Assembly (NCBI GenBank): GCA_018266795.1
Contig: JAFDZV010000036.1
Span: 152,971-216,970 of the forward strand
Reading direction: 5' to 3'
Origin: Bacteroidota bacterium
GTDB lineage: Bacteria; Bacteroidota; Ignavibacteria; OLB7
Length of the DNA stretch: 64,000 nucleotides
Part shown: positions 1-64,000 of the stretch, piece after piece
How positions within the stretch are numbered: position 1 is the stretch's first letter
Layout: every line of letters starts with the position of its first letter
Program-made: the position numbers and the translations under genes
Notes under the pieces: generated by a model
Seen by the model: the letters and a program-made list of their open reading frames with translations, nothing else
Told to the model about the DNA's origin: nothing
The model's database searches: none

Positions 1-1935
1 TTCTGGAGCGATCGCTTCAGCTCCTCGATCCGCGCGAACATCGGGCTGGTGAACATCGAACGGCAGGGAGGCGGCCTGGACGGCGGCATTACCTTTCCGT
101 CCGCCGGGAACACACAGGATCGGAATTCGCTGCTGCTTGCATCGCAGAACATCTACACGGCCGACGGCTTTACCTATGAAGGGAATCTCCAGTACAGCCG
201 CTTCCGCTGGAACTACGCGCACCCCGTGAACCCGAACGATCCCCAGGTCTACGTGCTGGACTCCGCCGGCCTTGGCCTCGCCATCCTCGGGCATCCGGGC
301 TATGTGTTCGATGACGTGGAGAGCACGATCAACCTTCAGCAGAAGGTGACGTTCGACCTCGGCGACAATCGGCTGAAGTTCGGCGTCGAGCTCCTCTCCG
401 CGAACTTCGCGCTGGCCGGCGGCGGCAATCCCAACGGCAACTACGTGGTGCAGCTCACCGGCGACCAGCAACGCGCCCTCGCCGCACGGCACCTCGGTTC
501 CGGCATGCAGCTCACCGACATCCCGGCCGGTGTGCAGGTCACGGACTACAATGTGGAGCTCGAGCCCAACTCCTTCGGTCGTCGCCAGAACGTGATCAGT
601 GCCTATGCGGAGGACCTGATCTCCGTCAGCAGCAGGCTCAACCTTTCCGTTGGCCTTCGCTACGACTACGACGATCTCTCCGTTGGCGGCGGTGACAAGG
701 GGGACCTGAACAACATAGCTCCGCGCCTGAGCTTCAACTACAAACTCGATGATCGTAGTGTGATCCGCGGCGGGTACGGGCTATTCTACGACAAGATCCT
801 CTACGCGATCTACAGTGATGCGCTCCAGCAGAACACGACATCGGCCGGATACCGCCAGCAGATTCAACAGCTGATCGCCAAGGGGATCCTTCCTTCCAAT
901 ACGGACATCAACAAGGTCACCTACGACGGCAATCTCGGTGTTGACGTGTTCTCGGGCGTGACCTACCTGCATGGCCCGGATGCCGCCACGCTTCAGTCGC
1001 AGCGCGCCGATCTGACCGCGAACGAGCGGCGCATCCTGAATCCCAACGGCTACCAGAATCCATACACGCATCAGTTCTCGCTCGGCTATCAGTATCAGGT
1101 AAGCGACAACACGCTCTTCTATGTGGATCTGGTGCACACGGAGTCCGGCGATCTCTACAGGCTTCGCGATCTGAACGCTCCATCGCCGTATCCGTTGAAC
1201 GATCCGAACAACGTGGTGGTGCGTACACAGGCCCAGGCGGACTCCACGCGCCCGGTGGCGCTTCTGCCCGGCGGTGCCCGGAGCATCGTGGTTACCGAAA
1301 CGGCCGGCGAGGCAACGTACTCTGCCGCCACGGTCAATCTGGTAAAGGAGAAGGGGGAGGATGCCTTTGCCTACCGTCTCTCGTACACGCTCTCGCGTTC
1401 GCGCAACAACACGGAGGATATCAACTTCAAGGCGTCCGACGCGAACAACTTCGATCGCGAGTGGGGCCCTTCGGTGAACGATCGCACGCATGTGATCAGC
1501 GCGGTGTTCTACTACTATCCGATCGATGGTCTCACGCTCACGCTGGCGGCGCTGGTGCAGAGCGGCCAGCCGGTCAACCGCATCGCCGACGCAACGAAGT
1601 ATGGAACAACGGATCTGAACGGTGACGGCACCTCCTTCGCCGATGCATACGTGCTGAACATCGATCGCTATCCCGGCGAGGCCCGCAACAGCGACCGCCT
1701 GCCGTGGTCCAAGACGTTCGACCTCGGCGTGCAGTACGCAGTGGCGCTGCCAACCGGCCGTGCCGAGGTTCGCGCCGATGTATTCAACCTCTTCAACTCC
1801 GTGAACCTGAGCGGCTATACGAACAACGCCACGCAGAGCAACCAGATCCAGGAAGGGCCTGCCGGCTCCGGCATCGTGCAGCGTAGTTCCGCGCCGCCGC
1901 GCCAGTTCCAGTTCGGAGTGCGATACTTCTTCTAG
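1..1935 (+). CDS. TonB-dependent receptor, C-terminal beta-barrel (5' partial)
   Basis: The frame is open from base 1, so the gene starts upstream of the window and 644 codons are visible. The protein is rich in alternating aromatic/polar strands, has a typical barrel stretch in which receptors are compared with plug-anchored barrels (R/Y-rich strands such as LRYDYDD and the FNLFNS turn), and ends in a terminal phenylalanine (FGVRYFF), the signature expected for outer-membrane insertion by BAM. It probably moves a large or scarce ligand across the outer membrane with TonB energy. It lies 141 bp before the YnjB-type lipoprotein on the same strand, so it may supply that ABC importer. The plug domain and any TonB box are outside the window, so the family call rests on the barrel alone; a non-TonB, carboxypeptidase-regulatory-like OmpA-type barrel remains possible. 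Confidence 0.75.
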   Translation, partial: FWSDRFSSSIRANIGLVNIERQGGGLDGGITFPSAGNTQDRNSLLLASQNIYTADGFTYEGNLQYSRFRWNYAHPVNPNDPQVYVLDSAGLGLAILGHPGYVFDDVESTINLQQKVTFDLGDNRLKFGVELLSANFALAGGGNPNGNYVVQLTGDQQRALAARHLGSGMQLTDIPAGVQVTDYNVELEPNSFGRRQNVISAYAEDLISVSSRLNLSVGLRYDYDDLSVGGGDKGDLNNIAPRLSFNYKLDDRSVIRGGYGLFYDKILYAIYSDALQQNTTSAGYRQQIQQLIAKGILPSNTDINKVTYDGNLGVDVFSGVTYLHGPDAATLQSQRADLTANERRILNPNGYQNPYTHQFSLGYQYQVSDNTLFYVDLVHTESGDLYRLRDLNAPSPYPLNDPNNVVVRTQAQADSTRPVALLPGGARSIVVTETAGEATYSAATVNLVKEKGEDAFAYRLSYTLSRSRNNTEDINFKASDANNFDREWGPSVNDRTHVISAVFYYYPIDGLTLTLAALVQSGQPVNRIADATKYGTTDLNGDGTSFADAYVLNIDRYPGEARNSDRLPWSKTFDLGVQYAVALPTGRAEVRADVFNLFNSVNLSGYTNNATQSNQIQEGPAGSGIVQRSSAPPRQFQFGVRYFF

Positions 1936-2076
1936 GAGCAGGCGTGCGGGGCGTTGAGTCGCCCGGTGGTTTCCGGTTTCTTCTTGCCGATGGAACCTGT
2001 TTCCCGGGCGATGGAATCGTTTGAACGTCGGGCCGGGGCTTTGCTCCGGCCCAATCAACAGGATACTTCGAACAGC

Positions 2077-3309
2077 ATGATGAAGTTTGTGAGGGAGCTT
2101 CTGCAATTCCTTCCGATCGCGGCGCTTGCATGCGCCGTTGGATGCGGCGGGAAGAAGGATGCGCCGGCGTCTGGAAAGGGGGCGGCGCCGTGGAGCGCCG
2201 TTGAAGCGGAGGCACGCGGCCAGACCGTGACGCTTGCGATGTGGCAGGGAGATCCGTACATCAACGCCTATATGAAGGACTTCGTGACGCCCGCCCTGAA
2301 GGAACGTTACGGGGTAACGCTGAACATCGTGGGAAGCCAGGGAAACGAGATCGTCTCGGCACTGATGACGGAGCTCGAGGCCGGCCGGGAGCATGGCAGC
2401 TACGACATGATGTGGATCAACGGCGAGACCTTCTATCAACTTCGCCAGATCGGCGCGCTGTACGGTCCGTTCGTGGATCGTCTTCCCAACGCAGCGGCCA
2501 TCGACTTCTCCAATCGCTTCATCAATACCGACTTTCAACAGAAGGTGGATGGATACGAGTGTCCGTGGGGCAACGTTCAGCTCGCCATCATCTACGACAC
2601 CGTGCGCGTCCCGGATCCGCCGCGAACGATGGCGGCACTGGAGACGTATGTGCGCGAACATCCGGGCACGTTCACGTTCGACAACTCGTTCACCGGGATG
2701 ACGTTCCTCAAGTGCCTGCTGATCGATATCGCGGGAGGGGAGAAGGAACTGGCCGGCCCGTTCAACCCGGCGAAGTACGAGAAGTACTCCGCGCGGCTGT
2801 GGGACTACATCAATCGGATCAAGCCATTCTTCTGGAAGAAGGGGAGCACGTTTCCGAACGGCGTTGCGCAACTCCATCAGTTGTTCGCTTCCGGTGAGGT
2901 GAACTTCACGATGAGCAACAACGATGGCGATGTCGACAACAAGATCCTGCAGGGGCTGTTCCCGTCCACTGCTCGTGCCTACGTTCTGGAGGGGGGGACG
3001 ATTCAGAACAGCCACTTCATGGGGATCGCGAAGAACTCCGCTCATACCGCCGGCGCGATGGTTGCCGCCAACTTCCTGATCTCGCCGGAGGCGCAGCTGC
3101 GCAAGCTGGAGCCGAAGGTCTGGGGCGATGGAACGGTTCTGGATATCGGCAAGCTTCCGGCAGAGTGGCAGGCGAAGTTTCGTGCCGTGCCGGGACGGCG
3201 ATACGCTCCGCCGAGGGCGGAAATTCAATCGAAGGCGCTCATGGAGCTTGCGCCCGAATACATGATCCATCTCTACGATGATTTCCGTTCGCACGTCGTC
3301 GCAAACTGA
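2077..3309 (+). CDS. ynjB: YnjB-type ABC transporter substrate-binding lipoprotein
   Basis: A 410-residue periplasmic binding protein. Residues 1-22 form a lipoprotein signal with cysteine at 23 (AVGC lipobox). I start at the ATG at 2077 because it places this signal at the N terminus; the frame is open further upstream. The body resembles E. coli YnjB along its length: an early GQTV strand, the DMMWINGETF motif (YnjB has LLWVNGENF), a PWG motif, and the late LRK.(D/E)P..WGD..VLD block. The YnjBCD importer has no firmly established substrate; spermidine/putrescine and thiamine importers are related. The two permease genes and the ATPase follow directly, and the stop overlaps the next gene by 32 bp, so they are almost certainly co-transcribed. 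Confidence 0.85.
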   Translation: MMKFVRELLQFLPIAALACAVGCGGKKDAPASGKGAAPWSAVEAEARGQTVTLAMWQGDPYINAYMKDFVTPALKERYGVTLNIVGSQGNEIVSALMTELEAGREHGSYDMMWINGETFYQLRQIGALYGPFVDRLPNAAAIDFSNRFINTDFQQKVDGYECPWGNVQLAIIYDTVRVPDPPRTMAALETYVREHPGTFTFDNSFTGMTFLKCLLIDIAGGEKELAGPFNPAKYEKYSARLWDYINRIKPFFWKKGSTFPNGVAQLHQLFASGEVNFTMSNNDGDVDNKILQGLFPSTARAYVLEGGTIQNSHFMGIAKNSAHTAGAMVAANFLISPEAQLRKLEPKVWGDGTVLDIGKLPAEWQAKFRAVPGRRYAPPRAEIQSKALMELAPEYMIHLYDDFRSHVVAN

Positions 3310-4147
3310 TGCCGCACGATGGGGCTATCTCCTCTTCGTTGCAATCGCGATTCTGCCGATGGGGGCCAGTCTGCTCTATGCGCTCGCCTACAGCCTCGGT
3401 CTGGCCGGGCTTCTGGGGGAGGGGCTCACGTTCGATCACTGGATTCGCGTGCTTGGGAACCGGGAGGTTCTGGCCTCGTTCGCCCTGAGCATCTGGGTTG
3501 CGCTGGCGGTGGCATTCCTCGACACGGCGCTGGGCCTTCCGCTTGGCATCCTGCTTCGCAGATCGATCAATGCCGGCCCTCTCTCGTATCTCATCTATCT
3601 GCCGCTGGCGCTTCCCGGTGTGGTGGTTGGCTTCCTGGCGTTTCAGGGGCTCACCGGTGCGGGGCTGCTCGCGCGCGTTGCCGCGGCATTCGGTCTGGTG
3701 ACGGACCCCGCGCAGTGGGTGAACGTGGTGAACGATCGCTACGGAATCGGCATCATCCTTGCGCAGCTCGTGATCGGCGTGCCGTTCTTTGCCATACTCT
3801 TCGCCCGCCTCTACGAAAGCGAACACGTTGCCGATCTCTCGATGCTTGCAGCCTCGCTGGGCGCATCGCGGCGCGTCCGCATTCTCCGTGTTACCGTTCC
3901 AATCCTCGTTCGTCGCGCGTTCCCAACGGTAATGCTCTATCTGGTGGGCGTGCTGGGAGCATACGAGATCCCGCTGCTTCTCGGCGCACAGTCTCCGCAG
4001 ATGATTTCCGTTCTTACCATGCGGAAGTATGCGATGTTCGATCTGAGCCAGAAGCCGGAGGCATTCATCTGTGCAATCATCTATACAGCCATCGCCCTGC
4101 TGCTGGTGACGATCGCATACCGGAGGAGGGACGATGCCCAGGCCTGA
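3278..4147 (+). CDS. ABC transporter permease (YnjC-like, first half)
   Basis: A 289-residue inner-membrane permease with about six hydrophobic segments. The cytoplasmic EAA-type loop is visible near residues 185-215 (LAASLGASRR followed by a VP), where the ATPase docks. In E. coli the corresponding YnjC is one long protein holding both permease halves; here the two halves are separate genes. It overlaps the lipoprotein gene upstream by 32 bp and the second permease by 14 bp, which fits translational coupling. Confidence 0.85.
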   Translation: MISVRTSSQTDAARWGYLLFVAIAILPMGASLLYALAYSLGLAGLLGEGLTFDHWIRVLGNREVLASFALSIWVALAVAFLDTALGLPLGILLRRSINAGPLSYLIYLPLALPGVVVGFLAFQGLTGAGLLARVAAAFGLVTDPAQWVNVVNDRYGIGIILAQLVIGVPFFAILFARLYESEHVADLSMLAASLGASRRVRILRVTVPILVRRAFPTVMLYLVGVLGAYEIPLLLGAQSPQMISVLTMRKYAMFDLSQKPEAFICAIIYTAIALLLVTIAYRRRDDAQA

Positions 4148-4928
4148 TCGCCATGCGGAGTCCGGGAACGTCCTGCGCCGGCTGGTCGTTCTGCTTGCGG
4201 CGATGCTCTGCCTTGCGCCCGTCGCGTACCTGCTGCTCCTCTCCTTCGCGGACCGATGGGCGTTCCCCGATCTTCTCCCCCGCGGCTGGCGGTTCGACCT
4301 TCAGGGAGCGCTCTCCGGGAGCGGCGTGCTGCTGGAAAGCGTCCTCCTGTCGCTGGGGATTTCGTCGCTCGTTGCGTTCGTTTCCACGCTCGGCGGCTTT
4401 ATCGCGGCGCGATACGTTGCGTATCACCGGCGCCGGCGTGCGCTCCTGTTTCTCGCCTATCTCCCGTTCGTGATGTCGCCGGTGATCCTCGGCGCCTGCA
4501 TCCACTATCTCTACATCAGGCTTGCGCTTGCGGGAACCATGGCAGGGGTGATCCTGGCCCAGACGATATTCGCGTTCGGCTTCGGCATCATCTTCTTCAT
4601 GAGCTTCTGGAACAACGAGCGCCGTGCACAGGAGCAGGCGGCGATGCTGCTCGGCGCGCGGCCGTGGCAGAGAATGCGGCGTGTGCTGCTGCCGATGGCG
4701 CGCGATCTGCTCCTGGTCTGCTTTCTTCAGACCTTTCTCTTCTCATGGTTCCAGTACGGGCTTACGGTGTTGATAAGTGGCGGCACCGTTCGCACGCTGG
4801 CAGTGCTGGTATACGTCTACATCGGTGAGGCGAACACACGCTATGCGGCGTTGAGCAGCCTGCTGCTTCTTGTTCCGCCGGTGATATTCCTCTGGGCCAA
4901 CAAGCGGTTTGTGGTGCGGTACATGTAG
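4134..4928 (+). CDS. ABC transporter permease (YnjC-like, second half)
   Basis: A 264-residue permease of the BPD type, with an N-terminal membrane segment and a clear EAA loop (AAMLLGARPWQRMRR, roughly residues 170-185). It should form the second half of the membrane channel with the product of 3278-4147. The first 14 bases overlap that gene. It is separated from the ATPase gene by 120 bp that carry a heptanucleotide repeat array and an inverted repeat, an unusual break in an otherwise overlapping operon. Confidence 0.85.
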   Translation: MPRPDRHAESGNVLRRLVVLLAAMLCLAPVAYLLLLSFADRWAFPDLLPRGWRFDLQGALSGSGVLLESVLLSLGISSLVAFVSTLGGFIAARYVAYHRRRRALLFLAYLPFVMSPVILGACIHYLYIRLALAGTMAGVILAQTIFAFGFGIIFFMSFWNNERRAQEQAAMLLGARPWQRMRRVLLPMARDLLLVCFLQTFLFSWFQYGLTVLISGGTVRTLAVLVYVYIGEANTRYAALSSLLLLVPPVIFLWANKRFVVRYM

Positions 4929-4937
4929 ACGAGGTTT

Positions 4938-5039
4938 TTAGTCCTTGGTTCTTAGTCCTTGGTTCTTGGTCAGTTGTCAGGGGTTGAAGAGAACCGTGCA
5001 ATCTCTCAACCACGGACTACCAACTACTTGACAACTGAC
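4938..5039. repeat. Heptanucleotide array with 11-bp inverted repeat before the ATPase gene
   Basis: Bases 4938-4979 read as six 7-mers: TTAGTCC, TTGGTTC, TTAGTCC, TTGGTTC, TTGGTCA, GTTGTCA. The last 11 bases (4969-4979, GTCAGTTGTCA) are a perfect inverted repeat of 5029-5039 (TGACAACTGAC). The bases before the right arm, read on the other strand, again contain GTTGGTA and GTCCGTG heptads. The right arm ends nine bases before the ATG at 5049, where a ribosome binding site would normally sit. Confidence 0.8.
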
Positions 5040-5048
5040 GGCCAACAC

Positions 5049-5819
5049 ATGATCCTGTCCGTGGAAAACATATCGAAGTCCTACGGTCCGCACGCCGTAC
5101 TGCACGACGTGTCGCTGGCCGTGGCGGAGCGCGAGACGCTCGCGATACTCGGGCGCTCCGGCTGCGGGAAAACCACGCTGCTGAAGATCGTTGCCGGTCT
5201 CGTGGATGCCGATGCCGGCAGTCTGTGCCTGCGCGGCGCGGCGATCGGGGATACGCCGATCGAGCGCCGGAACGTTGTCTACATCTATCAGGAGCCGCTT
5301 CTCTTTCCGCATCTGACGGTCTTCGAGAACATTGCCTTCGGCCTGCGTCTGCGCAGGAAGCCTGCCGCGGAGGTGGAGCGGGCGGTTGCAACGATGATGG
5401 ATGAACTGGAACTGGCCGGCCACGGTGCGAAGCTGCCGTCGCAGCTCTCCGGCGGGCAGCGGCAGCGGGTTGCATTCGGTCGCGCGATCATCGTGAAGCC
5501 GGACGTACTGCTGCTCGACGAGCCGTTCAGCAGTCTCGATACGGAGACGCGTGCGTCGATGCAGGCGCTATTCCGCAGCCTCGTGCGGGCTCACGGCGTC
5601 GCCTCCATCTTCGTAACGCACGATCTGAAGGAGGCGATTCTGATCGGGGATGCGATCGCCTACATGCAGGAGGGCCGCCTGGTCACGTTCGGCACCAAGG
5701 CGGAGTTCATTGCACATCCGGAGTTCGGGGCACGGCGTGAGATCGAGTTCTGGGCGTCGCTCGGCGGCGACCCGATGTTGAATGGTGAGGCCTCTGATGG
5801 GAGAACGAATGATGAATAG
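5049..5819 (+). CDS. ynjD: ABC transporter ATP-binding protein (YnjD-like)
   Basis: A 256-residue nucleotide-binding subunit. Walker A is at residues 35-43 (GRSGCGKTT), followed by a Q-loop (YQEP), the LSGGQRQR signature, Walker B (LLLDEP) and a switch histidine (THDLKEA). It powers the importer formed by the preceding lipoprotein and two permeases. I start at the ATG at 5049 since the MILSVENISKSYG opening is the usual start of this domain; the longer frame runs through repeat sequence. The stop lies inside the start region of the radical SAM gene. Confidence 0.92.
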   Translation: MILSVENISKSYGPHAVLHDVSLAVAERETLAILGRSGCGKTTLLKIVAGLVDADAGSLCLRGAAIGDTPIERRNVVYIYQEPLLFPHLTVFENIAFGLRLRRKPAAEVERAVATMMDELELAGHGAKLPSQLSGGQRQRVAFGRAIIVKPDVLLLDEPFSSLDTETRASMQALFRSLVRAHGVASIFVTHDLKEAILIGDAIAYMQEGRLVTFGTKAEFIAHPEFGARREIEFWASLGGDPMLNGEASDGRTNDE

Positions 5820-6756
5820 TGACGTCGAGACGGTCGAATCGATCTACTGGGTGTTCACGCAGTTGTGCAACGACGAGTGCGATCACTGCTACAACAGCTC
5901 CGGGCCGCGCGGCGAGCGCATGACGTTGGAGGAATGCCTGGCCGTTGTGGAACATCTTCCGGAGCGGGTCGGGCGCATTGTTCTCTCCGGGGGGGAACCG
6001 CTTGCCGAACGTGCCAGGCTTTACGCGATTCTGGACGCATTGGCGGCGAAGTACCGCGGCACGGCGCAGATAATGTTGCAGACGAACGGCGATCTGCTGA
6101 GCGGCGCAATCCTGGACGAACTGCTTGCGCGCGGCGTCACCAGGTTCGATATCGCGAGCATCGATCGGTATCACAAGTATGCCGGTGAACGCAGGGCCCT
6201 GCTGGAGGAACTGTTTCTCTCGCGAGGATTGAACGGCGACGAACCGGACCCGTTGATCGCGAAGGAGAATTACGTGAAGCCGGGTGGCGCAAGCTATGGA
6301 TTCTGGGGGGCGACGGAGGAGATGTGGCTTGGTGGGAACTGGGCGCGCGGGCGGGCGATGGAGAAGGGGATCTGGAAGCGCGATCACATGCACAATTTCT
6401 GTGCGATCCTTTCCGGCGGACGCGGGTTCCTTGGCGGAACGGAGTTGCCGCAGGAAGTATCCATTCAGTTGTGGAAGATCAATCCCTGCTGCCCCGGCAC
6501 GAAGTATCCCATGGGTGACGCACGCACGGAGCGCGTGGCCGATGTGCTTCGTCGCGTTGCGGCGAGTCCGGTGTTTCAGGCGATCAACCAGGGCGATCCC
6601 TACGCCATGGGGGAACCGCAGGGGATCACCCGCGCGGCGGCAACCGAGCGCGGTGCCGCGCTGGGGAACATCTGTCTCTGGTGTGATGAGTTCTTCGAGC
6701 AGCATTACGACATCGAACGGCTGGAGCCCCGCCTCGGTCTCCCGGTGATTCAATAA
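5812..6756 (+). CDS. Radical SAM protein
   Basis: A 314-residue enzyme with the radical SAM iron-sulfur motif C-x3-C-x2-C at residues 19, 23 and 26 (CNDECDHCY) and a GGEP motif shortly after, which binds the methionine part of SAM. The C-terminal third holds further cysteines (an NPCCPG pair and an ICLWC motif) that may carry an auxiliary cluster as in SPASM-type enzymes. Substrate unknown. Start choice is uncertain: an upstream in-frame ATG at 5782 and tandem ATGs at 5809/5812 exist; I use 5812. The start overlaps the ATPase gene end, so the enzyme belongs to the importer operon and may act on the imported compound or on a carrier for it. Confidence 0.85.
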   Translation: MNSDVETVESIYWVFTQLCNDECDHCYNSSGPRGERMTLEECLAVVEHLPERVGRIVLSGGEPLAERARLYAILDALAAKYRGTAQIMLQTNGDLLSGAILDELLARGVTRFDIASIDRYHKYAGERRALLEELFLSRGLNGDEPDPLIAKENYVKPGGASYGFWGATEEMWLGGNWARGRAMEKGIWKRDHMHNFCAILSGGRGFLGGTELPQEVSIQLWKINPCCPGTKYPMGDARTERVADVLRRVAASPVFQAINQGDPYAMGEPQGITRAAATERGAALGNICLWCDEFFEQHYDIERLEPRLGLPVIQ

Positions 6757-6772
6757 TCATGACCTGGATCTC

Positions 6773-7567
6773 ATGCTGAACGCAGTTGTAGTGGACAACG
6801 GCATTCACGGCCTCGAGCGCATGTTCCACTCGAGCGCTCTGGTCCGCTATCGCTTCGAGCGGGTTTCAGCGGCCTTCGCGCCCGATCTCTCCAACGCGGA
6901 TCTTCTGATTGTGCCGAACGGTTCCGATCACGTTGCGATGCATCGTGCTCGCAATGCCGTGCGCGCCTTCCTCGAAAGCGGGCGGGCGCTCTTCTGTTTC
7001 GACGGATGGTTCACGGACTGGGTGCCGGGAAATCGCTGGGTGATGGACAACAGCAGGGCCACGCGCGATGTACGCTACAGCGTGCGCAACGACCGGTACG
7101 GACTGTTCCACGGCGTTGCCGTGGAATCCCTTGTCCGGTCGCACGGCATCTCGGGGTGGTGGGCATGCGGAATGATCCAGCCCGCTTCCGGAGCCGACGT
7201 TGTGATGGAGGACACGTGGGGCCGTGCGATGATAGTTGTCGATCGCGTCTCGACGCCGGGCACAATGGTCCTCACATCCAGTGGTCCGTTGGGTGACTTC
7301 GGATTCGATGGAACGCCAGGCGATCTCACGCGGCTGTATCACAACATGCTCGGACTGGTATCCGATCGGGGGGCGCTATCAAGAAAATCGGACTGGTGTT
7401 CAACGGTGTCTGGTCGCAGTACGCATTCGCGACCGCACCGAAGTATCGAGACTTCTACGATCTGCTCTACATCCACGAGCTCTCGTTGCAGCGCGCCGCC
7501 GGGTATGCTGCGCTGGCAATCCCGTTTCAGACCAACCACGACGTGCTGGCACTGCATCGGGATGTGA
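6773..7567 (+). CDS. GATase1/ThuA-like domain protein (first of two; 3' end probably frameshifted)
   Basis: As read, 264 residues, but only about the first 200 look real. The domain contains a DLLIVPNG strand, a stretch on a raised residue alcove (ESGRALFCFDG), and a late HNMLGLV helix typical of class I glutamine-amidotransferase-like folds such as ThuA. Beyond about base 7370 the frame turns into Arg/Ser/His-rich text while the adjacent frame carries a second copy of the same domain. The shift coincides with a run of six G at 7368-7373. A -1 slip there gives a smooth join (..SDRGGAIKKIGLVFNG..). It starts 16 bp after the radical SAM gene. Function unknown; no classical Cys-His-Glu triad is evident to me. 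Confidence 0.6.
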   Translation: MLNAVVVDNGIHGLERMFHSSALVRYRFERVSAAFAPDLSNADLLIVPNGSDHVAMHRARNAVRAFLESGRALFCFDGWFTDWVPGNRWVMDNSRATRDVRYSVRNDRYGLFHGVAVESLVRSHGISGWWACGMIQPASGADVVMEDTWGRAMIVVDRVSTPGTMVLTSSGPLGDFGFDGTPGDLTRLYHNMLGLVSDRGALSRKSDWCSTVSGRSTHSRPHRSIETSTICSTSTSSRCSAPPGMLRWQSRFRPTTTCWHCIGM

Positions 7568-8034
7568 TCTACGACTTCCTTGGCCAGGGCGGCATCGTGT
7601 ATGTGGAGGGGGACAGCTCCCCTGCATGGATCGATGCGGTGTGGGAGGACCGTCCGGTGAACAACTACTGGTGGGTGACCGATCCGGATCGCCCTCCGGT
7701 TGCCCATACCAATCATGACCATCCGGTGTTTGCAGGGCTTGCGCCGCGCCATGCATGCTGGCACACGCACGGCGTCTACACCCGCGTGCCGGATGGAGCG
7801 GAGATACTGCAGACCAACACGCACGGCGAGATCATCACGTGGCAGATGCGGCGCTACGGCGGCGTGCTGTTCGCAACCACGCTCGACGGCATCGTGGAGC
7901 ACGGCGTGCAGCAGATCACGCACCTCGACAACTTCTGCGACAACCTCACGGCGTGGCTCTGCGGCGTGCGCCCCTCACCGGAGAGGATGACCATCGCTCC
8001 GGAGGCCTACGGCACACAGGCGCGCATCGGGTAG
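7396..8034 (+). CDS. GATase1/ThuA-like domain protein (second of two)
   Basis: A 212-residue frame opening with GTG. It is a paralogue of the preceding domain: both have a helix of about 15 residues after the first strand, a raised FLGQGGIVYVEGD/FLESGRALFCFDG strand-turn, a WW motif, a PVFAGLAPRHACWHTHG/..LVRSHGISGWWACG region and a C-terminal helix (HLDNFCDNLTAWL versus LTRLYHNMLGLV). There is no convincing start codon: the frame is open upstream of the GTG through IKKIG, which suggests the two domains form one protein joined by a -1 frameshift at the G run at 7368-7373, or that the assembly has a one-base error. Confidence 0.6.
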   Translation: MFNGVWSQYAFATAPKYRDFYDLLYIHELSLQRAAGYAALAIPFQTNHDVLALHRDVIYDFLGQGGIVYVEGDSSPAWIDAVWEDRPVNNYWWVTDPDRPPVAHTNHDHPVFAGLAPRHACWHTHGVYTRVPDGAEILQTNTHGEIITWQMRRYGGVLFATTLDGIVEHGVQQITHLDNFCDNLTAWLCGVRPSPERMTIAPEAYGTQARIG

Positions 8035-8403
8035 GGTGCGGCCGATACGGCGGCATCATCCGCGACCGCGATAGTTCGCTGATCGCCATTGGTGGAGTGC
8101 ATCATCTGCATCCGCTGGTAAATATCTCGTAGGAGAAATCCGTTGCGGAGATCCTGCGCATTGTCAAGACCGGTTCCTCGCGATGGATCGGTCAAACCTT
8201 TCCGAACCGGAGAACGTTTGCATGGTAGTCCGGATGTGGTGTGTTTACTGTCGGCCCGCTGAACGCGGATCGGTACACGATGCCCTTCAACACGGCGTCG
8301 ATGTGCGGGAGCGGTTCGCACGGTGCAGTGGTCGGTCTCCGGGCCGCCCGCAAGCGCGGCCGGACAGCTCCTCGGATCTCGGGAACCTTGAACGTGATTG
8401 GCT
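8035..8403. other. Gene-free stretch after the uptake locus
   Basis: No coding frame is convincing here. The only structure I see is a 7-bp inverted repeat, CCGGTTC at 8170-8176 with GAACCGG at 8204-8210, too weak and without a T run to call a terminator. The promoter of the small lipoprotein gene at 8404 should lie in this stretch. Confidence 0.4.
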
Positions 8404-8907
8404 ATGAAAGGATCAATGCACTACCCGTTGACGGCATCAATCTGTGCGATGTACGCGGCCTGCAGTCTTCTCCTCGTATCCTGCGAGCGGTCATCGCGTC
8501 AGGCCGTGGTGCGGGGGCCTGCGCAGGCCGATACGAACCAGGCTCCTGCTGTTCCAGCAAGGGCCGGGCGCGTGACGGCGCCTGATTCCGTGTTGGACCG
8601 GATGCAGGTGGATGCGCGCCTGTACCGGAACCCGGACAGCACTACGATGCGGATCACCGATGTGACCGTGTACAATCCCACGAACCATCGGGCAACGGCG
8701 CTTGCTCTCCGCGTCACGTTCACCAATGCGGCCGGGCGAAGCATCGGCATGTGCGACGTCTCCTTTCCGGGCTTCGTTATCGCCGGCGGGTCCACAACCG
8801 AGCCCTTCATCAACCTTCCAACGGAGGAGCACAGCAACTCGTGGAAGTACCTGATGGCAAACGCGACCGGCGTGATCGTGCACGTTGTTCAGGCAACGTT
8901 CATCTGA
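8404..8907 (+). CDS. Small lipoprotein with FxLYD-like domain
   Basis: A 167-residue predicted lipoprotein: hydrophobic N terminus with LLVSC lipobox (cysteine at 27). After a linker rich in Ala/Pro/Arg, the domain from about residue 75 reads as an Ig-like sandwich of the FxLYD type (ITDVTVYNPTNHRATAL..VTFTNAAGRSIG). Such domains are usually extracytoplasmic and of unknown role. I take the ATG at 8404; an in-frame TTG at 8398 and ATG at 8416 are alternatives. It stands alone, followed by two strong hairpins. Confidence 0.65.
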   Translation: MKGSMHYPLTASICAMYAACSLLLVSCERSSRQAVVRGPAQADTNQAPAVPARAGRVTAPDSVLDRMQVDARLYRNPDSTTMRITDVTVYNPTNHRATALALRVTFTNAAGRSIGMCDVSFPGFVIAGGSTTEPFINLPTEEHSNSWKYLMANATGVIVHVVQATFI

Positions 8908-8912
8908 CCGGT

Positions 8913-8989
8913 GCCGCGCATCGTTGCGCGGCCTGCATCGGATGATGGAGAAATGAAACGGCCCCGTGCGCCTGCGCCGGGGCCGTTTC
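8913..8989 (+). terminator. Two consecutive hairpins after the lipoprotein gene
   Basis: The first hairpin is GCCGCGC/GCGCGGC at 8913-8919 and 8926-8932, six bases after the stop. The second is a 12-bp perfect stem GAAACGGCCCCG (8955-8966) with CGGGGCCGTTTC (8978-8989), ending in TTTC. The second looks like an intrinsic terminator for the + strand gene, although the U tract is short. Confidence 0.65.
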
Positions 8990-9102
8990 TCCATGTTGCC
9001 GGCGGGCAGGGAGCACATGCCGTTCTGCGATAACGAAACATGTCTGCTCTCGCAGTTCCGAACGGCTCGCAAGCCGATCACAGCGTTGTCTCGGATTCCA
9101 TA

Positions 9103-9146
9103 ACAACAGCAGCGGGCCTGTGCGATGAACACAGGCCCGCTGTTGT
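9103..9146 (-). terminator. Terminator hairpin downstream of the NlpC/P60 gene
   Basis: A long near-perfect stem: bases 9103-9122 (containing AGCGGGCCTGTG) pair with 9130-9146 (CACAGGCCCGCTGTTGT), loop about seven bases. It sits 22 bp past the stop of the - strand gene at 9169 and should end that transcript; convergent with the preceding + strand terminator. Confidence 0.75.
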
Positions 9147-9168
9147 AGAATGAATCCGGCGCTGCGGA

Positions 9169-10167
9169 TCAGTTGTGCGCCGACGGCTCGGACGACTCCG
9201 CCGAGGCGGTCATCGCTGCGTTCAGGTCGTACCGCCGCGCACCGATCATGTGCGTGGAGTAATACTCCGAGCTGAGCTCGGAGACGGTGACGCCGTTGCG
9301 GCTGGAGGCATGTGCGAAGAGGCCGTTGCCGAGGTACATGCCCACGTGCGAGACATAGACCGCTTGGCGTGTATGGAAGAAGATGAGATCGCCGAACTGG
9401 AGATCCTCACGATTCACCGGAATGCCCACGTCCCACTGCGCGGCAGCCGTGCGCGGGAGGTGGAAGTTCAGGGCGCGATATACCGTGCCGGTGAATGCGG
9501 AGCAGTCGATGCCGTTGCGGCCCATGCCGCCGAAGAGGTAACGCGTGCCGATCCAGTCCACGAGAGTCTCCATCACGGCCACCTTGTCCACGCCGTTGTC
9601 GGTCATGGTGGGCTCGCCGTTGAGCGATGCCATGTACTTCGTGAACTCCTTGTAGAAGCTGTTGATGTCGGTTGGCAGTTCCGCGAGATCCTTGTAATCA
9701 TCTTCGGTGATGGCGTCGCTGTCCTCGCTCTCATCCAGTTCCGAATCGTTGTAGGAGCCGTCCGCTGCGGGGGCAGCCGCCGCGGGTGCGGACGCCGGCG
9801 CCGTTGCCGTGGTGGCGGGAGCGGATGCCTGCGCAACGAGAAGCGCCGGTGTGGCACCGCCCGAATCGCCCGACGTGGGCTGCGCCTGGATGCCGGCCAA
9901 TGCGGCAAGGTCAGGGAGCTTTTGCGCGAGAAGTGCGGTGGCTACCTGACGCGTTACCACCGGATTGCCGCGGAGAGAATATGTGCGGTGATGGTGATGG
10001 CCGCGACCACCCTTGTGGCTCTTCTTGCCCGATCCCTTCGAGGCCGCGTGTCCATGCGATCCCCTGGCGCTTGCCGTTCCGCTGATCCCGATGGGGGACA
10101 GAAGCATGGCAACGGCCAGGAAAAGTACAGCAGCCAGAGATGTGCGGGCAGTTAGGGCTTTCGTCAT
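9169..10167 (-). CDS. NlpC/P60 family cell-wall hydrolase
   Basis: A 332-residue secreted peptidase. A hydrophobic signal (residues about 10-33) is followed by a basic His/Gly/Lys-rich stretch, an Ala/Pro/Thr-rich linker with an acidic patch (about 140-165), and a C-terminal NlpC/P60 domain. The catalytic triad is visible as Cys222 (DCSAF), His274 (HVGMY) and His286 (HAS). Such enzymes cut the D-Glu to diamino-acid bond in peptidoglycan stem peptides. A good Shine-Dalgarno sequence (GGAG) lies just upstream of the ATG. Monocistronic by its flanking terminator and the 60-bp gap to the next gene. Confidence 0.9.
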   Translation of the reverse strand: MTKALTARTSLAAVLFLAVAMLLSPIGISGTASARGSHGHAASKGSGKKSHKGGRGHHHHRTYSLRGNPVVTRQVATALLAQKLPDLAALAGIQAQPTSGDSGGATPALLVAQASAPATTATAPASAPAAAAPAADGSYNDSELDESEDSDAITEDDYKDLAELPTDINSFYKEFTKYMASLNGEPTMTDNGVDKVAVMETLVDWIGTRYLFGGMGRNGIDCSAFTGTVYRALNFHLPRTAAAQWDVGIPVNREDLQFGDLIFFHTRQAVYVSHVGMYLGNGLFAHASSRNGVTVSELSSEYYSTHMIGARRYDLNAAMTASAESSEPSAHN

Positions 10168-10230
10168 GTAATCTCCAGGTCTGGGGTTCTGGGTTATTGA
10201 CTCTATTGTATTCTGTTGTTCAATTCTTCT

Positions 10231-11937
10231 TCAGCTCTTCCTGACCGTCGCCAGCGTAAGCCGGTCCAGCGGATCAACCGAGTAGCCCTTCACGCCGGGG
10301 CGCGTGACGCGCGTGACGGTTGTATGGAAGAGGAGCAGCCATGGCGCCTCGCGAAGGATGATCGCTTCGGCCTGGCCGTAAATGGCCGCTCGTTGTTCGG
10401 CGCCGAGCCCCGGTGCAAGCGCCGCGAGATAGAGCGAGTCCACACGGGCATCTGCAAAGCGGGTCGTGTTGGATCCGCTTGGCGCCTTGTACCTGCTGTA
10501 AAAGAGCGCGATGAAATTCTCGGCGTCAGGATAATCGGCCATCCAGTTGGCGCTCCAGAAGGGGAGCTTCCCCTCGGCAACCATCTGACGATGTTGGGCC
10601 GGCGAGACCTGGTTGATCTTCACCGTGATGCCGATCGTCTTCAGCTGCTCCTGCACCGCCTGTGCAACCGCCACAACCCGTTCCACTTCGCTCACCTGGA
10701 GCACGACCACCGGAAGGCCCTTGCCGTTCGGATATCCTGCCGAGTCCAGGAGTCGCAACGCGAGGTCGCGATCGAAATCGTATCCCTTCACGCCGGCATA
10801 GCCCGGCACACCGGGCGGCACGGGACCCGCAGAAGCGGGGATCGCCTGATCGCGCATCACGTAGTGCACAAGCGCTTCGCGATCGATCGCGTAGTTCAGT
10901 GCCCGCCGCAACATCGCGTTGGTCACGAACGGCGAGCCTGCCGCGCCCGACGCCGATGGGTCCAACTGGAACCCGTAGTAGTTCACCGACATCGACGGTG
11001 AACGATACATCGTGCAGGATGCGAACTCCGGCGTGAGCGTTACGGAGTCGCCCTTGCGCGTGAACACCTTGTCGAGCATCGTGGCATCGATGGAGCCGGC
11101 CATGTCCAGCCGGCCCGACTCGAACTCCGCGAACTCCGTCTTCTTGTCGCGAATGAACGAGACCACCACCGAGTCGAGATAGGGGAGTTGCTTCCCCTGC
11201 GCATCGCGCTCGAAATAGTTGCCGTTGCGTACCAGCACCAGACGCTGCCCGTTGATCCACTCTGCGACCTTGAATGCTCCGGCGCCAACGGGGTGCCGAA
11301 AGAAATCGCTGCCGTACTTCTGAACGCCCTCGTGCGGAACCACATAGCAGTAGGGCATTGCAAGCAGAGAGAGCGCAAGCGGCGACGGCTCGGTGAGCGT
11401 CAGCTCGAACGTGGAGTCGTTCACCGCCCGGAAGCCTGCCACATGCCCGGTCTTCGCCGGGTCCTTGAAGAACTCGTCCGCGCCGACAACCTTGCCGTGA
11501 AACACCCAGAAGCCTGTGGAAGCAGTTGCCGGGTTGCAGATCCGCTCGAAGCTGTACTGCACATCTCCGGCCACGATCTTCCGTCCCTTCCCGCCCGGGA
11601 AGCATGGATCGTCGGCGAAGCGCGCATCGCCTCGCAGTGTGAAGGTCCAGACCCTGCCATCGCTGCTCGTGCTCCAGCTCTTCGCAAGAAGAGGCATCGG
11701 CTTCAATGCCGGATCGAGCCCCACCAGGCCCGCATGAACCTGGCCGCCCGCCCACCACGAAGCGCGTGCGCTGATGCGGGCCGGGTCCAGCGAGTTGAGA
11801 TCCTCCGACTCGTTGTACCGGAAGGTGTTGCTCTGCTCCAGGTCCACATTGCCGCCGCATCCGGCGAGGAAGGGGACCAGAAGGGAGGCAAGAACTATCA
11901 AAGAACGAAGAGGCGTCGCCGTACGTACGATCGTCAT
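10231..11937 (-). CDS. Oligopeptide/dipeptide-type ABC substrate-binding lipoprotein (second of pair)
   Basis: A 568-residue family-5 solute-binding protein. Start chosen at the ATG at 11937 because it gives a short lipoprotein signal ending in LAGCGG; the frame is open further upstream over the neighbouring gene. Typical features are the N-terminal SLDPARI block, GVGAFKV-like PVGAGAFKVAEW segment, ALNYAIDREALV and the C-terminal WMADYPDAENF motif. It lies 13 bp after its paralogue on the - strand, so the two form an operon. No DppB/C/D/F-like permease or ATPase is adjacent; the partner genes must be elsewhere or the proteins act as peptide scavengers or chaperones. Confidence 0.88.
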   Translation of the reverse strand: MTIVRTATPLRSLIVLASLLVPFLAGCGGNVDLEQSNTFRYNESEDLNSLDPARISARASWWAGGQVHAGLVGLDPALKPMPLLAKSWSTSSDGRVWTFTLRGDARFADDPCFPGGKGRKIVAGDVQYSFERICNPATASTGFWVFHGKVVGADEFFKDPAKTGHVAGFRAVNDSTFELTLTEPSPLALSLLAMPYCYVVPHEGVQKYGSDFFRHPVGAGAFKVAEWINGQRLVLVRNGNYFERDAQGKQLPYLDSVVVSFIRDKKTEFAEFESGRLDMAGSIDATMLDKVFTRKGDSVTLTPEFASCTMYRSPSMSVNYYGFQLDPSASGAAGSPFVTNAMLRRALNYAIDREALVHYVMRDQAIPASAGPVPPGVPGYAGVKGYDFDRDLALRLLDSAGYPNGKGLPVVVLQVSEVERVVAVAQAVQEQLKTIGITVKINQVSPAQHRQMVAEGKLPFWSANWMADYPDAENFIALFYSRYKAPSGSNTTRFADARVDSLYLAALAPGLGAEQRAAIYGQAEAIILREAPWLLLFHTTVTRVTRPGVKGYSVDPLDRLTLATVRKS

Positions 11938-11950
11938 CGAGTGCGTCCTG

Positions 11951-13696
11951 CTACTTGTTCCCGTAATCGAACCAGACCTCGCGGAGATCGCGGCGGTCCA
12001 TCGCATTGCCGCCGCCGTAGCCCTTCACGTACGGCTGCACCAGACGGTAGTCCATGTCGTTGTAGATGAACATCATCGGCGCATCGTTCACGGCGATCTG
12101 TTCGGCGTCACGATACAGCCTGTAGCGGATGCTGTCGTTTGTCGTGGCAAGGGCCTTCTCGAAGAGCGCATCGAACTCCGGGTTCGCATAGCGCATCGAG
12201 TTGATCTGCGAAGGGCCGGTGGGGGGAATGGTCTTGCCGTAGAACAGGTTCAGGAAGTTTTCGGGATCGGGATAATCGGCAATCCATCCAAGGCGATACA
12301 GCGGAGCCTTGCCGTTCTCCAGCAGCTCCTGATGCTGCGGCCACTCGAGGATCTTGACATCCACCTTCACGCCGAGCTCGCTGGTAAGCATGCTCTGGAT
12401 TGCCTGCGCAACCAGCAGGTTGCGCCCGCCGCCGGAGTTGAGCTGGATGGTGACCGGGGGGAATCCCTTGCCGCCCGGATATCCGGCCTCCGCCATCAGC
12501 GCCTGCGCCTTTGCCGGATCGTAGCTGTATCCCTTGATGCTCGCCACATCGTATCCCGGCATCGACGGAGGAACCAGGCCATGCACGGCCGGCCCCGCGG
12601 CCTGCCCCTGCAGCACATACTTGATGATCTTCTCGCGATCGATGGCGTAGTTGAAGGCCTGGCGCACGCGTCTGTCCTTGAACAGATCGCTCGTCACCAG
12701 CATGCCGTAGAACTGCGTGGAGAGCGCCGGGACAGTGAAGATGTGGTACTGAGCGTATGCCGGAGTCACCTTGCCGTTCTCATCGATCACGTTGCGGAAG
12801 AATTCCGTCGGGATGCGATATGCCTCGTCCAGATGTCCGGATGTGAACTCCGTGATCTGCTGGCGCTCGTCCTTGATGAAGTTCCAGGTGATCGCGTCCA
12901 GATAGGGGAGCTGATTGCCGAACTCGTCCTTCCCCCAGTACTTCGGATTCCGCTTGAGCGTGATCCCCTGGTCCTTCTGGAAGCGGGTCAGTATGAACGG
13001 TCCGGTGCCCACGAGATTCCGGTAGAAGTCCTTGCCGAAATGCTGTACAGCCTCCTTCGGGTAGATGTAGCACATGCCGAGCGCCACATAGTTCTTGAAG
13101 GCTCCGAACGGTGACTTCAGCGTGATCGAGAAGGTATAATCATCCACGGCCTTGAAGCCGCTCACCCCCTCCGGGGGAATCGGCTTGGCGCCGTTGGAAC
13201 CGGTGGCATCGAAGTATGCCTGCGCGCCCACCACCTTGTCGCCGAAGTAGCTGGACCCCAAGCCACCCTCGCGGGAGTCCAGCATCCTGTCGAAGCAGTA
13301 CTTCACATCGGATGCCTTCATCTCGCGCCCCTGTCCGTTGGGGAAGCAGGGAGAGTCCTGAAACAGCACACCCTTGCGGAGATGATAGGTGTAGGTGAGG
13401 CCGTCGGCGCTGATATCGCAGCTCTCGGCGAGCTCCGGAACCAGCTTGAGCGTCGAGTCGAAATCGAAGAGAAGCTCGCCGATCTGATGCACCACGTGAT
13501 GCGATGGTGCGTCGTTCAGGCGGGCAGGATCGAGCGTCCGAATCTCCTGAACCTCGTTCATCCGGAACGTGCCGCCATAGAAACGGCCTCCCTTCGCCGG
13601 CTTCAGTGCGGCGGCTTCATCATCGCCGCCACATGAAACAAGGAGGAGCGATGCTACGCTACACAGAGCCGCGACAAGAAACATGCGCGCAAGCAT
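11951..13696 (-). CDS. Oligopeptide/dipeptide-type ABC substrate-binding lipoprotein (first of pair)
   Basis: About 581 residues, family-5 solute-binding protein and clear paralogue of the next gene: shared EIRTLDPARL opening, LVGTGPF segment, AFNYAIDREKII, and IADYPDPENFLNLFY near the C terminus. Lipoprotein signal with LLVSCGG. I use the ATG at 13696; a GTG at 13723 would give a more basic N-region and is equally possible. It opens a two-gene - strand unit. The pair probably arose by tandem duplication and has diverged strongly, which suggests different ligands. Confidence 0.87.
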   Translation of the reverse strand: MLARMFLVAALCSVASLLLVSCGGDDEAAALKPAKGGRFYGGTFRMNEVQEIRTLDPARLNDAPSHHVVHQIGELLFDFDSTLKLVPELAESCDISADGLTYTYHLRKGVLFQDSPCFPNGQGREMKASDVKYCFDRMLDSREGGLGSSYFGDKVVGAQAYFDATGSNGAKPIPPEGVSGFKAVDDYTFSITLKSPFGAFKNYVALGMCYIYPKEAVQHFGKDFYRNLVGTGPFILTRFQKDQGITLKRNPKYWGKDEFGNQLPYLDAITWNFIKDERQQITEFTSGHLDEAYRIPTEFFRNVIDENGKVTPAYAQYHIFTVPALSTQFYGMLVTSDLFKDRRVRQAFNYAIDREKIIKYVLQGQAAGPAVHGLVPPSMPGYDVASIKGYSYDPAKAQALMAEAGYPGGKGFPPVTIQLNSGGGRNLLVAQAIQSMLTSELGVKVDVKILEWPQHQELLENGKAPLYRLGWIADYPDPENFLNLFYGKTIPPTGPSQINSMRYANPEFDALFEKALATTNDSIRYRLYRDAEQIAVNDAPMMFIYNDMDYRLVQPYVKGYGGGNAMDRRDLREVWFDYGNK

Positions 13697-13976
13697 CGTT
13701 GGATTCGGTGTTGCTCTCTTCACAATGAATTGTTTAGCGATTTCGGAACGGCATGTTCCTGAGAATGTGCACCGCAACGGGCTGTGCGCATCATGTGGGC
13801 GAGCGGTCTGTTAAGACCGGGCAAAGATCGGCTCTCCGGAAGGCGATTGCAACTTCAGGACACTTAATTTTTTGTCATGTTTGTGAGACGAAAATCCCGG
13901 AATTCCTGCGGTAATTAGAGGTTTTCTGAACGGCCTGTAATGAATCGGGCGGGTTGCACTCATCAACGAGGTACAG

Positions 13977-14441
13977 GTGGAAAGTAGTACAATCGATAGG
14001 GGCGCCGAAGGCGAACCGGAGTTCGTGCCCAGGCTCGGCGCAGGTTGTCTGATGCTGATCGGCGTTCTGCTCGCCGCGATGGCGTTTACACTCAACCTTG
14101 GGGACGGCAGGCTGGGGATTACGGGCATCCTGTTCTACCTGATGATCGGCTTCGGATTCCTCGGCGCCGGAATCTTCTGGTATCGCTACGTGAGCCGTCA
14201 GGAACGCGGACGCAGGCAGCTCTATCTGGAGAAGGCGGTGCTCGGGGTGGCGGCCCGCCACGGCGGCACCGTTACGCTGGCGCAGATCGTGCTGGAGAGC
14301 GCGTGCGGTGCGGAGGAAGCCGAGGCCACGGTGGACCGCCTGCGGCGCCAGGGATATGCCCAGACGGAACTAGCTGCGGATGGGGTTGTGCACTACCGTT
14401 TCGGCGGACTCCTCGGCATGGAGGATGGAAGCGACGCGTGA
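13977..14441 (+). CDS. Small membrane protein with C-terminal winged-helix-like region
   Basis: A 154-residue protein starting with GTG. Two hydrophobic segments (about residues 20-40 and 48-66) are followed by a soluble tail (about 80-140) that looks like a winged helix: AVLGVAARHGGTVTLAQIV, then EAEATVDRLRRQGYAQTE and a VVHYRF wing. Similar short proteins are found as hypothetical membrane proteins; no function can be assigned. Isolated between two - strand genes. Confidence 0.6.
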   Translation: MESSTIDRGAEGEPEFVPRLGAGCLMLIGVLLAAMAFTLNLGDGRLGITGILFYLMIGFGFLGAGIFWYRYVSRQERGRRQLYLEKAVLGVAARHGGTVTLAQIVLESACGAEEAEATVDRLRRQGYAQTELAADGVVHYRFGGLLGMEDGSDA

Positions 14442-14511
14442 TGGCCGAATGCCGAGCACCGCACGGCTGCCGCGGAATCGTTCCGGCAGCGTTGTTCCAT
14501 GTGGACCTGGA

Positions 14512-14553
14512 GGGGCTTCGGCGTCGAACCGGTATTCCCGAACGTGAAGCCCC
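14512..14553. terminator. Bidirectional terminator candidate
   Basis: An 8-bp stem GGGGCTTC (14512-14519) / GAAGCCCC (14546-14553) between the + strand gene ending at 14441 and the - strand gene ending at 14566. No U tract on either side, so it is a weak call supported mainly by the convergent context. Confidence 0.4.
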
Positions 14554-14565
14554 CAGCATCGCTTC

Positions 14566-15570
14566 CTACCGCTTGACCAGTTTCTGGACGTTGCGGGTCA
14601 GGCCGTCGCTTGTCGCAATCAGGTACACGCCGGCCGGAACGTCCGTGAGATCCAGCGTCGCCTCGCCGCCGGCGGTACGCGCGGACTGGAGCGGCACGCC
14701 GTCGATGCCGAGCAGCCGCACTTCGGCCATGCGGCCGGCCGTTGTGGCAACGCGCACCGAGCGGGTTGCGGGATTCGGCGTCAGGATGTTGCCCTGGCGG
14801 GCGCTTGGCGGTGTGGGAGCCTGAACGCCGGACGCCGTGCGGGGTGCAAGGCGATAGATGGTGCCCTCCGGCGGCCGGCCCTGCATGCGCGGAAAGGTGA
14901 GTGTCCGGTTCGTATCGTAACGCGGCTGAGCGGGATCGCCCGCGATCCAACATTTTTCGATGGCGTAGGCGAACGTGAGCGGAGCCATGAACGTGCCGAT
15001 CCACGGGCCGCCGGTGCCGTAGGCGCTGCGGCCCTTGACGGAGCCCGGCCCGGTACGTATCTCGATTGCTCCGCTCCCCTGATAGAGCCAGATCTGCATG
15101 TTCACCGAGTCATCCGCCAGCCCCTGGGGCAATCCTCCATTCCGCCATTGAACCTTCAGGATCCGGTTTCCCCGCGGACCGTCCAGCAGATAGGAGATTG
15201 CCGATCCGTTCGGGCGTCCGATGAGCGGCGTGAAGAATGCGTCGATGATGGCGATCACGGAGTCATCGTTCACCTGGATGAATCCGTTGCCGCCGATCTG
15301 GAGCGGCGTCCCGCCCGTAAGCGTGTAGCTTCGTCCGAAGAACCGGAACGCCTCGTTTCCGAGATCCACTGCGGCGATCGAGTCCCCAAACTCCAATGGT
15401 ACCGTTGTAGCTCCCGTGAGATCGGCATACGGTGCGGAGTCCGTTGTGAAGGCGTACGCAGACTGGGCCTGCGCAACGGCGCCTGCCGGTGATGCGAGCG
15501 CGAGGGCAAGGCATGCCGCGCGCAGGCGGCGGTTGATGAAGGTGCGAATGCGTTGCGTCGAGGTCATCAT
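14566..15570 (-). CDS. Secreted protein with T9SS type A sorting domain
   Basis: A 334-residue protein with a signal peptide (about 1-36, ending AQAQS). The N-terminal two thirds are beta-rich with no family I recognise. The last 75 residues match a Por-secretion C-terminal domain: a LTPNPATRSV strand, VRLLGIDG, a LDLTDVPAGVYLI motif and a basic LVKR end. This domain directs cargo through the type IX secretion system and is the best taxonomic clue in the window. The T9SS machinery itself is not encoded here. Confidence 0.85.
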   Translation of the reverse strand: MMTSTQRIRTFINRRLRAACLALALASPAGAVAQAQSAYAFTTDSAPYADLTGATTVPLEFGDSIAAVDLGNEAFRFFGRSYTLTGGTPLQIGGNGFIQVNDDSVIAIIDAFFTPLIGRPNGSAISYLLDGPRGNRILKVQWRNGGLPQGLADDSVNMQIWLYQGSGAIEIRTGPGSVKGRSAYGTGGPWIGTFMAPLTFAYAIEKCWIAGDPAQPRYDTNRTLTFPRMQGRPPEGTIYRLAPRTASGVQAPTPPSARQGNILTPNPATRSVRVATTAGRMAEVRLLGIDGVPLQSARTAGGEATLDLTDVPAGVYLIATSDGLTRNVQKLVKR

Positions 15571-15736
15571 GGAAGTCGGTCACGTGGGTTTGCGGAAGCT
15601 GCCGTGCGGGCACCGTGCCCGTCCGCATTCCTAACGTTACATCCGGCGAAACTCGGATGCCTATCGGATGTTGCGAATCTGCAGTGCGGGATTTGCCGTC
15701 GGCGCACACCTTGCCATTGCACGTATCGTACTGCGA

Positions 15737-16672
15737 TCAACGACCGGAGCCGCGTACGTTTCTGCGATATGCGGAAGGGGAGAGTCCGCTATGGCGGCGA
15801 AAGAGAAGGCTGAAGGAAGTGGGGCTTTCGAATCCGAGTTCGAAGCAGATATCGGTAACCGGCCGCTCGGAATGCTCCAGCATGAACCGGGCCTGCTCCA
15901 TCCGGCGCAGCGTACGATGCTGGTGCGGCGTGCATCCGAATGCCTGCCGGAAGAGGCGCAGGAAGTGGTGGGGAGAAAGCGCCGCCTCGCGCGCGATCTG
16001 GCTCAGGCCGATCGGCTGGGAGAGAGTGGCCTCGATGAAATCGTACCCGCGGCTCAGCCGGCGATACACCTCAATCCGTGTGGATCGGCGAAGGCCGGGG
16101 AGCCGCGCGATCTGCGCCGCGGCATCGAGATGCGCTCGCGCCATATGGGCAAGCAGCAGATGAAACTGCTCCTCCATCCATCCGGGGGACGGCCGGGCTG
16201 CAGAAAGCGTTCGGTGCAGATGCTCCAGCGCGCCCATCATCCCTCCATCGTGATGGTACAGCTTCTCGACGAATTCAACCGGCGCCGCGCGGGTGTCGTC
16301 GGGATCGTCCAGAAGCTCGGCGCTGGGCCGCGCGAGTGCGCGGAGGCACCGCTCTGCAAATCGCGGCCTGAAGAAGACGCAGAGGGAGTCCACCGGCGTA
16401 CGCGACTCCACCCACCCGGAGTAGCGCGTTCCCTGGTTGAGGATCAGGTATCGGTTCGGTGCAACCGCATACTGTCCGGTGGGCGTTGCATAGACTTCCG
16501 TGCCGCCAAATGCACACTTGATCGAAAGCGTGCCCTGTGTCTCCCGCGACGAGGCATCGGCCGAACGCGTGAATGCAATGATGTTGCACCACCCGAGTTC
16601 GGGACAGATCAGGTCGAGGTCGAGTTCGAGTTGCGAACGATCGGGATCGGGATGGTCGAAGAGTATCATCAT
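15737..16672 (-). CDS. AraC family transcriptional regulator
   Basis: About 311 residues if started at the ATG at 16672; the frame continues to 16831. The C-terminal 100 residues hold two helix-turn-helix motifs of the AraC type: IGLSQIAREAALSPHHFLRLFR and a second helix pair ending ICFELGFESPTSFSLLFRR. The N-terminal part resembles a cupin-like ligand domain. No pathway genes are adjacent, so the target is unknown; a 7-bp inverted repeat at 16811-16831 lies just upstream and could be its operator. Confidence 0.85.
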   Translation of the reverse strand: MMILFDHPDPDRSQLELDLDLICPELGWCNIIAFTRSADASSRETQGTLSIKCAFGGTEVYATPTGQYAVAPNRYLILNQGTRYSGWVESRTPVDSLCVFFRPRFAERCLRALARPSAELLDDPDDTRAAPVEFVEKLYHHDGGMMGALEHLHRTLSAARPSPGWMEEQFHLLLAHMARAHLDAAAQIARLPGLRRSTRIEVYRRLSRGYDFIEATLSQPIGLSQIAREAALSPHHFLRLFRQAFGCTPHQHRTLRRMEQARFMLEHSERPVTDICFELGFESPTSFSLLFRRHSGLSPSAYRRNVRGSGR

Positions 16673-17057
16673 GCGCGCCGTCACGAAATTTTTTTTCGAG
16701 ACCAACCTATGCCCGTCAGGCCGCATGGTTACGCGATCCGGTGGCGTATCGGGGGCGGTGATCCGAATGCGCGAGATCGAAGAACCGAGGCATTTCTGTT
16801 CGGATACCATGTGAAGATTACTTCTCTTCACTATCTTCGCGCCGCTGTTCGCCGAGGACCGATAAATCTCTGTTCAACTCCGACTCCGGCATGTCGGTTC
16901 AACGCAGGTCCGCACCCCGCGGATGGGCAGATCTCATCTGCCCTGCGCCGTCCTCTCGCAGCCTGTACCGGCGTACTGCCATGCCGGTACACAACCGCGT
17001 ATTGGTGGTGATCCTGCCTTCTCCCGTGTGTCCAGCTTCTCAAGTCCCCCGGGTATC
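16673..17057. other. Divergent intergenic region between araC-type and Nudix genes
   Basis: If the 16672 start of the regulator is right, this 385-bp stretch holds both divergent promoters. Visible elements: a run of eight T at about 16687 and the inverted repeat GTGAAGA-N7-TCTTCAC at 16811-16831, symmetric and suited to a dimeric regulator. No further gene seen. Confidence 0.45.
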
Positions 17058-17537
17058 ATGCCAGAGTACATACAAACGATTCGCCAACAGGTTGGTCATC
17101 AACGTCTGCTGGTTCCGTCCACCGCGTGCATTGTGCTGAACGATGACGAAGAGGTGCTTCTCGAGCTCCGTTCCGATAACGAGTGCTGGGGGCTGCCGGG
17201 TGGAATAATGGACATCGGCGAAACCGCGCTCGAGAGCGCGCGCCGGGAGATTACGGAGGAGACCGGACTGCGCGCAGACGATCTGTGGCTGTTCGGTGTC
17301 TATTCCGGCGAGAGCTACAAGGGGCGCTATGCCAACGGCGACGAGATTGCCGTTGTGCAGTTGGCGTTCGTTGCAGAGCGCTTCGTTGGCGAACCGCTGG
17401 TCGGCAGCGAATCGCGCGAGCTGCGGTTCTTCCGCTTCGACGCGCTTCCCTCGCCGCTCACGCCGCATCATCAGGAATTCCTGACGCACTTCAGCGAGTA
17501 TCTCACCGGACGCCGCACGGTCCCCGTTGTGCAGTAG
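17058..17537 (+). CDS. Nudix hydrolase
   Basis: A 159-residue protein. The Nudix box is complete: GGIMDIGE, five residues, then ARREITEETG, giving the GX5EX7REUXEEXGU pattern that binds Mg and cleaves nucleoside diphosphates linked to another group. Substrate not predictable; it resembles the NUDIX family often annotated as MutT/ADP-ribose pyrophosphatase-like. I use the ATG at 17058, which precedes the MPEYIQ opening; the upstream part of the frame is low-quality. Single gene. Confidence 0.9.
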   Translation: MPEYIQTIRQQVGHQRLLVPSTACIVLNDDEEVLLELRSDNECWGLPGGIMDIGETALESARREITEETGLRADDLWLFGVYSGESYKGRYANGDEIAVVQLAFVAERFVGEPLVGSESRELRFFRFDALPSPLTPHHQEFLTHFSEYLTGRRTVPVVQ

Positions 17538-17597
17538 CGCAGGGCGGCGCCATCCGGGCATTGCTCATGGTTGACTGTTCAACTGCGGGCCGCGCCG

Positions 17598-18749
17598 TCA
17601 CACGGCCGTGATATGCACCGTTGGGATCGCATTGATGCCGTCGGATATGTCGTCGTCGCTCTCCGGCTGCACATTGCCCGCCTGGTCCGTTGCGCGAATG
17701 CTGATCGTATGAGGGCCGGCCGTGAGACTGGTGCTGAACTCCCACTGGGCCCACACTGCGCGAAACGGGTAGGGGAACTGCGTCGGGTTCAGCGCCTGGA
17801 CCGTTGACGCCAGTTGCGCGTCCGTCGCCATCACCGTGTCCTGCGAGCGAATCACCACCGGAGCGAACGGCCCGCCATCCACGGAGATCTCCACCGTTCC
17901 GATTCCCGATGCGCCGCTGACGGCAAAGCCCACGCACTTGATGGTGCCGGCGGCAACCTGTGCATTGGTGAGGGGATTTGTCATCCGGCTGTTCACCCGC
18001 ATCACGCCGTCATCCACGAACCCTTCGTCCTGGTATGTGCCGAACGGTAGGTCGTTCGCCGTTACCTCCACGCGCGTCAGCCACTTCACATTCTTGTAGC
18101 CGTATCCTTCGTGCAGAATCAGGCGCACCGGAAAGCCATGCTGTGCCGGAAGCGGCGAGCCGTTCATGTGCGTCACGAGCAGCGGCTCCACGAGGTCCGG
18201 CACGGGTGCTCCGTAGATGCGGCCGATCTGGATATTGTTCCCGAACGTGTCCGCGCCGTAGAAGCGCAGGCGCTTGGCCTGCGCCGTCTGGATTCCCGCG
18301 CGGTCCAGAAACGTCCGGAGCGGCACGCCGGTCCAGACCGCGGTGCCGATCAGGCCCTGCACTTCGTTGGAGTCGATCACGCAGCGCATCGTCTTCAACA
18401 GCTTGATGCCGGAGCGCGATTCCTCGTCGATGATGTCCTGGTAGCTGACGCTCAGCGGCGTCTGCACAAGGCCGTCGATCGCGAGGCGCCACGTGCCGGA
18501 ATCTATCACCGGCATCGTCCAACGGGCGATGGAACCTTCCGCACCGTTCTTGTAGTAGAAGCTGGAGTTCGGTGTCAGGAACGGAACGTCCGCTCCCGTG
18601 GTAAGCGGCTCCACGGAGTTGCTTTCGCATCCGGTAACCTGCACTATCATGAAGCCGACAACCGCGCCTCCGGCAAGGCGCAGGAAGTGACGGCGACTTT
18701 CATCGTATGCCTGCATGGGTTCGTAGTCGGGGGTTGGAGTTCCTGACAT
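17598..18749 (-). CDS. Tat-exported sulfite-oxidase-like molybdopterin enzyme
   Basis: A 383-residue protein. A twin-arginine signal (SRRHFLRLAGG, residues 18-28) is followed by a lipobox-like VTGC (Cys41), so it may be a Tat lipoprotein. The core is the oxidoreductase molybdopterin-binding domain; Cys123 in LKTMRCVIDS sits where the Mo-ligating cysteine is expected. A C-terminal Mo-cofactor dimerisation domain follows (SGIGTVEISVDGG... HTISIRATD). Likely a periplasmic sulfite dehydrogenase or related oxidase; no adjacent cytochrome. The ATG at 18749 falls inside a 68-bp repeat; a second ATG at 18716, directly before the Tat motif, is a real alternative. Confidence 0.85.
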   Translation of the reverse strand: MSGTPTPDYEPMQAYDESRRHFLRLAGGAVVGFMIVQVTGCESNSVEPLTTGADVPFLTPNSSFYYKNGAEGSIARWTMPVIDSGTWRLAIDGLVQTPLSVSYQDIIDEESRSGIKLLKTMRCVIDSNEVQGLIGTAVWTGVPLRTFLDRAGIQTAQAKRLRFYGADTFGNNIQIGRIYGAPVPDLVEPLLVTHMNGSPLPAQHGFPVRLILHEGYGYKNVKWLTRVEVTANDLPFGTYQDEGFVDDGVMRVNSRMTNPLTNAQVAAGTIKCVGFAVSGASGIGTVEISVDGGPFAPVVIRSQDTVMATDAQLASTVQALNPTQFPYPFRAVWAQWEFSTSLTAGPHTISIRATDQAGNVQPESDDDISDGINAIPTVHITAV

Positions 18750-18804
18750 TCCGCGCTGCAGGGCCAGCCGGCTCCGAAGCGCATTCCGGTCCTGACAGAA
18801 ACTG
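18737..18804. repeat. 68-bp palindromic repeat, copy 1
   Basis: Bounded by GAGTTCCTG (18737-18745) and CAGAAACTG (18796-18804), an imperfect inverted pair. Shares with the other two copies the core GC-rich GCTGCAGGGCC...GGCTCCGAAGC and ATTCCGGT blocks. It fills the whole gap between two - strand genes and covers the first codons of the molybdoenzyme gene. Confidence 0.75.
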
Positions 18805-19758
18805 TTAGAAGAACTTTGGACGATAGTCGATGCCCAGGAACAGGTCCACGGACTTTACGGTGTTCAACCCGTACGGCGTGAAGAGCAGCTGCGCGTTGAC
18901 GCTGATGCCGTCGAAGGGGAACACTGCGATCGAACCGCCGGCCTTGATGAATCGCTGCCGCGTGGGGATCGGGTTGGCAACCGAGAATCCCACCGTTGGG
19001 GCCTTCAACGCCCAGTCGCCGCGCAGCATCAGACTTGCGAAGACGATCTTCTTGAACGTGTAGCCGCCGTCCAGCCCGAACGTGAACTCGTCTCCGTATT
19101 CCGGCTGCGTATCGGCAAAGCAATCCTTGCTGACCCCGTCCTGGCAGGGAACTGCGTGCGAAAACGTATAGATCGTACTGCGATATCGGTAGCCGATCCC
19201 CGCCTGGGCGTATGCATCGATAGGATAGAAGCTCCTGCCGTAACTGAGATACATCTCACCGTCAACCTGGCCCGCCCCGGCGCTCGGCAGATAGTTGCGG
19301 GTGTATCCCGTGGGGATCGTGAGCATCACGTTCGCGGCGAGCGCATCCAACGGCGCCTCGTCCAGGCCCAGAAGGGGCTTCAGGCCGACGCGTGCTCCAA
19401 CCTGCGCGGAGCCGAACGCATAGGTCTGGTAGCGATATGCAGCGTCGCGCACGATCACGCGCTTGTACGGCAGGCCGGCCAGCAGCGTGACGTTGTTCGT
19501 GAGCCCGAGTTCGCCGTACGCGTAGATGCTGCGGTCGAAGAAGGAGTTGCCGGACACATTGTCCGCATAATCCTTCTCACGTCCGTCGAACGTGTACTGC
19601 TGCGAGGCCGTGCTCGATCCGTACGAGAGCTTGATGTAGGCGCGTCCGGACTCCTGTGGCCACGACTGGGCATGCATGGTTGCGTGGACGGCGGATGCGA
19701 TCAGGGTGGTAATCACAAGCAGCGCCTGGCCGGCGCCGCGTGAAACGAACATTGGCAT
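18805..19758 (-). CDS. Outer-membrane beta-barrel protein
   Basis: A 317-residue protein with a signal peptide (cleavage near residue 31, after MHAQS) and about a dozen amphipathic strands (YIKLSYG, YAYGELGLTNNVTLLAGLPY, AQAGIGYRYR, FTFGLDGGYTF) ending in YRPKFF. It resembles the MetA-pathway-of-phenol-degradation/transporter type barrels found near metal or solvent functions. Lies directly upstream of the molybdoenzyme gene on the same strand; the 68-bp repeat is the only sequence between them. Function not assigned. Confidence 0.7.
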   Translation of the reverse strand: MPMFVSRGAGQALLVITTLIASAVHATMHAQSWPQESGRAYIKLSYGSSTASQQYTFDGREKDYADNVSGNSFFDRSIYAYGELGLTNNVTLLAGLPYKRVIVRDAAYRYQTYAFGSAQVGARVGLKPLLGLDEAPLDALAANVMLTIPTGYTRNYLPSAGAGQVDGEMYLSYGRSFYPIDAYAQAGIGYRYRSTIYTFSHAVPCQDGVSKDCFADTQPEYGDEFTFGLDGGYTFKKIVFASLMLRGDWALKAPTVGFSVANPIPTRQRFIKAGGSIAVFPFDGISVNAQLLFTPYGLNTVKSVDLFLGIDYRPKFF

Positions 19759-19985
19759 GAATGCGTTCGAAAAAGAATTGGGAGGGGGAATGGGTCAGGA
19801 CCTCAATGAACCGTTTGCGATTGAAGCCATGGCCAACAACAATTTACAGGGGGAAGCCCAACGCGCAAGGGGCAATGCACCATATTATCCGGCTTACTGC
19901 GTCAAGACATGAACCCAGTCGCATCGCTCGACTCCGCAACGAGCCGTGTTGCGACACGTGTTGATAATTCATTGACCCGATTCGC

Positions 19986-22268
19986 ATGGCAGGCGTCACA
20001 ACCAACGATGTAGTTGTTCCCGGAACGGAGCGCGAAGCCTCCAACAGTTTGCCGGACGTGCCGGATGGAGCGCGGAATGTCGTGCTGGCCATCGACGGCA
20101 TGACCTGCGCAAGCTGTGTTGCGCGCGTGGAGAAGGCGATCGCCCGAGTTGAGGGGGTGCAGGAGGTGGCCGTCAACCTCGCCACGAACCGGGCTCAGGT
20201 GAAGATCGGGCCGGCAGTGGATCTGGAGGCCATTCGCGACCGCGTTGAACGTGCGGGCTATTCCGCGCAGGTCACTCAGAGGGAGGATGCGCGCGCCATT
20301 GCCGGCGAGCAGCGGGAACATGTGGAGCGCGCGAGGAGGCGCTTCATCGTTGCAATGCCGCTCGCCGCGATCGTGATGGCCGTCTCCATGCTTCCGATGG
20401 TGATGCCGGCGCTCCATCACCTCGAGATGCGTTTCGCATTTCAGTCCGCATTGCTGCAGTTCGTGCTGACATCACTGGTGATGTTCTATGCCGGTTCCGG
20501 CTTCTTTACGCTTGCGATCCGGAACGCGCGGCATCTCACGGCGGACATGAACACGCTCGTGGCCGTAGGGACCGGCGCCGCCTGGTGTTTCAGTACGTGG
20601 ATGTTGTTCGGCGGCGCACATCGTTCCGGCGACTATACGCATGCTCTGTACTTCGATACAGCGGCGGTGGTGATTGCTCTCGTGCTGCTTGGGCGGTGGC
20701 TGGAGGCGCGTGCAACCGCCAGAGCCGTTGGTGCAATCGGCGAGCTTGTTACGCTCGCGCCGGCCTACGCTCATCGCGTTTCACCGGATGACCGGCTGCA
20801 TGTTGCCGATGTGGAGATCGAATACGTGCGCGTCGGCGATCTACTGCAGGTGCGTCCGGGTGAGAGCGTGCCGGTGGACGGCATGGTGGTTGATGGTGAA
20901 TCCGCCGTCGACGAGTCCATGATGACCGGCGAGCCGTTGCCGATCGAGAAGACCGCCGGCGCCCGTCTGTTTGGCGGCACCATCAACACCAACGGCTCGT
21001 TCACCATGCGCGCCGATCGCGTGGGGGATGATACCGCGCTGGCCGCCATCGTTCGCGCCGTGAACAATGCGCAGAGTTCGAAGGCCCCGATTCAGCGCCT
21101 TGCAGACCGTGTGGCCGGCGTCTTTGTGCCGGCGGTGATCGCGATCGCCGCGCTCACGTTTGTCGGATGGCTGGTGATTGGCGGTGTGCCGGTTGCGAAC
21201 GCCATGCTGAATGCCGTTGCCGTGCTGGTGATCGCATGCCCGTGCGCGATGGGCCTGGCCGTTCCAACTGCCGTGATCGCGGCAACCGGCCGGGGCGCGG
21301 AGCAGGGAATCCTGGTGCGCAGCGCCACGGCGCTGGAGACGGCCGCAGCCATCGATACGGTGGTGTTCGACAAAACCGGCACGCTCACGCACGGTCGTCC
21401 GGAAGTGGTGGCCCTGCGCACAGCGGAAGGAATCGAACCGGCGGAGGTGCTCCGTCTTGCCGCAGCGGTCGAATCGTATTCGGAGCATCCGATTGCGCGT
21501 GCAATCGTTCGCCATGCCGAGAGCACCGGCGTCGGCCGGTTGCCGGCGGAGGGCTTTCGCGCGCAGGTCGGCATCGGCGCGAGCGGCGTTGTTTCCGGAC
21601 GCGAGGTGCAGGTGCGGGGGGCGGATCCGGGGATGCTTCGGTCACTCGATCACGGTGAGCCGTGGGAGCCGCCGGTTGGCGCAGGGCTTGTTGCCGTTGT
21701 GGTCGATGGGGCCGTGAGCGGCGTGATTGCGCTGGCGGATACCGAGAAGCCGGAGTCCGCGGCGGTGATTGCACGGCTGGCATCGATGGGGATCACGCCG
21801 ATGATTCTTACGGGGGATGCGGAGAACGTGGCTGCCGAGGTTGCTCGCCGGCTGGGAGTGGATCGCTATGTTGCCGGGGTCATGCCGACGGCGAAGGGGG
21901 AGACGGTGGAGGCGCTGCGCCGCGAGGGGCGGCACGTTGCCATGGTGGGCGACGGCATCAACGATGCGCCCGCGCTTGCGGCGTCCGATCTTGGAATGGC
22001 CATGGGTACCGGTTCCGATGCCGCCATCGCCGCAGCGGACTTCACGCTGATGGGGGGTGACATCGCCCGCGTGCCCGCGGCCCTTCACCTGGCTCGCAGA
22101 ACGATTCGAATCATCCGCCAGAATCTCTTCTGGGCATTTGCATACAACGTCATCGGCATGCCGCTGGCGGCGCTGGGCCTTCTGGACCCGATGATCGCCG
22201 GAGCCGCGATGGCGCTCAGTTCCGTCAGCGTGGTGAGCAACTCGCTACGTCTGCGCAGGGCGCGGTAG
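19986..22268 (+). CDS. copA: Copper-translocating P1B-type ATPase
   Basis: A 760-residue inner-membrane pump. One N-terminal heavy-metal-associated domain carries GMTCASC (Cys41, Cys44). All P-type landmarks are present: TGEP, the membrane CPC motif that selects Cu(I), [13 protein letters not shown] with the phosphorylated Asp, the HP dipeptide, TGDAENVA and [10 protein letters not shown]. It exports monovalent copper (or silver). Divergent from the barrel gene at 18805-19758; I see no CueR-like operator. Single gene, with anmK starting 58 bp downstream. Confidence 0.96.
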
Positions 22269-22326
22269 CTTCCTCGCCAACGACGTCCGATCCCGTTATC
22301 CCGGCTACGCTCGCTTCAATCATACC

Positions 22327-23502
22327 GTGACTACTCTTCAATCATATCGTTCGAGGGCGGAGCGCCTGGTGGCCGGGGTGATGTCCGGCACGTCGCTGGA
22401 CGCCGTCGACGTGGCGCTGATTCGTATTGGCGGAACCGGCGACGCTCTGCATCACCAGCTTGTCGGCTTCCATGCGGTTCCCTTCGATGCCGGAATGCGC
22501 GTGCGTCTGCTCGATGCCTCCGCGGGAACGATGCCGGCGCGCGATCTGTTCGAACTCGAGGCAGACCTCGGTGCCTGCTACGCCGGCGCGATCCTGAACG
22601 CCTGTGATGCGTGCGACGTGGCCGCCGCCGATCTCGATGCAATTGGTCTTCACGGCCAGACGGTGTACCATGCTCCGCGCAGGGCGCCGAACGGCGTCAC
22701 GGTGCAGCTTGCCGGCGCTGCGATCGTCTGCGAGCAGCTCGGCGTGCTGGTTGTGCACGACTTCCGGACTGCGGATGTGGCGGCCGGCGGAGAGGGTGCA
22801 CCGCTGGTTCCGTACTGTGACTACGTTCTTCTTCGCTCACCGCACGCCAACCGGGTTGCGCTCAACATCGGCGGCATCGCGAACGTGACATGGCTGCCGC
22901 GCGACGTGAGTCCGGAGCAGGTGATCGCGTTCGATACCGGGCCCGGCAACATGCTGATCGATGCCGCGATGCGCGAGCTGTACGATCGCGACATGGACCG
23001 GGACGGCGGCATCGCCGCGATGGGTACTGTTCACGAGGAGTGGCTGGCAACGCTCCTTCAGGATGAGTACTATGCCTGGCCTCCGCCGAAGTCCGCCGGG
23101 CGGGAGCGGTTCGGCGAGGAGGTGGGGCGCAGGCTTGCGCGCGAGGCGATCGGGCGCGGAATGCGGCCGCAGGATGTGATCGCAACGCTTGCGCGGCTTA
23201 CGGCCCGCACCATCGCGCAGTCCGTTCGCAGATTTGCCGCCGGGGAAGAACCGGTGGAGGAGATGATTGTAGGCGGCGGTGGCCTGCGCAATGCCGCGAT
23301 GATGCGGATGCTCGCCGAGGAACTGCCCGGATGCACGATCCTGGATGTTGGAGAATGCGGCCTTCCGGCCGACGCGAAGGAGGCAATTTGCTTTGCCATC
23401 CTCGCAAATGAAACGTTGATGGAGACCCCCGCCAACCTGCCGAGCGTCACCGGCGCGCGCCGCCGGGTGATCTGCGGCGCGATTCGTCTTCCGTCGGCAT
23501 GA
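22327..23502 (+). CDS. anmK: Anhydro-N-acetylmuramic acid kinase
   Basis: A 391-residue sugar kinase of the peptidoglycan recycling route: converts 1,6-anhydro-MurNAc to MurNAc 6-phosphate. GVMSGTSLDAVDVA near residue 18, a FDTGPGN phosphate loop near residue 202 and a late GGGGLRNAAMM motif define the family. The start is GTG at 22327, 58 bp after copA and probably co-transcribed or read from its own promoter. Ordinary length. Confidence 0.95.
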   Translation: MTTLQSYRSRAERLVAGVMSGTSLDAVDVALIRIGGTGDALHHQLVGFHAVPFDAGMRVRLLDASAGTMPARDLFELEADLGACYAGAILNACDACDVAAADLDAIGLHGQTVYHAPRRAPNGVTVQLAGAAIVCEQLGVLVVHDFRTADVAAGGEGAPLVPYCDYVLLRSPHANRVALNIGGIANVTWLPRDVSPEQVIAFDTGPGNMLIDAAMRELYDRDMDRDGGIAAMGTVHEEWLATLLQDEYYAWPPPKSAGRERFGEEVGRRLAREAIGRGMRPQDVIATLARLTARTIAQSVRRFAAGEEPVEEMIVGGGGLRNAAMMRMLAEELPGCTILDVGECGLPADAKEAICFAILANETLMETPANLPSVTGARRRVICGAIRLPSA

Positions 23503-23570
23503 TCGCGCACCGCGTGTTGCCGCAGTAGCCCCGGCCCTTCCTCGCCTCAACCGACTCTTCGGAGATCTCC

Positions 23571-24137
23571 GTGTCTCTCTTTGCCATCGACAGCACGCTC
23601 TTCAGGCTCGTCAATCGCGAGGGCGCCAATCCGGTGTTCGATGCCGTGATGCCGTTCGTGACGGAGCCGTCCAATCCATTCCTCTATGTTCCGCTGATCG
23701 CACTCGCGCTCTTCGCCGTGTGGAGATGGAGGGGGCGGGCCGCGTGGTGCATACTGCTGATCGCGGTTACGGTTACCATTACGGACCGGCTCAACAGCAG
23801 TGTGATCAAGGAGATGGTGGCACGGGAGCGGCCGTGCCGCTACATGAACGATGTCCGCGAACTGCGGCCGTGTGGTGCCGGCAAGTCCTTCCCGTCGTCG
23901 CACGCCGTGAACATCACCGCGGCAGCGCTCATCGTTGCATGGTTCTTCCGCCGCTCGGCGCCCTATGCCTTCGGCATCGCCGCGCTTATCTCATACTCGC
24001 GTGTCTACGTTGGCGTGCACTATCCGGCGGACGTGATTGCCGGCGCATTGATCGGGATGGCCACCGCTGCGCTCGTGATCTTCCTCTGGCGGATTGCGAT
24101 GAAGAGATGGAGAGGAGATGTGAAATATGAGATATGA
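23571..24137 (+). CDS. PAP2-family membrane phosphatase
   Basis: A 188-residue membrane protein starting with GTG. The three acid-phosphatase motifs are present: KEMVARERPCR (K-x6-RP), PSSHAVN and SRVYVGVHYPAD (SR-x5-H-x3-D). Acts on a lipid phosphate, possibly undecaprenyl diphosphate. The last codons fall inside an inverted heptanucleotide repeat, so the true C terminus may vary between strains. Confidence 0.9.
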   Translation: MSLFAIDSTLFRLVNREGANPVFDAVMPFVTEPSNPFLYVPLIALALFAVWRWRGRAAWCILLIAVTVTITDRLNSSVIKEMVARERPCRYMNDVRELRPCGAGKSFPSSHAVNITAAALIVAWFFRRSAPYAFGIAALISYSRVYVGVHYPADVIAGALIGMATAALVIFLWRIAMKRWRGDVKYEI

Positions 24138-24172
24138 GATTATGTGTCCCCGCAGCTCATATCTCATATTTC
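24122..24172. repeat. Inverted heptad repeat between convergent genes
   Basis: A perfect 17-bp inverted repeat: 24122-24138 (GAAATATGAGATATGAG) with 24156-24172. Each arm is a run of 7-mers of the type GAGATAT/CTCATAT. It contains the stop codon of the phosphatase gene and lies 16 bp from the stop of the convergent metallophosphoesterase gene, so it may act as a bidirectional terminator. Confidence 0.8.
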
Positions 24173-24187
24173 GTCGCTCATGGTTTC

Positions 24188-25558
24188 CTACACGTGCCTC
24201 TTTCGGCGGATGCCGTTCCACAGTGCCAGCGTGGGGCCGTCGCCCGCCCGCTGGTTGGTATCCTCCTGATCGTGGTAGAAGAACGCCATCGTCATCTGAT
24301 TCGAACTCACGTAGCCCTGGCCGTCGCGCGAGCGCTCGATCAGCGGCAGATACGTCCCGGTGTTGATATACATGCGGACTACACCGTCCACCGCGGCGGA
24401 GAAGCAGTCGTGGCGTGCCTCGTGTGTATGGCCGTAGACCACGTATTGAATGCGCTTGTCCTTGATTCGCTGATCGAACTCCTTGCGTGCGCCCCGCACG
24501 AGATCGTCATCATCACTCTTCGGAAGAAAGATCCCGAACGCGCTCTTGATGTTCACTCCCGTGGAGACCAGCCAGCTCAGGCTTTCCACGCTGATGTGTG
24601 TCTTTACCAGCGAGCGGAGCAGGCCGAGCTGATAGACCGTGTCGCCCCAGAGCAGAAAGTCCGCCTGGATGCGATCCCACTTCGCAGCGAGCGTGGAGCG
24701 CAGCAGTGAGTCCAGCGACATGCGCACCGAGCGGAGCATGATCTCGCCATACTTCCGATAACGGTCGCGGGCAAGCCATGCCAGCCAGTGAAACACGTGG
24801 AAGATCGGCCGGAGGTTGTTCAGTTCCTGGAGGTTCATGAAGAAGTCGCGATCCTCGGCCGATGAGACGCAATCGATCTGCTGGCGCACGTGATGGATGA
24901 GCCCGGACATCAGTTCGGCGGTGATCGGTTCGCCGATCGCCATCACCTTGTAGGCTTCGGGATCGAAGAGACCCATCGTTGAATCGTGCTGCGTCTTGCG
25001 CGCGAAACGCCATCCGTGACAGACATCGTCCCACTCGTGGCCGTGGCGCGCCGAGACACCGTACTCGGGTGCATGCAGTGCGTTCGCGAACGTGATCTCG
25101 ATTCCAGGAAGCTCGCGACGCATGCGCTCGTGCAGGCTCGTGAAGTTGTTGAACACGCGGTCGTGATTGCCGACGATGTAGGTGATTCTCACCGGCCGGC
25201 CAAGCTGTTCCGGCAGGTGCCTCAGCATCTGCATCAGCGCCCGGCTGCCGGGCGTTGCGAGGATTCGTTCGAAGATCGCGTTGAACTGGCGCTCCACTTC
25301 CGCCGTGTCGCTGTTCATGCCGGTGGCGGGGTCCAGAACGCCTCCCCACGGTCTGTCGGCGAGCTTGATCTTCTCCTCGTGCCAGTAGTCCGTCCGGACG
25401 AGGTCGAAGATGTCGCCCAGCAGAACCAGGTGCAATTCCTGGATCTCGCGTTGCGCGGCCGTAACGATCGCATCGCTCAGATAGCGAAACGCTCCTTCGT
25501 CCACATTACGAGCCGTTGATTCATCGGTCAGATGAACATCGCTGACGATCGCAAGCAT
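24188..25558 (-). CDS. Calcineurin-like metallophosphoesterase
   Basis: A 456-residue enzyme with the full metal-binding set: DVHL (Asp7, His9), GDIFD, GNHD, GHEW and GHTHEA. A long helical insertion separates the GHE and GHTH motifs (roughly residues 190-380), a larger cap than in typical 250-residue relatives. Cytoplasmic, no signal peptide. Substrate unknown. Monocistronic. Confidence 0.85.
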   Translation of the reverse strand: MLAIVSDVHLTDESTARNVDEGAFRYLSDAIVTAAQREIQELHLVLLGDIFDLVRTDYWHEEKIKLADRPWGGVLDPATGMNSDTAEVERQFNAIFERILATPGSRALMQMLRHLPEQLGRPVRITYIVGNHDRVFNNFTSLHERMRRELPGIEITFANALHAPEYGVSARHGHEWDDVCHGWRFARKTQHDSTMGLFDPEAYKVMAIGEPITAELMSGLIHHVRQQIDCVSSAEDRDFFMNLQELNNLRPIFHVFHWLAWLARDRYRKYGEIMLRSVRMSLDSLLRSTLAAKWDRIQADFLLWGDTVYQLGLLRSLVKTHISVESLSWLVSTGVNIKSAFGIFLPKSDDDDLVRGARKEFDQRIKDKRIQYVVYGHTHEARHDCFSAAVDGVVRMYINTGTYLPLIERSRDGQGYVSSNQMTMAFFYHDQEDTNQRAGDGPTLALWNGIRRKRHV

Positions 25559-25998
25559 TGTCCGTTGAGACTACGGTTGATATTGGCGGCATTCACGGTG
25601 CCAATATAACACCGCGAAGCCGGGGCAGGCGTTCGTGTTGTTCAAACTTTACCAGGCATGCAACGGCCGCTGAGGCCGTTCCCGGCGTTCGTTGCGGGCG
25701 CCATGCCGAACGGGTACACAATCATGTACTACCGTTTGGGGTGTATCGCGGATAAGTTGGCCTGCGACTCCCTCATCACCATGTATGCACGCGTTGGTCG
25801 GTTGTTGAATACCGGTCACGATCTGCATTGACGACAACCGACTGCTGCCCACCAGACACTGACCGGTGTACCATTCGGTTTGCCATGCTGCACGAGCAAT
25901 GCCACGGGCTGGGACATGTGGCATTGATGCTGCGGTATTTACCATAGATGGGGCAGACATCATACACATTCCACACAAACTTGTCACAGGGTACAATC
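25559..25998. other. Gene-free intergenic region with hairpin
   Basis: A 440-bp stretch between divergent genes. The only clear structure is the inverted repeat ATATTGGC (25580-25587) / GCCAATAT (25600-25607), 22 bp before the metallophosphoesterase start, which could be an operator or a leader hairpin. The rest has no convincing frame. Confidence 0.45.
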
Positions 25999-27528
25999 AT
26001 GAGAGAATTTCGGAAGCGCGTTGCTCCCGGACTCGCGCTCTGTACAGGTCTTGTTCTCGGCCTCACAGCCAGTTCGTATGCCCAGTCGATATTTCAATCG
26101 ACATACGGCGGCAAACTGGAAGACGCGGCCCGGGGAGGGACCATACGAACAAGCGATGGTGGCATTCTCACTGTTGGTGAATCGCGGAGCTTCAGCCCCG
26201 GCGGAGACTACGATGTCTACGTTGTGAAGACTGACGCCTGCGGCAACCTTCAGTGGTCAGCCACCTACGATATCGGCCGGGGAGGAGACGACTTCGGCCG
26301 AAAGGTGCGGGAGACCGTCGACGGCAACTTCGTCATCGTAGGCTCCACGAACAACAACGCCGGTTGCTCCAGTAAATATCCCGACATCTTCGTTCTGAAC
26401 ATCGACGGCAAAGGGAGCGTGAACTGGGCCAACACCTACGGCGGATCGTTCGCAGATGATGGTACGGATATTCAGCTCTTCAATGGCGGCAAAGAGTATG
26501 TCGTGTCGGGACGCTCGGCAAGCTTTGGCGCAGGCAGCTACGATGCATACCTCATGGACATCGACTTTGGCGGCAACGTCATCTGGGCGCGCGTCTATGG
26601 CGGCGGTGCATACGATGGTTTCAACGCACTCACGGTTGCGGCGAACGGGGACATCATCGCAACGGGAGAAACCTTCAGCTACAACTTCGGCGACGATCAG
26701 ATCTATCTGGTTCGCGTGGACGGCAAGGGCAATTTCAGCTCGCCTCTCGATTTCAGCTATCACTACGGTGGCTCGAAATCGAACGAGGCCGGCAACGACG
26801 TTGTCGAGATCAATCAGAAATTCATCGGCGTAGTTGGCTACACGGATGCCGGAGGGACACGGGATCCGTACGTGCTCAAGGTTTTCGCCGATGGCACCTG
26901 CTTCTGCGATAACACCTTCATCAACCCGCGTGACAATTCGGACGACGTGTTCAACGAGGTTGAGGCGACGCCGGACGGCGATCTGTATGTTGTTGGAACC
27001 GACAGGAACATCATCTTCGGTTTCGGCGGCACGGACATGATGCTCGTCCGGATCGATCAGAAATGCGGCTTTGCATGGGGACGCCTGTACGGAATGACGG
27101 AGAACGAGGAGGGACACTCGTTGCACGTCGAGTACGACCCGGCGAATCCATCGGCCGTGTACAGCTTCCTGCTTGCCGGTGTCACCACGAGCTGCTGTTT
27201 CGGCTCGGAGGATGTGTACCTGGTTGGTGCCGATGCGAACGGCGTATCGGGGTGCAACGAGAACGATCTCAAGTTGGACCAGCAGTCTCCGGGCTACTGC
27301 CCGCAGAAGGCTCCCACAGGCAATCCGCTGGTGTACAACTGGTGCGCGGTGAAGGCGGTACCGGTTTACTCCGATAGCTGGAAACCGCTTTGCCAGAGCT
27401 GCCAGGACGGCAACCTGATCCCGGGAAATCGCGAGCACCTGGGGGGCATTCTGCATCGGCAGGGTGTGCTTCAGACCACGGCGGTTCACGCCGCCGTACG
27501 TACGCGCGTGGCAGGAAGCCAGCGCTAG
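25999..27528 (+). CDS. Secreted repeat protein (propeller-like repeats)
   Basis: A 509-residue exported protein; signal peptide ends near residue 32 (SSYAQS). The body is a series of about 50-residue repeats with the pattern ..TYGG...D.....I....DGG....G.T.SFG.G..D.Y....D..GN (examples around residues 36, 128 and 193). Such repeats form beta-propeller-like extracellular folds in many FCB surface proteins. Several Cys-rich patches follow (SCCFGSEDV, CQSCQDG). The last 25 residues turn basic and lack a T9SS domain, so the 3' end may be frameshifted. Start ATG at 25999 fits the signal; upstream frame is not coding-like. Confidence 0.7.
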   Translation: MREFRKRVAPGLALCTGLVLGLTASSYAQSIFQSTYGGKLEDAARGGTIRTSDGGILTVGESRSFSPGGDYDVYVVKTDACGNLQWSATYDIGRGGDDFGRKVRETVDGNFVIVGSTNNNAGCSSKYPDIFVLNIDGKGSVNWANTYGGSFADDGTDIQLFNGGKEYVVSGRSASFGAGSYDAYLMDIDFGGNVIWARVYGGGAYDGFNALTVAANGDIIATGETFSYNFGDDQIYLVRVDGKGNFSSPLDFSYHYGGSKSNEAGNDVVEINQKFIGVVGYTDAGGTRDPYVLKVFADGTCFCDNTFINPRDNSDDVFNEVEATPDGDLYVVGTDRNIIFGFGGTDMMLVRIDQKCGFAWGRLYGMTENEEGHSLHVEYDPANPSAVYSFLLAGVTTSCCFGSEDVYLVGADANGVSGCNENDLKLDQQSPGYCPQKAPTGNPLVYNWCAVKAVPVYSDSWKPLCQSCQDGNLIPGNREHLGGILHRQGVLQTTAVHAAVRTRVAGSQR

Positions 27529-27541
27529 GTACAGAGAGGAC

Positions 27542-27652
27542 TGATCCTTGATACATCCTCCAGTGTTACAGCGGAGTCTGGCGTTATAGCGGAGTTTACT
27601 CCGCGATCTCCATCAGTAGGAAGAGTCCTGAGTACAATTCAGGCCCAACGTA
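27542..27652. repeat. 3'-flanking two-hairpin repeat, copy A
   Basis: Begins 13 bp after the stop of the secreted repeat protein gene with CTGATCCTTGATAC. Two stems: GCGGAG/CTCCGC around 27589-27604 and CCTGA/TCAGG around 27628-27643, followed by GCCCAACGT. Shares this order with copies at 36331 and 41446. Confidence 0.75.
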
Positions 27653-27665
27653 CGGCTCACATTTC

Positions 27666-27703
27666 AGCGAGGCACCATTCATGCAATGGTGCCTCGCTTT
27701 TTT
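27666..27703 (+). terminator. Intrinsic terminator
   Basis: A 14-bp perfect stem AGCGAGGCACCATT (27666-27679) / AATGGTGCCTCGCT (27685-27698) with a 5-base loop, followed by six T. This is the strongest intrinsic terminator in the window and ends the transcript of the secreted repeat protein gene, including the repeat element before it. Confidence 0.92.
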
Positions 27704-27773
27704 CCTTGGTACTTTGGACGCTCGGCTGCGCCTCGCTGTGGGGCTTGGTACTTGGCGTAGTCTCGCACATCAA

Positions 27774-27822
27774 GTCCCAAGAACTGAGCTCCAAGAACGA
27801 AGCCCCAAGAACGAAGTCCCAC
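27774..27822. repeat. Heptanucleotide array, NNCCCAA type
   Basis: Seven consecutive 7-mers: GTCCCAA, GAACTGA, GCTCCAA, GAACGAA, GCCCCAA, GAACGAA, GTCCCAC. Same 7-base period as the array at 28407. Confidence 0.75.
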
Positions 27823-27880
27823 GTACCGGATCGCCTGCTGTCGGTTCCGTTCTATCTGTAGATGCGCTGTCTCAATGATC

Positions 27881-28033
27881 TCTCGAGCTCCCCGCCGGGA
27901 GCGGCCTGTGCTTTCATTGGAGACAGATAGGTCGCTCCTGGGCGGAGCTCATGAAAGGAGAGAGAGGCTGCATCTGCTACAGAGAGGTTGCATCTCGATT
28001 GCATGACGGCATTGGTGCGTCGGCGTGTATGAC
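27881..28033. repeat. 153-bp tandem block, copy 1
   Basis: A 153-bp block repeated at 28148-28300 with one substitution (G/A at the GTCGCT/ATCGCT position). Each copy holds a GCTCCC/GGGAGC hairpin, and together with the 12 bases before it a longer stem CTGTCTCAATGA/TCATTGGAGACAG can form. No credible coding frame; the open frames across it are by-products of the GC-rich sequence. Confidence 0.85.
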
Positions 28034-28147
28034 TACGTTGAACGGCTTCGGTGCGGTACTTGGTACTTGGGATGCTCGGCTGCGCCTCGCTGCAGGCCTT
28101 GGCAACGAACTCCGCCGGCTGTCATCGAACAATGCCGTCTCCATTGA

Positions 28148-28300
28148 TCTCGAGCTCCCCGCCGGGAGCGGCCTGTGCTTTCATTGGAGACAGATAGATC
28201 GCTCCTGGGCGGAGCTCATGAAAGGAGAGAGAGGCTGCATCTGCTACAGAGAGGTTGCATCTCGATTGCATGACGGCATTGGTGCGTCGGCGTGTATGAC
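28148..28300. repeat. 153-bp tandem block, copy 2
   Basis: Second copy, 152 of 153 bases identical to 27881-28033; the repeat period is 267 bp. The 114 bases after each copy are also related but more diverged, each holding a TTGGTACTT stretch and a GCTCGGCT(G/T)CGCCTCGC module. Confidence 0.85.
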
Positions 28301-28338
28301 GAGGTGGACGGCTGCGGCACGCCGCGGTTCTTGGTACT

Positions 28339-28361
28339 TTGGACGCTCGGCTTCGCCTCGC
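28339..28361. repeat. GC-rich hairpin module (one of four copies)
   Basis: Core GCTCGGCTTCGCCTCGC. Related modules occur at 27716-27738, 28070-28092 and 42996-43018. The copy at 42996 reads GCTCGCCTGCGGCTCGC, a paired change (G to C and C to G) that keeps the central stem base pair. Confidence 0.7.
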
Positions 28362-28406
28362 TGTAGGCCTTGGCAACGAACCCGCCGGCTGTCACCGAAC
28401 AACGAA

Positions 28407-28469
28407 GCCCCAAGCCCCAAGCGCCAAGCCCCAAGCGCCAAGACCCAAGCTCCAAGCCCTAAGAACGAA
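28407..28469. repeat. Heptanucleotide array directly before the COG0523 gene
   Basis: Nine 7-mers in phase: GCCCCAA, GCCCCAA, GCGCCAA, GCCCCAA, GCGCCAA, GACCCAA, GCTCCAA, GCCCTAA, GAACGAA. The array ends four bases before the ATG at 28474, so the usual ribosome binding site position is occupied by repeat. Confidence 0.88.
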
Positions 28470-28473
28470 TTCC

Positions 28474-29451
28474 ATGAACAGATACTCGTCGGGCGATCCC
28501 GTTCCGGTCACGATCATCACCGGTTATCTCGGTTCCGGCAAGACCACGCTGCTGAATGCGCTGCTGGCAGGCGGCCATGGGCTTCGCGTTGCGGTGATCC
28601 AGAACGAGTTCGGCGAGATCGCCGTGGACAACGATCTGATTCTGGGGCTGGAGGAGGAGATGATCACGCTCGCCAATGGCTGTGCCTGCTGCACGGCCCG
28701 CGGCGACATCATCGACGCGGTGGAGCAGTTGCTTGACGGTCCGGTACGGTTCGACAGGATTGCCATCGAGACTTCGGGCATTGCCACGCCGGGGCCCGTG
28801 GTGATGACGCTCGCAACGCACGGCGATGCCGGCGAACGCTTCGTGCTGGACGGCGTTGTTGCTCTTGCCGACGGCGCCAACATTGCGCGGGAGTTGGAGC
28901 ATGCACCGGAGGCGGCCGACCAGCTGGCCTATGCGGATCTGATCGTTCTCAACAAGCAGGATCTTGCCTCGCCGGATGTACTGCTTGCGGCCGAGAGGCT
29001 CATACGCGCGATCAACCCCTCCGCGCCGATCGAGCGAACGGCGTATGCGCGTATGGCACCGGAACTGGTGCTGGATGTTGGCGGGTTCGATCTCCGTCGC
29101 GTGGAGTCACTTCTGGGCGGCCTGTACAACGGGGAGCTTCCTGCCGTGCGGCACGAGCGCGGCATTCGCTCCGTGGCGATCCAAAGCGGGCTGGGGGTGA
29201 ACACGGCCCGGTTCGAGGAGTGGATGGAGATGCTGCTTCACACCCATCATGGTGATATCTATCGGGTCAAGGGGGTACTGAATGTGGCGGAGCATGCGCG
29301 ACGCTACGTGGTGCAGGCCGTGCACGGGCTCTGGAGCCATCAGTTCGGGAGCATGTGGGGCTTCTCGGCGCGCAACAGCCGCATCGTGGTGATAGGGCGC
29401 GAACTGGATGAGCGTTCGCTTCGCGACAGCTTCGGCGCCTGTCTGGAGTGA
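28474..29451 (+). CDS. COG0523 (CobW/YjiA-like) metal-chaperone GTPase
   Basis: A 325-residue G3E GTPase. Walker A GYLGSGKTTLLN (about residues 17-28), the CxCC metal-binding motif (GCACC, about residue 71), an ETSG element and the NKQD guanine-specificity motif are present, followed by a CobW C-terminal domain. Members insert or deliver Zn, Co or other metals to target enzymes. It precedes the paa genes by 123 bp; metal delivery to the diiron PaaA is an attractive but unproven idea. Confidence 0.9.
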   Translation: MNRYSSGDPVPVTIITGYLGSGKTTLLNALLAGGHGLRVAVIQNEFGEIAVDNDLILGLEEEMITLANGCACCTARGDIIDAVEQLLDGPVRFDRIAIETSGIATPGPVVMTLATHGDAGERFVLDGVVALADGANIARELEHAPEAADQLAYADLIVLNKQDLASPDVLLAAERLIRAINPSAPIERTAYARMAPELVLDVGGFDLRRVESLLGGLYNGELPAVRHERGIRSVAIQSGLGVNTARFEEWMEMLLHTHHGDIYRVKGVLNVAEHARRYVVQAVHGLWSHQFGSMWGFSARNSRIVVIGRELDERSLRDSFGACLE

Positions 29452-29574
29452 TTGGGTGCGGCGATTCATGGGAACCAATGCCGTTGCAAACCATGACGTA
29501 TGTCATCCCCGCCGCTGGCACCTTTTTCGTAACTTTCGCTCGATTTCATTGGAACATCAACGCAGGATTGACCG

Positions 29575-30561
29575 ATGTACGGAAACCTCTCTGTTATAGA
29601 CGCGCAGCCGAACATGCCCTCCGAGGAGGAGGATCCGAAGCTGCTTGCCGAGTTCGAGGCAAGGATCGATCGCGGCGAGAAGATCGAGCCACACGATTGG
29701 ATGCCGCGGGAATACCGCCGCCAGTTGATCCGGATGATCGAACAGCATGCGCATTCCGAAATCATCGGCGCGCTCCCCGAGGGGACCTGGATCACGCGGG
29801 CTCCGGGCTTCAAGCGCAAGATGGCGCTGATGGCGAAGGTGCAGGACGAGGTTGGCCACGGCCAGCTTCTCTACAGCGCTGCCGAAACGCTCGGCAAGTC
29901 GCGCGAGGCCATGATCAACGACCTGTTGAGCGGCAAGTCCAAGTACTCCAACGTCTTCAATTATCCGGCGCTTACCTGGGGCGATACGGCTGTGATTGCC
30001 TGGCTGATCGACGCCGGTGCAATCGTGAATCAGGTTGCGAACTCCAAGGGGTCCTATGGCCCGTACTGCCGTGCGCTCGAGCGCATCTGCCAGGAGGAAT
30101 CGTTCCACCTGAAGTACGGCTACGACAATGTTGTAACCCTTGCCACCGGCACCGAGACGCAGCGTGCGATGGTGCAGGAGGCGCTCAACCGGTGGTGGCA
30201 GCCGATCATGCACTTCCATGGTCCGCCGGACACCGTATCGGTGCACACCGAGAAGCTTGTGCGCTGGAAGGTGAAGATGGCCACCAACGACGAGATGCGC
30301 CAGGAGTTCCTGGACGGCTACGTGCCGAAGATCTGGGAGCTGGGCCTCACCGTTCCGGATCCGAATCTTCACAAGAACCCGGAGACGGGGCTCTGGGAGT
30401 TCACGGAACCGGACTGGGAGGAATTCAAGCGTGTGATCAACGGCGACGGCCCGTGCAACAAGGAACGGCTGGCCGTGCGGCGCATGGCGGAGGAGGAGGG
30501 ACGATGGGTTCGCGAGGCATTGAAGCGGCCGTCGCAGAAGTACGTTGCGCCGCTGGCGTGA
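29575..30561 (+). CDS. paaA: Phenylacetyl-CoA 1,2-epoxidase catalytic subunit
   Basis: A 328-residue ferritin-like diiron oxygenase subunit. Metal ligands are in the classic helices: [10 protein letters not shown] (about residue 60), [11 protein letters not shown] (about residue 90) and [14 protein letters not shown]. Together with PaaC it epoxidises the aromatic ring of phenylacetyl-CoA. First gene of paaABCD. Usual length for the family. Confidence 0.96.
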
Positions 30562-30625
30562 TGGTCGTGATGATGATGTAGAGAGACAACGGCATCGACA
30601 CCTAATTGGAAGAAACAGAGCCGAG

Positions 30626-31015
30626 ATGACGATCAAATCGCTCGACCCGCGGATTACGCGCGCGGAGATCCCTGTGGACAACGAAAGCACGTGGACGCCG
30701 CTGCCGGACATGGACCAGCACGAGACCTACGAGGTGTTCCATCAGGAGAAGCGGGGCGACCAGCCGACCCACGTGGGTGCGCTGCACGCTCCCAATCCGG
30801 AGATGGCGCTGGTGTTCGCCAAGGAGCAGTACGCCCGCCGCTCGCGCTGTGTGAGCATCTGGGTGGTGCGTACGCAGGACATTCACACTATCGGTATCGA
30901 GGACTCCGACGTCTTCGAAACCACTCCCGCGAAGGATTATCGCGAGGCGCGCGGCTATCGTGTTGGCGGGAAGCTCACGGAGTTCAAGCGCAGGAGGGCC
31001 GCCAGCAATGAGTAA
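30626..31015 (+). CDS. paaB: Phenylacetyl-CoA epoxidase subunit B
   Basis: A 129-residue small subunit: YEVFHQEKRGDQPTHVG and the FAKEQYARRSRCVSIWVV block are diagnostic. It bridges PaaAC heterodimers. The start at 30626 (ATGACG) follows a GAG-containing leader, 64 bp after paaA; the stop overlaps paaC by eight bases (ATGAGTAA), so B and C are translationally coupled. Longer than many PaaB (about 95 residues) because of N- and C-terminal extensions. Confidence 0.94.
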   Translation: MTIKSLDPRITRAEIPVDNESTWTPLPDMDQHETYEVFHQEKRGDQPTHVGALHAPNPEMALVFAKEQYARRSRCVSIWVVRTQDIHTIGIEDSDVFETTPAKDYREARGYRVGGKLTEFKRRRAASNE

Positions 31016-31769
31016 CGATGCAGCATTAAAGGATCTCCTCTTCCGCATGGCCGATGACGATCTGATCATCGCTCACAGGAATTCCGAGTGGACCGGGCTG
31101 GGCCCGATCATGGAGGAGGATATCGCCTTCTCCTCGATCGCTCAGGACAAGCTTGGCCACAGCCTCGCGCTCTATACCCTGCTCGAGACGCTGGGGGAGG
31201 CGGAACCGGACACCACGGCATTCACACGCGACGAGGCGCAGTTCCGTTGCTGCCATCTGGTGGAGTATCCGATCGGCGGCTACGACTTCAGCCTGATGCG
31301 GCACTTTCTCTTCGACATGGCTGACATGCTTCGCTTCGAGTTGCTGGAGAGCTCCTCGTACGAGCCGCTGGCCAAGCTTGCGGCGAAGGTTCGCGGTGAG
31401 ATCAAGTACCACGTGTTCCACGCCGCCACGTGGGTGGAGCAGTTGGGCGCGAAGGGGAGCGAGGAAAGCCACGCGCGGATGCAGAGCTCTCTGAATCTGG
31501 TGTACCCGCTGGCGCTCGGCATCTTCGAACCCTCGCAGTTCGAGGCGGAGCTGGCCGCCTCCGGCATCTTCGCCGGCGAGGCTGCCCTGCAGGAGAAGTG
31601 GATCGCCGCGATCTCTCCCATCCTCGAGCGTTCCAACCTTCGTATTCCCGCGGTGGCCGATCCGGCCCAGGCCTACGGCGGCCGCCGCGGATATCATACC
31701 GAACATCTTCAGCCGATGCTCACGGAGATGACGGAGGTGTTCCGCATCGACCCAACGGCCTCCTGGTAA
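31008..31769 (+). CDS. paaC: Phenylacetyl-CoA epoxidase structural subunit C
   Basis: A 253-residue ferritin-like partner of PaaA. ADDDLIIAHRNSEW and DIAFSSIAQDKLGH are conserved. It lacks a full diiron site in the family and stabilises PaaA. ATG at 31008 overlaps the paaB stop; paaD starts one base after its stop. Confidence 0.95.
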   Translation: MSNDAALKDLLFRMADDDLIIAHRNSEWTGLGPIMEEDIAFSSIAQDKLGHSLALYTLLETLGEAEPDTTAFTRDEAQFRCCHLVEYPIGGYDFSLMRHFLFDMADMLRFELLESSSYEPLAKLAAKVRGEIKYHVFHAATWVEQLGAKGSEESHARMQSSLNLVYPLALGIFEPSQFEAELAASGIFAGEAALQEKWIAAISPILERSNLRIPAVADPAQAYGGRRGYHTEHLQPMLTEMTEVFRIDPTASW

Positions 31770-31770
31770 C

Positions 31771-32253
31771 ATGGACGATCTCTCCCACATATGGGAAGCA
31801 CTGAGGGATGTGAAGGACCCCGAGATACCAACCGTCTCTCTCGTGGACCTCGGCGTGATCACCTCCGTTTCGGTGGATGATGAGAACGTTGTTCACGTGA
31901 CCATGACACCCACGTTCGTTGGCTGCCCGGCAATGGAGTACATGCGCAGCGAAGTGGTTCGGCGTCTGGAGCGGATGGAGTTCAGCGGCGTGGACGTACG
32001 CATGAACTTCGACATCCCATGGTCCAGCAACCGGATCACCGATGAAGGGCGTGCGGCGCTGGCAACGTTCGGTCTTGCTCCACCGGCCGAATACGAGGGG
32101 GTGCTGGAGCTGGAGGTGCTGAACAATGTTGCGTGCCCGATCTGCGGCAGCCACAACACCACACTTCGCTCCCCGTTCGGACCAACGCTCTGCCGTTCCA
32201 TCCACTACTGCAACTCCTGCGGAGAGACCTTCGAGGGCTTCAAGCCGCTGTAG
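31771..32253 (+). CDS. paaD: PaaD, SUF-type maturation protein
   Basis: A 160-residue protein: N-terminal DUF59/MIP18-like domain (DVKDPEIPTVSLVDLGVI, PTFVGCPAM) and a C-terminal cysteine-rich zinc/iron site (CPICGS ... LCRS..YCNSC). PaaD is required for the Paa epoxidase, probably in Fe-S maturation of the PaaE reductase. Here paaE is not adjacent; the next gene is a PARG-like protein. Confidence 0.94.
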   Translation: MDDLSHIWEALRDVKDPEIPTVSLVDLGVITSVSVDDENVVHVTMTPTFVGCPAMEYMRSEVVRRLERMEFSGVDVRMNFDIPWSSNRITDEGRAALATFGLAPPAEYEGVLELEVLNNVACPICGSHNTTLRSPFGPTLCRSIHYCNSCGETFEGFKPL

Positions 32254-32421
32254 CAGGCGAGGGTTGCGCGGCATGGATATTTTTCATCATCGCACACTGA
32301 TCCTTCCGGAGAAATCGGATCCCGAGCGTGACGCCGCGGTGGCCACACGATGCATGAGATCGTCCGTCTGCACCAGTCCGGCAACAGGTTCCGCACGGGA
32401 CAACGCAAGCGGAAATCAACC

Positions 32422-33255
32422 ATGAACAGAGAGCAACGCGCAGAGATAGCACAGGAGACGCTTGCGATTCTACAGGCCGGGCATTACCGGCATCCGGGCG
32501 GGAAGGATGTGGAGCTGCGCGATGCGCTTGCACGCGCTCGCGCCGGGTCCGTGCTCTACAGCCCCGAGGATCGCAATACGATACGTGACCGCGCCTCGCT
32601 CCGCCCCGTGCTGGACGGGGCCACCATCGGCGTATCGAACCGGACCACGCTTGCCGCGGCCGGGGCGCTGGCCGCGGAACATGAACGGGTGGCGTGCCTG
32701 AACTTCGCGTCGGCGCGAAACCCGGGCGGCGGCTTCCTTTCAGGAAGCCAGGCACAGGAGGAGAGCCTTGCGCGTGCCACGGGGTTGTACGCCACGCTCA
32801 CGGAGCACGGGGAGTTCTACGAGCATCATCGCACAACACGGACGGCGCTCTATTCCGATCGTGCGATCTACTCGCCCGGCGTGCCGGTGTTCCGCGACGA
32901 TCGCGACATGCTGCTGGAGACGCCATGGCATGTGGACATCATCACCGCCGCCGCGGTCAATGCCGGGGCGCTGCACCGGAACGAGCCGCATCGCACGGGG
33001 GAGATCCTGCCGGCGCTGGAGTCGCGTGCGCGAATGGTGCTCGGCATCGCCGCCGCGCACGGCTGTGCGGTGCTGGTTCTGGGGGCCTGGGGCTGCGGCG
33101 TGTTCGCGAACGATCCCGCAGCGATTGCCTCCGTCTTCGCCGGTGCGATCGATGAGCCCGATCTTCGCGGACGTTTCCGGCATATCGAATTCGCGGTGCT
33201 GGATTCGTCCCAGGATGGACGTACCATCGCTTCGTTCAGAGAGCGCTTCTCGTAG
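32422..33255 (+). CDS. Bacterial PARG-like macrodomain protein (TIGR02452 type)
   Basis: A 277-residue protein with the poly(ADP-ribose) glycohydrolase signature GGGFLSG.QAQEESLAR (residues about 102-118), including the paired glutamates that catalyse ADP-ribose release. Preceded by a typical family N-terminal helix region and followed by the VLGAWGCGVFAND strand-loop. It should reverse ADP-ribosylation. No ADP-ribosyltransferase gene is adjacent. Start ATG at 32422; the frame is open further upstream, over a region without a clear ribosome binding site. Follows paaD by 168 bp. Confidence 0.88.
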   Translation: MNREQRAEIAQETLAILQAGHYRHPGGKDVELRDALARARAGSVLYSPEDRNTIRDRASLRPVLDGATIGVSNRTTLAAAGALAAEHERVACLNFASARNPGGGFLSGSQAQEESLARATGLYATLTEHGEFYEHHRTTRTALYSDRAIYSPGVPVFRDDRDMLLETPWHVDIITAAAVNAGALHRNEPHRTGEILPALESRARMVLGIAAAHGCAVLVLGAWGCGVFANDPAAIASVFAGAIDEPDLRGRFRHIEFAVLDSSQDGRTIASFRERFS

Positions 33256-33485
33256 GACCGATCATCTCCACGCCGCCATCCACGTAACGCCTCGCAACAT
33301 CTTGCGTGTACCATCACACTGACTGCGCAGTCAAGCATCATGCGCATCGGACGCTGCACGTGCACGCGGCGGCCGAGCACGCATGACCGATCATCGCGGA
33401 GGGGGCGTGCATCATCGGCACCTCTCCTCCGCGGCGATCGGCGACTCCAATCCACGATCTTCAAACGGACAACGGAGCGCTTACC

Positions 33486-35126
33486 ATGCGTAGTTCCCTC
33501 GATGCCCGCGCCTGCGCGCTGGCAACCGCCATCATTGCATTCACGTTCGTCTCCTGCGATAGCGAACGTGGCCGTTCAGGGCTCAACGAGACGCCGGCCA
33601 GGTCGTACGGCCAATCTGCGCCATCCGCATCGGAATCGTATCCGGTGGCCGCGGACTCCGTGGCCATGCCGAATCAGGCATCCAAGGAATCGAGCGAGGA
33701 ATACGATCACATCACCGAGCACGGCTTTCTCGCGGCGCGTGCCAATCCACTCTCCACGTTCTCCATCGATGTGGACGCCGCTGCCTACAGCAACGTGCGC
33801 CGCATGCTCAACGACGGGCAGGTGCCCGATCCCGATGCGGTGCGCATCGAGGAGATGATCAACTACTTCACCTACGACTATCCGCAGCCGCGTGGGAACG
33901 ATCCATTCTCCATCACGACGGAGGTGGCGGGCTGCCCGTGGAATTCCGAACACAAACTCGTGCAGATCGGGATCCAGGGGAAGCGGATGGAGGCGGAGGA
34001 GCTTCCGCCGAACAACCTCGTGTTCCTGATCGATGTCTCCGGTTCGATGGACGAGCCCAGCAAGCTCCCGCTGCTGAAGAGTGCGCTGGAACGGCTCGCT
34101 GTGCAGCTTCGCCCGGAGGATCGCCTATCAATCGTTGTCTACGCCGGGGCCGCCGGGCTGGTGCTTCCCCCAACGCGCGGCGACCAGCACGAACGGATCC
34201 TTCGCGCAATCGACAACCTGAAGGCGGGCGGCTCCACGGCCGGAGGGGCCGGGATCGAACTGGCGTACGATATCGCGCAGCGCAACTTCCTCACGCATGG
34301 GAACAACCGTGTGATCCTTGCAACCGACGGGGACTTCAACGTTGGGCCGAGCAGCGAGGAGGAGTTGATCGGTCTCATCGAACGCAAGCGGGAGACGGGC
34401 GTGTTCCTCACGGTGATCGGCGTTGGTTCGGACAACCTGAAGGACTCCAAGATGGAGCAACTGGCGGACAAGGGGAACGGACATTATGCCTACATCGATT
34501 CGTTCGACGAGGCCACGAAGGTGTTCGTTCGCGAGATGGGGGCCACGCTTTACACCATCGCGAAGGATGTGAAGATCCAGGTGGAGTTCAACCCGGCCTA
34601 CGTGCGTGAGTACCGGCTTATCGGCTACGAGAACCGCGCGCTTGCCGCTCGCGACTTCAACGACGATCGCAAGGATGCGGGCGAACTCGGCGCCGGGCAC
34701 ACGGTGACCGCGCTCTACGAGATCGTTCCCGCCGGCGCCTCCACCGGCCGTGGCGTGGACCCGTTGAAGTACCAGCAGTACCGCCAGTACCGCTCGTCGG
34801 AGGATACGCCGGCGGCGGAGGGAGGTGAGCTGATGACCGTGAAGCTCCGCTACAAGCGTCCGAAGGAGGATCAGAGCAATCTGATCACCGGGGTGGTGAC
34901 CGACACGGACGATGCAATCGAGCATGCATCGGCGAATCTTCGCTTCGCATCCGCAGTGGCGGAGTGGGGAATGCTACTGCGCCATTCGGAGTACAGCGGG
35001 CGGGCATCGTTCGAGAACGTCCTGGGCCGTGCGCGCACTGCGCTCGGGTTCGATCCGAACGGATATCGCCGCGAGTTCCTCTCATTGGTGGAAACCAGTC
35101 GCCGCATGATGCGCATGCCGATGTAG
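33486..35126 (+). CDS. VWA-domain lipoprotein (YfbK-like)
   Basis: A 546-residue protein: signal with TFVSC lipobox, a Ser/Pro-rich spacer, the family N-terminal block (FSIDVDAAAYSNVRRMLN), a von Willebrand A domain with an intact MIDAS (DVSGSMD, about residue 183), and a C-terminal domain that gives the YfbK family its second conserved unit. Divalent-cation-dependent protein binding at the cell envelope is likely. Function in this lineage unknown. Confidence 0.88.
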   Translation: MRSSLDARACALATAIIAFTFVSCDSERGRSGLNETPARSYGQSAPSASESYPVAADSVAMPNQASKESSEEYDHITEHGFLAARANPLSTFSIDVDAAAYSNVRRMLNDGQVPDPDAVRIEEMINYFTYDYPQPRGNDPFSITTEVAGCPWNSEHKLVQIGIQGKRMEAEELPPNNLVFLIDVSGSMDEPSKLPLLKSALERLAVQLRPEDRLSIVVYAGAAGLVLPPTRGDQHERILRAIDNLKAGGSTAGGAGIELAYDIAQRNFLTHGNNRVILATDGDFNVGPSSEEELIGLIERKRETGVFLTVIGVGSDNLKDSKMEQLADKGNGHYAYIDSFDEATKVFVREMGATLYTIAKDVKIQVEFNPAYVREYRLIGYENRALAARDFNDDRKDAGELGAGHTVTALYEIVPAGASTGRGVDPLKYQQYRQYRSSEDTPAAEGGELMTVKLRYKRPKEDQSNLITGVVTDTDDAIEHASANLRFASAVAEWGMLLRHSEYSGRASFENVLGRARTALGFDPNGYRREFLSLVETSRRMMRMPM

Positions 35127-35279
35127 TGCCGGGCCGGCTGAGTGCCGCAGGCCGCAACTGCAATCCGGATGTATGCATCTGTTGCAGTTGCGGCCGCGCT
35201 GCAACTGCGGGGCCACATGCAACGAAGAGAGATGCACGGCAGACGATCCCCCCGATGTTCTTTACAGGAGGAAGTTGCG

Positions 35280-36341
35280 ATGACGATATCTGAACGACGT
35301 ACGCCCTCGATTCTTCTCTTCGCATTCCTTGCGCTTGCAATGATCACGGCGGAGTTCGCAATCGTTCACTCCTCTGCCTTCGCCTCCAGCCCGCGTCTTC
35401 TCTCGCTCGCGGTCACTGCCGATCTCGCACTGATCCTCCCAACGCTCTACTACCTTCTCGGGGTCAGACGCGCCGGATTGCCGCCGGTCACCATTGCGCC
35501 GGTCTTCCTTCTTGCCGCCGGTCTTGCCTCGTTCATGCTGCCGCCGGAAGGGCATGGCTGGCTGGAGATTCTGCACTACCTGACGATACCGATGGAGGGG
35601 ACGCTTCTCGCATACACGATAATCCGCATACGCCGTGCACGCCTGACATATCACGGGGGAGAGGATGACGACATGCTGAGTCTGCTTCGTCACGTCCTCG
35701 GGGCCGTCGCCGGTTCCGGCCGGGTTACGGAGTTGCTGGCGCATGAGTTCGGCATGTGGTACTACGCTCTGGGTTCCTGGCGCGTGCGCCGCTGGAGCAT
35801 CACACGCAACGGTGCGTTCTCCTATCATCGGCGGATTGCCTACGGTGCGGTGGTTGGGGCAATGGCCGCCGCGACGATCGTGGAAACCGTCGTGGTTCAT
35901 ATCGTGGTGGAGCCTCACAGCCGTGTGATTGCATGGGGCCTCACGCTCTCGAGTCTCTACCTGGTTGTGCTGCTGATTGCGGACTACAGGGCGTCGCTCC
36001 TCCGTCCCATTCTGCTGCGCGAGAATCATCTGCTGCTCCGATCGGGCATTCGGCGGAGCGTGTCGATCTCGTTGAGCGATATCGTGAACGTGGAGGCTGT
36101 TCGCGGCAGGCCCACACTTACCGAGAGAACCGATATGGTGAGCTTCGCACTGATGGGGCCGCCGCACCTGATACTGGAACTTGCGCGGCCGGTCGAGGTG
36201 AGCGGGTTCCTCGGCAGACGGACCCGGGCGGGCGCCGTCGGCATTGCGGTTGACAACGAGCACGAGTTCGCGGAGCGCCTGCGCGTGGCGATCGAGCAAC
36301 GGCGGGAGCGAACGCCGGCTTCAGAGGGTATTGATCCGTGA
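35280..36341 (+). CDS. Multi-spanning membrane protein with PH-like tail
   Basis: A 353-residue protein with about six hydrophobic segments in the first 240 residues, then a soluble tail (LRENHLLLRSGIRRSVSISLSDI) that looks like a bacterial PH-like domain. A strong Shine-Dalgarno sequence (AGGAGG) sits before the ATG at 35280, one of the few in the window. The stop codon lies inside repeat copy B, so the last residues (GIDP) are repeat-encoded. Confidence 0.65.
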   Translation: MTISERRTPSILLFAFLALAMITAEFAIVHSSAFASSPRLLSLAVTADLALILPTLYYLLGVRRAGLPPVTIAPVFLLAAGLASFMLPPEGHGWLEILHYLTIPMEGTLLAYTIIRIRRARLTYHGGEDDDMLSLLRHVLGAVAGSGRVTELLAHEFGMWYYALGSWRVRRWSITRNGAFSYHRRIAYGAVVGAMAAATIVETVVVHIVVEPHSRVIAWGLTLSSLYLVVLLIADYRASLLRPILLRENHLLLRSGIRRSVSISLSDIVNVEAVRGRPTLTERTDMVSFALMGPPHLILELARPVEVSGFLGRRTRAGAVGIAVDNEHEFAERLRVAIEQRRERTPASEGIDP

Positions 36342-36440
36342 TACTTCCTGCGGCGGTATCGTGGAGTTTGATGCTGTCGCGGAGTTCACCCCGCGATCCA
36401 CCTCCCAAGGATGGAGCCTTGGTAAAACCCAGGCCAACAG
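36331..36440. repeat. 3'-flanking two-hairpin repeat, copy B
   Basis: Opens TTGATCCGTGATAC, which includes the stop codon of the gene before it. Contains TCGCGG/CCGCGA (36376-36395) and GCCTTGG-TAAAA-CCCAGGC. Same order of parts as copies A and C; the - strand EamA gene ends just after it, so this copy sits between convergent genes. Confidence 0.75.
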
Positions 36441-36444
36441 TCTG

Positions 36445-37416
36445 CTAGTCGCCGCGTTTCAATTCCACGACAAGGAGTCCTGCAATGATCAGCGCGCCGC
36501 CGGCAATGGCGATCGGTCCCAGATGTTCCGCGAGAAAGATCACGCCGATGATCGCCGCGAAGACGGATTCCATCGTGTAGATGATTGCCGCCCGCGTCGG
36601 GTTGGACTCACCCTGGTAGCGCGTCTGCCAGTAGGTGGCGAGGACGGAGGCGAAGAGTGAGAGATAGAGAAGCTGCAGCCACGAATCGGTTCCATGCGGG
36701 ATGGTCCACTCCCGGGCGATGAGGGAGTGCGCCAATGCCAGTGTGCCGGTGGTGACAAGCTGGACGGCCGTCAGCTTTGCCGGATTGAGCCCCCGGCCCC
36801 TGCGATCCAGTGCGATGATGTAGAGGGCGAAGATCGCGGCCGCAACAAGCGTGAGCAGTTCGCCGAAGCCGAAACCGCTGCTGCTCCAGTTGCCGACGAG
36901 ATCGGCCAGGTTGTCGGTCTCGGATGTAAGGCCCCACAGGCCGAGTATCACCAGCAGGATGCCCCACATCACCCTGCGTGCCGGGAGCCGGCGGGTCAGC
37001 ACGGTTTGCAGCAGCGGCGTGATCACGACGTAGAGCGTCGTGATGAAGCCGGAGCGGCTGCTGGTTGTGTACTTCAATCCGGTTGTCTGCAGTGCAAAGC
37101 CCCCGTACAGAAAGAGGCCAAGCAGCGCTCCGAGCGCGAGCGTTGCCCGATCGAATCTTCCAATCAGTTGCTTCCGGAAGAGAATCAGAAACAGGATGGC
37201 CGCGCTCCCGAATCGCCACGCGAGCAGGCACATCGGGTGAAGTGTCAGCAGCAGGAGCTTCGTGGCCGCGAACGTGGCCCCCCAGACGACTGTGGTGAGG
37301 ATGAGCATCAGCTCGCCGCGGACACGCCGCGACGCCTGCAACTGCTTCTGGGGGGAATCCTGGGTCACACGCACACTCCGAAACTGGCAGGGAAGGGAGA
37401 ACAACCGAAGAGGCAC
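36445..37416 (-). CDS. EamA family (DMT superfamily) transporter
   Basis: A 323-residue inner-membrane protein with about ten hydrophobic segments in two EamA repeats; TTVVWGATFAATKLLL and the second-half SVFAAIIGVIFLAEHLG motif are typical. Probably a metabolite exporter. An in-frame GTG at 37368 is an alternative start. Divergent from the methyltransferase gene. Confidence 0.88.
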   Translation of the reverse strand: MPLRLFSLPCQFRSVRVTQDSPQKQLQASRRVRGELMLILTTVVWGATFAATKLLLLTLHPMCLLAWRFGSAAILFLILFRKQLIGRFDRATLALGALLGLFLYGGFALQTTGLKYTTSSRSGFITTLYVVITPLLQTVLTRRLPARRVMWGILLVILGLWGLTSETDNLADLVGNWSSSGFGFGELLTLVAAAIFALYIIALDRRGRGLNPAKLTAVQLVTTGTLALAHSLIAREWTIPHGTDSWLQLLYLSLFASVLATYWQTRYQGESNPTRAAIIYTMESVFAAIIGVIFLAEHLGPIAIAGGALIIAGLLVVELKRGD

Positions 37417-37495
37417 GAGCCGTGATAGTACGGAGTTCCATCCAAAGAACGGGGATCAATTCTTACATTGCTTCCCACACAAACATCCCGCTTCA

Positions 37496-38299
37496 ATGTC
37501 TACAACTCAGAGCTCGGCACCAACCAACCGCTTCTCCACTCGGGTGGCGGACTACCTCCGGTTTCGCCCGCGATATCCGGAACAACTCTATGCCGTTCTT
37601 CGCAATCAGCTCGGCCTTCGGCACGAGAGCATCGTTGCCGATATCGGGTCCGGAACCGGCATCTTCTGTGAGCCGCTTCTGGCGGAGGGGATAACGGTGT
37701 ACTGCGTGGAACCGAATCGCGAGATGCGCGAAGCGGGAGAGGAGCTGCTGCGCGGCCATGCCGGATTTCACAGCGTGCCGGGGACGGCGGAGGCAACGGG
37801 ATTGCCGGATGTCTCCGTGGACATCGTCACTGCGGCGCAGGCGTTTCACTGGTTCGATCGCCCGAAGGCGCGCGCCGAGTTCGCGCGCATACTACGCCCG
37901 GGCGGCGCCGTAGCGCTGATCTGGAACGATCGCAGCACCAACGCCACGCCGTTTCTCCTCGCCTACGAAGATCTTCTCCGCCGCAGGGCCGTGGATTACG
38001 AACAGGTTGTGCATCGCACCATATCGGCAGGCGACGTCTCGATGCTGGAGCAGTTCTTCGCACCGAATCCGGTGCATCGCGTGGTGGTTGCCGAGCACGA
38101 GCAACGCTTCGACTTCGATGGGCTCAAGGGGCGCGTTCTATCCTCCTCCTACGTCCCTCTTCCGGACGACGAACGCTACGAACCGCTCATGAAGGAACTG
38201 CGTACGATCTTCGACCGCCATGCAGAGAACGGAACCGTTGCCTTCGTGTACGATACGGTTCTCTATCACGGGCGTCTGGGCGGTAATGATTTGCAATAG
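37496..38299 (+). CDS. Class I SAM-dependent methyltransferase
   Basis: A 267-residue enzyme. Motif I is DIGSGTGIF (about residue 43), followed by VEPNREMREA and an AQAFHWFD motif typical of the methyltransferase 11/YafE-like group that acts on small molecules. I start at the ATG at 37496, before FSTRVADYLRFRPRYP, the family's usual opening. Substrate unknown. Confidence 0.88.
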   Translation: MSTTQSSAPTNRFSTRVADYLRFRPRYPEQLYAVLRNQLGLRHESIVADIGSGTGIFCEPLLAEGITVYCVEPNREMREAGEELLRGHAGFHSVPGTAEATGLPDVSVDIVTAAQAFHWFDRPKARAEFARILRPGGAVALIWNDRSTNATPFLLAYEDLLRRRAVDYEQVVHRTISAGDVSMLEQFFAPNPVHRVVVAEHEQRFDFDGLKGRVLSSSYVPLPDDERYEPLMKELRTIFDRHAENGTVAFVYDTVLYHGRLGGNDLQ

Positions 38300-38375
38300 C
38301 CGCACACCCGCGCCGCGCTTATGTTGACGAGCCGCGGCACGTAGCCGCATTGCGACGTTCTTCCAACCCGGTATC

Positions 38376-39617
38376 ATGCGCACTCTTCATACAGCCGATA
38401 TCGTTCTGCCGATGGGCGGGGCACCGCTCATCGAACGGGGCGGAGTGGTTGTTGACGGTGACGGAACAATCCTTGCGGTTGGCGAGCGCGAGCACCTTGG
38501 ATCCGCATTCGATGCGGAACTTCATCACGGCATCCTGATGCCCGGTGTGCTGAATGCACACGTACATCTCACCGATGCACGCCGCGAAGAGCGGGTTCCC
38601 GGTGGGGACGGATTGAATGCCTGGGTGCGCCGTTTGATGGCTGCACGCGGAGAGGAGGCCACCCGCGATGCAGCGCGCGCCGCAGTTCCGCTCAATGATG
38701 CGGTGGCCGCTGCGCTGCTGGAGATGAAGCGCGCCGGAACGGTTGCCATCGGCGAGGTGGCCAACAACTACGGAACGTTCGATGCCATCGCGCGCAGCGG
38801 CATGCACTGCCGTTTCATCCATGAGTTGATCGGCTTTCGCGGCGTGCGCGCCGCGGCGATTCTGGAGGCGGCTCTCGAGAGCGAAGCGGCAACGGCGTTC
38901 CCGCGCACCATCCATCACACACTTGCAGCCCACGCTCCGTATTCCGTCTCCCCCGGGCTCATGCAGCTGATCGCGGAGACAGCGGGCGGACGGGGACGGC
39001 GATTCCATCAGCATCTTGCGGAGGATCCCGCGGAACGCGAACTCTACATGCATGGCGGCGGCCCGTGGCGCGACTATCTGGAACAGGTCGGGGCATGGGA
39101 TGATGCATGGGTGCCTCCCGGCTCGGGGCCGATCGCCTTCTACGAGAAGGCCGGACTGCTGAGCGAACGCTTCGTGGCCGTGCATCTTGCCGAGGCAACC
39201 CGCGACGAGCTTGCAACGCTCGGTCGCCACGGCGTGCGGGCGATTCTATCGCCGGCATCGAATCTTCACATCACCGGCCTGCTTCCCGATCTGGAGGCGA
39301 TCGTCCGGGAGGGAATACCGTTTGCGCTCGGCACGGACGGTCGCGGCTCCGGCCTTGGCGTGGATGTGTTCGAAGAGGCCCACATCCTGCTGCAACGATG
39401 GCCCGATCTCCCACCCGGTATCCTGCTGCAGGCGCTGACCGATGTGGCGGCGGACACTCTGGAACTGCCCGGGTTGGGGAGGCTGGCCGTGGGCGCGCAG
39501 CCGGGGCTTCTCGCACTGGATCTCGCGGTGCCCGGCCCCGATCTCCGGCAGGTGGAACGGGCCGTGATCACGAGCGGTGCAGACCGGCGATACCTGCACC
39601 AGCCCGCCGCGAGCTGA
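38376..39617 (+). CDS. Amidohydrolase family deaminase (possible aminofutalosine deaminase)
   Basis: A 413-residue metal-dependent hydrolase: NAHVHL metal site near residue 60, a HLAE histidine later, SPASNLHI and GTDGRGS. This subgroup includes SAH/MTA/aminofutalosine deaminases. An MqnX role in the futalosine route to menaquinone is suggested by the UbiA prenyltransferase two genes downstream, but no mqnABCD gene is seen in the window, so this is inference. Confidence 0.75.
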   Translation: MRTLHTADIVLPMGGAPLIERGGVVVDGDGTILAVGEREHLGSAFDAELHHGILMPGVLNAHVHLTDARREERVPGGDGLNAWVRRLMAARGEEATRDAARAAVPLNDAVAAALLEMKRAGTVAIGEVANNYGTFDAIARSGMHCRFIHELIGFRGVRAAAILEAALESEAATAFPRTIHHTLAAHAPYSVSPGLMQLIAETAGGRGRRFHQHLAEDPAERELYMHGGGPWRDYLEQVGAWDDAWVPPGSGPIAFYEKAGLLSERFVAVHLAEATRDELATLGRHGVRAILSPASNLHITGLLPDLEAIVREGIPFALGTDGRGSGLGVDVFEEAHILLQRWPDLPPGILLQALTDVAADTLELPGLGRLAVGAQPGLLALDLAVPGPDLRQVERAVITSGADRRYLHQPAAS

Positions 39618-39743
39618 GGGAGCGTCCTGCCGCCCGGCTGCTCGTTGTATCTTTGTGCTCCGCTGCACCGTGCGTGCATAACGAATGGGTCCGGTGAACG
39701 CCGGCGGCGCGGCGCACGGTGTCCGAAAAACGAGGAGGCAGGT

Positions 39744-40526
39744 GTGAAGAGCATTGCGATCGTATCTCTCCTGAGCATCTTCTGCAGCATCATGACGGCA
39801 CAGGCTGGTATACATTCCGAAGTTGTGGAGTATGTGGTGGATGGCACCACATTCGAAGGATATGTTGCATACGATGATGCGATGTCGGGCATCCGCCCAA
39901 CCGTCCTCGTGGTGCACGACTGGATGGGCATGGGTGACTACGCCAGGCATCGCGCCGATCAGCTTGCAGCGCTCGGTTACGTGGCGTTCGCGGTGGACAT
40001 GTACGGCAAGGGGGTGCGGCCGAAGAATTCCGAGGAGGCGGGCCGGCTTGCGGGCGGCCTGAAGGGGGATCGCGCGCTTCTGCGCAGGCGCATCGCCGGA
40101 GCGCTGGACTTCATTCGCAGGAACCGACTGGTGGACCAGCGGCACATCGCGGCGATCGGCTACTGCTTCGGCGGAACGGTGGCGCTGGAGCTGGCACGCA
40201 TGGGGGCGGACATCGGCGGCGTTGTGAGCTTCCATGGCGGCCTGGACACGCCGACGCCTGCTGCACCGAACAGCATCAAGGCAAAGGTGCTGGTGCTGCA
40301 TGGTGCGGACGATCCGGCTGCGCCTGCGGAGCAGGTGAGCGCGTTCGAGAGGGAGATGCGCGACTGCGGTGCCGATTGGCAACTGGTGTTGTACGGTGGT
40401 GCCCGTCATGGCTTCACCAATCCCGCGTCCGGCAACGACGTGAGCCGTACGATGGCCTACAATGCCTCCGCGGACCGGCGCTCGTGGATTGCGATGACCG
40501 ATTTCTTCAACGAACTGTTCAAGTAA
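39744..40526 (+). CDS. Secreted dienelactone hydrolase family protein
   Basis: A 260-residue alpha/beta hydrolase with a predicted signal peptide (residues 1-22). The nucleophile elbow uses cysteine (GYCFGG), with the acid in LHGADDP and histidine in ARHGF, giving the Cys-His-Asp triad of dienelactone hydrolases. Start is GTG at 39744, six bases after an AGGAGG sequence. Precedes the UbiA gene by 14 bp and is likely co-transcribed. Confidence 0.88.
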   Translation: MKSIAIVSLLSIFCSIMTAQAGIHSEVVEYVVDGTTFEGYVAYDDAMSGIRPTVLVVHDWMGMGDYARHRADQLAALGYVAFAVDMYGKGVRPKNSEEAGRLAGGLKGDRALLRRRIAGALDFIRRNRLVDQRHIAAIGYCFGGTVALELARMGADIGGVVSFHGGLDTPTPAAPNSIKAKVLVLHGADDPAAPAEQVSAFEREMRDCGADWQLVLYGGARHGFTNPASGNDVSRTMAYNASADRRSWIAMTDFFNELFK

Positions 40527-40540
40527 CGTCCGGCCACTCG

Positions 40541-41416
40541 ATGTCCACTACTCTGGCACAGCGCGCCATCGCATTCGGGCGCATGATCAAGTTCAGCCAC
40601 AGCGTCTTTGCGCTGCCGTTTGCGTTCGTCTCCGGGCTGATCGCATATCGGACGCAGCATATCACGCTTACCTGGGCCGATCTGCTGTTGCTGGTGGTCT
40701 GCATGGTGAGCGCCCGCACGGCGGCGATGGGATTCAACCGCATTGCCGATCGCGACATCGACGCGATCAATCCGCGCACACGCAACCGCGAGATCCCGGC
40801 CGGTGCCATTTCGCTTCGCGAGGCTCGGCTCTTCACCGCGATCGCGTGCTGCACCTTCATTGCTGCATCGTTCGGCATCAACACCCTCTGCGGTGCGCTC
40901 TCGTTTCCGCTGCTTGCGCTGTTGCTGGGCTACAGCCTCACGAAGCGCTACACCGCCGCGGCGCACTTCGTACTTGGGCTCTGCCTGGGTGCCGCGCCGG
41001 TGGGGGTCTGGTTCTCGTTGACCGGGACGTTTGCCTGGCCGCCGATTCTTCTCTGCCTGGGGGTGACGCTCTGGACGGCCGGGTTCGACATCTACTACTC
41101 GTGCCAGGACGAATCGTTCGATCGCGAGCAGCATCTGAAGTCGCTGCCCGCCCGCATCGGTGCGATGCCCGCCATCAGATCCGTGCGCGCAATACATGCC
41201 GTGGCCGTTCTCTTCTACATACTCTTCGGAGTTGCGGCCGGCATGGGGCCGATATTCTTCGTGGGAGCGGCTGCCGTTGCAGCGATCCTTGCATACGAGG
41301 CATGGATTCTGCGCCGCGGCGATCTTACGCGGATCAACCTGGCGTTTTTCAATCTCAACGGCTACGTCAGCATCCTCTTCGCGCTCGCAACGATTGCGGA
41401 CGTGCTGTTGCGGTGA
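40541..41416 (+). CDS. UbiA family prenyltransferase (MqnP/UbiA-like)
   Basis: A 291-residue integral membrane enzyme with the NRIADRDID (NDxxDxxxD-type) motif near residue 67 and a second Asp motif (YYSCQDESFDREQ). Adds a polyprenyl chain to a small aromatic acid. The UbiA/MqnP-type length and the amidohydrolase upstream fit the futalosine menaquinone route; 4-hydroxybenzoate prenylation is the alternative. Confidence 0.9.
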   Translation: MSTTLAQRAIAFGRMIKFSHSVFALPFAFVSGLIAYRTQHITLTWADLLLLVVCMVSARTAAMGFNRIADRDIDAINPRTRNREIPAGAISLREARLFTAIACCTFIAASFGINTLCGALSFPLLALLLGYSLTKRYTAAAHFVLGLCLGAAPVGVWFSLTGTFAWPPILLCLGVTLWTAGFDIYYSCQDESFDREQHLKSLPARIGAMPAIRSVRAIHAVAVLFYILFGVAAGMGPIFFVGAAAVAAILAYEAWILRRGDLTRINLAFFNLNGYVSILFALATIADVLLR

Positions 41417-41445
41417 AGTGGGCGGCGGGCCCAGGCACCGAGGAC

Positions 41446-41640
41446 ATTGATTCTTGATACTTCTGAGCCGCCGTGCACTGGCGTTCCGCCCTGTCTGTAG
41501 CCGGCGCCACTCGATGCACCCCGGTTCGTTGTCGCGGAACTCCCTCCGCGAGGAACTCGACTTCCCGTGCTGTCGCGGAGCGTGGCTCCGCGATCTCCAT
41601 CCGGAGGAAGAGGCCCGGGTAAAACTCAGGCCCGACGTGC
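41446..41640. repeat. 3'-flanking two-hairpin repeat, copy C (extended)
   Basis: Begins 30 bp after the UbiA stop with TTGATTCTTGATAC. Carries an extra internal hairpin (TCGCGGA/TCCGCGA near 41531-41551), the conserved stem TCGCGGAGC-GTG-GCTCCGCGA (41572-41592), and the GTAAAACTCAGGCCC end. It is about 80 bp longer than copies A and B. Confidence 0.75.
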
Positions 41641-41879
41641 TGTTGAGCGCATGACAGATCACTTCCTGCGAATGACCGCAGGCATTCGGCACTACGCATA
41701 TCGATCGTCTTCGCGAGTCCCGCTGCGCGAAGCCTCGCGAAGACCACAGGTTGGGCATTGCAGAGGGATTCTCTGACATAGTCGGAGCTGACTCTCTCGC
41801 ATGTACTTGGAAACTGTCTCGGACATGCGTGATGGTCATCCTTTGCCTGCAGCTCACTATGACAGCCGGGATGGTCGTG
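41641..41879. other. Gene-free part of the UbiA-aroF intergenic region
   Basis: Between the repeat copy and the heptad array. I see no coding frame and no clear hairpin; the aroF promoter probably lies here. Confidence 0.35.
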
Positions 41880-41921
41880 ACCAACCGGCAACGAACAACT
41901 GACGACCGTCAACCAACTCTG
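41880..41921. repeat. Degenerate heptanucleotide array before aroF
   Basis: Six loose 7-mers of the NNCAACN type: ACCAACC, GGCAACG, AACAACT, GACGACC, GTCAACC, AACTCTG. It ends eight bases before the aroF ATG at 41930. Weaker than the arrays at 4938 and 28407, but at the same position relative to the start codon. Confidence 0.55.
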
Positions 41922-41929
41922 CACATACA

Positions 41930-42931
41930 ATGAAAGCCATCCTCTTTGCTTCCGATGCCACACCGCTCCAGATCGCAGCGGTGAAGCGTGCGTTGATGAC
42001 CGATGGAGCGGCCGGCATTACGCCGCTGGAGGGGGATCGCGCCGTGTTTCTGGTGAGCGATCCCGCGGATGAGATCCGGTTGGAGGCCTACTCCTCGATG
42101 CCCGGCGTTGAAGGGGTGATGCGCCACGAGGACAAGAACCTGCGCGTCGCGCACGACACGCCCCCCGTCGATATCGAGTCCGGCATCGAGGGGCTTACGA
42201 TGATCGCCGGGCCATGCGGCATCGAGAGCGAGGAACAGGTCTCCACCGTCTACGAGCATCTGGCGAAGGAGGGGCTGCGCTTCGTTCGCGGCGGTGCTTT
42301 CAAGCCGCGCACGTCGCCGCACGACTTCCAGGGGCAGGGGAAGTCCGGTCTGGTGATGTCCTACGAGATCGCTCGCGACTACGGCCTGCAACTGGTGAGC
42401 GAGGTGGTTGATCCGCGCGACGTGGAAGTGGCGGCCCGATACATCTCGATGATCCAGATCGGCACGCGGAACATGCAGAACTATCCGCTGCTGAAGGAGG
42501 CGGGACGGAGCGGGCTGCCGGTGTTGTTGAAGCGCGGGATGTCCGCGACCGTGGAGGAGTGGATCGGTGCGGCGGAGCATACGCTGGTAGCCGGCGCGGC
42601 CACGGTGATCTTCTGCGAGCGCGGCATCAGGACGTTCGAATCGATCACGCGTAATACGCTGGATGTGCTTGGCGCGGCGGCATTGAAGGAGAAGACGAAG
42701 CTGCCGGTGATCATCGATCCTTCCCATGCCGCCGGGCGCCGCAGTCTCGTGGTGCAGGGCGCGCTTGCCGGGCTGGCTGCCGGTCTGGATGGCACCATCG
42801 TGGAAGTTCACCACGATCCCGCCTCCGCCAGGAGCGACGCCGCGCAGGCGCTGCCGCTGGCGGACTTCACGCGCCTGATGCAGCTTGCCCGCAACGTGCG
42901 TGCGGCGATTCACGAGGTGTACGTGTATTAG
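41930..42931 (+). CDS. aroF: 3-deoxy-7-phosphoheptulonate synthase (type I beta)
   Basis: A 333-residue enzyme, first step of the shikimate pathway: condenses phosphoenolpyruvate and erythrose 4-phosphate. An N-terminal ferredoxin-like regulatory domain (about 1-70) is fused to the barrel, which carries IAGPCGIES, FKPRTSP and DPSHAAGRR. This domain layout is usual in Bacteroidota and Firmicutes. Confidence 0.96.
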   Translation: MKAILFASDATPLQIAAVKRALMTDGAAGITPLEGDRAVFLVSDPADEIRLEAYSSMPGVEGVMRHEDKNLRVAHDTPPVDIESGIEGLTMIAGPCGIESEEQVSTVYEHLAKEGLRFVRGGAFKPRTSPHDFQGQGKSGLVMSYEIARDYGLQLVSEVVDPRDVEVAARYISMIQIGTRNMQNYPLLKEAGRSGLPVLLKRGMSATVEEWIGAAEHTLVAGAATVIFCERGIRTFESITRNTLDVLGAAALKEKTKLPVIIDPSHAAGRRSLVVQGALAGLAAGLDGTIVEVHHDPASARSDAAQALPLADFTRLMQLARNVRAAIHEVYVY

Positions 42932-42983
42932 GGTTCCGGACAGAACGGTCTCGAACGTCATCAACGGCTGTTCGCCGCCACGA

Positions 42984-43107
42984 ACCTGGTTCTTTGTACG
43001 CTCGCCTGCGGCTCGCTGTAGTCCTTGGTCAGTCGCAGGGACATATCAGTGGCCGATCGGCTTCGATCCGTTGTCGAACCCCGCTGACAACTGACCACGA
43101 ACTACTG
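42984..43107. repeat. Composite intergenic element before cinA
   Basis: A GC-rich hairpin module (42996-43018, GCTCGCCTGCGGCTCGC) runs into TAGTCCTTGGTCAGTCGCAGG. The right part (about 43085-43107), read on the other strand, is AGTCAGTAGTTCGTGGTCAG followed by TTGTCAGC, an imperfect inverted copy of the left. The arm ends about nine bases before the ATG at 43116, as in the array before the ATPase gene. Confidence 0.7.
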
Positions 43108-43115
43108 ACTTGCAA

Positions 43116-44375
43116 ATGAGAGCTTCGATTGTTGCCATCGGCGACGAGCTGTTGATCGGGCAGGTAGTGAATACGAACGCCTCCTGGCTGGGCGATCGGC
43201 TTACGCGGCTGGGCTGGCAGGTCCGGCGCGTGATCGCGGTTGGCGATATGCCTGCGGAGATTCGTTCCGCGATCGAATCGGAAGCCGGGCATGTCGACAT
43301 GCTGCTCCTCACCGGCGGCCTGGGGCCAACGCAGGACGATCGCACGCGCGACGTTATCTGCGACATCCTTGGGTGCGGGTTGGCCATGGACGAGTCTCAG
43401 CTGGTGCGGATTCGCGGACGCTTCGAGGAGCGCGGCCTGGAACTGAACGAACGAAGCATCCGTCAGGCGCTTGCCCCTGAGGCTGCGCGGAAGCTTCCCA
43501 ACAACCACGGCAGCGCCCCCGGGCTTGCGTTCGCGATCGGGAGCACGCGCTGCTACGCTCTTCCCGGCGTGCCGAGCGAGATGCGCGGCATCTTCACGGA
43601 GTACATCGCTCCGGAACTCGGCAACGATGCCGCCAGTATCGACCAGCAGACATGGCTCACCGTCGGCATCACTGAATCGGCACTCGCGGACAGTCTGCAG
43701 GAGACGGAGCCCCTGCTGGATGATGACGTCACGCTTGCCTATCTGCCGTCGCTGAGCGGCGTTCGTCTGCGTCTGATGAGAACGTCCGGCAGCGCCGATG
43801 CGCGCGGACGCTACGAACGGTTGCGTGCGCTGATCGCAGAGCGGGCTGGTGCCTGGATCGTGACGGACCGGGATGAAACGCTTGCCGCTGCCGTCGGGCG
43901 TGTTCTTCGGGAGAGCGGGTTGATGCTCGCCACTGCCGAGTCGTGCACCGGCGGGATGATCGGTTCGCTGCTGACCGATATTCCGGGAAGCAGCGATTAT
44001 TACCTGGGCGGCGTTGTGAGTTATGCGAACAGCATGAAGCAGGATGTGCTCGGCGTGTCCGGCGATACGCTGCGGAACCATGGCGCTGTGAGCGGCCAGG
44101 TTGCCGAGGAGATGGCGCTCGGCGCACTACGCATCACCGGAGCGGACATCGCGGTGGCGGTAACCGGTATTGCGGGGCCGGACGGAGGAACGGAGGAGAA
44201 GCCGGTCGGGACGGTCTGGATAGCAATTGCGTCGGCGCGCGGAGCGCGCGAGACGAAGTTCAATTTCGGGCGGGAGCGGGCGATGGTGCGCGAACGCTCA
44301 TCCGCAACGGCGTTGGAGATGGTGCGCCGCGAGGCGCTGGCGCTGTGTCCGCCCGATGATGCTGCGCGCTGCTGA
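43116..44375 (+). CDS. cinA: CinA family nicotinamide-nucleotide amidase
   Basis: A 419-residue two-domain protein: N-terminal MoaB-like (COG1058) domain with LLTGGLGPTQDD, and C-terminal PncC amidase with ATAESCTGG and GIAGPDGGTEEKPVGTV. It recycles deamidation products of the NAD cycle. ATG at 43116 preferred over the TTG at 43110. Confidence 0.95.
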   Translation: MRASIVAIGDELLIGQVVNTNASWLGDRLTRLGWQVRRVIAVGDMPAEIRSAIESEAGHVDMLLLTGGLGPTQDDRTRDVICDILGCGLAMDESQLVRIRGRFEERGLELNERSIRQALAPEAARKLPNNHGSAPGLAFAIGSTRCYALPGVPSEMRGIFTEYIAPELGNDAASIDQQTWLTVGITESALADSLQETEPLLDDDVTLAYLPSLSGVRLRLMRTSGSADARGRYERLRALIAERAGAWIVTDRDETLAAAVGRVLRESGLMLATAESCTGGMIGSLLTDIPGSSDYYLGGVVSYANSMKQDVLGVSGDTLRNHGAVSGQVAEEMALGALRITGADIAVAVTGIAGPDGGTEEKPVGTVWIAIASARGARETKFNFGRERAMVRERSSATALEMVRREALALCPPDDAARC

Positions 44376-44617
44376 CGGTTCACTGCTGCGGTATTTCGTT
44401 CCGAGCCGGACGGCCCCACGCCTGCGCCGCGGGCCGATGGAGAGGGGATCGATCGGCAGTGCGGCCGTTCCGAATTCCGCCGATGACACCTGTGGATCGA
44501 CGGACTCTGCGTTGGCGCGCGTGTACTATCGTGATATCTTTGCGTTTCTGTCCGGGCGAACGGTTTCCGGAACTTCGGTCTCCAATGCCCTGCAACGTAC
44601 CAGACCATCGGATCAGC

Positions 44618-45175
44618 ATGAACATTGTTTTTTTTGGCGCGCCCGGTGTGGGCAAGGGAACGCAGGCTGAAATTCTTGCCAGGCATCTTGCCATTCCGCA
44701 TATATCCACCGGAGCGATCTTTCGTGCGGCCGTTGCGGCCGCCAAGCCATTGGGGCTGGAGGCAAAGCGGTATATGGACGATGGCCTGCTGGTGCCGGAT
44801 GAGCTTACAACCGCAATCGCCCTGGATGCACTGAGCGAACCGGATTGCGCGGCCGGGTTCATCCTCGACGGCTATCCGCGCAACAGGGCGCAGGCCGAGG
44901 CGCTTGCTGCCGCACTGAATGCGGGCGGCCGCGAGATCGACCACGTTGTCTACCTGACTGCCCCGATCGATGAGCTGGTGGAGAGAATGCTGAAGCGCGG
45001 CCGCCGCGACGATACCGAGGAGGTGATCCGCACGCGGTTCGACGTCTACCAGCAGGAGACGGCTCCGGTGCTGGACTACTATCGTGAGGCCGGCATGGTA
45101 ACGGAGGTGAACGGTGTAGGGGAGATCGAACAGGTGCAGCAGAGGATTCTGGATGCGCTTCAGCGCACCGCCTAG
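44618..45175 (+). CDS. adk: Adenylate kinase
   Basis: A 185-residue kinase: P-loop GAPGVGKGTQ at residues 7-16, GFILDGYPRN, and a short LID (KRGRRDDTEEVIRTR) without the zinc-binding cysteines of longer forms. Interconverts ATP, ADP and AMP. The ATG at 44618 starts the fold immediately; the upstream frame is not coding-like. Confidence 0.96.
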   Translation: MNIVFFGAPGVGKGTQAEILARHLAIPHISTGAIFRAAVAAAKPLGLEAKRYMDDGLLVPDELTTAIALDALSEPDCAAGFILDGYPRNRAQAEALAAALNAGGREIDHVVYLTAPIDELVERMLKRGRRDDTEEVIRTRFDVYQQETAPVLDYYREAGMVTEVNGVGEIEQVQQRILDALQRTA

Positions 45176-45276
45176 AGCACCGGCTTCCCGCCCATCGAAG
45201 CCGCGTCGCCCGCCGGGCCATGTGCCGTGCGGGTGATGCCGCCGGTGCCAGGATGAGGACCTGAGCAAAACAACAA

Positions 45277-45308
45277 CGGGGAGGGAAGCTCGACGGCTTC
45301 TCTCCCCG
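45277..45308. terminator. Hairpin between convergent adk and phoU
   Basis: Stem CGGGGAG..GAAGC (45277-45289) with GGCTTC..CTCCCCG (45295-45308), one bulge. Lies between the + strand adk and the - strand phoU, so it could end both transcripts; U tract weak. Confidence 0.55.
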
Positions 45309-45464
45309 TACTGTTTGAAGACTCTCGCCCGCTGCTCCGGCCAACCTGTCCGGTTCCATCAGGGCGCGATCTGCAGGCTGCGCGCTGTCCGGCCGGGGCG
45401 TCGGTCGCGCCGCGCCATCGGGATCGGTGCGCACGCAACCTCCGGCGCATGCCGTTCAGGCGGC

Positions 45465-46193
45465 CTACGCGTCGTCCCTCTCGTTGTCGTCCTCGGTCTC
45501 GTTGAACGGATGCGGATCCATGTTCTTGAACGCATCGGCATCGAAGCGATTGCGGATGATCTTGGCTTCGGTGAAGAAGATCACGTCCTCGGCGATGTTG
45601 GTGGCATGATCGGCGAGACGCTCCATGTTGCGAAGCTGTACGATCAGCAGTGCGCCGGCCTCGATGAACTCCGGTTCGCGCTTCATCATCTCCACGATCT
45701 GCCGGCCGATACGCTGCTCGTACTGATCCACGCGAATGTCGCTTCGCATGATGGTGAGCGCCATCTCCGGGTCGTTGTTGACGAAGCTGTCGATCGTATG
45801 CCCAACCATGGTGTGCACGGCGTCGGTCATCTGCGCAAGCTCGAGGCGCTCCACGAAATGCTTGTACGGCATGAGCGCCTCCACGGAGCGTGCCACGTTG
45901 AACGCAAGATCTCCCATCCGCTCGAGATCGCTGTTGATCTTCAGAGCAGCCATGATCAGGCGAAGATCGCGGGCAACCGGCTGTTGCAGGGCGAAGATCC
46001 GCTGGCACTGCTTTTCGATCTTGAAGTCGAGTTTGTCCACTTTGCTGTCGCGATCCATGACGAGGTGGGCCATGGCCGCGTTCCACTCGTTCAGCGCGCG
46101 AAACGCGTACTCCACCTGCTCATCCACCAGGCTCCCCATCTTTATGATGCGGGTGCGGAGCTTGTCCATCTCCTCTTCGAATGCTCTGATCAT
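45465..46193 (-). CDS. phoU: Phosphate transport regulator PhoU
   Basis: A 242-residue all-helical protein with two PhoU repeats, each with a metal-binding (E/D)RMGD-type motif: LERMGDLAFN near residue 91 and MERLADHATNI near residue 193. Negative regulator of the Pho response and of Pst activity. Last gene of the pst locus; 152 bp after pstB, a gap that holds a GGTTCGGG/CCCGAACC inverted repeat (46319-46356) spanning the pstB stop. C terminus is very acidic (EDDNERDD). Confidence 0.96.
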   Translation of the reverse strand: MIRAFEEEMDKLRTRIIKMGSLVDEQVEYAFRALNEWNAAMAHLVMDRDSKVDKLDFKIEKQCQRIFALQQPVARDLRLIMAALKINSDLERMGDLAFNVARSVEALMPYKHFVERLELAQMTDAVHTMVGHTIDSFVNNDPEMALTIMRSDIRVDQYEQRIGRQIVEMMKREPEFIEAGALLIVQLRNMERLADHATNIAEDVIFFTEAKIIRNRFDADAFKNMDPHPFNETEDDNERDDA

Positions 46194-46345
46194 GATGTAG
46201 CGTCTGTGTTCAGTTGTTGAATATCTGCCGATACCGTCGGTCTACTCCTGTTGCCGTCCAGCGCTGCGCCCGCCAGGGCGCCGCATCGATGCTGCGGGAT
46301 TGAAGCCTGCCGGCAGTTGGTTCGGGGCGATCGCATTCCGCGGAA

Positions 46346-47116
46346 TCACCCGAACCGTCCCGTGATGTAGTCCTCCGTCTGCTTCTTCTCCGGGTTGGTG
46401 AACAACGTACGGGTGAGATCGTACTCCACGAGTTCGCCCAGGTAGAAGAATGCTGTGTAGTCGCTGACGCGCGCGGCCTGCTGCATGTTGTGCGTCACGA
46501 TCACGATCGTGTACGTGGATTTCAGCTCGTAGATCAACTCCTCGATCTTCGTCGTGGAGATCGGGTCGAGCGCCGAACATGGCTCGTCCATCAGAAGGAT
46601 TTCGGGATTCACCGCGATGGCTCGTGCGATGCAGAGGCGCTGCTGCTGCCCTCCGGAGAGAGCGAGCGCGGAGTCGTGCAGGCGATCCTTCGCCTCGTTC
46701 CAGAGAGCGGCTCCAACCAGGCTTCGCTCCACGATCACGTCCAGCTCCGCCTTGCTCTTGATGCCGTTGAGTCGCGGGCCGTAGGCGATGTTGTCGTAGA
46801 TCGACTTCGGAAACGGATTGGACTTCTGGAACACCATGCCCACGCGCTTCCGCAGGTTCACCACGTTCACACCGCTCGAATAGACGTCGATGCCGTCGAT
46901 ATACGTCTTGCCGGTGATCTTCACCCCTTCGATCAGATCGTTCATCCGGTTCAGTGTTCGGAGATACGTGCTCTTGCCGCACCCCGATGGTCCGATGAAT
47001 GCCGTCACCTTGTTGGCATACATGGGGATGCTGATGTCGCGCAATGCCTGCTTCTGACCGTAGAAGAGCGAAAGGGCTTCGCTCTTGATCTTGGTATGCA
47101 GTTCTTCCTTGGCCAT
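46346..47116 (-). CDS. pstB: Phosphate ABC transporter ATPase PstB
   Basis: A 256-residue ATPase with Walker [10 protein letters not shown] near residue 41, the PstB-typical [13 protein letters not shown]-loop, signature LSGGQQQR, Walker B ILLMDEP and [14 protein letters not shown]. Couples ATP hydrolysis to phosphate import by PstSCA. 19 bp after pstA. Confidence 0.97.
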
Positions 47117-47135
47117 TCGGATTTGAAGTTCGGGG

Positions 47136-48254
47136 TTACGAAGTGATTTGACGTCTACGAATATGCGAACGCAGCAGGATTGCCGTGAAGTTCAATGCAA
47201 GCGTCAGCGCCAGCAGCACGAGCGTTGTGGCATACTGCAGCGGACGCACCGCATCGACATCCGGTGACTGCGTGGAGAGGATATAGAGATGATAGCCCAG
47301 ATGCATGAACTGGTCGCTCAGCGAGGAGGGAAGTCCCTGCAGCGAGTAGACCGCACCGGTGAAGAGAATCGGCGCAACCTCTCCGGCACCGCGACCGATG
47401 GCGAGAATCGATCCGGTAAGAATGCCGGTGATGGAGTTGGGAATCACCACCTTGCGAATGGTTTCCCACTTCGTGGCGCCAAGTGCAAGGCTGGCCGCTC
47501 GTATGTCCTTCGGGACCGTCTTCAACGATTCCTCCACCGAGACGATCACCACCGGCAGCGTGAGCAGGGCGAGCGTGAACGCGGCCCATATCAAACCCGG
47601 CTTCCCCCATTTCAACGACACCTTGTCGTCCATGAATCGCATTACGATATCATCGTTCACGCGCGCCTCGGTTCCGCGGGGGAAGGTGCTGAGCGAACTG
47701 ATCTGCTCCTTCCAGTCGTATTCCTTCGACGACTCGAGGTACTTCTGCACCTCCGTGATCGTTGCAATCTTGCCACCGGCAACCGGCGACTGCCGCGCCT
47801 CCAGCGATGCGTGGAACTGGCTCATCGTCTGATTCCAGTTGACGCGGTCGATCTGTGCGCCAACGGTCTGGATGAAGAATCCAAGGCCGAACAGGCCGAA
47901 GACGATGGAAGGGACGCCGGCGAGTGTATTCACTGCGAAGCGGATGGTACGCGCCAGCCATGAATTCTGCCGTGCGTACTCCGTGAGATAGATCGCCGTG
48001 ATCGTTCCAACGGGAACGGCCGCAAGCGTCATGATGAGCACCAGCAACACCGTGCCGTAGATGGCGGGGAAGATCCCCCCCTCCGTGTTCATGTTGCGCG
48101 GCTCCGTGCTCAGAAACTCCCAGCTGATATGGCCACCCCCGACAATCAGGAAGTTGCCGATGATCACCACGATCACAGCCACGATCAGCAACGTGAAGAT
48201 CATTGGAATGCGAAGGGCGAAGAATCCAACGATCGATTTCTTCATCGCGCTCAT
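47136..48254 (-). CDS. pstA: Phosphate ABC transporter permease PstA
   Basis: A 372-residue permease, longer than the usual 280-300 residues because of an insertion of about 80 residues (roughly 135-215) in a periplasmic loop ([15 protein letters not shown]... [11 protein letters not shown]). TMs and the EAA loop ([20 protein letters not shown]) are normal. Overlaps pstC by four bases (ATGA). Confidence 0.93.
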
Positions 48255-49840
48255 TCGGCCCCCCTGAACTTCTTGATCAACTTGGCCTTCACGTAGAACT
48301 CCGTCACGAGATTGATGCCGAACGAAAACACGAACAGGATAACGCCGAGCAGGAAGAGCAGCTGGTAGTGCGGAGAGCCGACAACCACTTCACCCATTTC
48401 CGCACCGATGGTCGCTGCGAACGTACGTACCGGCTCGAAGAAGTTCAGGCTGAACGTGCCCGCGTTGCCGGTGGCCATCAGCGCGATCATCGTCTCGCCA
48501 ACCGCCCGCCCAAGCCCAAGCAGCACGGCCGCGAAGATGCCGGGCGTTGCGGCCGGCAGCATCACCTTGTAGGCTGCCTCCCATTCGGTGGCCCCCAATG
48601 CCAGCGCAGCCTCGCGAAGCGACTTCGGAACCGCGCGCAGCGCGTCCTCGCTGATTGTGTAGATGATCGGAATCACCGCCAGGCCAAGGCCGATGCCGCC
48701 TACCACGGAGTTGAGCCGGTACTCGGTGCCGAACACGGACTGCACGATGCTGGCGACCGTCATCAGGCAGAAGAAGCCCAGCACCACAGAGGGAAATCCT
48801 GCGAGGATCTCGATCACCGGCTTGATCGTTTCGCGCAGCCTGCGCGGCGCGAAGAACGCGGTATAGAGTGCCGCCAGGATGGCGATGGGGCAGGCGAAGA
48901 GGAGCGCAACCAGCGTGGTCTTCAGCGTGCCCAGAAGAATCGGATAGATGCCGTACCGCGGATGTTCCGAGTTCGGCTGCCAGTTGTCGTAGAGCAGATA
49001 GCTCAGCTTCACCGGCGAATCGTGCTCCAGGATCGGATAGTCGTTGCCGACGATCAGCCGAGCCAGACTGTCCTTCGCGTGCTGGCTGGTGTCCGCAGCA
49101 ACAGGCGCTGCCGCTGCCGTGGAGGAGTCCTTGGTGCCACCGGGGGCGGAGCCGCTCTCGGGATTGTATACCTCCTGGTCATCCTTCCCAGCAGCCGCTA
49201 CGGCGGCGGCGGGGGCGTTGCCCTTGCCGGTTGAATGCTCTGCCGCTGCGGACGCGCTCGAGTCCTTGCGGGCGCCGGGGGCGGAGCCGCTCTCCGGATT
49301 GTACACCTCCTGCTCGGAACCGTTGCCCGGCTTGGCGGCGGCAGAGGCGGAATCGTTCTTCACCTCCGCAGCCGGAGCGGTTGCCGCGGCGGTTGCCGCA
49401 GCGGGGTCCTTGCGGGCGCCGGGGGCGGAGCCGCTCTCCGGATTGTACACTTCCTGCTCGGAGCTGCCGCCCGACACGGCGGGAGGCGGCGTTGCCTTCC
49501 CCTCCTGCGGATCGAGGCCGGGAGGGAGTTCGTACATCTTCGCAACTGCGGTATCGGCAGTCTGCTTGCTGCCGAAGAAGATGGGCGATGCCTCGCGGAA
49601 GACGAAGAGGAAGATCAGGAAGATGAAGATGATCGAGAGCGTGGCGACAACGAAGATGCCGCTCTCGATGATACGTTCACCGATGTGCCTGCTCTTCTGC
49701 GTCAGCGACGGCGGCTCTCGCAGTGAGACGGAAGCACGTGGGGGGGCGGTGCCCGCAGAGCCGGTTGTTACCGATGCTCCAGGTGCTCCAATCCCTGGTG
49801 TTCCATCGATGCCAGGAACGTGATCCGTTTGATCCGACAT
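48251..49840 (-). CDS. pstC: Phosphate ABC transporter permease PstC with repeat-rich periplasmic insertion
   Basis: A 529-residue permease, about 200 longer than usual. After a cytoplasmic Gly/Pro/Thr-rich N terminus and TM1 (about residues 60-82) comes an Ala/Pro/Ser/Lys/Glu-rich stretch with three copies of EVYNPESGSAPG (about residues 128, 180 and 226). The second and third are encoded by 57-bp near-identical blocks (49262-49318 and 49406-49462; one difference). The normal PstC core with EAA loop (ALALGATEWEAAYKVMLP) follows. Start at 49840 (MSDQTD); the frame is open 24 codons further. Confidence 0.9.
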   Translation of the reverse strand: MSDQTDHVPGIDGTPGIGAPGASVTTGSAGTAPPRASVSLREPPSLTQKSRHIGERIIESGIFVVATLSIIFIFLIFLFVFREASPIFFGSKQTADTAVAKMYELPPGLDPQEGKATPPPAVSGGSSEQEVYNPESGSAPGARKDPAAATAAATAPAAEVKNDSASAAAKPGNGSEQEVYNPESGSAPGARKDSSASAAAEHSTGKGNAPAAAVAAAGKDDQEVYNPESGSAPGGTKDSSTAAAAPVAADTSQHAKDSLARLIVGNDYPILEHDSPVKLSYLLYDNWQPNSEHPRYGIYPILLGTLKTTLVALLFACPIAILAALYTAFFAPRRLRETIKPVIEILAGFPSVVLGFFCLMTVASIVQSVFGTEYRLNSVVGGIGLGLAVIPIIYTISEDALRAVPKSLREAALALGATEWEAAYKVMLPAATPGIFAAVLLGLGRAVGETMIALMATGNAGTFSLNFFEPVRTFAATIGAEMGEVVVGSPHYQLLFLLGVILFVFSFGINLVTEFYVKAKLIKKFRGAE

Positions 49841-49938
49841 GAATGTGTTCAGAGGACGTGGCGCGTCCCACATGGTGGGGCGCATGGATCGGGAGGATTG
49901 TCGAACGGACATCCGTCCGGTTCAACAACGTGAACAAA

Positions 49939-49955
49939 TGTTATCTGGGTGTTAT
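49939..49955 (-). promoter_or_regulatory. Candidate Pho box upstream of pstC
   Basis: Two TGTTAT hexamers on the + strand (ATAACA on the - strand) at 49939-49944 and 49950-49955, an exact 11-bp period. The spacing and sequence match the array before the porin gene. It lies about 100 bp before the pstC ATG and could give pstCAB its own phosphate-regulated promoter. Confidence 0.55.
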
Positions 49956-49984
49956 GTGTATCGATAAATGCTCTACAAAATACG

Positions 49985-50011
49985 ACACGGCCCGTGAAGA
50001 GCGAGCCGTGC
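49985..50011 (-). terminator. Attenuator-like hairpin between pstS and pstC
   Basis: CACGGC (49986-49991) pairs with GCCGTG (50005-50010), a 6-bp stem; on the - strand the hairpin is followed by GTATTTTG. A weak intrinsic terminator here would explain higher output of the binding protein than of the membrane genes. Confidence 0.5.
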
Positions 50012-50063
50012 CGTATGTAACGGTACTTCGAGGACGAGTTGACCGTTGGTGAGGTTCTGTTGA

Positions 50064-50894
50064 TTACTTCAGCGGGAAGTAGCCGGCCTTCTTCACGATG
50101 GCCTGTCCTTCAGCCGAAAGAATCCAATCCACATACGCCTTCAGCGCGCCGGTGGGGCGGTTGCGAAGATAGAGATAGAGGAATCGGCTGATGGGATACT
50201 GTCCGCTGCGCACCGACTGGTCCGACGGAGCAATGGCGGTTCCGCCGTCGGTGGCCTTGACTGCGCAGACATGCACGCCCTTGGTGTAACCGTATCCGCC
50301 GTATCCAACACCGTTCTTGTCCTTCAACACCGCGTTCACAACGGCGGCCGTGCCCGGCAGCGTCTGCGTGCCGCTTGCGAAGTCCTGGCCCTTCAGCACG
50401 TTCTCCTTGAAAAAGCCATAGGTGCCGGAGCTGTTCTCGCGGCCGTACAGAATGATGCGGGCATCGTTGCCGCCCACCTGCTTCCAGTTGCTGATCCGGC
50501 CGGTGAACATATCCCTCAACTGGGCCATGCTCAGTTCCTTCACCGGGTTCGACGGGTTGAGGTAGATCGTGATGCCGTCCAGTGCGGTACGCACCTCGAC
50601 GCCCGGGGAGCCATAGCGGCTCTTGAGCTGTGCCTTCTCAGAGGCCGTCATCGGACGCGATGCGTTGCAGATGTCCGTGGTGCCGTTGATCAGCGCCGAG
50701 ATGCCGGTGCCCGATCCGCCGCCGGTAACGCGGATTTCAACGCCTGGGTTCTTGGCATGGTAGGCCTCGGCCCACTTCTGAGCCATGATGACCATCGTGT
50801 CCGAGCCCTTCACCGTGATCACGTCTGCGGCCATGAAGCCGAACGAGGCAGCGGCGGCAACGAACAGGAAAAGGGAGAAGAGAGTTTTCTTCAT
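50064..50894 (-). CDS. pstS: Phosphate-binding protein PstS
   Basis: A 276-residue periplasmic protein with a cleavable signal (about residues 1-23), not a lipoprotein. Phosphate-binding motifs: VKGSDTM near residue 28, GGGSGTGI and the ENSSGTYGFF loop. Delivers phosphate to PstC/PstA. Located between the porin and pstC genes. Confidence 0.96.
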   Translation of the reverse strand: MKKTLFSLFLFVAAAASFGFMAADVITVKGSDTMVIMAQKWAEAYHAKNPGVEIRVTGGGSGTGISALINGTTDICNASRPMTASEKAQLKSRYGSPGVEVRTALDGITIYLNPSNPVKELSMAQLRDMFTGRISNWKQVGGNDARIILYGRENSSGTYGFFKENVLKGQDFASGTQTLPGTAAVVNAVLKDKNGVGYGGYGYTKGVHVCAVKATDGGTAIAPSDQSVRSGQYPISRFLYLYLRNRPTGALKAYVDWILSAEGQAIVKKAGYFPLK

Positions 50895-51010
50895 GATTGG
50901 TTCAGCGTTTCTGTATGAATGAGATTGTTGATGTCCTTGTCGTCGTTCAGGGTACGCGCACGAAGCGCCGTCCGTAGCGCCCGCGGATGAGCGCGGGGAG
51001 CGGGCCTCGA

Positions 51011-52345
51011 TCAGTACTTGTACTGGAGGCGGATCGTGGTCTTGTTGTCCTTCAGGTCGTCCATGCCGGCCACCACTTCATCCTTGGCGATCGTCGGGAT
51101 CTCGTACCAGAGCGTGAGGCGGATGTTGCCGAAGAAGTAGTTGAAGCCGAGGCCGAGGATCGAGGTGGAGGCGTCGCTGGCTGACTTCACGTTCGCGCCG
51201 GAAAGATCCGTGTTGCGATCGAACGTATCGTACTTCAGCGCGAACTGAAGGCTGCTCCCGATGTTCTGCACGAAGTAGGCGTAGAAGCCGCTCTGGTTGC
51301 GGATCTGAAGATTGCCGGCCGCCGCGCCGGGGATTACCACAACGCTGTCCTTGCCGTTGATATCCTTCTTCGTACCGACCGTAGCTGCCGTGGCCGCAGA
51401 GGCTGCCGTCGGGCGCTTGCCGCCCATGAACTCACCCTTGAGGATCGTGCCGCCGAACGGGAGAAGGTCCAGATAGATCTGGCCTTCAACGTTGAAGTTC
51501 ATCTTGTTCCCCATGCCGCGAAGGTTGCCCGTGGCATCGTTGGCAACTGTCTTCTTCACCTCGCCGTCCCACTTCACGATCGAGTCGCCGGTCTGCGGAA
51601 TGCCGCCGTAGTAGAGCGATGCTCCAAGATCGGCCTGGATCGGTGCGTCGGCGCCGAACGGCACCGGGAAGGTGAGGCGGGTGATGAGATCCTTGTACGC
51701 GTCTGCCTCGGGGACCACCACACCGGGTCCGTTGAACAATCCAACCTGGAGTTTCGGCGTGAAGTCCTGGGAGATCGGCGGCTGGTAGGTGAACATGAAT
51801 CCGAGATCGCGCTCGTCCGGATAGAAGGCGCGGGTTACCTGCGCGCGCTCGGCGGATTCGCGGGCGCTGGAGGAGAGTTCCACTTCGTAGTTCGGACGGT
51901 TGAAGACACCGGCCGTCAGGCCCAGCTGCTCGCCGGCGAGGTTGTAGGTGATATAGGCATCCTTCATCTTGAAGCCGCCTTCGGTGAAGTCGCCCTGCAA
52001 CACATAGCTCATGTCGCCCAGCTTGTGCTGAACCTTCAAGCGGCCACGGCGAATCGTGAAGAAGTTCCGGCGGGAATCCGAAAAGACAGCACGCCCGTTC
52101 GGGTTGGTGGTCTGGTCGAAGAACTGCCACTCAGCCTGGACGTATCCGGAAATTTTGATCTGCTTCAGCTTGTCCACATCCGTCTCGACGGTTGTGAGGC
52201 GATCACCCAGGCCGTCAACGGCCTCCTTCAATTCCTCCGGGGTGGGTGCGGCTGCCGCCGGTGTCTCGTTGTCGTCGTTCTGGGCATAGACAATGCCCGT
52301 GCTCATGACTGCAGCCACGAGCAGTGCAAGAAGTACACGTGTCAT
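51011..52345 (-). CDS. Phosphate-selective porin (OprO/OprP-like)
   Basis: A 444-residue outer-membrane porin. Signal peptide ends near residue 22 (VYAQ), then a coiled coil (about 33-62, AVDGLGDRLTTVETDVDKLKQ) that can trimerise, and the barrel opening with ISGYVQAEWQFFD and RRGRLKVQHKLGDMSY, the Porin O/P hallmark. The last residue is Tyr in a RLQYKY strand. Being first in the pst unit, behind the Pho-box array, it should bring phosphate over the outer membrane. The ATG at 52345 gives the signal peptide. Confidence 0.88.
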   Translation of the reverse strand: MTRVLLALLVAAVMSTGIVYAQNDDNETPAAAAPTPEELKEAVDGLGDRLTTVETDVDKLKQIKISGYVQAEWQFFDQTTNPNGRAVFSDSRRNFFTIRRGRLKVQHKLGDMSYVLQGDFTEGGFKMKDAYITYNLAGEQLGLTAGVFNRPNYEVELSSSARESAERAQVTRAFYPDERDLGFMFTYQPPISQDFTPKLQVGLFNGPGVVVPEADAYKDLITRLTFPVPFGADAPIQADLGASLYYGGIPQTGDSIVKWDGEVKKTVANDATGNLRGMGNKMNFNVEGQIYLDLLPFGGTILKGEFMGGKRPTAASAATAATVGTKKDINGKDSVVVIPGAAAGNLQIRNQSGFYAYFVQNIGSSLQFALKYDTFDRNTDLSGANVKSASDASTSILGLGFNYFFGNIRLTLWYEIPTIAKDEVVAGMDDLKDNKTTIRLQYKY

Positions 52346-52514
52346 ACGATAGTGATAAGGGTTGGATAGGATGAGAGTGCACGTATCGATCGAGGGCCAC
52401 CCACGGGGTTCATCCACACGGACGAGGGAGCCGGTGTTCCCACCGGGGTTGGTAGGCCGCTGACTGGCATGCTCAGAAAAGCTGCATTGGAGCAGCATGG
52501 TTGGAACACGGCGG

Positions 52515-52522
52515 CAAAAGTA
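52515..52522 (-). promoter_or_regulatory. -7 promoter box (TAnnTTTG type) of the porin-pst unit
   Basis: On the - strand the bases read TACTTTTG, a full match to the TAnnTTTG box used by the primary sigma factor of Bacteroidota. It lies nine bases downstream of the four-fold Pho-box repeat, where an activated promoter would have its -10 region, and about 170 bp before the porin ATG. Confidence 0.6.
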
Positions 52523-52531
52523 TTGGCAGCG

Positions 52532-52570
52532 CGTTATGACTATGTTACCGTAGCATTACCAAACTGTTAA
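52532..52570 (-). promoter_or_regulatory. Pho-box array of four 11-bp repeats
   Basis: On the - strand: TTAACA, GTAATG, GTAACA, ATAACG, starting at 52570, 52559, 52548 and 52537, exactly 11 bp apart. Eleven-base direct repeats with a TTAACA-like core are how PhoP/PhoB response regulators bind as head-to-tail dimers. Placed before the porin-pst genes, this is most likely the phosphate-starvation control element. Confidence 0.75.
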
Positions 52571-52776
52571 CAGACCGGCGGGTATGCGAGGTCACACATC
52601 CAAGGGGCCGATTGTCCACGGATGTTGAGTGTGGTTGCGGGTTGCGAATGCATCGCGTACACGGAGGAAGCCGGTGCGATGCCTGTTTCGAATTCACCCA
52701 TCGATTCGCCGCCTGTCGTACACTGCCTCGTGGAGCATCCGAATCCGGGTCATGCATACATCTAACCCTTTCAACG

Positions 52777-54087
52777 ATGGTCACTCTACCGTTCGCCCGC
52801 CATCATCGAATCATGTTCTGGATCGGGCTGTTCCTGCTCATCGTACCGAGCGTTGGCCACAATTATCTGATAAGTCCCGCCCCCGGAAGCCAGGGGCTTA
52901 ACTGGATGGGGGTGGCCTACTACCTGGACAAGGTGCTCCCGTATCTCCTCGTCATCGGACTGCTGCTTGTGGCGGGTCGTGTTGTGACGGTGCTGCAGAA
53001 GGGAGGATGGTGGAAGCGGATCGGCATCACCGTGCTCTGCCTCTTCCTCGGCACCCTCAACTATGCAATGAACATCCTTGGCGATGCCGGGCACTATTTC
53101 CGGGAGATGGGGACGCGAACGTTTGCTGACTCTGTGCACAACAAAATCCCGCTGGACTGGATGGTGGTGAGTGTCGAGAAGAACGGCGAAGCCCATGCCT
53201 ATCCGGTGAACCTGATTGCATATCATCATCGCGTTCCCGATACCGTAGCGGGCGTTCCGGTGTGGGTGACATATTGCAGCCTCTGCCGCACCGGCGTTGT
53301 CTTCAACCCGATTGCCGACGGCGTCTATCAGCAGTTTCGCCTCGTCGGTATCCAGCACTACAATGCGATCTTTCAGGACCGGGAAACCGGCAGCTGGTGG
53401 TATCAGGCTACGGGCCTTGCGGTGTACGGTCCGCAGAAGGGGAAGCAGCTCGAGGAGATCCCGAGCGATCAGATGACGCTCCGTGCCTTCTTCCAGACAC
53501 ATCCCCGCGGCCTGGTGCTGCAGCGCGACACGGTGTTCAACTGGGCCTACAACGCCATGGCCCGGTTCGATACCACGATGACATACGAAGACGACGAGGC
53601 GGAGGCGGCAGGCGGGAGCGGCAGTGCCGGGAGCGGCAGTGCCGGGAGCGGCAAGGCCGGGAGCGGCAAGGCCGGGGCCGCGAAGGCGAAGGGCAGGGAT
53701 ACGGTGGAGCACTTCGCCATCGATACTTGGGTGGCCGGTGTGGATGTTGCCGGGCAGGCGCGCGCGTATGAATGGACGGACCTGGAGGCGAAGGGAGTGC
53801 TCAACGATCAGCTGGGCCGGATTCCGATCGCCGTTGCGTACGACGCACCGTCGCGCGAGCTGCATGCATGGAAACGAGTGGTGGATGGCCGCACAATCCG
53901 GTTCGCATCCGATTCCAGCGGGCATGGACTGCGCGACGCGACAGGCGGGTCGCTCTGGAACTGGGCCGGACGCTGCGTGCAGGGCGCCGACTCCGGCAGG
54001 CGTCTCGAGACGCTTCCGGTCAGGAACATGTACTGGCACGCGTGGAAAACATTCCATCCGAAGACAACGACATGGGATCAACACTGA
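52777..54087 (+). CDS. DUF3179 domain protein with N-terminal membrane segments
   Basis: A 436-residue protein. Three hydrophobic segments in the first 105 residues are followed by a DUF3179 domain (GVPVWVTYCSLCRTGVVFNP, then WWYQATGLAVYGP). Bases 53611-53670 add four 15-bp repeats coding GSGSA/GSGKA inside the domain. DUF3179 proteins are of unknown function; the YCSLC cysteines could bind metal. I use the ATG at 52777. The last 16 bases overlap the next gene. Confidence 0.82.
   Translation: MVTLPFARHHRIMFWIGLFLLIVPSVGHNYLISPAPGSQGLNWMGVAYYLDKVLPYLLVIGLLLVAGRVVTVLQKGGWWKRIGITVLCLFLGTLNYAMNILGDAGHYFREMGTRTFADSVHNKIPLDWMVVSVEKNGEAHAYPVNLIAYHHRVPDTVAGVPVWVTYCSLCRTGVVFNPIADGVYQQFRLVGIQHYNAIFQDRETGSWWYQATGLAVYGPQKGKQLEEIPSDQMTLRAFFQTHPRGLVLQRDTVFNWAYNAMARFDTTMTYEDDEAEAAGGSGSAGSGSAGSGKAGSGKAGAAKAKGRDTVEHFAIDTWVAGVDVAGQARAYEWTDLEAKGVLNDQLGRIPIAVAYDAPSRELHAWKRVVDGRTIRFASDSSGHGLRDATGGSLWNWAGRCVQGADSGRRLETLPVRNMYWHAWKTFHPKTTTWDQH
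53611..53670. repeat. 15-bp in-frame minisatellite
   Basis: Four units GGGAGCGGCAGTGCC, GGGAGCGGCAGTGCC, GGGAGCGGCAAGGCC, GGGAGCGGCAAGGCC. The repeat keeps the reading frame, so copy number could vary without breaking the DUF3179 gene. Confidence 0.8.
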
Positions 54088-55100
54088 GTGGCTCCGCACC
54101 GGAGGCGGATGGGCGGGGCGTATCGCTCCCGGTGATCCAGGCTTCGCCCGATTCGCCCCCGGCGTTTGCATGGGATAGCTGGTACGCCGGAGTTGGCGGG
54201 CGCACCATCGACATCCCCGAGGTGAAGGAGTACCTGCGCATGATCTTCGAGGAGCAGTACCCGTTGTTCGACGGGCCTGTTGCTCCGGAGCAGCGTCGCT
54301 ATTCTTCGCCCGAGGAGGCTGCAGCCGCGGTGAAGGAGAAGGCCCGGGAGTTCGGAGCAGACCTTGTCGGCATCTGTGAGATCGGACCGGAGGACATGTA
54401 TCGCGGCCGGTCGGTCACCGAGCGCTATGCGATTGCCGTGGGTGGACGGATGTTGTGGCGCGCGTTTCAGGTGGTGCCGTCGCGTGAATCCGCCATCGAA
54501 TGTCTTCGTGTCTATCACGCGCTCGGCGAAACGGTGGTGAAGCTGGCGGCATGGGTGCGAAGCGTGGGATATGCATGTCGTGTGGAGCATCCAATCGGCG
54601 ACAGCAATCTCCTGCATGTGCCGATCGGGCTGAAGGCTGGCTTCGGCGAGCTTGGGCGGCACGGCTCCATCATCAATCCCGTGCTTGGTCCGCTCTTCCG
54701 CATGGGGAGCGTCATCACGTCGCTCGAGATGGCCACCGACAGCCCGATAGATGCCGGCATCGCCGCCTTCTGCGACACATGCCGGGCATGCAGGATCTAC
54801 TGCCCCGCGAAAGCCGTTCCGGATGCACGGAGCCCGGAAGCAGGGAAGGACCATCTGGGCAACGATCGGTATATGGTGGACACCGGGCGCTGCTTCCCAT
54901 ACTTCACACGACACAACTACTGCTCCATCTGCCTGCCGGTCTGCGTCTACCATCACAAGGAATGGGCCCGGGACTTCGAAGGGCATGCGACGGCACTATT
55001 CCCGAAGGTGATCATGGCCGAACCTCCGGATCCGTTCGACGGCATTTCGCCGGTGCAGCGGCATCGATACCCGAGACTCAACCGGGCGCAAGAAATATGA
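54072..55100 (+). CDS. RdhA/QueG-like 4Fe-4S protein
   Basis: A 342-residue cytoplasmic-type protein. A GFGELGRHGSIINP motif and two 4Fe-4S clusters near the C terminus (FCDTCRACRIYCP and NYCSICLPVC with an extra Cys before it) place it in the reductive dehalogenase/epoxyqueuosine reductase superfamily, whose members use a corrinoid. No Tat signal, so not a respiratory dehalogenase. Start ATG at 54072 overlaps the DUF3179 gene, indicating a functional pair. Substrate unknown. Confidence 0.8.
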   Translation: MGSTLSGSAPEADGRGVSLPVIQASPDSPPAFAWDSWYAGVGGRTIDIPEVKEYLRMIFEEQYPLFDGPVAPEQRRYSSPEEAAAAVKEKAREFGADLVGICEIGPEDMYRGRSVTERYAIAVGGRMLWRAFQVVPSRESAIECLRVYHALGETVVKLAAWVRSVGYACRVEHPIGDSNLLHVPIGLKAGFGELGRHGSIINPVLGPLFRMGSVITSLEMATDSPIDAGIAAFCDTCRACRIYCPAKAVPDARSPEAGKDHLGNDRYMVDTGRCFPYFTRHNYCSICLPVCVYHHKEWARDFEGHATALFPKVIMAEPPDPFDGISPVQRHRYPRLNRAQEI

Positions 55101-55363
55101 GATATGACCAGGCGGAGTATGTCGGTACGACCGTCAACGTCACGGCTCTTCGCGCGCACTTCGCAGGCGACCCGGGATGAAGGGGGGGAAGAGACAGATA
55201 TGAGCGCCGTTATATCTCATCGTTCATATTTCATATCTATCTCGTCACCACAACCGGATGTGAAGAGTCCGTTGTCCGTAGTCAGTTGTGTCGTGCCGGC
55301 ACGATGCGCCCACCACGTCACCTTCAGCAGGATGGCACGCGGTCATATCTCATGTTTCATATT
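55092..55363. repeat. TCATATN-type heptad arrays between convergent genes
   Basis: Four heptad stretches: GAAATATGAGATATGA at 55092-55107; TTATATC-TCATCGT-TCATATT-TCATATC at 55210-55237; GTTGTCC-GTAGTCA-GTTGTGT at 55271-55291 (the TTGTCAG type); and TCATATC-TCATGTT-TCATATT at 55343-55363. The outer two are inverted relative to each other, so the whole 270-bp gap can fold back. The first overlaps the stop of the Fe-S protein gene. Confidence 0.75.
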
Positions 55364-55375
55364 TCCTCCGTTTCT

Positions 55376-57931
55376 CTACAGTGCCCACGTAAGCAGATTC
55401 ATCTCCAGCGGGCCGGCAAGGTCCGGATGCCACGGCTGCGCGCGCACAGTAAGACCGTTGTGCCCCAGCCTGTCCAGTTGAATCATGCCGCCGTAGGTTG
55501 CCACTCCGTTCTCCGTATGATGAAACGCCAGCGGCGTGGCGCGGCCGTCGCTCACCAAACCATCCGCATCGATCGCTCCCTCGTACGCCTCCACGGTGAT
55601 CTCCTCCGGTGACAGCGATCCAACTGCCAGGCGGGCTATCACGCGCACCCGGCCGTTCAACGGTGCCACCGACGGTGCATCGGCGTTGACATCGGTGAAA
55701 CGAACTTCGCGCCATCGCTCGTTGATCGTTCGCTTCCATGCCACCAGCCGGCGTACGCGCTCGCCGTTATCGGCCGCCAGTCCGCGATATCGATCGGAGC
55801 TGGGGAAGTAGAATCGGGTGGCGTACTCGCGCACCATTCTCTCCGCACTGAATCGGCCGGCCAGTGTCTCGAGCGATCGCTTCTGCATCGCAATCCATTG
55901 CCGGGGGAGCCCGTGTTCATCGCGATCGTAGAAGGCAGGTAGAACGTGTTCCTCGAGCACGCGGTAGAGCTTGCGCGATTCGAACTCGTCCTGAAGGTCG
56001 GGGTCGTTGAATTCCTCCCCCTGCCCGATGGCGAAGGAGTTGGTGCCGTCGTATCCCTCAGGGAACCATCCGTCCAGAATCGAGAGGTTCAGCGTTCCGT
56101 TCGTTGCAGCCTTCAGGCCGCTGGTGCCGGAGGCTTCCAGCGGACGCCGTGGAGTGTTCAGCCAGATGTCGCATCCCTGCGTGAGCCGGCGTCCCACCGC
56201 CATGTCGTAATCCTCCACATACACGATGCGGCTTTCGAGATCGCGCTCGCGGATGAACTGGATCACCTTGCGGATGAACTCCTTGCCGGGGACATCCTTC
56301 GGGTGCGCCTTGCCGGCGATCACCAGCTGTATCGGCCGGTCCGGATCGATGAACAGACGGAGCGCCCGCGCCGGATCGCGGAACAACAACGTGGCGCGTT
56401 TGTACGTTGCGAATCGCCGCGCGAACCCGATCGTGAGAATGTCGGGGCTGAGGATCTCACCAACCTTGCGTCCGCGCTCGCGACGTGCGTACCACTCCGC
56501 CTGCTGCTCGTCCAGACGCTGATGCACGTAATCCACCATCTCGCCGCGCAGCTTCACCTTGATGGCCCACAACACCTCATCCGGTATCTCGCGCACTGCC
56601 GTCCAGAGATCCGGGTCGCTGATCCGTCCGTGCCAGTCGTGGCCCAGGTATCTGTCGAACAGCGAACGCATCTCGTCCGCAAGCCAGGTGGCAGTGTGGA
56701 TGCCGTTGGTGATGCCGGCGATCGGCACCTCCGGCTTCGGCACATTGCTCCAGACGGATGACCACATGGCGCGTGACACCTGAGCGTGGAGCTGGCTTAC
56801 ACCGTTCCGTTTCGTCGTCATGCGGAGCGCGAGCACCGTCATCGAAAAATCCTCCGTCGCGTCGGACGGGGATACGCGGCCGAGGCCGAGGAACTCATCG
56901 CGCGACAGGCCAAGCTGTGGCCAGTAGGAGCTGAAGTATCGATCCATCAGCTCCGCCGAGAAGGAGTCGTTTCCGGCGGGGACCGGGGTATGGGTTGTGA
57001 ACACCGAACCAGCGGCCGCCAGTTCCGACGCTTCGGCGAAGGTCATCCCCATTTCATGCATCAGCATCCGTGAACGCTCGAGCATGAGAAAGGCGCTGTG
57101 TCCCTCGTTGGAGTGCGTTACCGTTGGCGAGATTCCAAGCGCGCGAAGCGCACGCATCCCGCCGATGCCGAGCATGATCTCCTGCATGATCCGCGTTTCG
57201 CGGTCCCCGCCGTAGAGATAGTCCGCGATATCGCGATACTCCGGGATTGCGTTCTCGGCGACGTTCGTGTCCAGCAGGTAGACCGGGACGCGCCCCACAT
57301 CCAGTCTCCACAGGCGCGCAGTTACCGGCCCAAGGGGGAAGTCCACGGAAATCCGGATAGGGCGGCGTTGCTCATCGATCACCTCCTGCAACGGCAGAGT
57401 GGAGGGATCGTTCAGATCGTAGCTCTCCAGCTGTTCCCCTTCGGTGGTGAGGCGCTGGCGGAAATATCCCATCTGGTACATGAGCCCGATGCAGACAAAC
57501 GGCAGGCCGAGATCGCTGGCCGATTTCGTGTGGTCGCCGGAGAGCACGCCCAGGCCGCCCGAGTAGAGCGGTACGGACTCGTGCAACCCGAACTCCGCCG
57601 ATAGATAGGCGATCGTCTCCTCCTGGTTCGGGCGGGCCTCGCCGTACCACTCGCGCGCGGACGTGTAGCGATCCAGTTCCGCAACCGCTGCCTCGTAGAG
57701 TGCCAGGAACTTCGGGTCGTGCGCCAGCTCCTCCAGTCTGGACGGGGAGATCTTCTGCAGCATCCGGATCGGATGATGATTGCATGCATGCCAGTCCGCT
57801 GGGGAGATTGCCCGCAGGCACTCGCGGATCGTTGGATTCCAGGTCCAGTAGAGATTCGTGTAGAGATTGCCGAGACGGCCCAGGTTCTGCGGGAATACCG
57901 GCGCAACCGTAAACGTGACGAGAGGACGCAT
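55376..57931 (-). CDS. glgP: Alpha-glucan (glycogen/maltodextrin) phosphorylase
   Basis: An 851-residue GT35 enzyme of the bacterial/archaeal AgP type, with its own N-terminal domain (LGRLGNLYTNLYWTWNP). Active-site features: SGGLGVLSGDHTKSASDLG, THSNEGHSAF, and the pyridoxal phosphate lysine in EASGTSGLKAATNG (about residue 606). Degrades alpha-1,4 glucans to glucose 1-phosphate. Monocistronic; its promoter region contains repeat copy 2. Confidence 0.95.
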   Translation of the reverse strand: MRPLVTFTVAPVFPQNLGRLGNLYTNLYWTWNPTIRECLRAISPADWHACNHHPIRMLQKISPSRLEELAHDPKFLALYEAAVAELDRYTSAREWYGEARPNQEETIAYLSAEFGLHESVPLYSGGLGVLSGDHTKSASDLGLPFVCIGLMYQMGYFRQRLTTEGEQLESYDLNDPSTLPLQEVIDEQRRPIRISVDFPLGPVTARLWRLDVGRVPVYLLDTNVAENAIPEYRDIADYLYGGDRETRIMQEIMLGIGGMRALRALGISPTVTHSNEGHSAFLMLERSRMLMHEMGMTFAEASELAAAGSVFTTHTPVPAGNDSFSAELMDRYFSSYWPQLGLSRDEFLGLGRVSPSDATEDFSMTVLALRMTTKRNGVSQLHAQVSRAMWSSVWSNVPKPEVPIAGITNGIHTATWLADEMRSLFDRYLGHDWHGRISDPDLWTAVREIPDEVLWAIKVKLRGEMVDYVHQRLDEQQAEWYARRERGRKVGEILSPDILTIGFARRFATYKRATLLFRDPARALRLFIDPDRPIQLVIAGKAHPKDVPGKEFIRKVIQFIRERDLESRIVYVEDYDMAVGRRLTQGCDIWLNTPRRPLEASGTSGLKAATNGTLNLSILDGWFPEGYDGTNSFAIGQGEEFNDPDLQDEFESRKLYRVLEEHVLPAFYDRDEHGLPRQWIAMQKRSLETLAGRFSAERMVREYATRFYFPSSDRYRGLAADNGERVRRLVAWKRTINERWREVRFTDVNADAPSVAPLNGRVRVIARLAVGSLSPEEITVEAYEGAIDADGLVSDGRATPLAFHHTENGVATYGGMIQLDRLGHNGLTVRAQPWHPDLAGPLEMNLLTWAL

Positions 57932-57955
57932 GAAGGCTCGATGTATGAGTACTGA

Positions 57956-58023
57956 GAGTGCCTACCATTCGGCGCCGCAAGGCCTGCAGGCTCTGAAGCG
58001 AATTCCGGTTTTGATAGGAACTC
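57956..58023. repeat. 68-bp palindromic repeat, copy 2
   Basis: Bounded by GAGTGCCTA (57956-57964) and TAGGAACTC (58015-58023). Core GGCCTGCAGGCTCTGAAGCG and ATTCCGG. Lies 24 bp before the start of the - strand glgP. Confidence 0.8.
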
Positions 58024-58282
58024 TGAAGAGAGACGGCTGAAGATACAAAGAGGACGCGTTGCCGGGTGTTGCTATCGATCACGGGTCGGCTGTTGCCGGT
58101 GCCGTTGTATGGAGGCGCCGCTCGCCGGCCGTTCGGATTATGCCGAGTGGCTCCGCGGAAAGCCCTTCAGGCGCCAACGGTGTGGTACGGGGGCCGCCGA
58201 TGTTCAATGGCCGGTTGTGGCGATGCCGCTCGCCGAAAAACCTCGATGCGGGTTGCCTGGTTCAGCGTAAATTTGCTCTCCA
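58024..58282. other. Gene-free stretch upstream of the anti-sigma gene
   Basis: No coding frame or RNA is convincing in these 259 bases. The promoter of the anti-sigma/thioredoxin unit should lie here or in the following 170 bases. Confidence 0.35.
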
Positions 58283-58453
58283 ATGTTGCATGGCATCGGT
58301 GAAGCGGTGCGGGCCGAGGCCCGTCAGCTCCTTCCGGCAACCCTGGAACGCGCTGCCGATGTTCGCAACTCGATTGCTCATGGCATGGCCAACCGAACAG
58401 TCCGCTCCACGCCCCGCGCGCTGGTATCCGTCGACAACAATTGCCTACAGTGA
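58283..58453 (+). CDS. Possible 56-residue small protein coupled to the anti-sigma gene
   Basis: An ATG at 58283 opens a frame coding a helical, Ala/Arg-rich peptide (GIGEAVRAEARQLLPATLE...) that ends in TGA at 58451-58453. The stop overlaps the GTG at 58450 of the next gene (GTGA), a classic coupling arrangement. No Shine-Dalgarno is seen and codon use is not decisive; the same bases can fold (CATCGG/CCGATG, GGGCC/GGCCC), so a leader RNA is the alternative. Confidence 0.3.
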   Translation: MLHGIGEAVRAEARQLLPATLERAADVRNSIAHGMANRTVRSTPRALVSVDNNCLQ

Positions 58454-59352
58454 CCTGTACAGAGCTTCACGAACAGATTACAGCCTACGTCGACAATCGC
58501 GTCGATGAGGCGGAGTATCGCGCCAAGATGCAGAACCATATCGGCAGCTGCCCGGCATGCAGGGCAGCTTTCGAGACGGAACTGCTGGCCAAGACCGTTA
58601 TCCGGGCGCAGGGGGCGCGCACCCAGACCTCTGCCCCACCGCGTAGCGCCATCGCCGATGCGGGGAGCGGGGGTGCCCCGGCCGGTTCCGCATCTCCAGC
58701 GAAGCGATCGGACGCGCCGGGCGGCGGGTCGCCGTCGCTTCTGGATCGCATTGCTCCGGTATTCACCAGGCCCGCCGGCGTGATGGGGGCGATCCTCGTC
58801 ATCGCCCTCGCAGCCTACAGTCTGCTGCGGCCTTCGGAAACGCAGGTCGATCTTTCAACGGAAGGCCAGCCTGTGGTGACACCGAAAGGGCCGGAGCGTC
58901 CGCAGCATTTCAGCGACAAGGCGGTCAGCAACTTTCAGGCGATCGTAGACCACAAACTCGCGCTTGGGCGCGTGACGGGCGATCGGGATGAGCTGGCGTC
59001 CTATTTCAAGGAGCAGGGAGTTTCCTACAACGTGGATTACGGCATCGTTCGTTCCACGCTTGCCGGCGGTGTGGTAAGCCAGAATCGATCGGCTCACTTC
59101 GCTCATCTCGTATACACCCTCGGCGACAACATCGTCTACCTCCTCGAGGCACCGAAGGCCGCCGTTCAGCAAGGGGATGCCCTGTATCTTCCGGCCGACG
59201 CGCTGGCGCAGCTCGAACAGAGGAAGGTCGTCTGGGATGAACCGTACGGCGGCACGCTTCGCCTCGTAGTCTTCACAAAGGGGGATCTCGTCTGCGCCGT
59301 GGTTTCCAATGCCGCGCGTAGCCAGCTGGAGCCGGCTCTGGCGGTGAAATAG
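58450..59352 (+). CDS. Zinc-finger anti-sigma-like membrane protein
   Basis: A 300-residue protein. The N-terminal ZAS domain shows Cys3, His30, Cys34 and Cys37 (H-x3-C-x2-C), typical of anti-sigma factors. An Ala/Gly/Ser-rich linker, one TM (about 110-127) and an extracytoplasmic domain of about 165 residues follow. No sigma gene is adjacent; its partner may be the ECF gene at 62475 or one elsewhere. I prefer GTG at 58450 to TTG at 58441, since VTCTELHEQITAYVD matches the usual start. Followed by the thioredoxin gene after 73 bp. Confidence 0.78.
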   Translation: MTCTELHEQITAYVDNRVDEAEYRAKMQNHIGSCPACRAAFETELLAKTVIRAQGARTQTSAPPRSAIADAGSGGAPAGSASPAKRSDAPGGGSPSLLDRIAPVFTRPAGVMGAILVIALAAYSLLRPSETQVDLSTEGQPVVTPKGPERPQHFSDKAVSNFQAIVDHKLALGRVTGDRDELASYFKEQGVSYNVDYGIVRSTLAGGVVSQNRSAHFAHLVYTLGDNIVYLLEAPKAAVQQGDALYLPADALAQLEQRKVVWDEPYGGTLRLVVFTKGDLVCAVVSNAARSQLEPALAVK

Positions 59353-59425
59353 ACTCGCCGACGTGCGGGCGAGAGTCTCCTCGTCCGACTTCCGATCGCA
59401 TCATACTATTCGAGGACATATTATC

Positions 59426-60151
59426 ATGACCATCGCACGCACATGCTCGATCGGCATCCTTGTTGCCGTTGCAGCGCTTGCATCCTGCGGCAAGCTGAAG
59501 GTGTCCGACTCGGGGTCGAGCGCGTCGCGCACGGCCGCGGGCGACTCCGCCGCGTCGAACGCAACGTCGCAGTCCTCGCCGTCGCAGCCCGCGGCGTCGC
59601 AGCCCGCGGCGTCGCAGCCTGGGCACTCAACCGCGGCAGCACCGGCCGGGACGCAGGCTTCTCCCGCGGCGGTGGTGCAGGTGTCGGAGGCTTCCTCCGT
59701 GCAGGGAACTCTGAGCGACAGGAACGGTCCGGCACCTGACTTCAGCTGGAAGGACGCCGCCGGCACGGAGCACTCGCTGCATGATTATCGCGGCAAGGTT
59801 GTGATGATCAACTTCTGGGGAACGTGGTGCGGCCCGTGCCGCGGAGAACTTCCGGACATCGTGAAGATCCGCCAGGAGATGCAGGACAAGGGCTTCGAGG
59901 TGATCGGGCTGAATGTGAACGAGCAGCCGCGCGCCGACATGACGGCTCCGCAGTATGTGGCCGCATTCGCTCAGCAGAACGGCCTTTACTATCCTCTGGT
60001 GCTGGCGAGCGATGAGCTGGTGGAGGCATACGGAGGGATAGAAGCGGTGCCGACTACGTTCATCGTGAACGGGAAGGGGAACGTGGTGAAGAAACTGGTT
60101 GGGCGGCAGAACGATCAGGCCTTCCGCGACGCGATCAACGCGGCGATGTAG
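59426..60151 (+). CDS. TlpA-like thioredoxin lipoprotein
   Basis: A 241-residue protein with a lipoprotein signal (LASCGK), a 60-residue Ser/Ala/Gln linker containing repeats of SQPAA, and an AhpC-TSA/Redoxin domain with the WCGPC active site and a cis-proline (VPTTF). Reduces disulfides in the periplasm, for example during cytochrome c maturation. Start ATG at 59426. Confidence 0.92.
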   Translation: MTIARTCSIGILVAVAALASCGKLKVSDSGSSASRTAAGDSAASNATSQSSPSQPAASQPAASQPGHSTAAAPAGTQASPAAVVQVSEASSVQGTLSDRNGPAPDFSWKDAAGTEHSLHDYRGKVVMINFWGTWCGPCRGELPDIVKIRQEMQDKGFEVIGLNVNEQPRADMTAPQYVAAFAQQNGLYYPLVLASDELVEAYGGIEAVPTTFIVNGKGNVVKKLVGRQNDQAFRDAINAAM

Positions 60152-60248
60152 CATGCGCGCGCGTGAAGTTCAACGGGTGCACGGGCGCCGGCTGAACGCG
60201 GACTGCAACGATCCGCGCTCGCGGCACCCGGAGTGCCCGTTTGCGTTC

Positions 60249-61088
60249 ATGCCGTTCAGCCCATACCAACTCTCTATCACGTCATCGTCGGCAGCAGCTG
60301 TGATTGCACCTCTCTCTCGTTCACGGGCAACGTTGATTCGGTCGCTGCACCGCCGGAAGGGGCGCGAGGCGGGGCGTGCATATCTGGCCGAGGGGGAGCG
60401 TCTGCTCGATGAACTGGCCGCCGAGCCCGGGGCGCTCCGGTTTCTATTCTGCCATGCAGATCGTTTGGAGTGGCTTTCGTCACGGTTCCCGGGTGCGGAG
60501 TGCTGCGTGATCGACTCCGGGGACTCCGCGCTCTTCGGAACGGAGAATGCGCAGGGGGTGGGTGCGGTTGTAACGATGCCGGAGCCGATCGCTCCCTCGA
60601 CGATCGCAGCAGCCGGCGGGCCGCTTCTCTACCTGGACAGGATCGCCGATCCAGGCAATCTTGGAACGATTATGCGGACGGCGGAGTGGTTCGGCCTCCA
60701 TGGCATTCTGCTGGGTGCCGGCTGTGCCGATCCGTTCAATCCGAAGGTGGTACGAGCCACCATGGGCGCCATCTTCCGCCTGCCGATTGCGGACCGCGTT
60801 CGTGCGGAGGCCGTTCTGGATCTGGGATGGCCGCTGGTCGCGCTCGATGCCGGCGGCAGCGACATCCTTGGCGTGGCTGCGCTTCAACGGCGAGCCGTGT
60901 ACATCGTTGGCAGTGAGGCCCATGGCGTCGATGCCGTACTGGCCGAACGCGGGCGCCGACTGGGCATAGCTGGTGGGGAACGCGGGGAGTCGCTCAATGC
61001 AGCCGTTGCCGCCGCGATACTCCTGTACGAACTTCGGCGTGGGGGGACTATCGGCCAGCCGTCAGCACCCCGGACCGATCGAGCGTGA
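60249..61088 (+). CDS. SpoU/TrmH family RNA 2'-O-methyltransferase
   Basis: A 279-residue protein with an N-terminal substrate-binding domain (IRSLHRRKGREAGRAYLAEGERLL) and the SPOUT domain with its three motifs: DPGNLGTIMRTAEW, VYIVGSEAHGVD and SLNAAVAAAILLYEL. Methylates rRNA or tRNA. Start uncertain: ATG at 60249 used; GTG at 60300 would fit the usual family start better. The 3' end overlaps the convergent gene by 41 bases. Confidence 0.92.
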   Translation: MPFSPYQLSITSSSAAAVIAPLSRSRATLIRSLHRRKGREAGRAYLAEGERLLDELAAEPGALRFLFCHADRLEWLSSRFPGAECCVIDSGDSALFGTENAQGVGAVVTMPEPIAPSTIAAAGGPLLYLDRIADPGNLGTIMRTAEWFGLHGILLGAGCADPFNPKVVRATMGAIFRLPIADRVRAEAVLDLGWPLVALDAGGSDILGVAALQRRAVYIVGSEAHGVDAVLAERGRRLGIAGGERGESLNAAVAAAILLYELRRGGTIGQPSAPRTDRA

Positions 61089-62238
61089 ACCGTGTGGCTC
61101 CGCTCATGCTCAACTGCTCGCCGCTGCGCCCGTCGATGAATCGGATGCTGAGCGTGTTCCCTTCGAACGTACAGACCGTGAATCCGGGCGCACTCCTTCC
61201 CCTCTCTGCCTCCGTGTTCAGCGGATGCGTGTATTCGCCGGGCGCTGCGCCGGTCTTCACCCGTCCCTGTTTGGACCCTGCCCCACTGATCATGAATACC
61301 TTCGGCGCAGAGGGGCCGTTTCGCTCGGGGTAGTTCAGCAACTGCAGGCTGTGATCGTGCCCGGCCATCATCATCTGCACGTGCGCACCCGAACGGCCTA
61401 TCACGGCAAAGAGCGAGTCTGAGTAGGCCCGATAGCGATGCGTGCAGTTGTCCTGCTCCGAGATCAACTCCTCCACATACTTGGCCGGGTCCTGTTTCTC
61501 CTCGAAGCAATTACCAAGGTAGCTCACGCGCTTCCTGTCAGAACTCCACAACCGGTATCCGCCATGTTCGCCAACGCTGTACGGAGAGTGGTGCGCGGCG
61601 ATGAACCGCCAGATGACGCCGGGTGACGCGGCGGAACGGCGCAGCAGCCGCTCGAGGCTGTCCAGCAATGGACGCCACGTAGCAGGTTCCTGTGTGAGAA
61701 GAAGAGCGGAATCGAAGAGAATGATGTCTGCCGAGTCGCGTGCGCCGTCTGCGACGGCATATCGCAGCAGAGCGGGATATCTGTAGTGATAGGTCCAGCC
61801 CGGGAGTGCAGCCTCGTACTGATTACCCCTGTCGCAGGTACCGTACGGGATCTTGAACGTCGTGCCGCAGTAGTAGTCGTGATTCCCGGCGACCGCCTGC
61901 ACCCGGTCGCGACCCAGGTGGGCCATCAGGTTCCGGTGCGGGCCCAGCACGGAGCGGACCAGCGCGTCGCGCGCGCTTTGCCGGTCGTGATTCAGACCGT
62001 TGGGATAGAAGTTGTCTCCAAGGAAGAGAAGGAGCCCGACCGGCGCACCGGCTGCGTCCAGACGATTGGTCTCGTTCATCATCCACTTCGCGGTGGATGT
62101 CAGATAGGGGCCTGGTTCGCCGGCATCGCCGATAACGACAAAGCTGAAGGCGTGGGATTGCTGGGGCGGCGGGGCATCCGGGCCTGGAGCGAACAGGCCC
62201 AGCCATAGTGCGAGGGAGGCTGCTATGGATCCGAGCAT
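61048..62238 (-). CDS. Exported metallophosphoesterase
   Basis: A 396-residue calcineurin-like phosphatase with a short signal (about 1-22). Metal motifs: GDAGE, GDNFYPNG, GNHDYY, AAHHSPY and GHDHSLQ, the pattern of purple-acid/acid-phosphatase-like enzymes. Distinct from the cytoplasmic enzyme at 24188-25558. Repeat copy 3 lies 28 bp before its start. Confidence 0.88.
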   Translation of the reverse strand: MLGSIAASLALWLGLFAPGPDAPPPQQSHAFSFVVIGDAGEPGPYLTSTAKWMMNETNRLDAAGAPVGLLLFLGDNFYPNGLNHDRQSARDALVRSVLGPHRNLMAHLGRDRVQAVAGNHDYYCGTTFKIPYGTCDRGNQYEAALPGWTYHYRYPALLRYAVADGARDSADIILFDSALLLTQEPATWRPLLDSLERLLRRSAASPGVIWRFIAAHHSPYSVGEHGGYRLWSSDRKRVSYLGNCFEEKQDPAKYVEELISEQDNCTHRYRAYSDSLFAVIGRSGAHVQMMMAGHDHSLQLLNYPERNGPSAPKVFMISGAGSKQGRVKTGAAPGEYTHPLNTEAERGRSAPGFTVCTFEGNTLSIRFIDGRSGEQLSMSGATRFTLDRSGVLTAGR

Positions 62239-62266
62239 AACGGAACTTGTTGGAAGTCTTACATTG

Positions 62267-62334
62267 GAGTTCCTAACATCCGCTGCAGCATGGCCTGCAG
62301 GCTTTGAAGTGCAATCCGGGGTTGATAGGAACTC
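62267..62334. repeat. 68-bp palindromic repeat, copy 3
   Basis: Perfect ends GAGTTCCTA (62267-62275) and TAGGAACTC (62326-62334). Core GGCCTGCAGGCTTTGAAG and AATCCGGGG. This copy has the best-preserved terminal repeats. It lies between a - strand gene and the divergent ECF sigma gene. Confidence 0.82.
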
Positions 62335-62474
62335 TCAGGCATGCATTCCGGCATCGCGCCGGACCGAGCAAGCGAACAACGCGGCAACATATCGATTTCC
62401 GGGGGCATTTTCGGGAACCGATCGCGTAGTGCGGGCCACTAAGCCCCTGTAACGCTTCCGAAGTTCACAGACGA

Positions 62475-63080
62475 ATGGCACAACTGAGCGATGAAGAGCT
62501 GATCCGTGCAACGCTCGCGGGTGATCAGGCGGCGTTTGCCGAACTGGTTCGGCGATATCAGCGCCGGGTTACCGTGACGATCCGGAGTGTCATCGGTGAT
62601 CTGTCACAGGACGATCTCGCCGATATCGCTCAGGATATCTTCCTGCTCGCATACAGATCGCTGGGTTCGTTTCGGGGCGATTCGCAGTTCGGTACCTATC
62701 TCACACGAATTGCATTGCGCCACTGCTATCGCGAGTCCAAGAGAAGAAAGCGTCGCGGGAGCATCTTCTACAGCTTCGATAAGGGGAGTGCGGACGATCG
62801 GCCGGCCGAGGAGCGATTCGACAGCGGCCTGCGCACCGACCGCGACGTGATAGCAGACGAACGGAAGGGGGATGTTGCCCGCGCACTCGCCAGGCTCCCG
62901 GAGGAATTCCGTACCGTGCTCGTGTTGAGGATTGTAGAGGAGCTCTCCGTGGAGGAGGTTGCAGAAGCGCTCGGCATCTCCACCGGCACTGTGAAGTCGC
63001 GGCTGTACAGAGCGAAGGAGCGGATGCGCGAGCTTCTCGTGGGATGCGATGTGGAGTTCCAGCTCGATGGTGCGTTGTAG
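62475..63080 (+). CDS. ECF-type RNA polymerase sigma factor
   Basis: A 201-residue sigma-70 family protein: region 2 (FAELVRRYQRRV ... DIAQDIFLLAYRSLGSFRG) and region 4 helix-turn-helix (LSVEEVAEALGISTGTVKSRL), separated by a short linker, without regions 1 and 3. Two small membrane proteins follow on the same strand, one of which may be its anti-sigma factor. A GGGAACC sequence at about 62413-62420, resembling an ECF -35 element, lies 55 bp upstream, suggestive of autoregulation. Confidence 0.92.
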   Translation: MAQLSDEELIRATLAGDQAAFAELVRRYQRRVTVTIRSVIGDLSQDDLADIAQDIFLLAYRSLGSFRGDSQFGTYLTRIALRHCYRESKRRKRRGSIFYSFDKGSADDRPAEERFDSGLRTDRDVIADERKGDVARALARLPEEFRTVLVLRIVEELSVEEVAEALGISTGTVKSRLYRAKERMRELLVGCDVEFQLDGAL

Positions 63081-63237
63081 ATGATCGAAGCTTTCCGGCG
63101 GTGTGCACGGCGGGGCTTCGAGGCAGTGGAGTGCAGTCTTCCCGGCAGAGGCGGCAGGGGCCGGTCGCAGGGGGGATGGTTGAAGAACCGGCGTTGTTCG
63201 ACGTTACTGACACGATAGATCTATTGGAGTTGATACC

Positions 63238-63510
63238 ATGTTCGATAAGTCGATCGAAAGAATCCTGAAGGAGGCATTTCCGCAGGAGCTTCCGTATGGC
63301 TTTGCCGAGCGCGTAGCCTACAACGCGATGCGTGCCGGCGGTACGGTCACGATCTGGGATCTCCTGCTGCGGCTCTCGCCGCGTACCAGCCTGGCGTTCG
63401 GCGCCATGGCCGCCGTGCTGCTGGTGTTCGGTGTGGCGGGAAGCGGACCCGGTGTGTTCGATGCCGTCACGAACTATAGCTCGTACAGCTCATTTCTTCC
63501 GTTACCCTGA
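63238..63510 (+). CDS. Small single-pass membrane protein
   Basis: A 90-residue protein with a soluble N-terminal 45 residues (SIERILKEAFPQELPYGFAERVAYNAMRAG), one TM (about 51-71) and a short Ser/Tyr-rich tail. The layout fits a minimal anti-sigma factor or its anchor. No zinc finger. The stop overlaps the next gene's ATG by one base. Confidence 0.6.
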   Translation: MFDKSIERILKEAFPQELPYGFAERVAYNAMRAGGTVTIWDLLLRLSPRTSLAFGAMAAVLLVFGVAGSGPGVFDAVTNYSSYSSFLPLP

Positions 63511-64000
63511 TGACAACGCGTACGAAAGCCATACTGAGCCTGGGAAGCGTCTTTCTTCTGGGAGGAATCTGCGGCGCCCTGATCTTCGGCATGATCGTTC
63601 GAAACCAGGTTCGTGAGTCGCAGACGCTTCGTGATTCCAGCGGCTTTGTGGATTACTTCGCGCGTCGCCTGGAGCTTACCGAGGCGCAGCGCGATTCATT
63701 GCGAGGGGAACTGGAGCACACCTACACGCAACTGGCTCAGCTCCGCGCATCGGCTACCGAGCAGTACAATGAAGTGCTCGACTCGTTGCGGCAGCATATC
63801 TATCCGCATCTCAACGATCGGCAGCAGGAACTGTTCCGCGATGAGGAGCACAAGTTCCGGCGTTATCTGCCGAAAGATGAAACGCCTCGCGGGTTTGCAC
63901 ACAACGGCCAGGCGCCGCGCTCGGGCGATATCGCGGGCAGTGTTCCGATTCAGCCCCGACACGATTCTTCCGCAGTTGCACAGCAGGCTCCGGCCAACAC
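63510..64000 (+). CDS. CnrX/Spy-like periplasmic sensor protein (3' partial)
   Basis: ATG at 63510 overlaps the previous stop by one base (TGATG); the gene runs off the window end after 163 codons. A TM (about 9-31) is followed by a helical region with an LTEAQRDSLRGEL motif and HLNDRQQELFRD, typical of Heavy-metal-resistance/Spy-like proteins built of LTxxQ helices. With the sigma factor and the 90-residue protein it resembles CnrYXH-type envelope-stress or metal-sensing sets. Confidence 0.7.
   Translation, partial: MTTRTKAILSLGSVFLLGGICGALIFGMIVRNQVRESQTLRDSSGFVDYFARRLELTEAQRDSLRGELEHTYTQLAQLRASATEQYNEVLDSLRQHIYPHLNDRQQELFRDEEHKFRRYLPKDETPRGFAHNGQAPRSGDIAGSVPIQPRHDSSAVAQQAPAN

Follow-up and report, generated by a model that had tools for sequence, protein, structure and literature searches.

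The two near-identical 153-bp blocks in the window (the whole stretch of DNA that was analysed, 64 kb in length) are copies of a dispersed, non-coding, palindromic repeat of the MITE kind, here called H, that was moved in trans and then duplicated locally; we give this reading a probability of about 0.7. H is a palindrome that occurs in many copies, mostly between genes, and it represents a new family within a known kind of miniature mobile repeat (no report of the H family was found in the available portions of the literature on Chlorobi/Kapabacteria repeats, ERIC and MITEs with 8-bp duplications). Since H has no gene, a transposase of another element would recognise its ends and move it in trans. 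Here it would have inserted between genes and then been duplicated locally within a composite of several repeats.

The block of copy A (27881-28033, plus strand; hairpins and 3' flank) and that of copy B (28148-28300, plus strand) were delimited with a repeat finder and the A/B alignment. They are identical at 152/153 bases with an offset of 267, and the sole difference is G at 27931 against A at 28198; the ungapped repeat finder stretches the match to 161 nt (157/161 identical). The 114 bases on the 3' side (28034-28147 and 28301-28414) are identical at 91/114 positions after alignment, which differs from 152/153 with a Fisher p of 1e-8. The sequence-only reading, which described two 153-bp blocks 267 bp apart with a one-base difference and a far stronger divergence in the 114 bp between and after them, was thus accurate on both points. 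The match to the copy at C66:85k, on a different contig, ends at the 3' edge of the copy A block (28033), so that the limit of near-identity (28033/28300) looks like a unit boundary.

The blocks lie in an intergenic gap of 0.95 kb. The gene upstream of it (25948-27528) is uncharacterised and without a Pfam match, and a terminator scan placed its strong intrinsic terminator at 27666-27698 (plus strand); the gene downstream of the repeats encodes a CobW-family GTPase (28474-29451, plus strand; PF02492 and PF07683). The order of repeats in the gap is T element, heptad array, H, T, H, T, heptad array. T (CTTGGTACTT..GCTCGGCTGCGCCTCGCTG, also written CTTGGTACTTGG..GCTCGGCTGCGCCTCGCTG; repeat family D3) is a second dispersed repeat, assigned by genome-wide DNA matches at 27699-27756 (plus strand), with more copies at 28053-28110 and 28324-28381. 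The heptad/14-mer array AAGCCCCAAGAACG occupies 27772-27821 (plus strand), and the second array 28405-28463; a further degenerate AAGNNCC heptad array lies at 4933-4971 of the window, and one heptad array stops 10 bp upstream of the cobW start codon. The word 'tandem' used earlier for the blocks is fair but incomplete: copy B has no left end motif, and the array is made up of several dispersed repeats, of which this block is one.

H is an imperfect palindrome of approximately 135 bp, of which the near-identical block is one part; its limits, taken from copies elsewhere, are CTATCTGTAG (27852) and CTACAGAGAG (27986). Its inverted ends have the form CTATCTGTAG...CTACAGAKAG (the 10-bp internal inverted ends are clear), and the interior contains two inverted AGCTCC-N-GGAGCG hairpins. 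The core of copy A between the inverted end motifs spans 27852-27986 on the plus strand (CTATCTGTAG at 27852-27861, CTACAGAGAG at 27977-27986), and copy B, in which the left end motif is missing, was assigned by the A/B alignment to 28114-28258 on the plus strand, with the right motif CTACAGAGAG at 28244-28253. A pattern scan (genome coordinates converted) located the hairpin AGCTCCCCGCCGGGAGCG at 27886-27903 of copy A (plus strand; 28153-28170 in copy B) and the inverted hairpin AGCTCCGCCCAGGAGCG at 27933-27949 (minus strand; 28200-28216 in copy B). A covariance model built from 15 aligned H copies of the own genome (R1) gave 137 bits for copy A (27847-27991) and 99.9 bits for copy B.

The conserved palindrome proposed earlier is likewise supported. 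As for the nested stems, those named are present in copy A, but the outer left arm TCTCAATGA (27870-27878) is outside the near-identical block and differs in copy B, where it reads GTCTCCATTGA; on visual inspection this arm, too, pairs with the right arm, which is the same in both copies. When copy A with its ends was folded as single-stranded DNA, one long imperfect hairpin was obtained that beat 200/200 shuffles (z -3.2). Covariation was weak (0/18 pairs in alignment A1 and 2/40 in alignment A3), and the pairing test of the left spacer against the loop was marginal in the own genome (109/2000). In the congener described below, matched arms paired worse than mismatched ones; this result says nothing on structure because the copies were read in mixed orientation.

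A first genome-wide pattern scan for H gave 0 matches, and a plain DNA search of the own genome gave 43 rows. With R1, 79 rows were obtained, corresponding to 53 distinct places, many rows having been counted on both strands since H is palindromic; the further copies that the sequence-only reading had proposed to look for are thus present. AGCTCC-N-GGAGCG hairpins numbered 76 in the own genome (control, 13), 340 in the congener (control, 9) and 17 in one family member (control, 4), and were at about the control level in the remaining genomes scanned; the count of the end motif with one mismatch was not above control (76 vs 68). By a simple codon-based gene call, 2/27 counted H copies lay within predicted genes, and the copies of the own genome occupy convergent, divergent and codirectional gaps. 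A search of a phage collection gave no match.

Copies A and B are mutual closest relatives (next best copy, 91%), and tandem or near-tandem copies are also found at C66, C26, C28 and C33; the suggestion that the block was recently copied is thereby supported. At C28 there is a plain tandem duplication with the linker included, the flanks seeming unrelated on one side and alike on the other, and at the C66 pair only the left flank stays similar. Given that A and B are sisters, the simplest account is a local duplication or a conversion confined to the H block, and their near-identity would accordingly reflect one of these recent events and not constraint on a gene product. Separately, locus L045 (C33:28800-31400) contains at positions 1098-1810 a 205-bp array of H-like units in which the linker is better conserved than the hairpin part; its neighbouring units show CTATCA/TGATAG and CCATCA/TGATGG, a paired double change.

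A DNA-level search for H matched 0/40 genomes of relatives. R1 gave 36 rows in the one congener compared, which is a Chlorobiota MAG (isolate RYN_334); six other genomes gave no row. H is thus lineage-bound, though not unique, and it turned up in none of the genomes searched outside its genus. The congener family is parallel to H, with other sequence and the same layout: the inner ends of its elements read CCGGTTGTAG...CTACAACCGG, their hairpin plan is that of H, they fold as a hairpin of 40 pairs, and 2/66 counted copies lie within predicted genes (same gene call). A second covariance model, built from 16 congener copies (R2), finds the H family as R1 finds the congener family. In the 64-kb window R2 matched copy A (E 4e-5) and, weakly, copy B (E about 0.01), and nothing besides these two at E up to 0.05. 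When a collection of 84,980 species was searched with a pattern from the congener copies, the RYN_334 genome accounted for all 62 matching stretches; records near the own genome may be left out of this collection.

The congener copies have terminal inverted repeats (GGTAGTGACTCAG...CTGAGTCACTACC) and a total length of 285-312 bp (approximately 305 bp). Both ends were found in 34/56 copies (at most 2 mismatches), and 21/34 of these had target-site duplications with 7-8 of 8 bases matching (16 exact), against 11/1122 (1 exact) for mispaired congener flanks as control; in a stricter set, the duplications numbered 8/16 against 1/240 in the control. Long terminal inverted repeats and target-site duplications of 8 bp are thus features of the parallel family. 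An 8-bp target-site duplication implies a staggered cut by a DDE-type transposase, and the two features together are the signature of a MITE moved by such an enzyme. No autonomous transposon with these ends was present among three terminal-repeat pairs 2-4 kb apart.

Termini of the type GTAGYGWCKCAGKTTGMAT numbered 14 in the own genome and 69 in the congener, and there were none in three other family members (control, 0 throughout). In the own genome they mostly enclose another element of approximately 268 bp (GGTAGTGWCKCA; e.g., C28:169767 and C71:152835), whose terminal repeats are the same as those of the congener family and whose interior sequence differs from H; it has GCTCC/GGAGC hairpins, and exact 8-bp duplications at 3/14 loci (L220, L234 and L244). 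For H itself, MITE-type terminal inverted repeats (15-30 bp by the definition in the available text of PMC3733652) occur in isolated cases only. Within 260 nt on either side of 29 own H loci, termini with at most 2 mismatches were found only at L068 and L071, on one side each. L068 is the window copy, and its weak match to the family terminal repeat GGTAGTGTCGCA (27756-27767, plus strand; 2/12 mismatches), 96 bases 5' of the left motif, may be chance. The flanks of H fall into several subfamilies and its ends are fuzzy, for which reason target-site duplications are not demonstrable for H itself.

Based on the common layout, the reciprocal model matches, the presence of the termini elsewhere in the genome and the termini that abut an H hairpin at C3:127264 and C39:34582, we infer that H is a branch of the congener family. 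Since most H copies have no termini, H is best read as an older, decayed and locally amplified branch. As to the class, what was found for H is many small, non-coding copies, dispersed over 53 places with a core of approximately 135 bp.

A different mover is assumed if H is of the REPIN/BIME type, that is, an inverted pair of REP hairpins moved by a Y1 (HUH) transposase of the RAYT kind without target-site duplication, which we consider unlikely. The two inverted hairpins, GTAG in the ends and the tandem clusters resemble REPINs as described in the available part of PMC3116915, and the own genome has six Y1 transposase loci. However, R2 was silent at 10/10 Y1 loci (6 own, 3 congener and 1 further family locus), so that no RAYT gene was found flanked by the same repeat apart from one exception in shape only (family member G004, locus L129). 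In REPINs/BIMEs, the REP hairpin has a GTAG tetranucleotide at its foot; alignments A1 and A3 show GTAG approximately 25 nt away from the hairpin. In addition, HUH transposition does not fit 8-bp target-site duplications, and those of the congener are at odds with it.

The Y1 locus on C25 has AGCTCC..GGAGCG hairpins on both sides, but the upstream one is part of L220, a neighbouring element with terminal repeats whose 8-bp duplication is exact. The Y1 locus on C7 has CTACAGACAGG..TCTGTAG motifs on both sides, but short GTAG hairpins (GTAGTCGCGGAG..CTCCGCGAC, by eye) lie closer to the gene. A RAYT had been suggested as the mover of H by this C7 gene between CTATCTGTAG-like motifs; the candidate was demoted because the flanking sequence recurs at just two further sites, which are also on contig C7, because R2 matches none of the own and congener Y1 loci, and because of the congener target-site duplications. 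The C7 gene itself (C7:30748-31281; L049 and L097) is RAYT-like, encodes 178-187 aa and has the short GTAG hairpins on both sides; hairpins like these are inserted in the loop of the H copies at C44:103831 and C1:190127. Another Y1 gene (C9:73765-74085; L041) has GTAGGCGCACGTCTTCAGCGTGCGCC-type hairpins upstream and downstream (by eye), and at 8067-8258 of the window there is a weak Y1 transposase match (28.8 bits) with two in-frame TAG stops, probably a decayed gene.

The exceptional locus L129 (G004:C137 around 35586-35927), which surfaced in an intended control set, has a Y1 gene between tandem arrays of AAGCCCTGAAGGGGCG and CAGCCCAGGGCAACGCCCTGGG hairpins (locus positions 1039-1191 and 2126-2279) and looks like a REP/RAYT locus. 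R2 matched its arrays on both sides with 44-46 bits, which keeps the REPIN-like interpretation alive at lower odds. G004 has, however, no AGCTCC hairpin and no R1 match, so the arrays may resemble H in shape only. On a further reading, which we regard as quite improbable, the fold would have been inherited while the letters were replaced: two species of one genus, and in shape also a related genus with arrays flanking a Y1 transposase, would keep the multi-hairpin plan with nearly all of the sequence swapped, REPIN-like hairpin arrays being recognised by shape and packaged between DDE-type ends as a hybrid of two known kinds of miniature element.

Very improbable, in our estimation, is the idea that the H copies are transcribed small RNAs or ERIC-like mRNA-stability elements under selection and kept alike by concerted evolution. 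The stable folds would agree with it, as would the position of several copies in codirectional gaps, where read-through is possible, and there is a precedent in ERIC repeats, MITEs of similar size that affect mRNA stability when co-transcribed (available part of PMC2229807). Against it, no promoter-like site was found in a scan for the sigma-70 type, and there was no Rfam match at the gathering score (one chance-level match in the region, E 0.34). The congener copies show no orientation bias, the neighbours of the 39 assignable ones being codirectional, divergent and convergent in 20, 12 and 7 cases, which follows the 54, 32 and 18 for all gaps of at least 150 bp in the same congener loci (element-bearing gaps included). 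Nor did the one congener give any indication that the site is conserved: H is not in the gap before the congener cobW gene, although the same-site comparison failed there because the gene order differs. The proposal of a 'tandem small RNA' is therefore not upheld, as H occupies 53 places in gaps of all orientations, and conservation in relatives (0/40 at the DNA level) does not favour it either. A small-RNA gene would be marked by a promoter, a discrete locus, conservation or membership in a known family; none of these marks was found, and, judged from its sequence, H is most likely not a dedicated small-RNA gene. Finally, a purely local tandem duplication of junk sequence between genes, without any mobile origin, with which the sisterhood of A and B and the homology of the T segments downstream of both units would agree, is hardly credible, being disfavoured by the dispersed copies of H (51 other places) and by the homologous congener family with target-site duplications.

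If H is read as a MITE-type repeat, no new RNA gene is needed to account for the near-identical pair. For annotators of uncultured Chlorobiota genomes, this reading describes a repeat family at contig ends whose copies could be taken for small RNAs by mistake. Since the congener family has dozens of copies and exact 8-bp duplications, it offers a clean system in which to study how miniature elements retain a multi-hairpin shape during sequence turnover.

Among known systems, REPINs/BIMEs with their RAYTs share with H the inverted hairpin doublets, the tandem clusters and GTAG in the ends; they differ in that the GTAG of H stands apart from the hairpin, that H flanks none of the Y1 genes of the own genome or the congener, and that the congener family has target-site duplications. 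ERIC is defined by a 127-bp consensus, TA at the termini and enterobacterial hosts, and H, with a Chlorobiota host and other termini, was set apart from it without direct alignment. Table 1 of PMC2229807, in its available part, lists TA-type termini for ERIC, RUP and Correia, whereas the congener family has an 8-bp duplication. H and its relatives differ from ERIC and other MITEs also in having their own sequence, the congener element of approximately 305 bp having four hairpins and an internal second inverted pair and H itself being without clear ends. Nevertheless, ERIC/IRU and the other bacterial MITEs (Correia/NEMIS, RUP and Nezha) are, like H, imperfect palindromes that are short and non-coding and occur many times per genome, mostly between genes, and the terminal inverted repeats and target-site duplications of bacterial MITEs are likewise present in the congener family.
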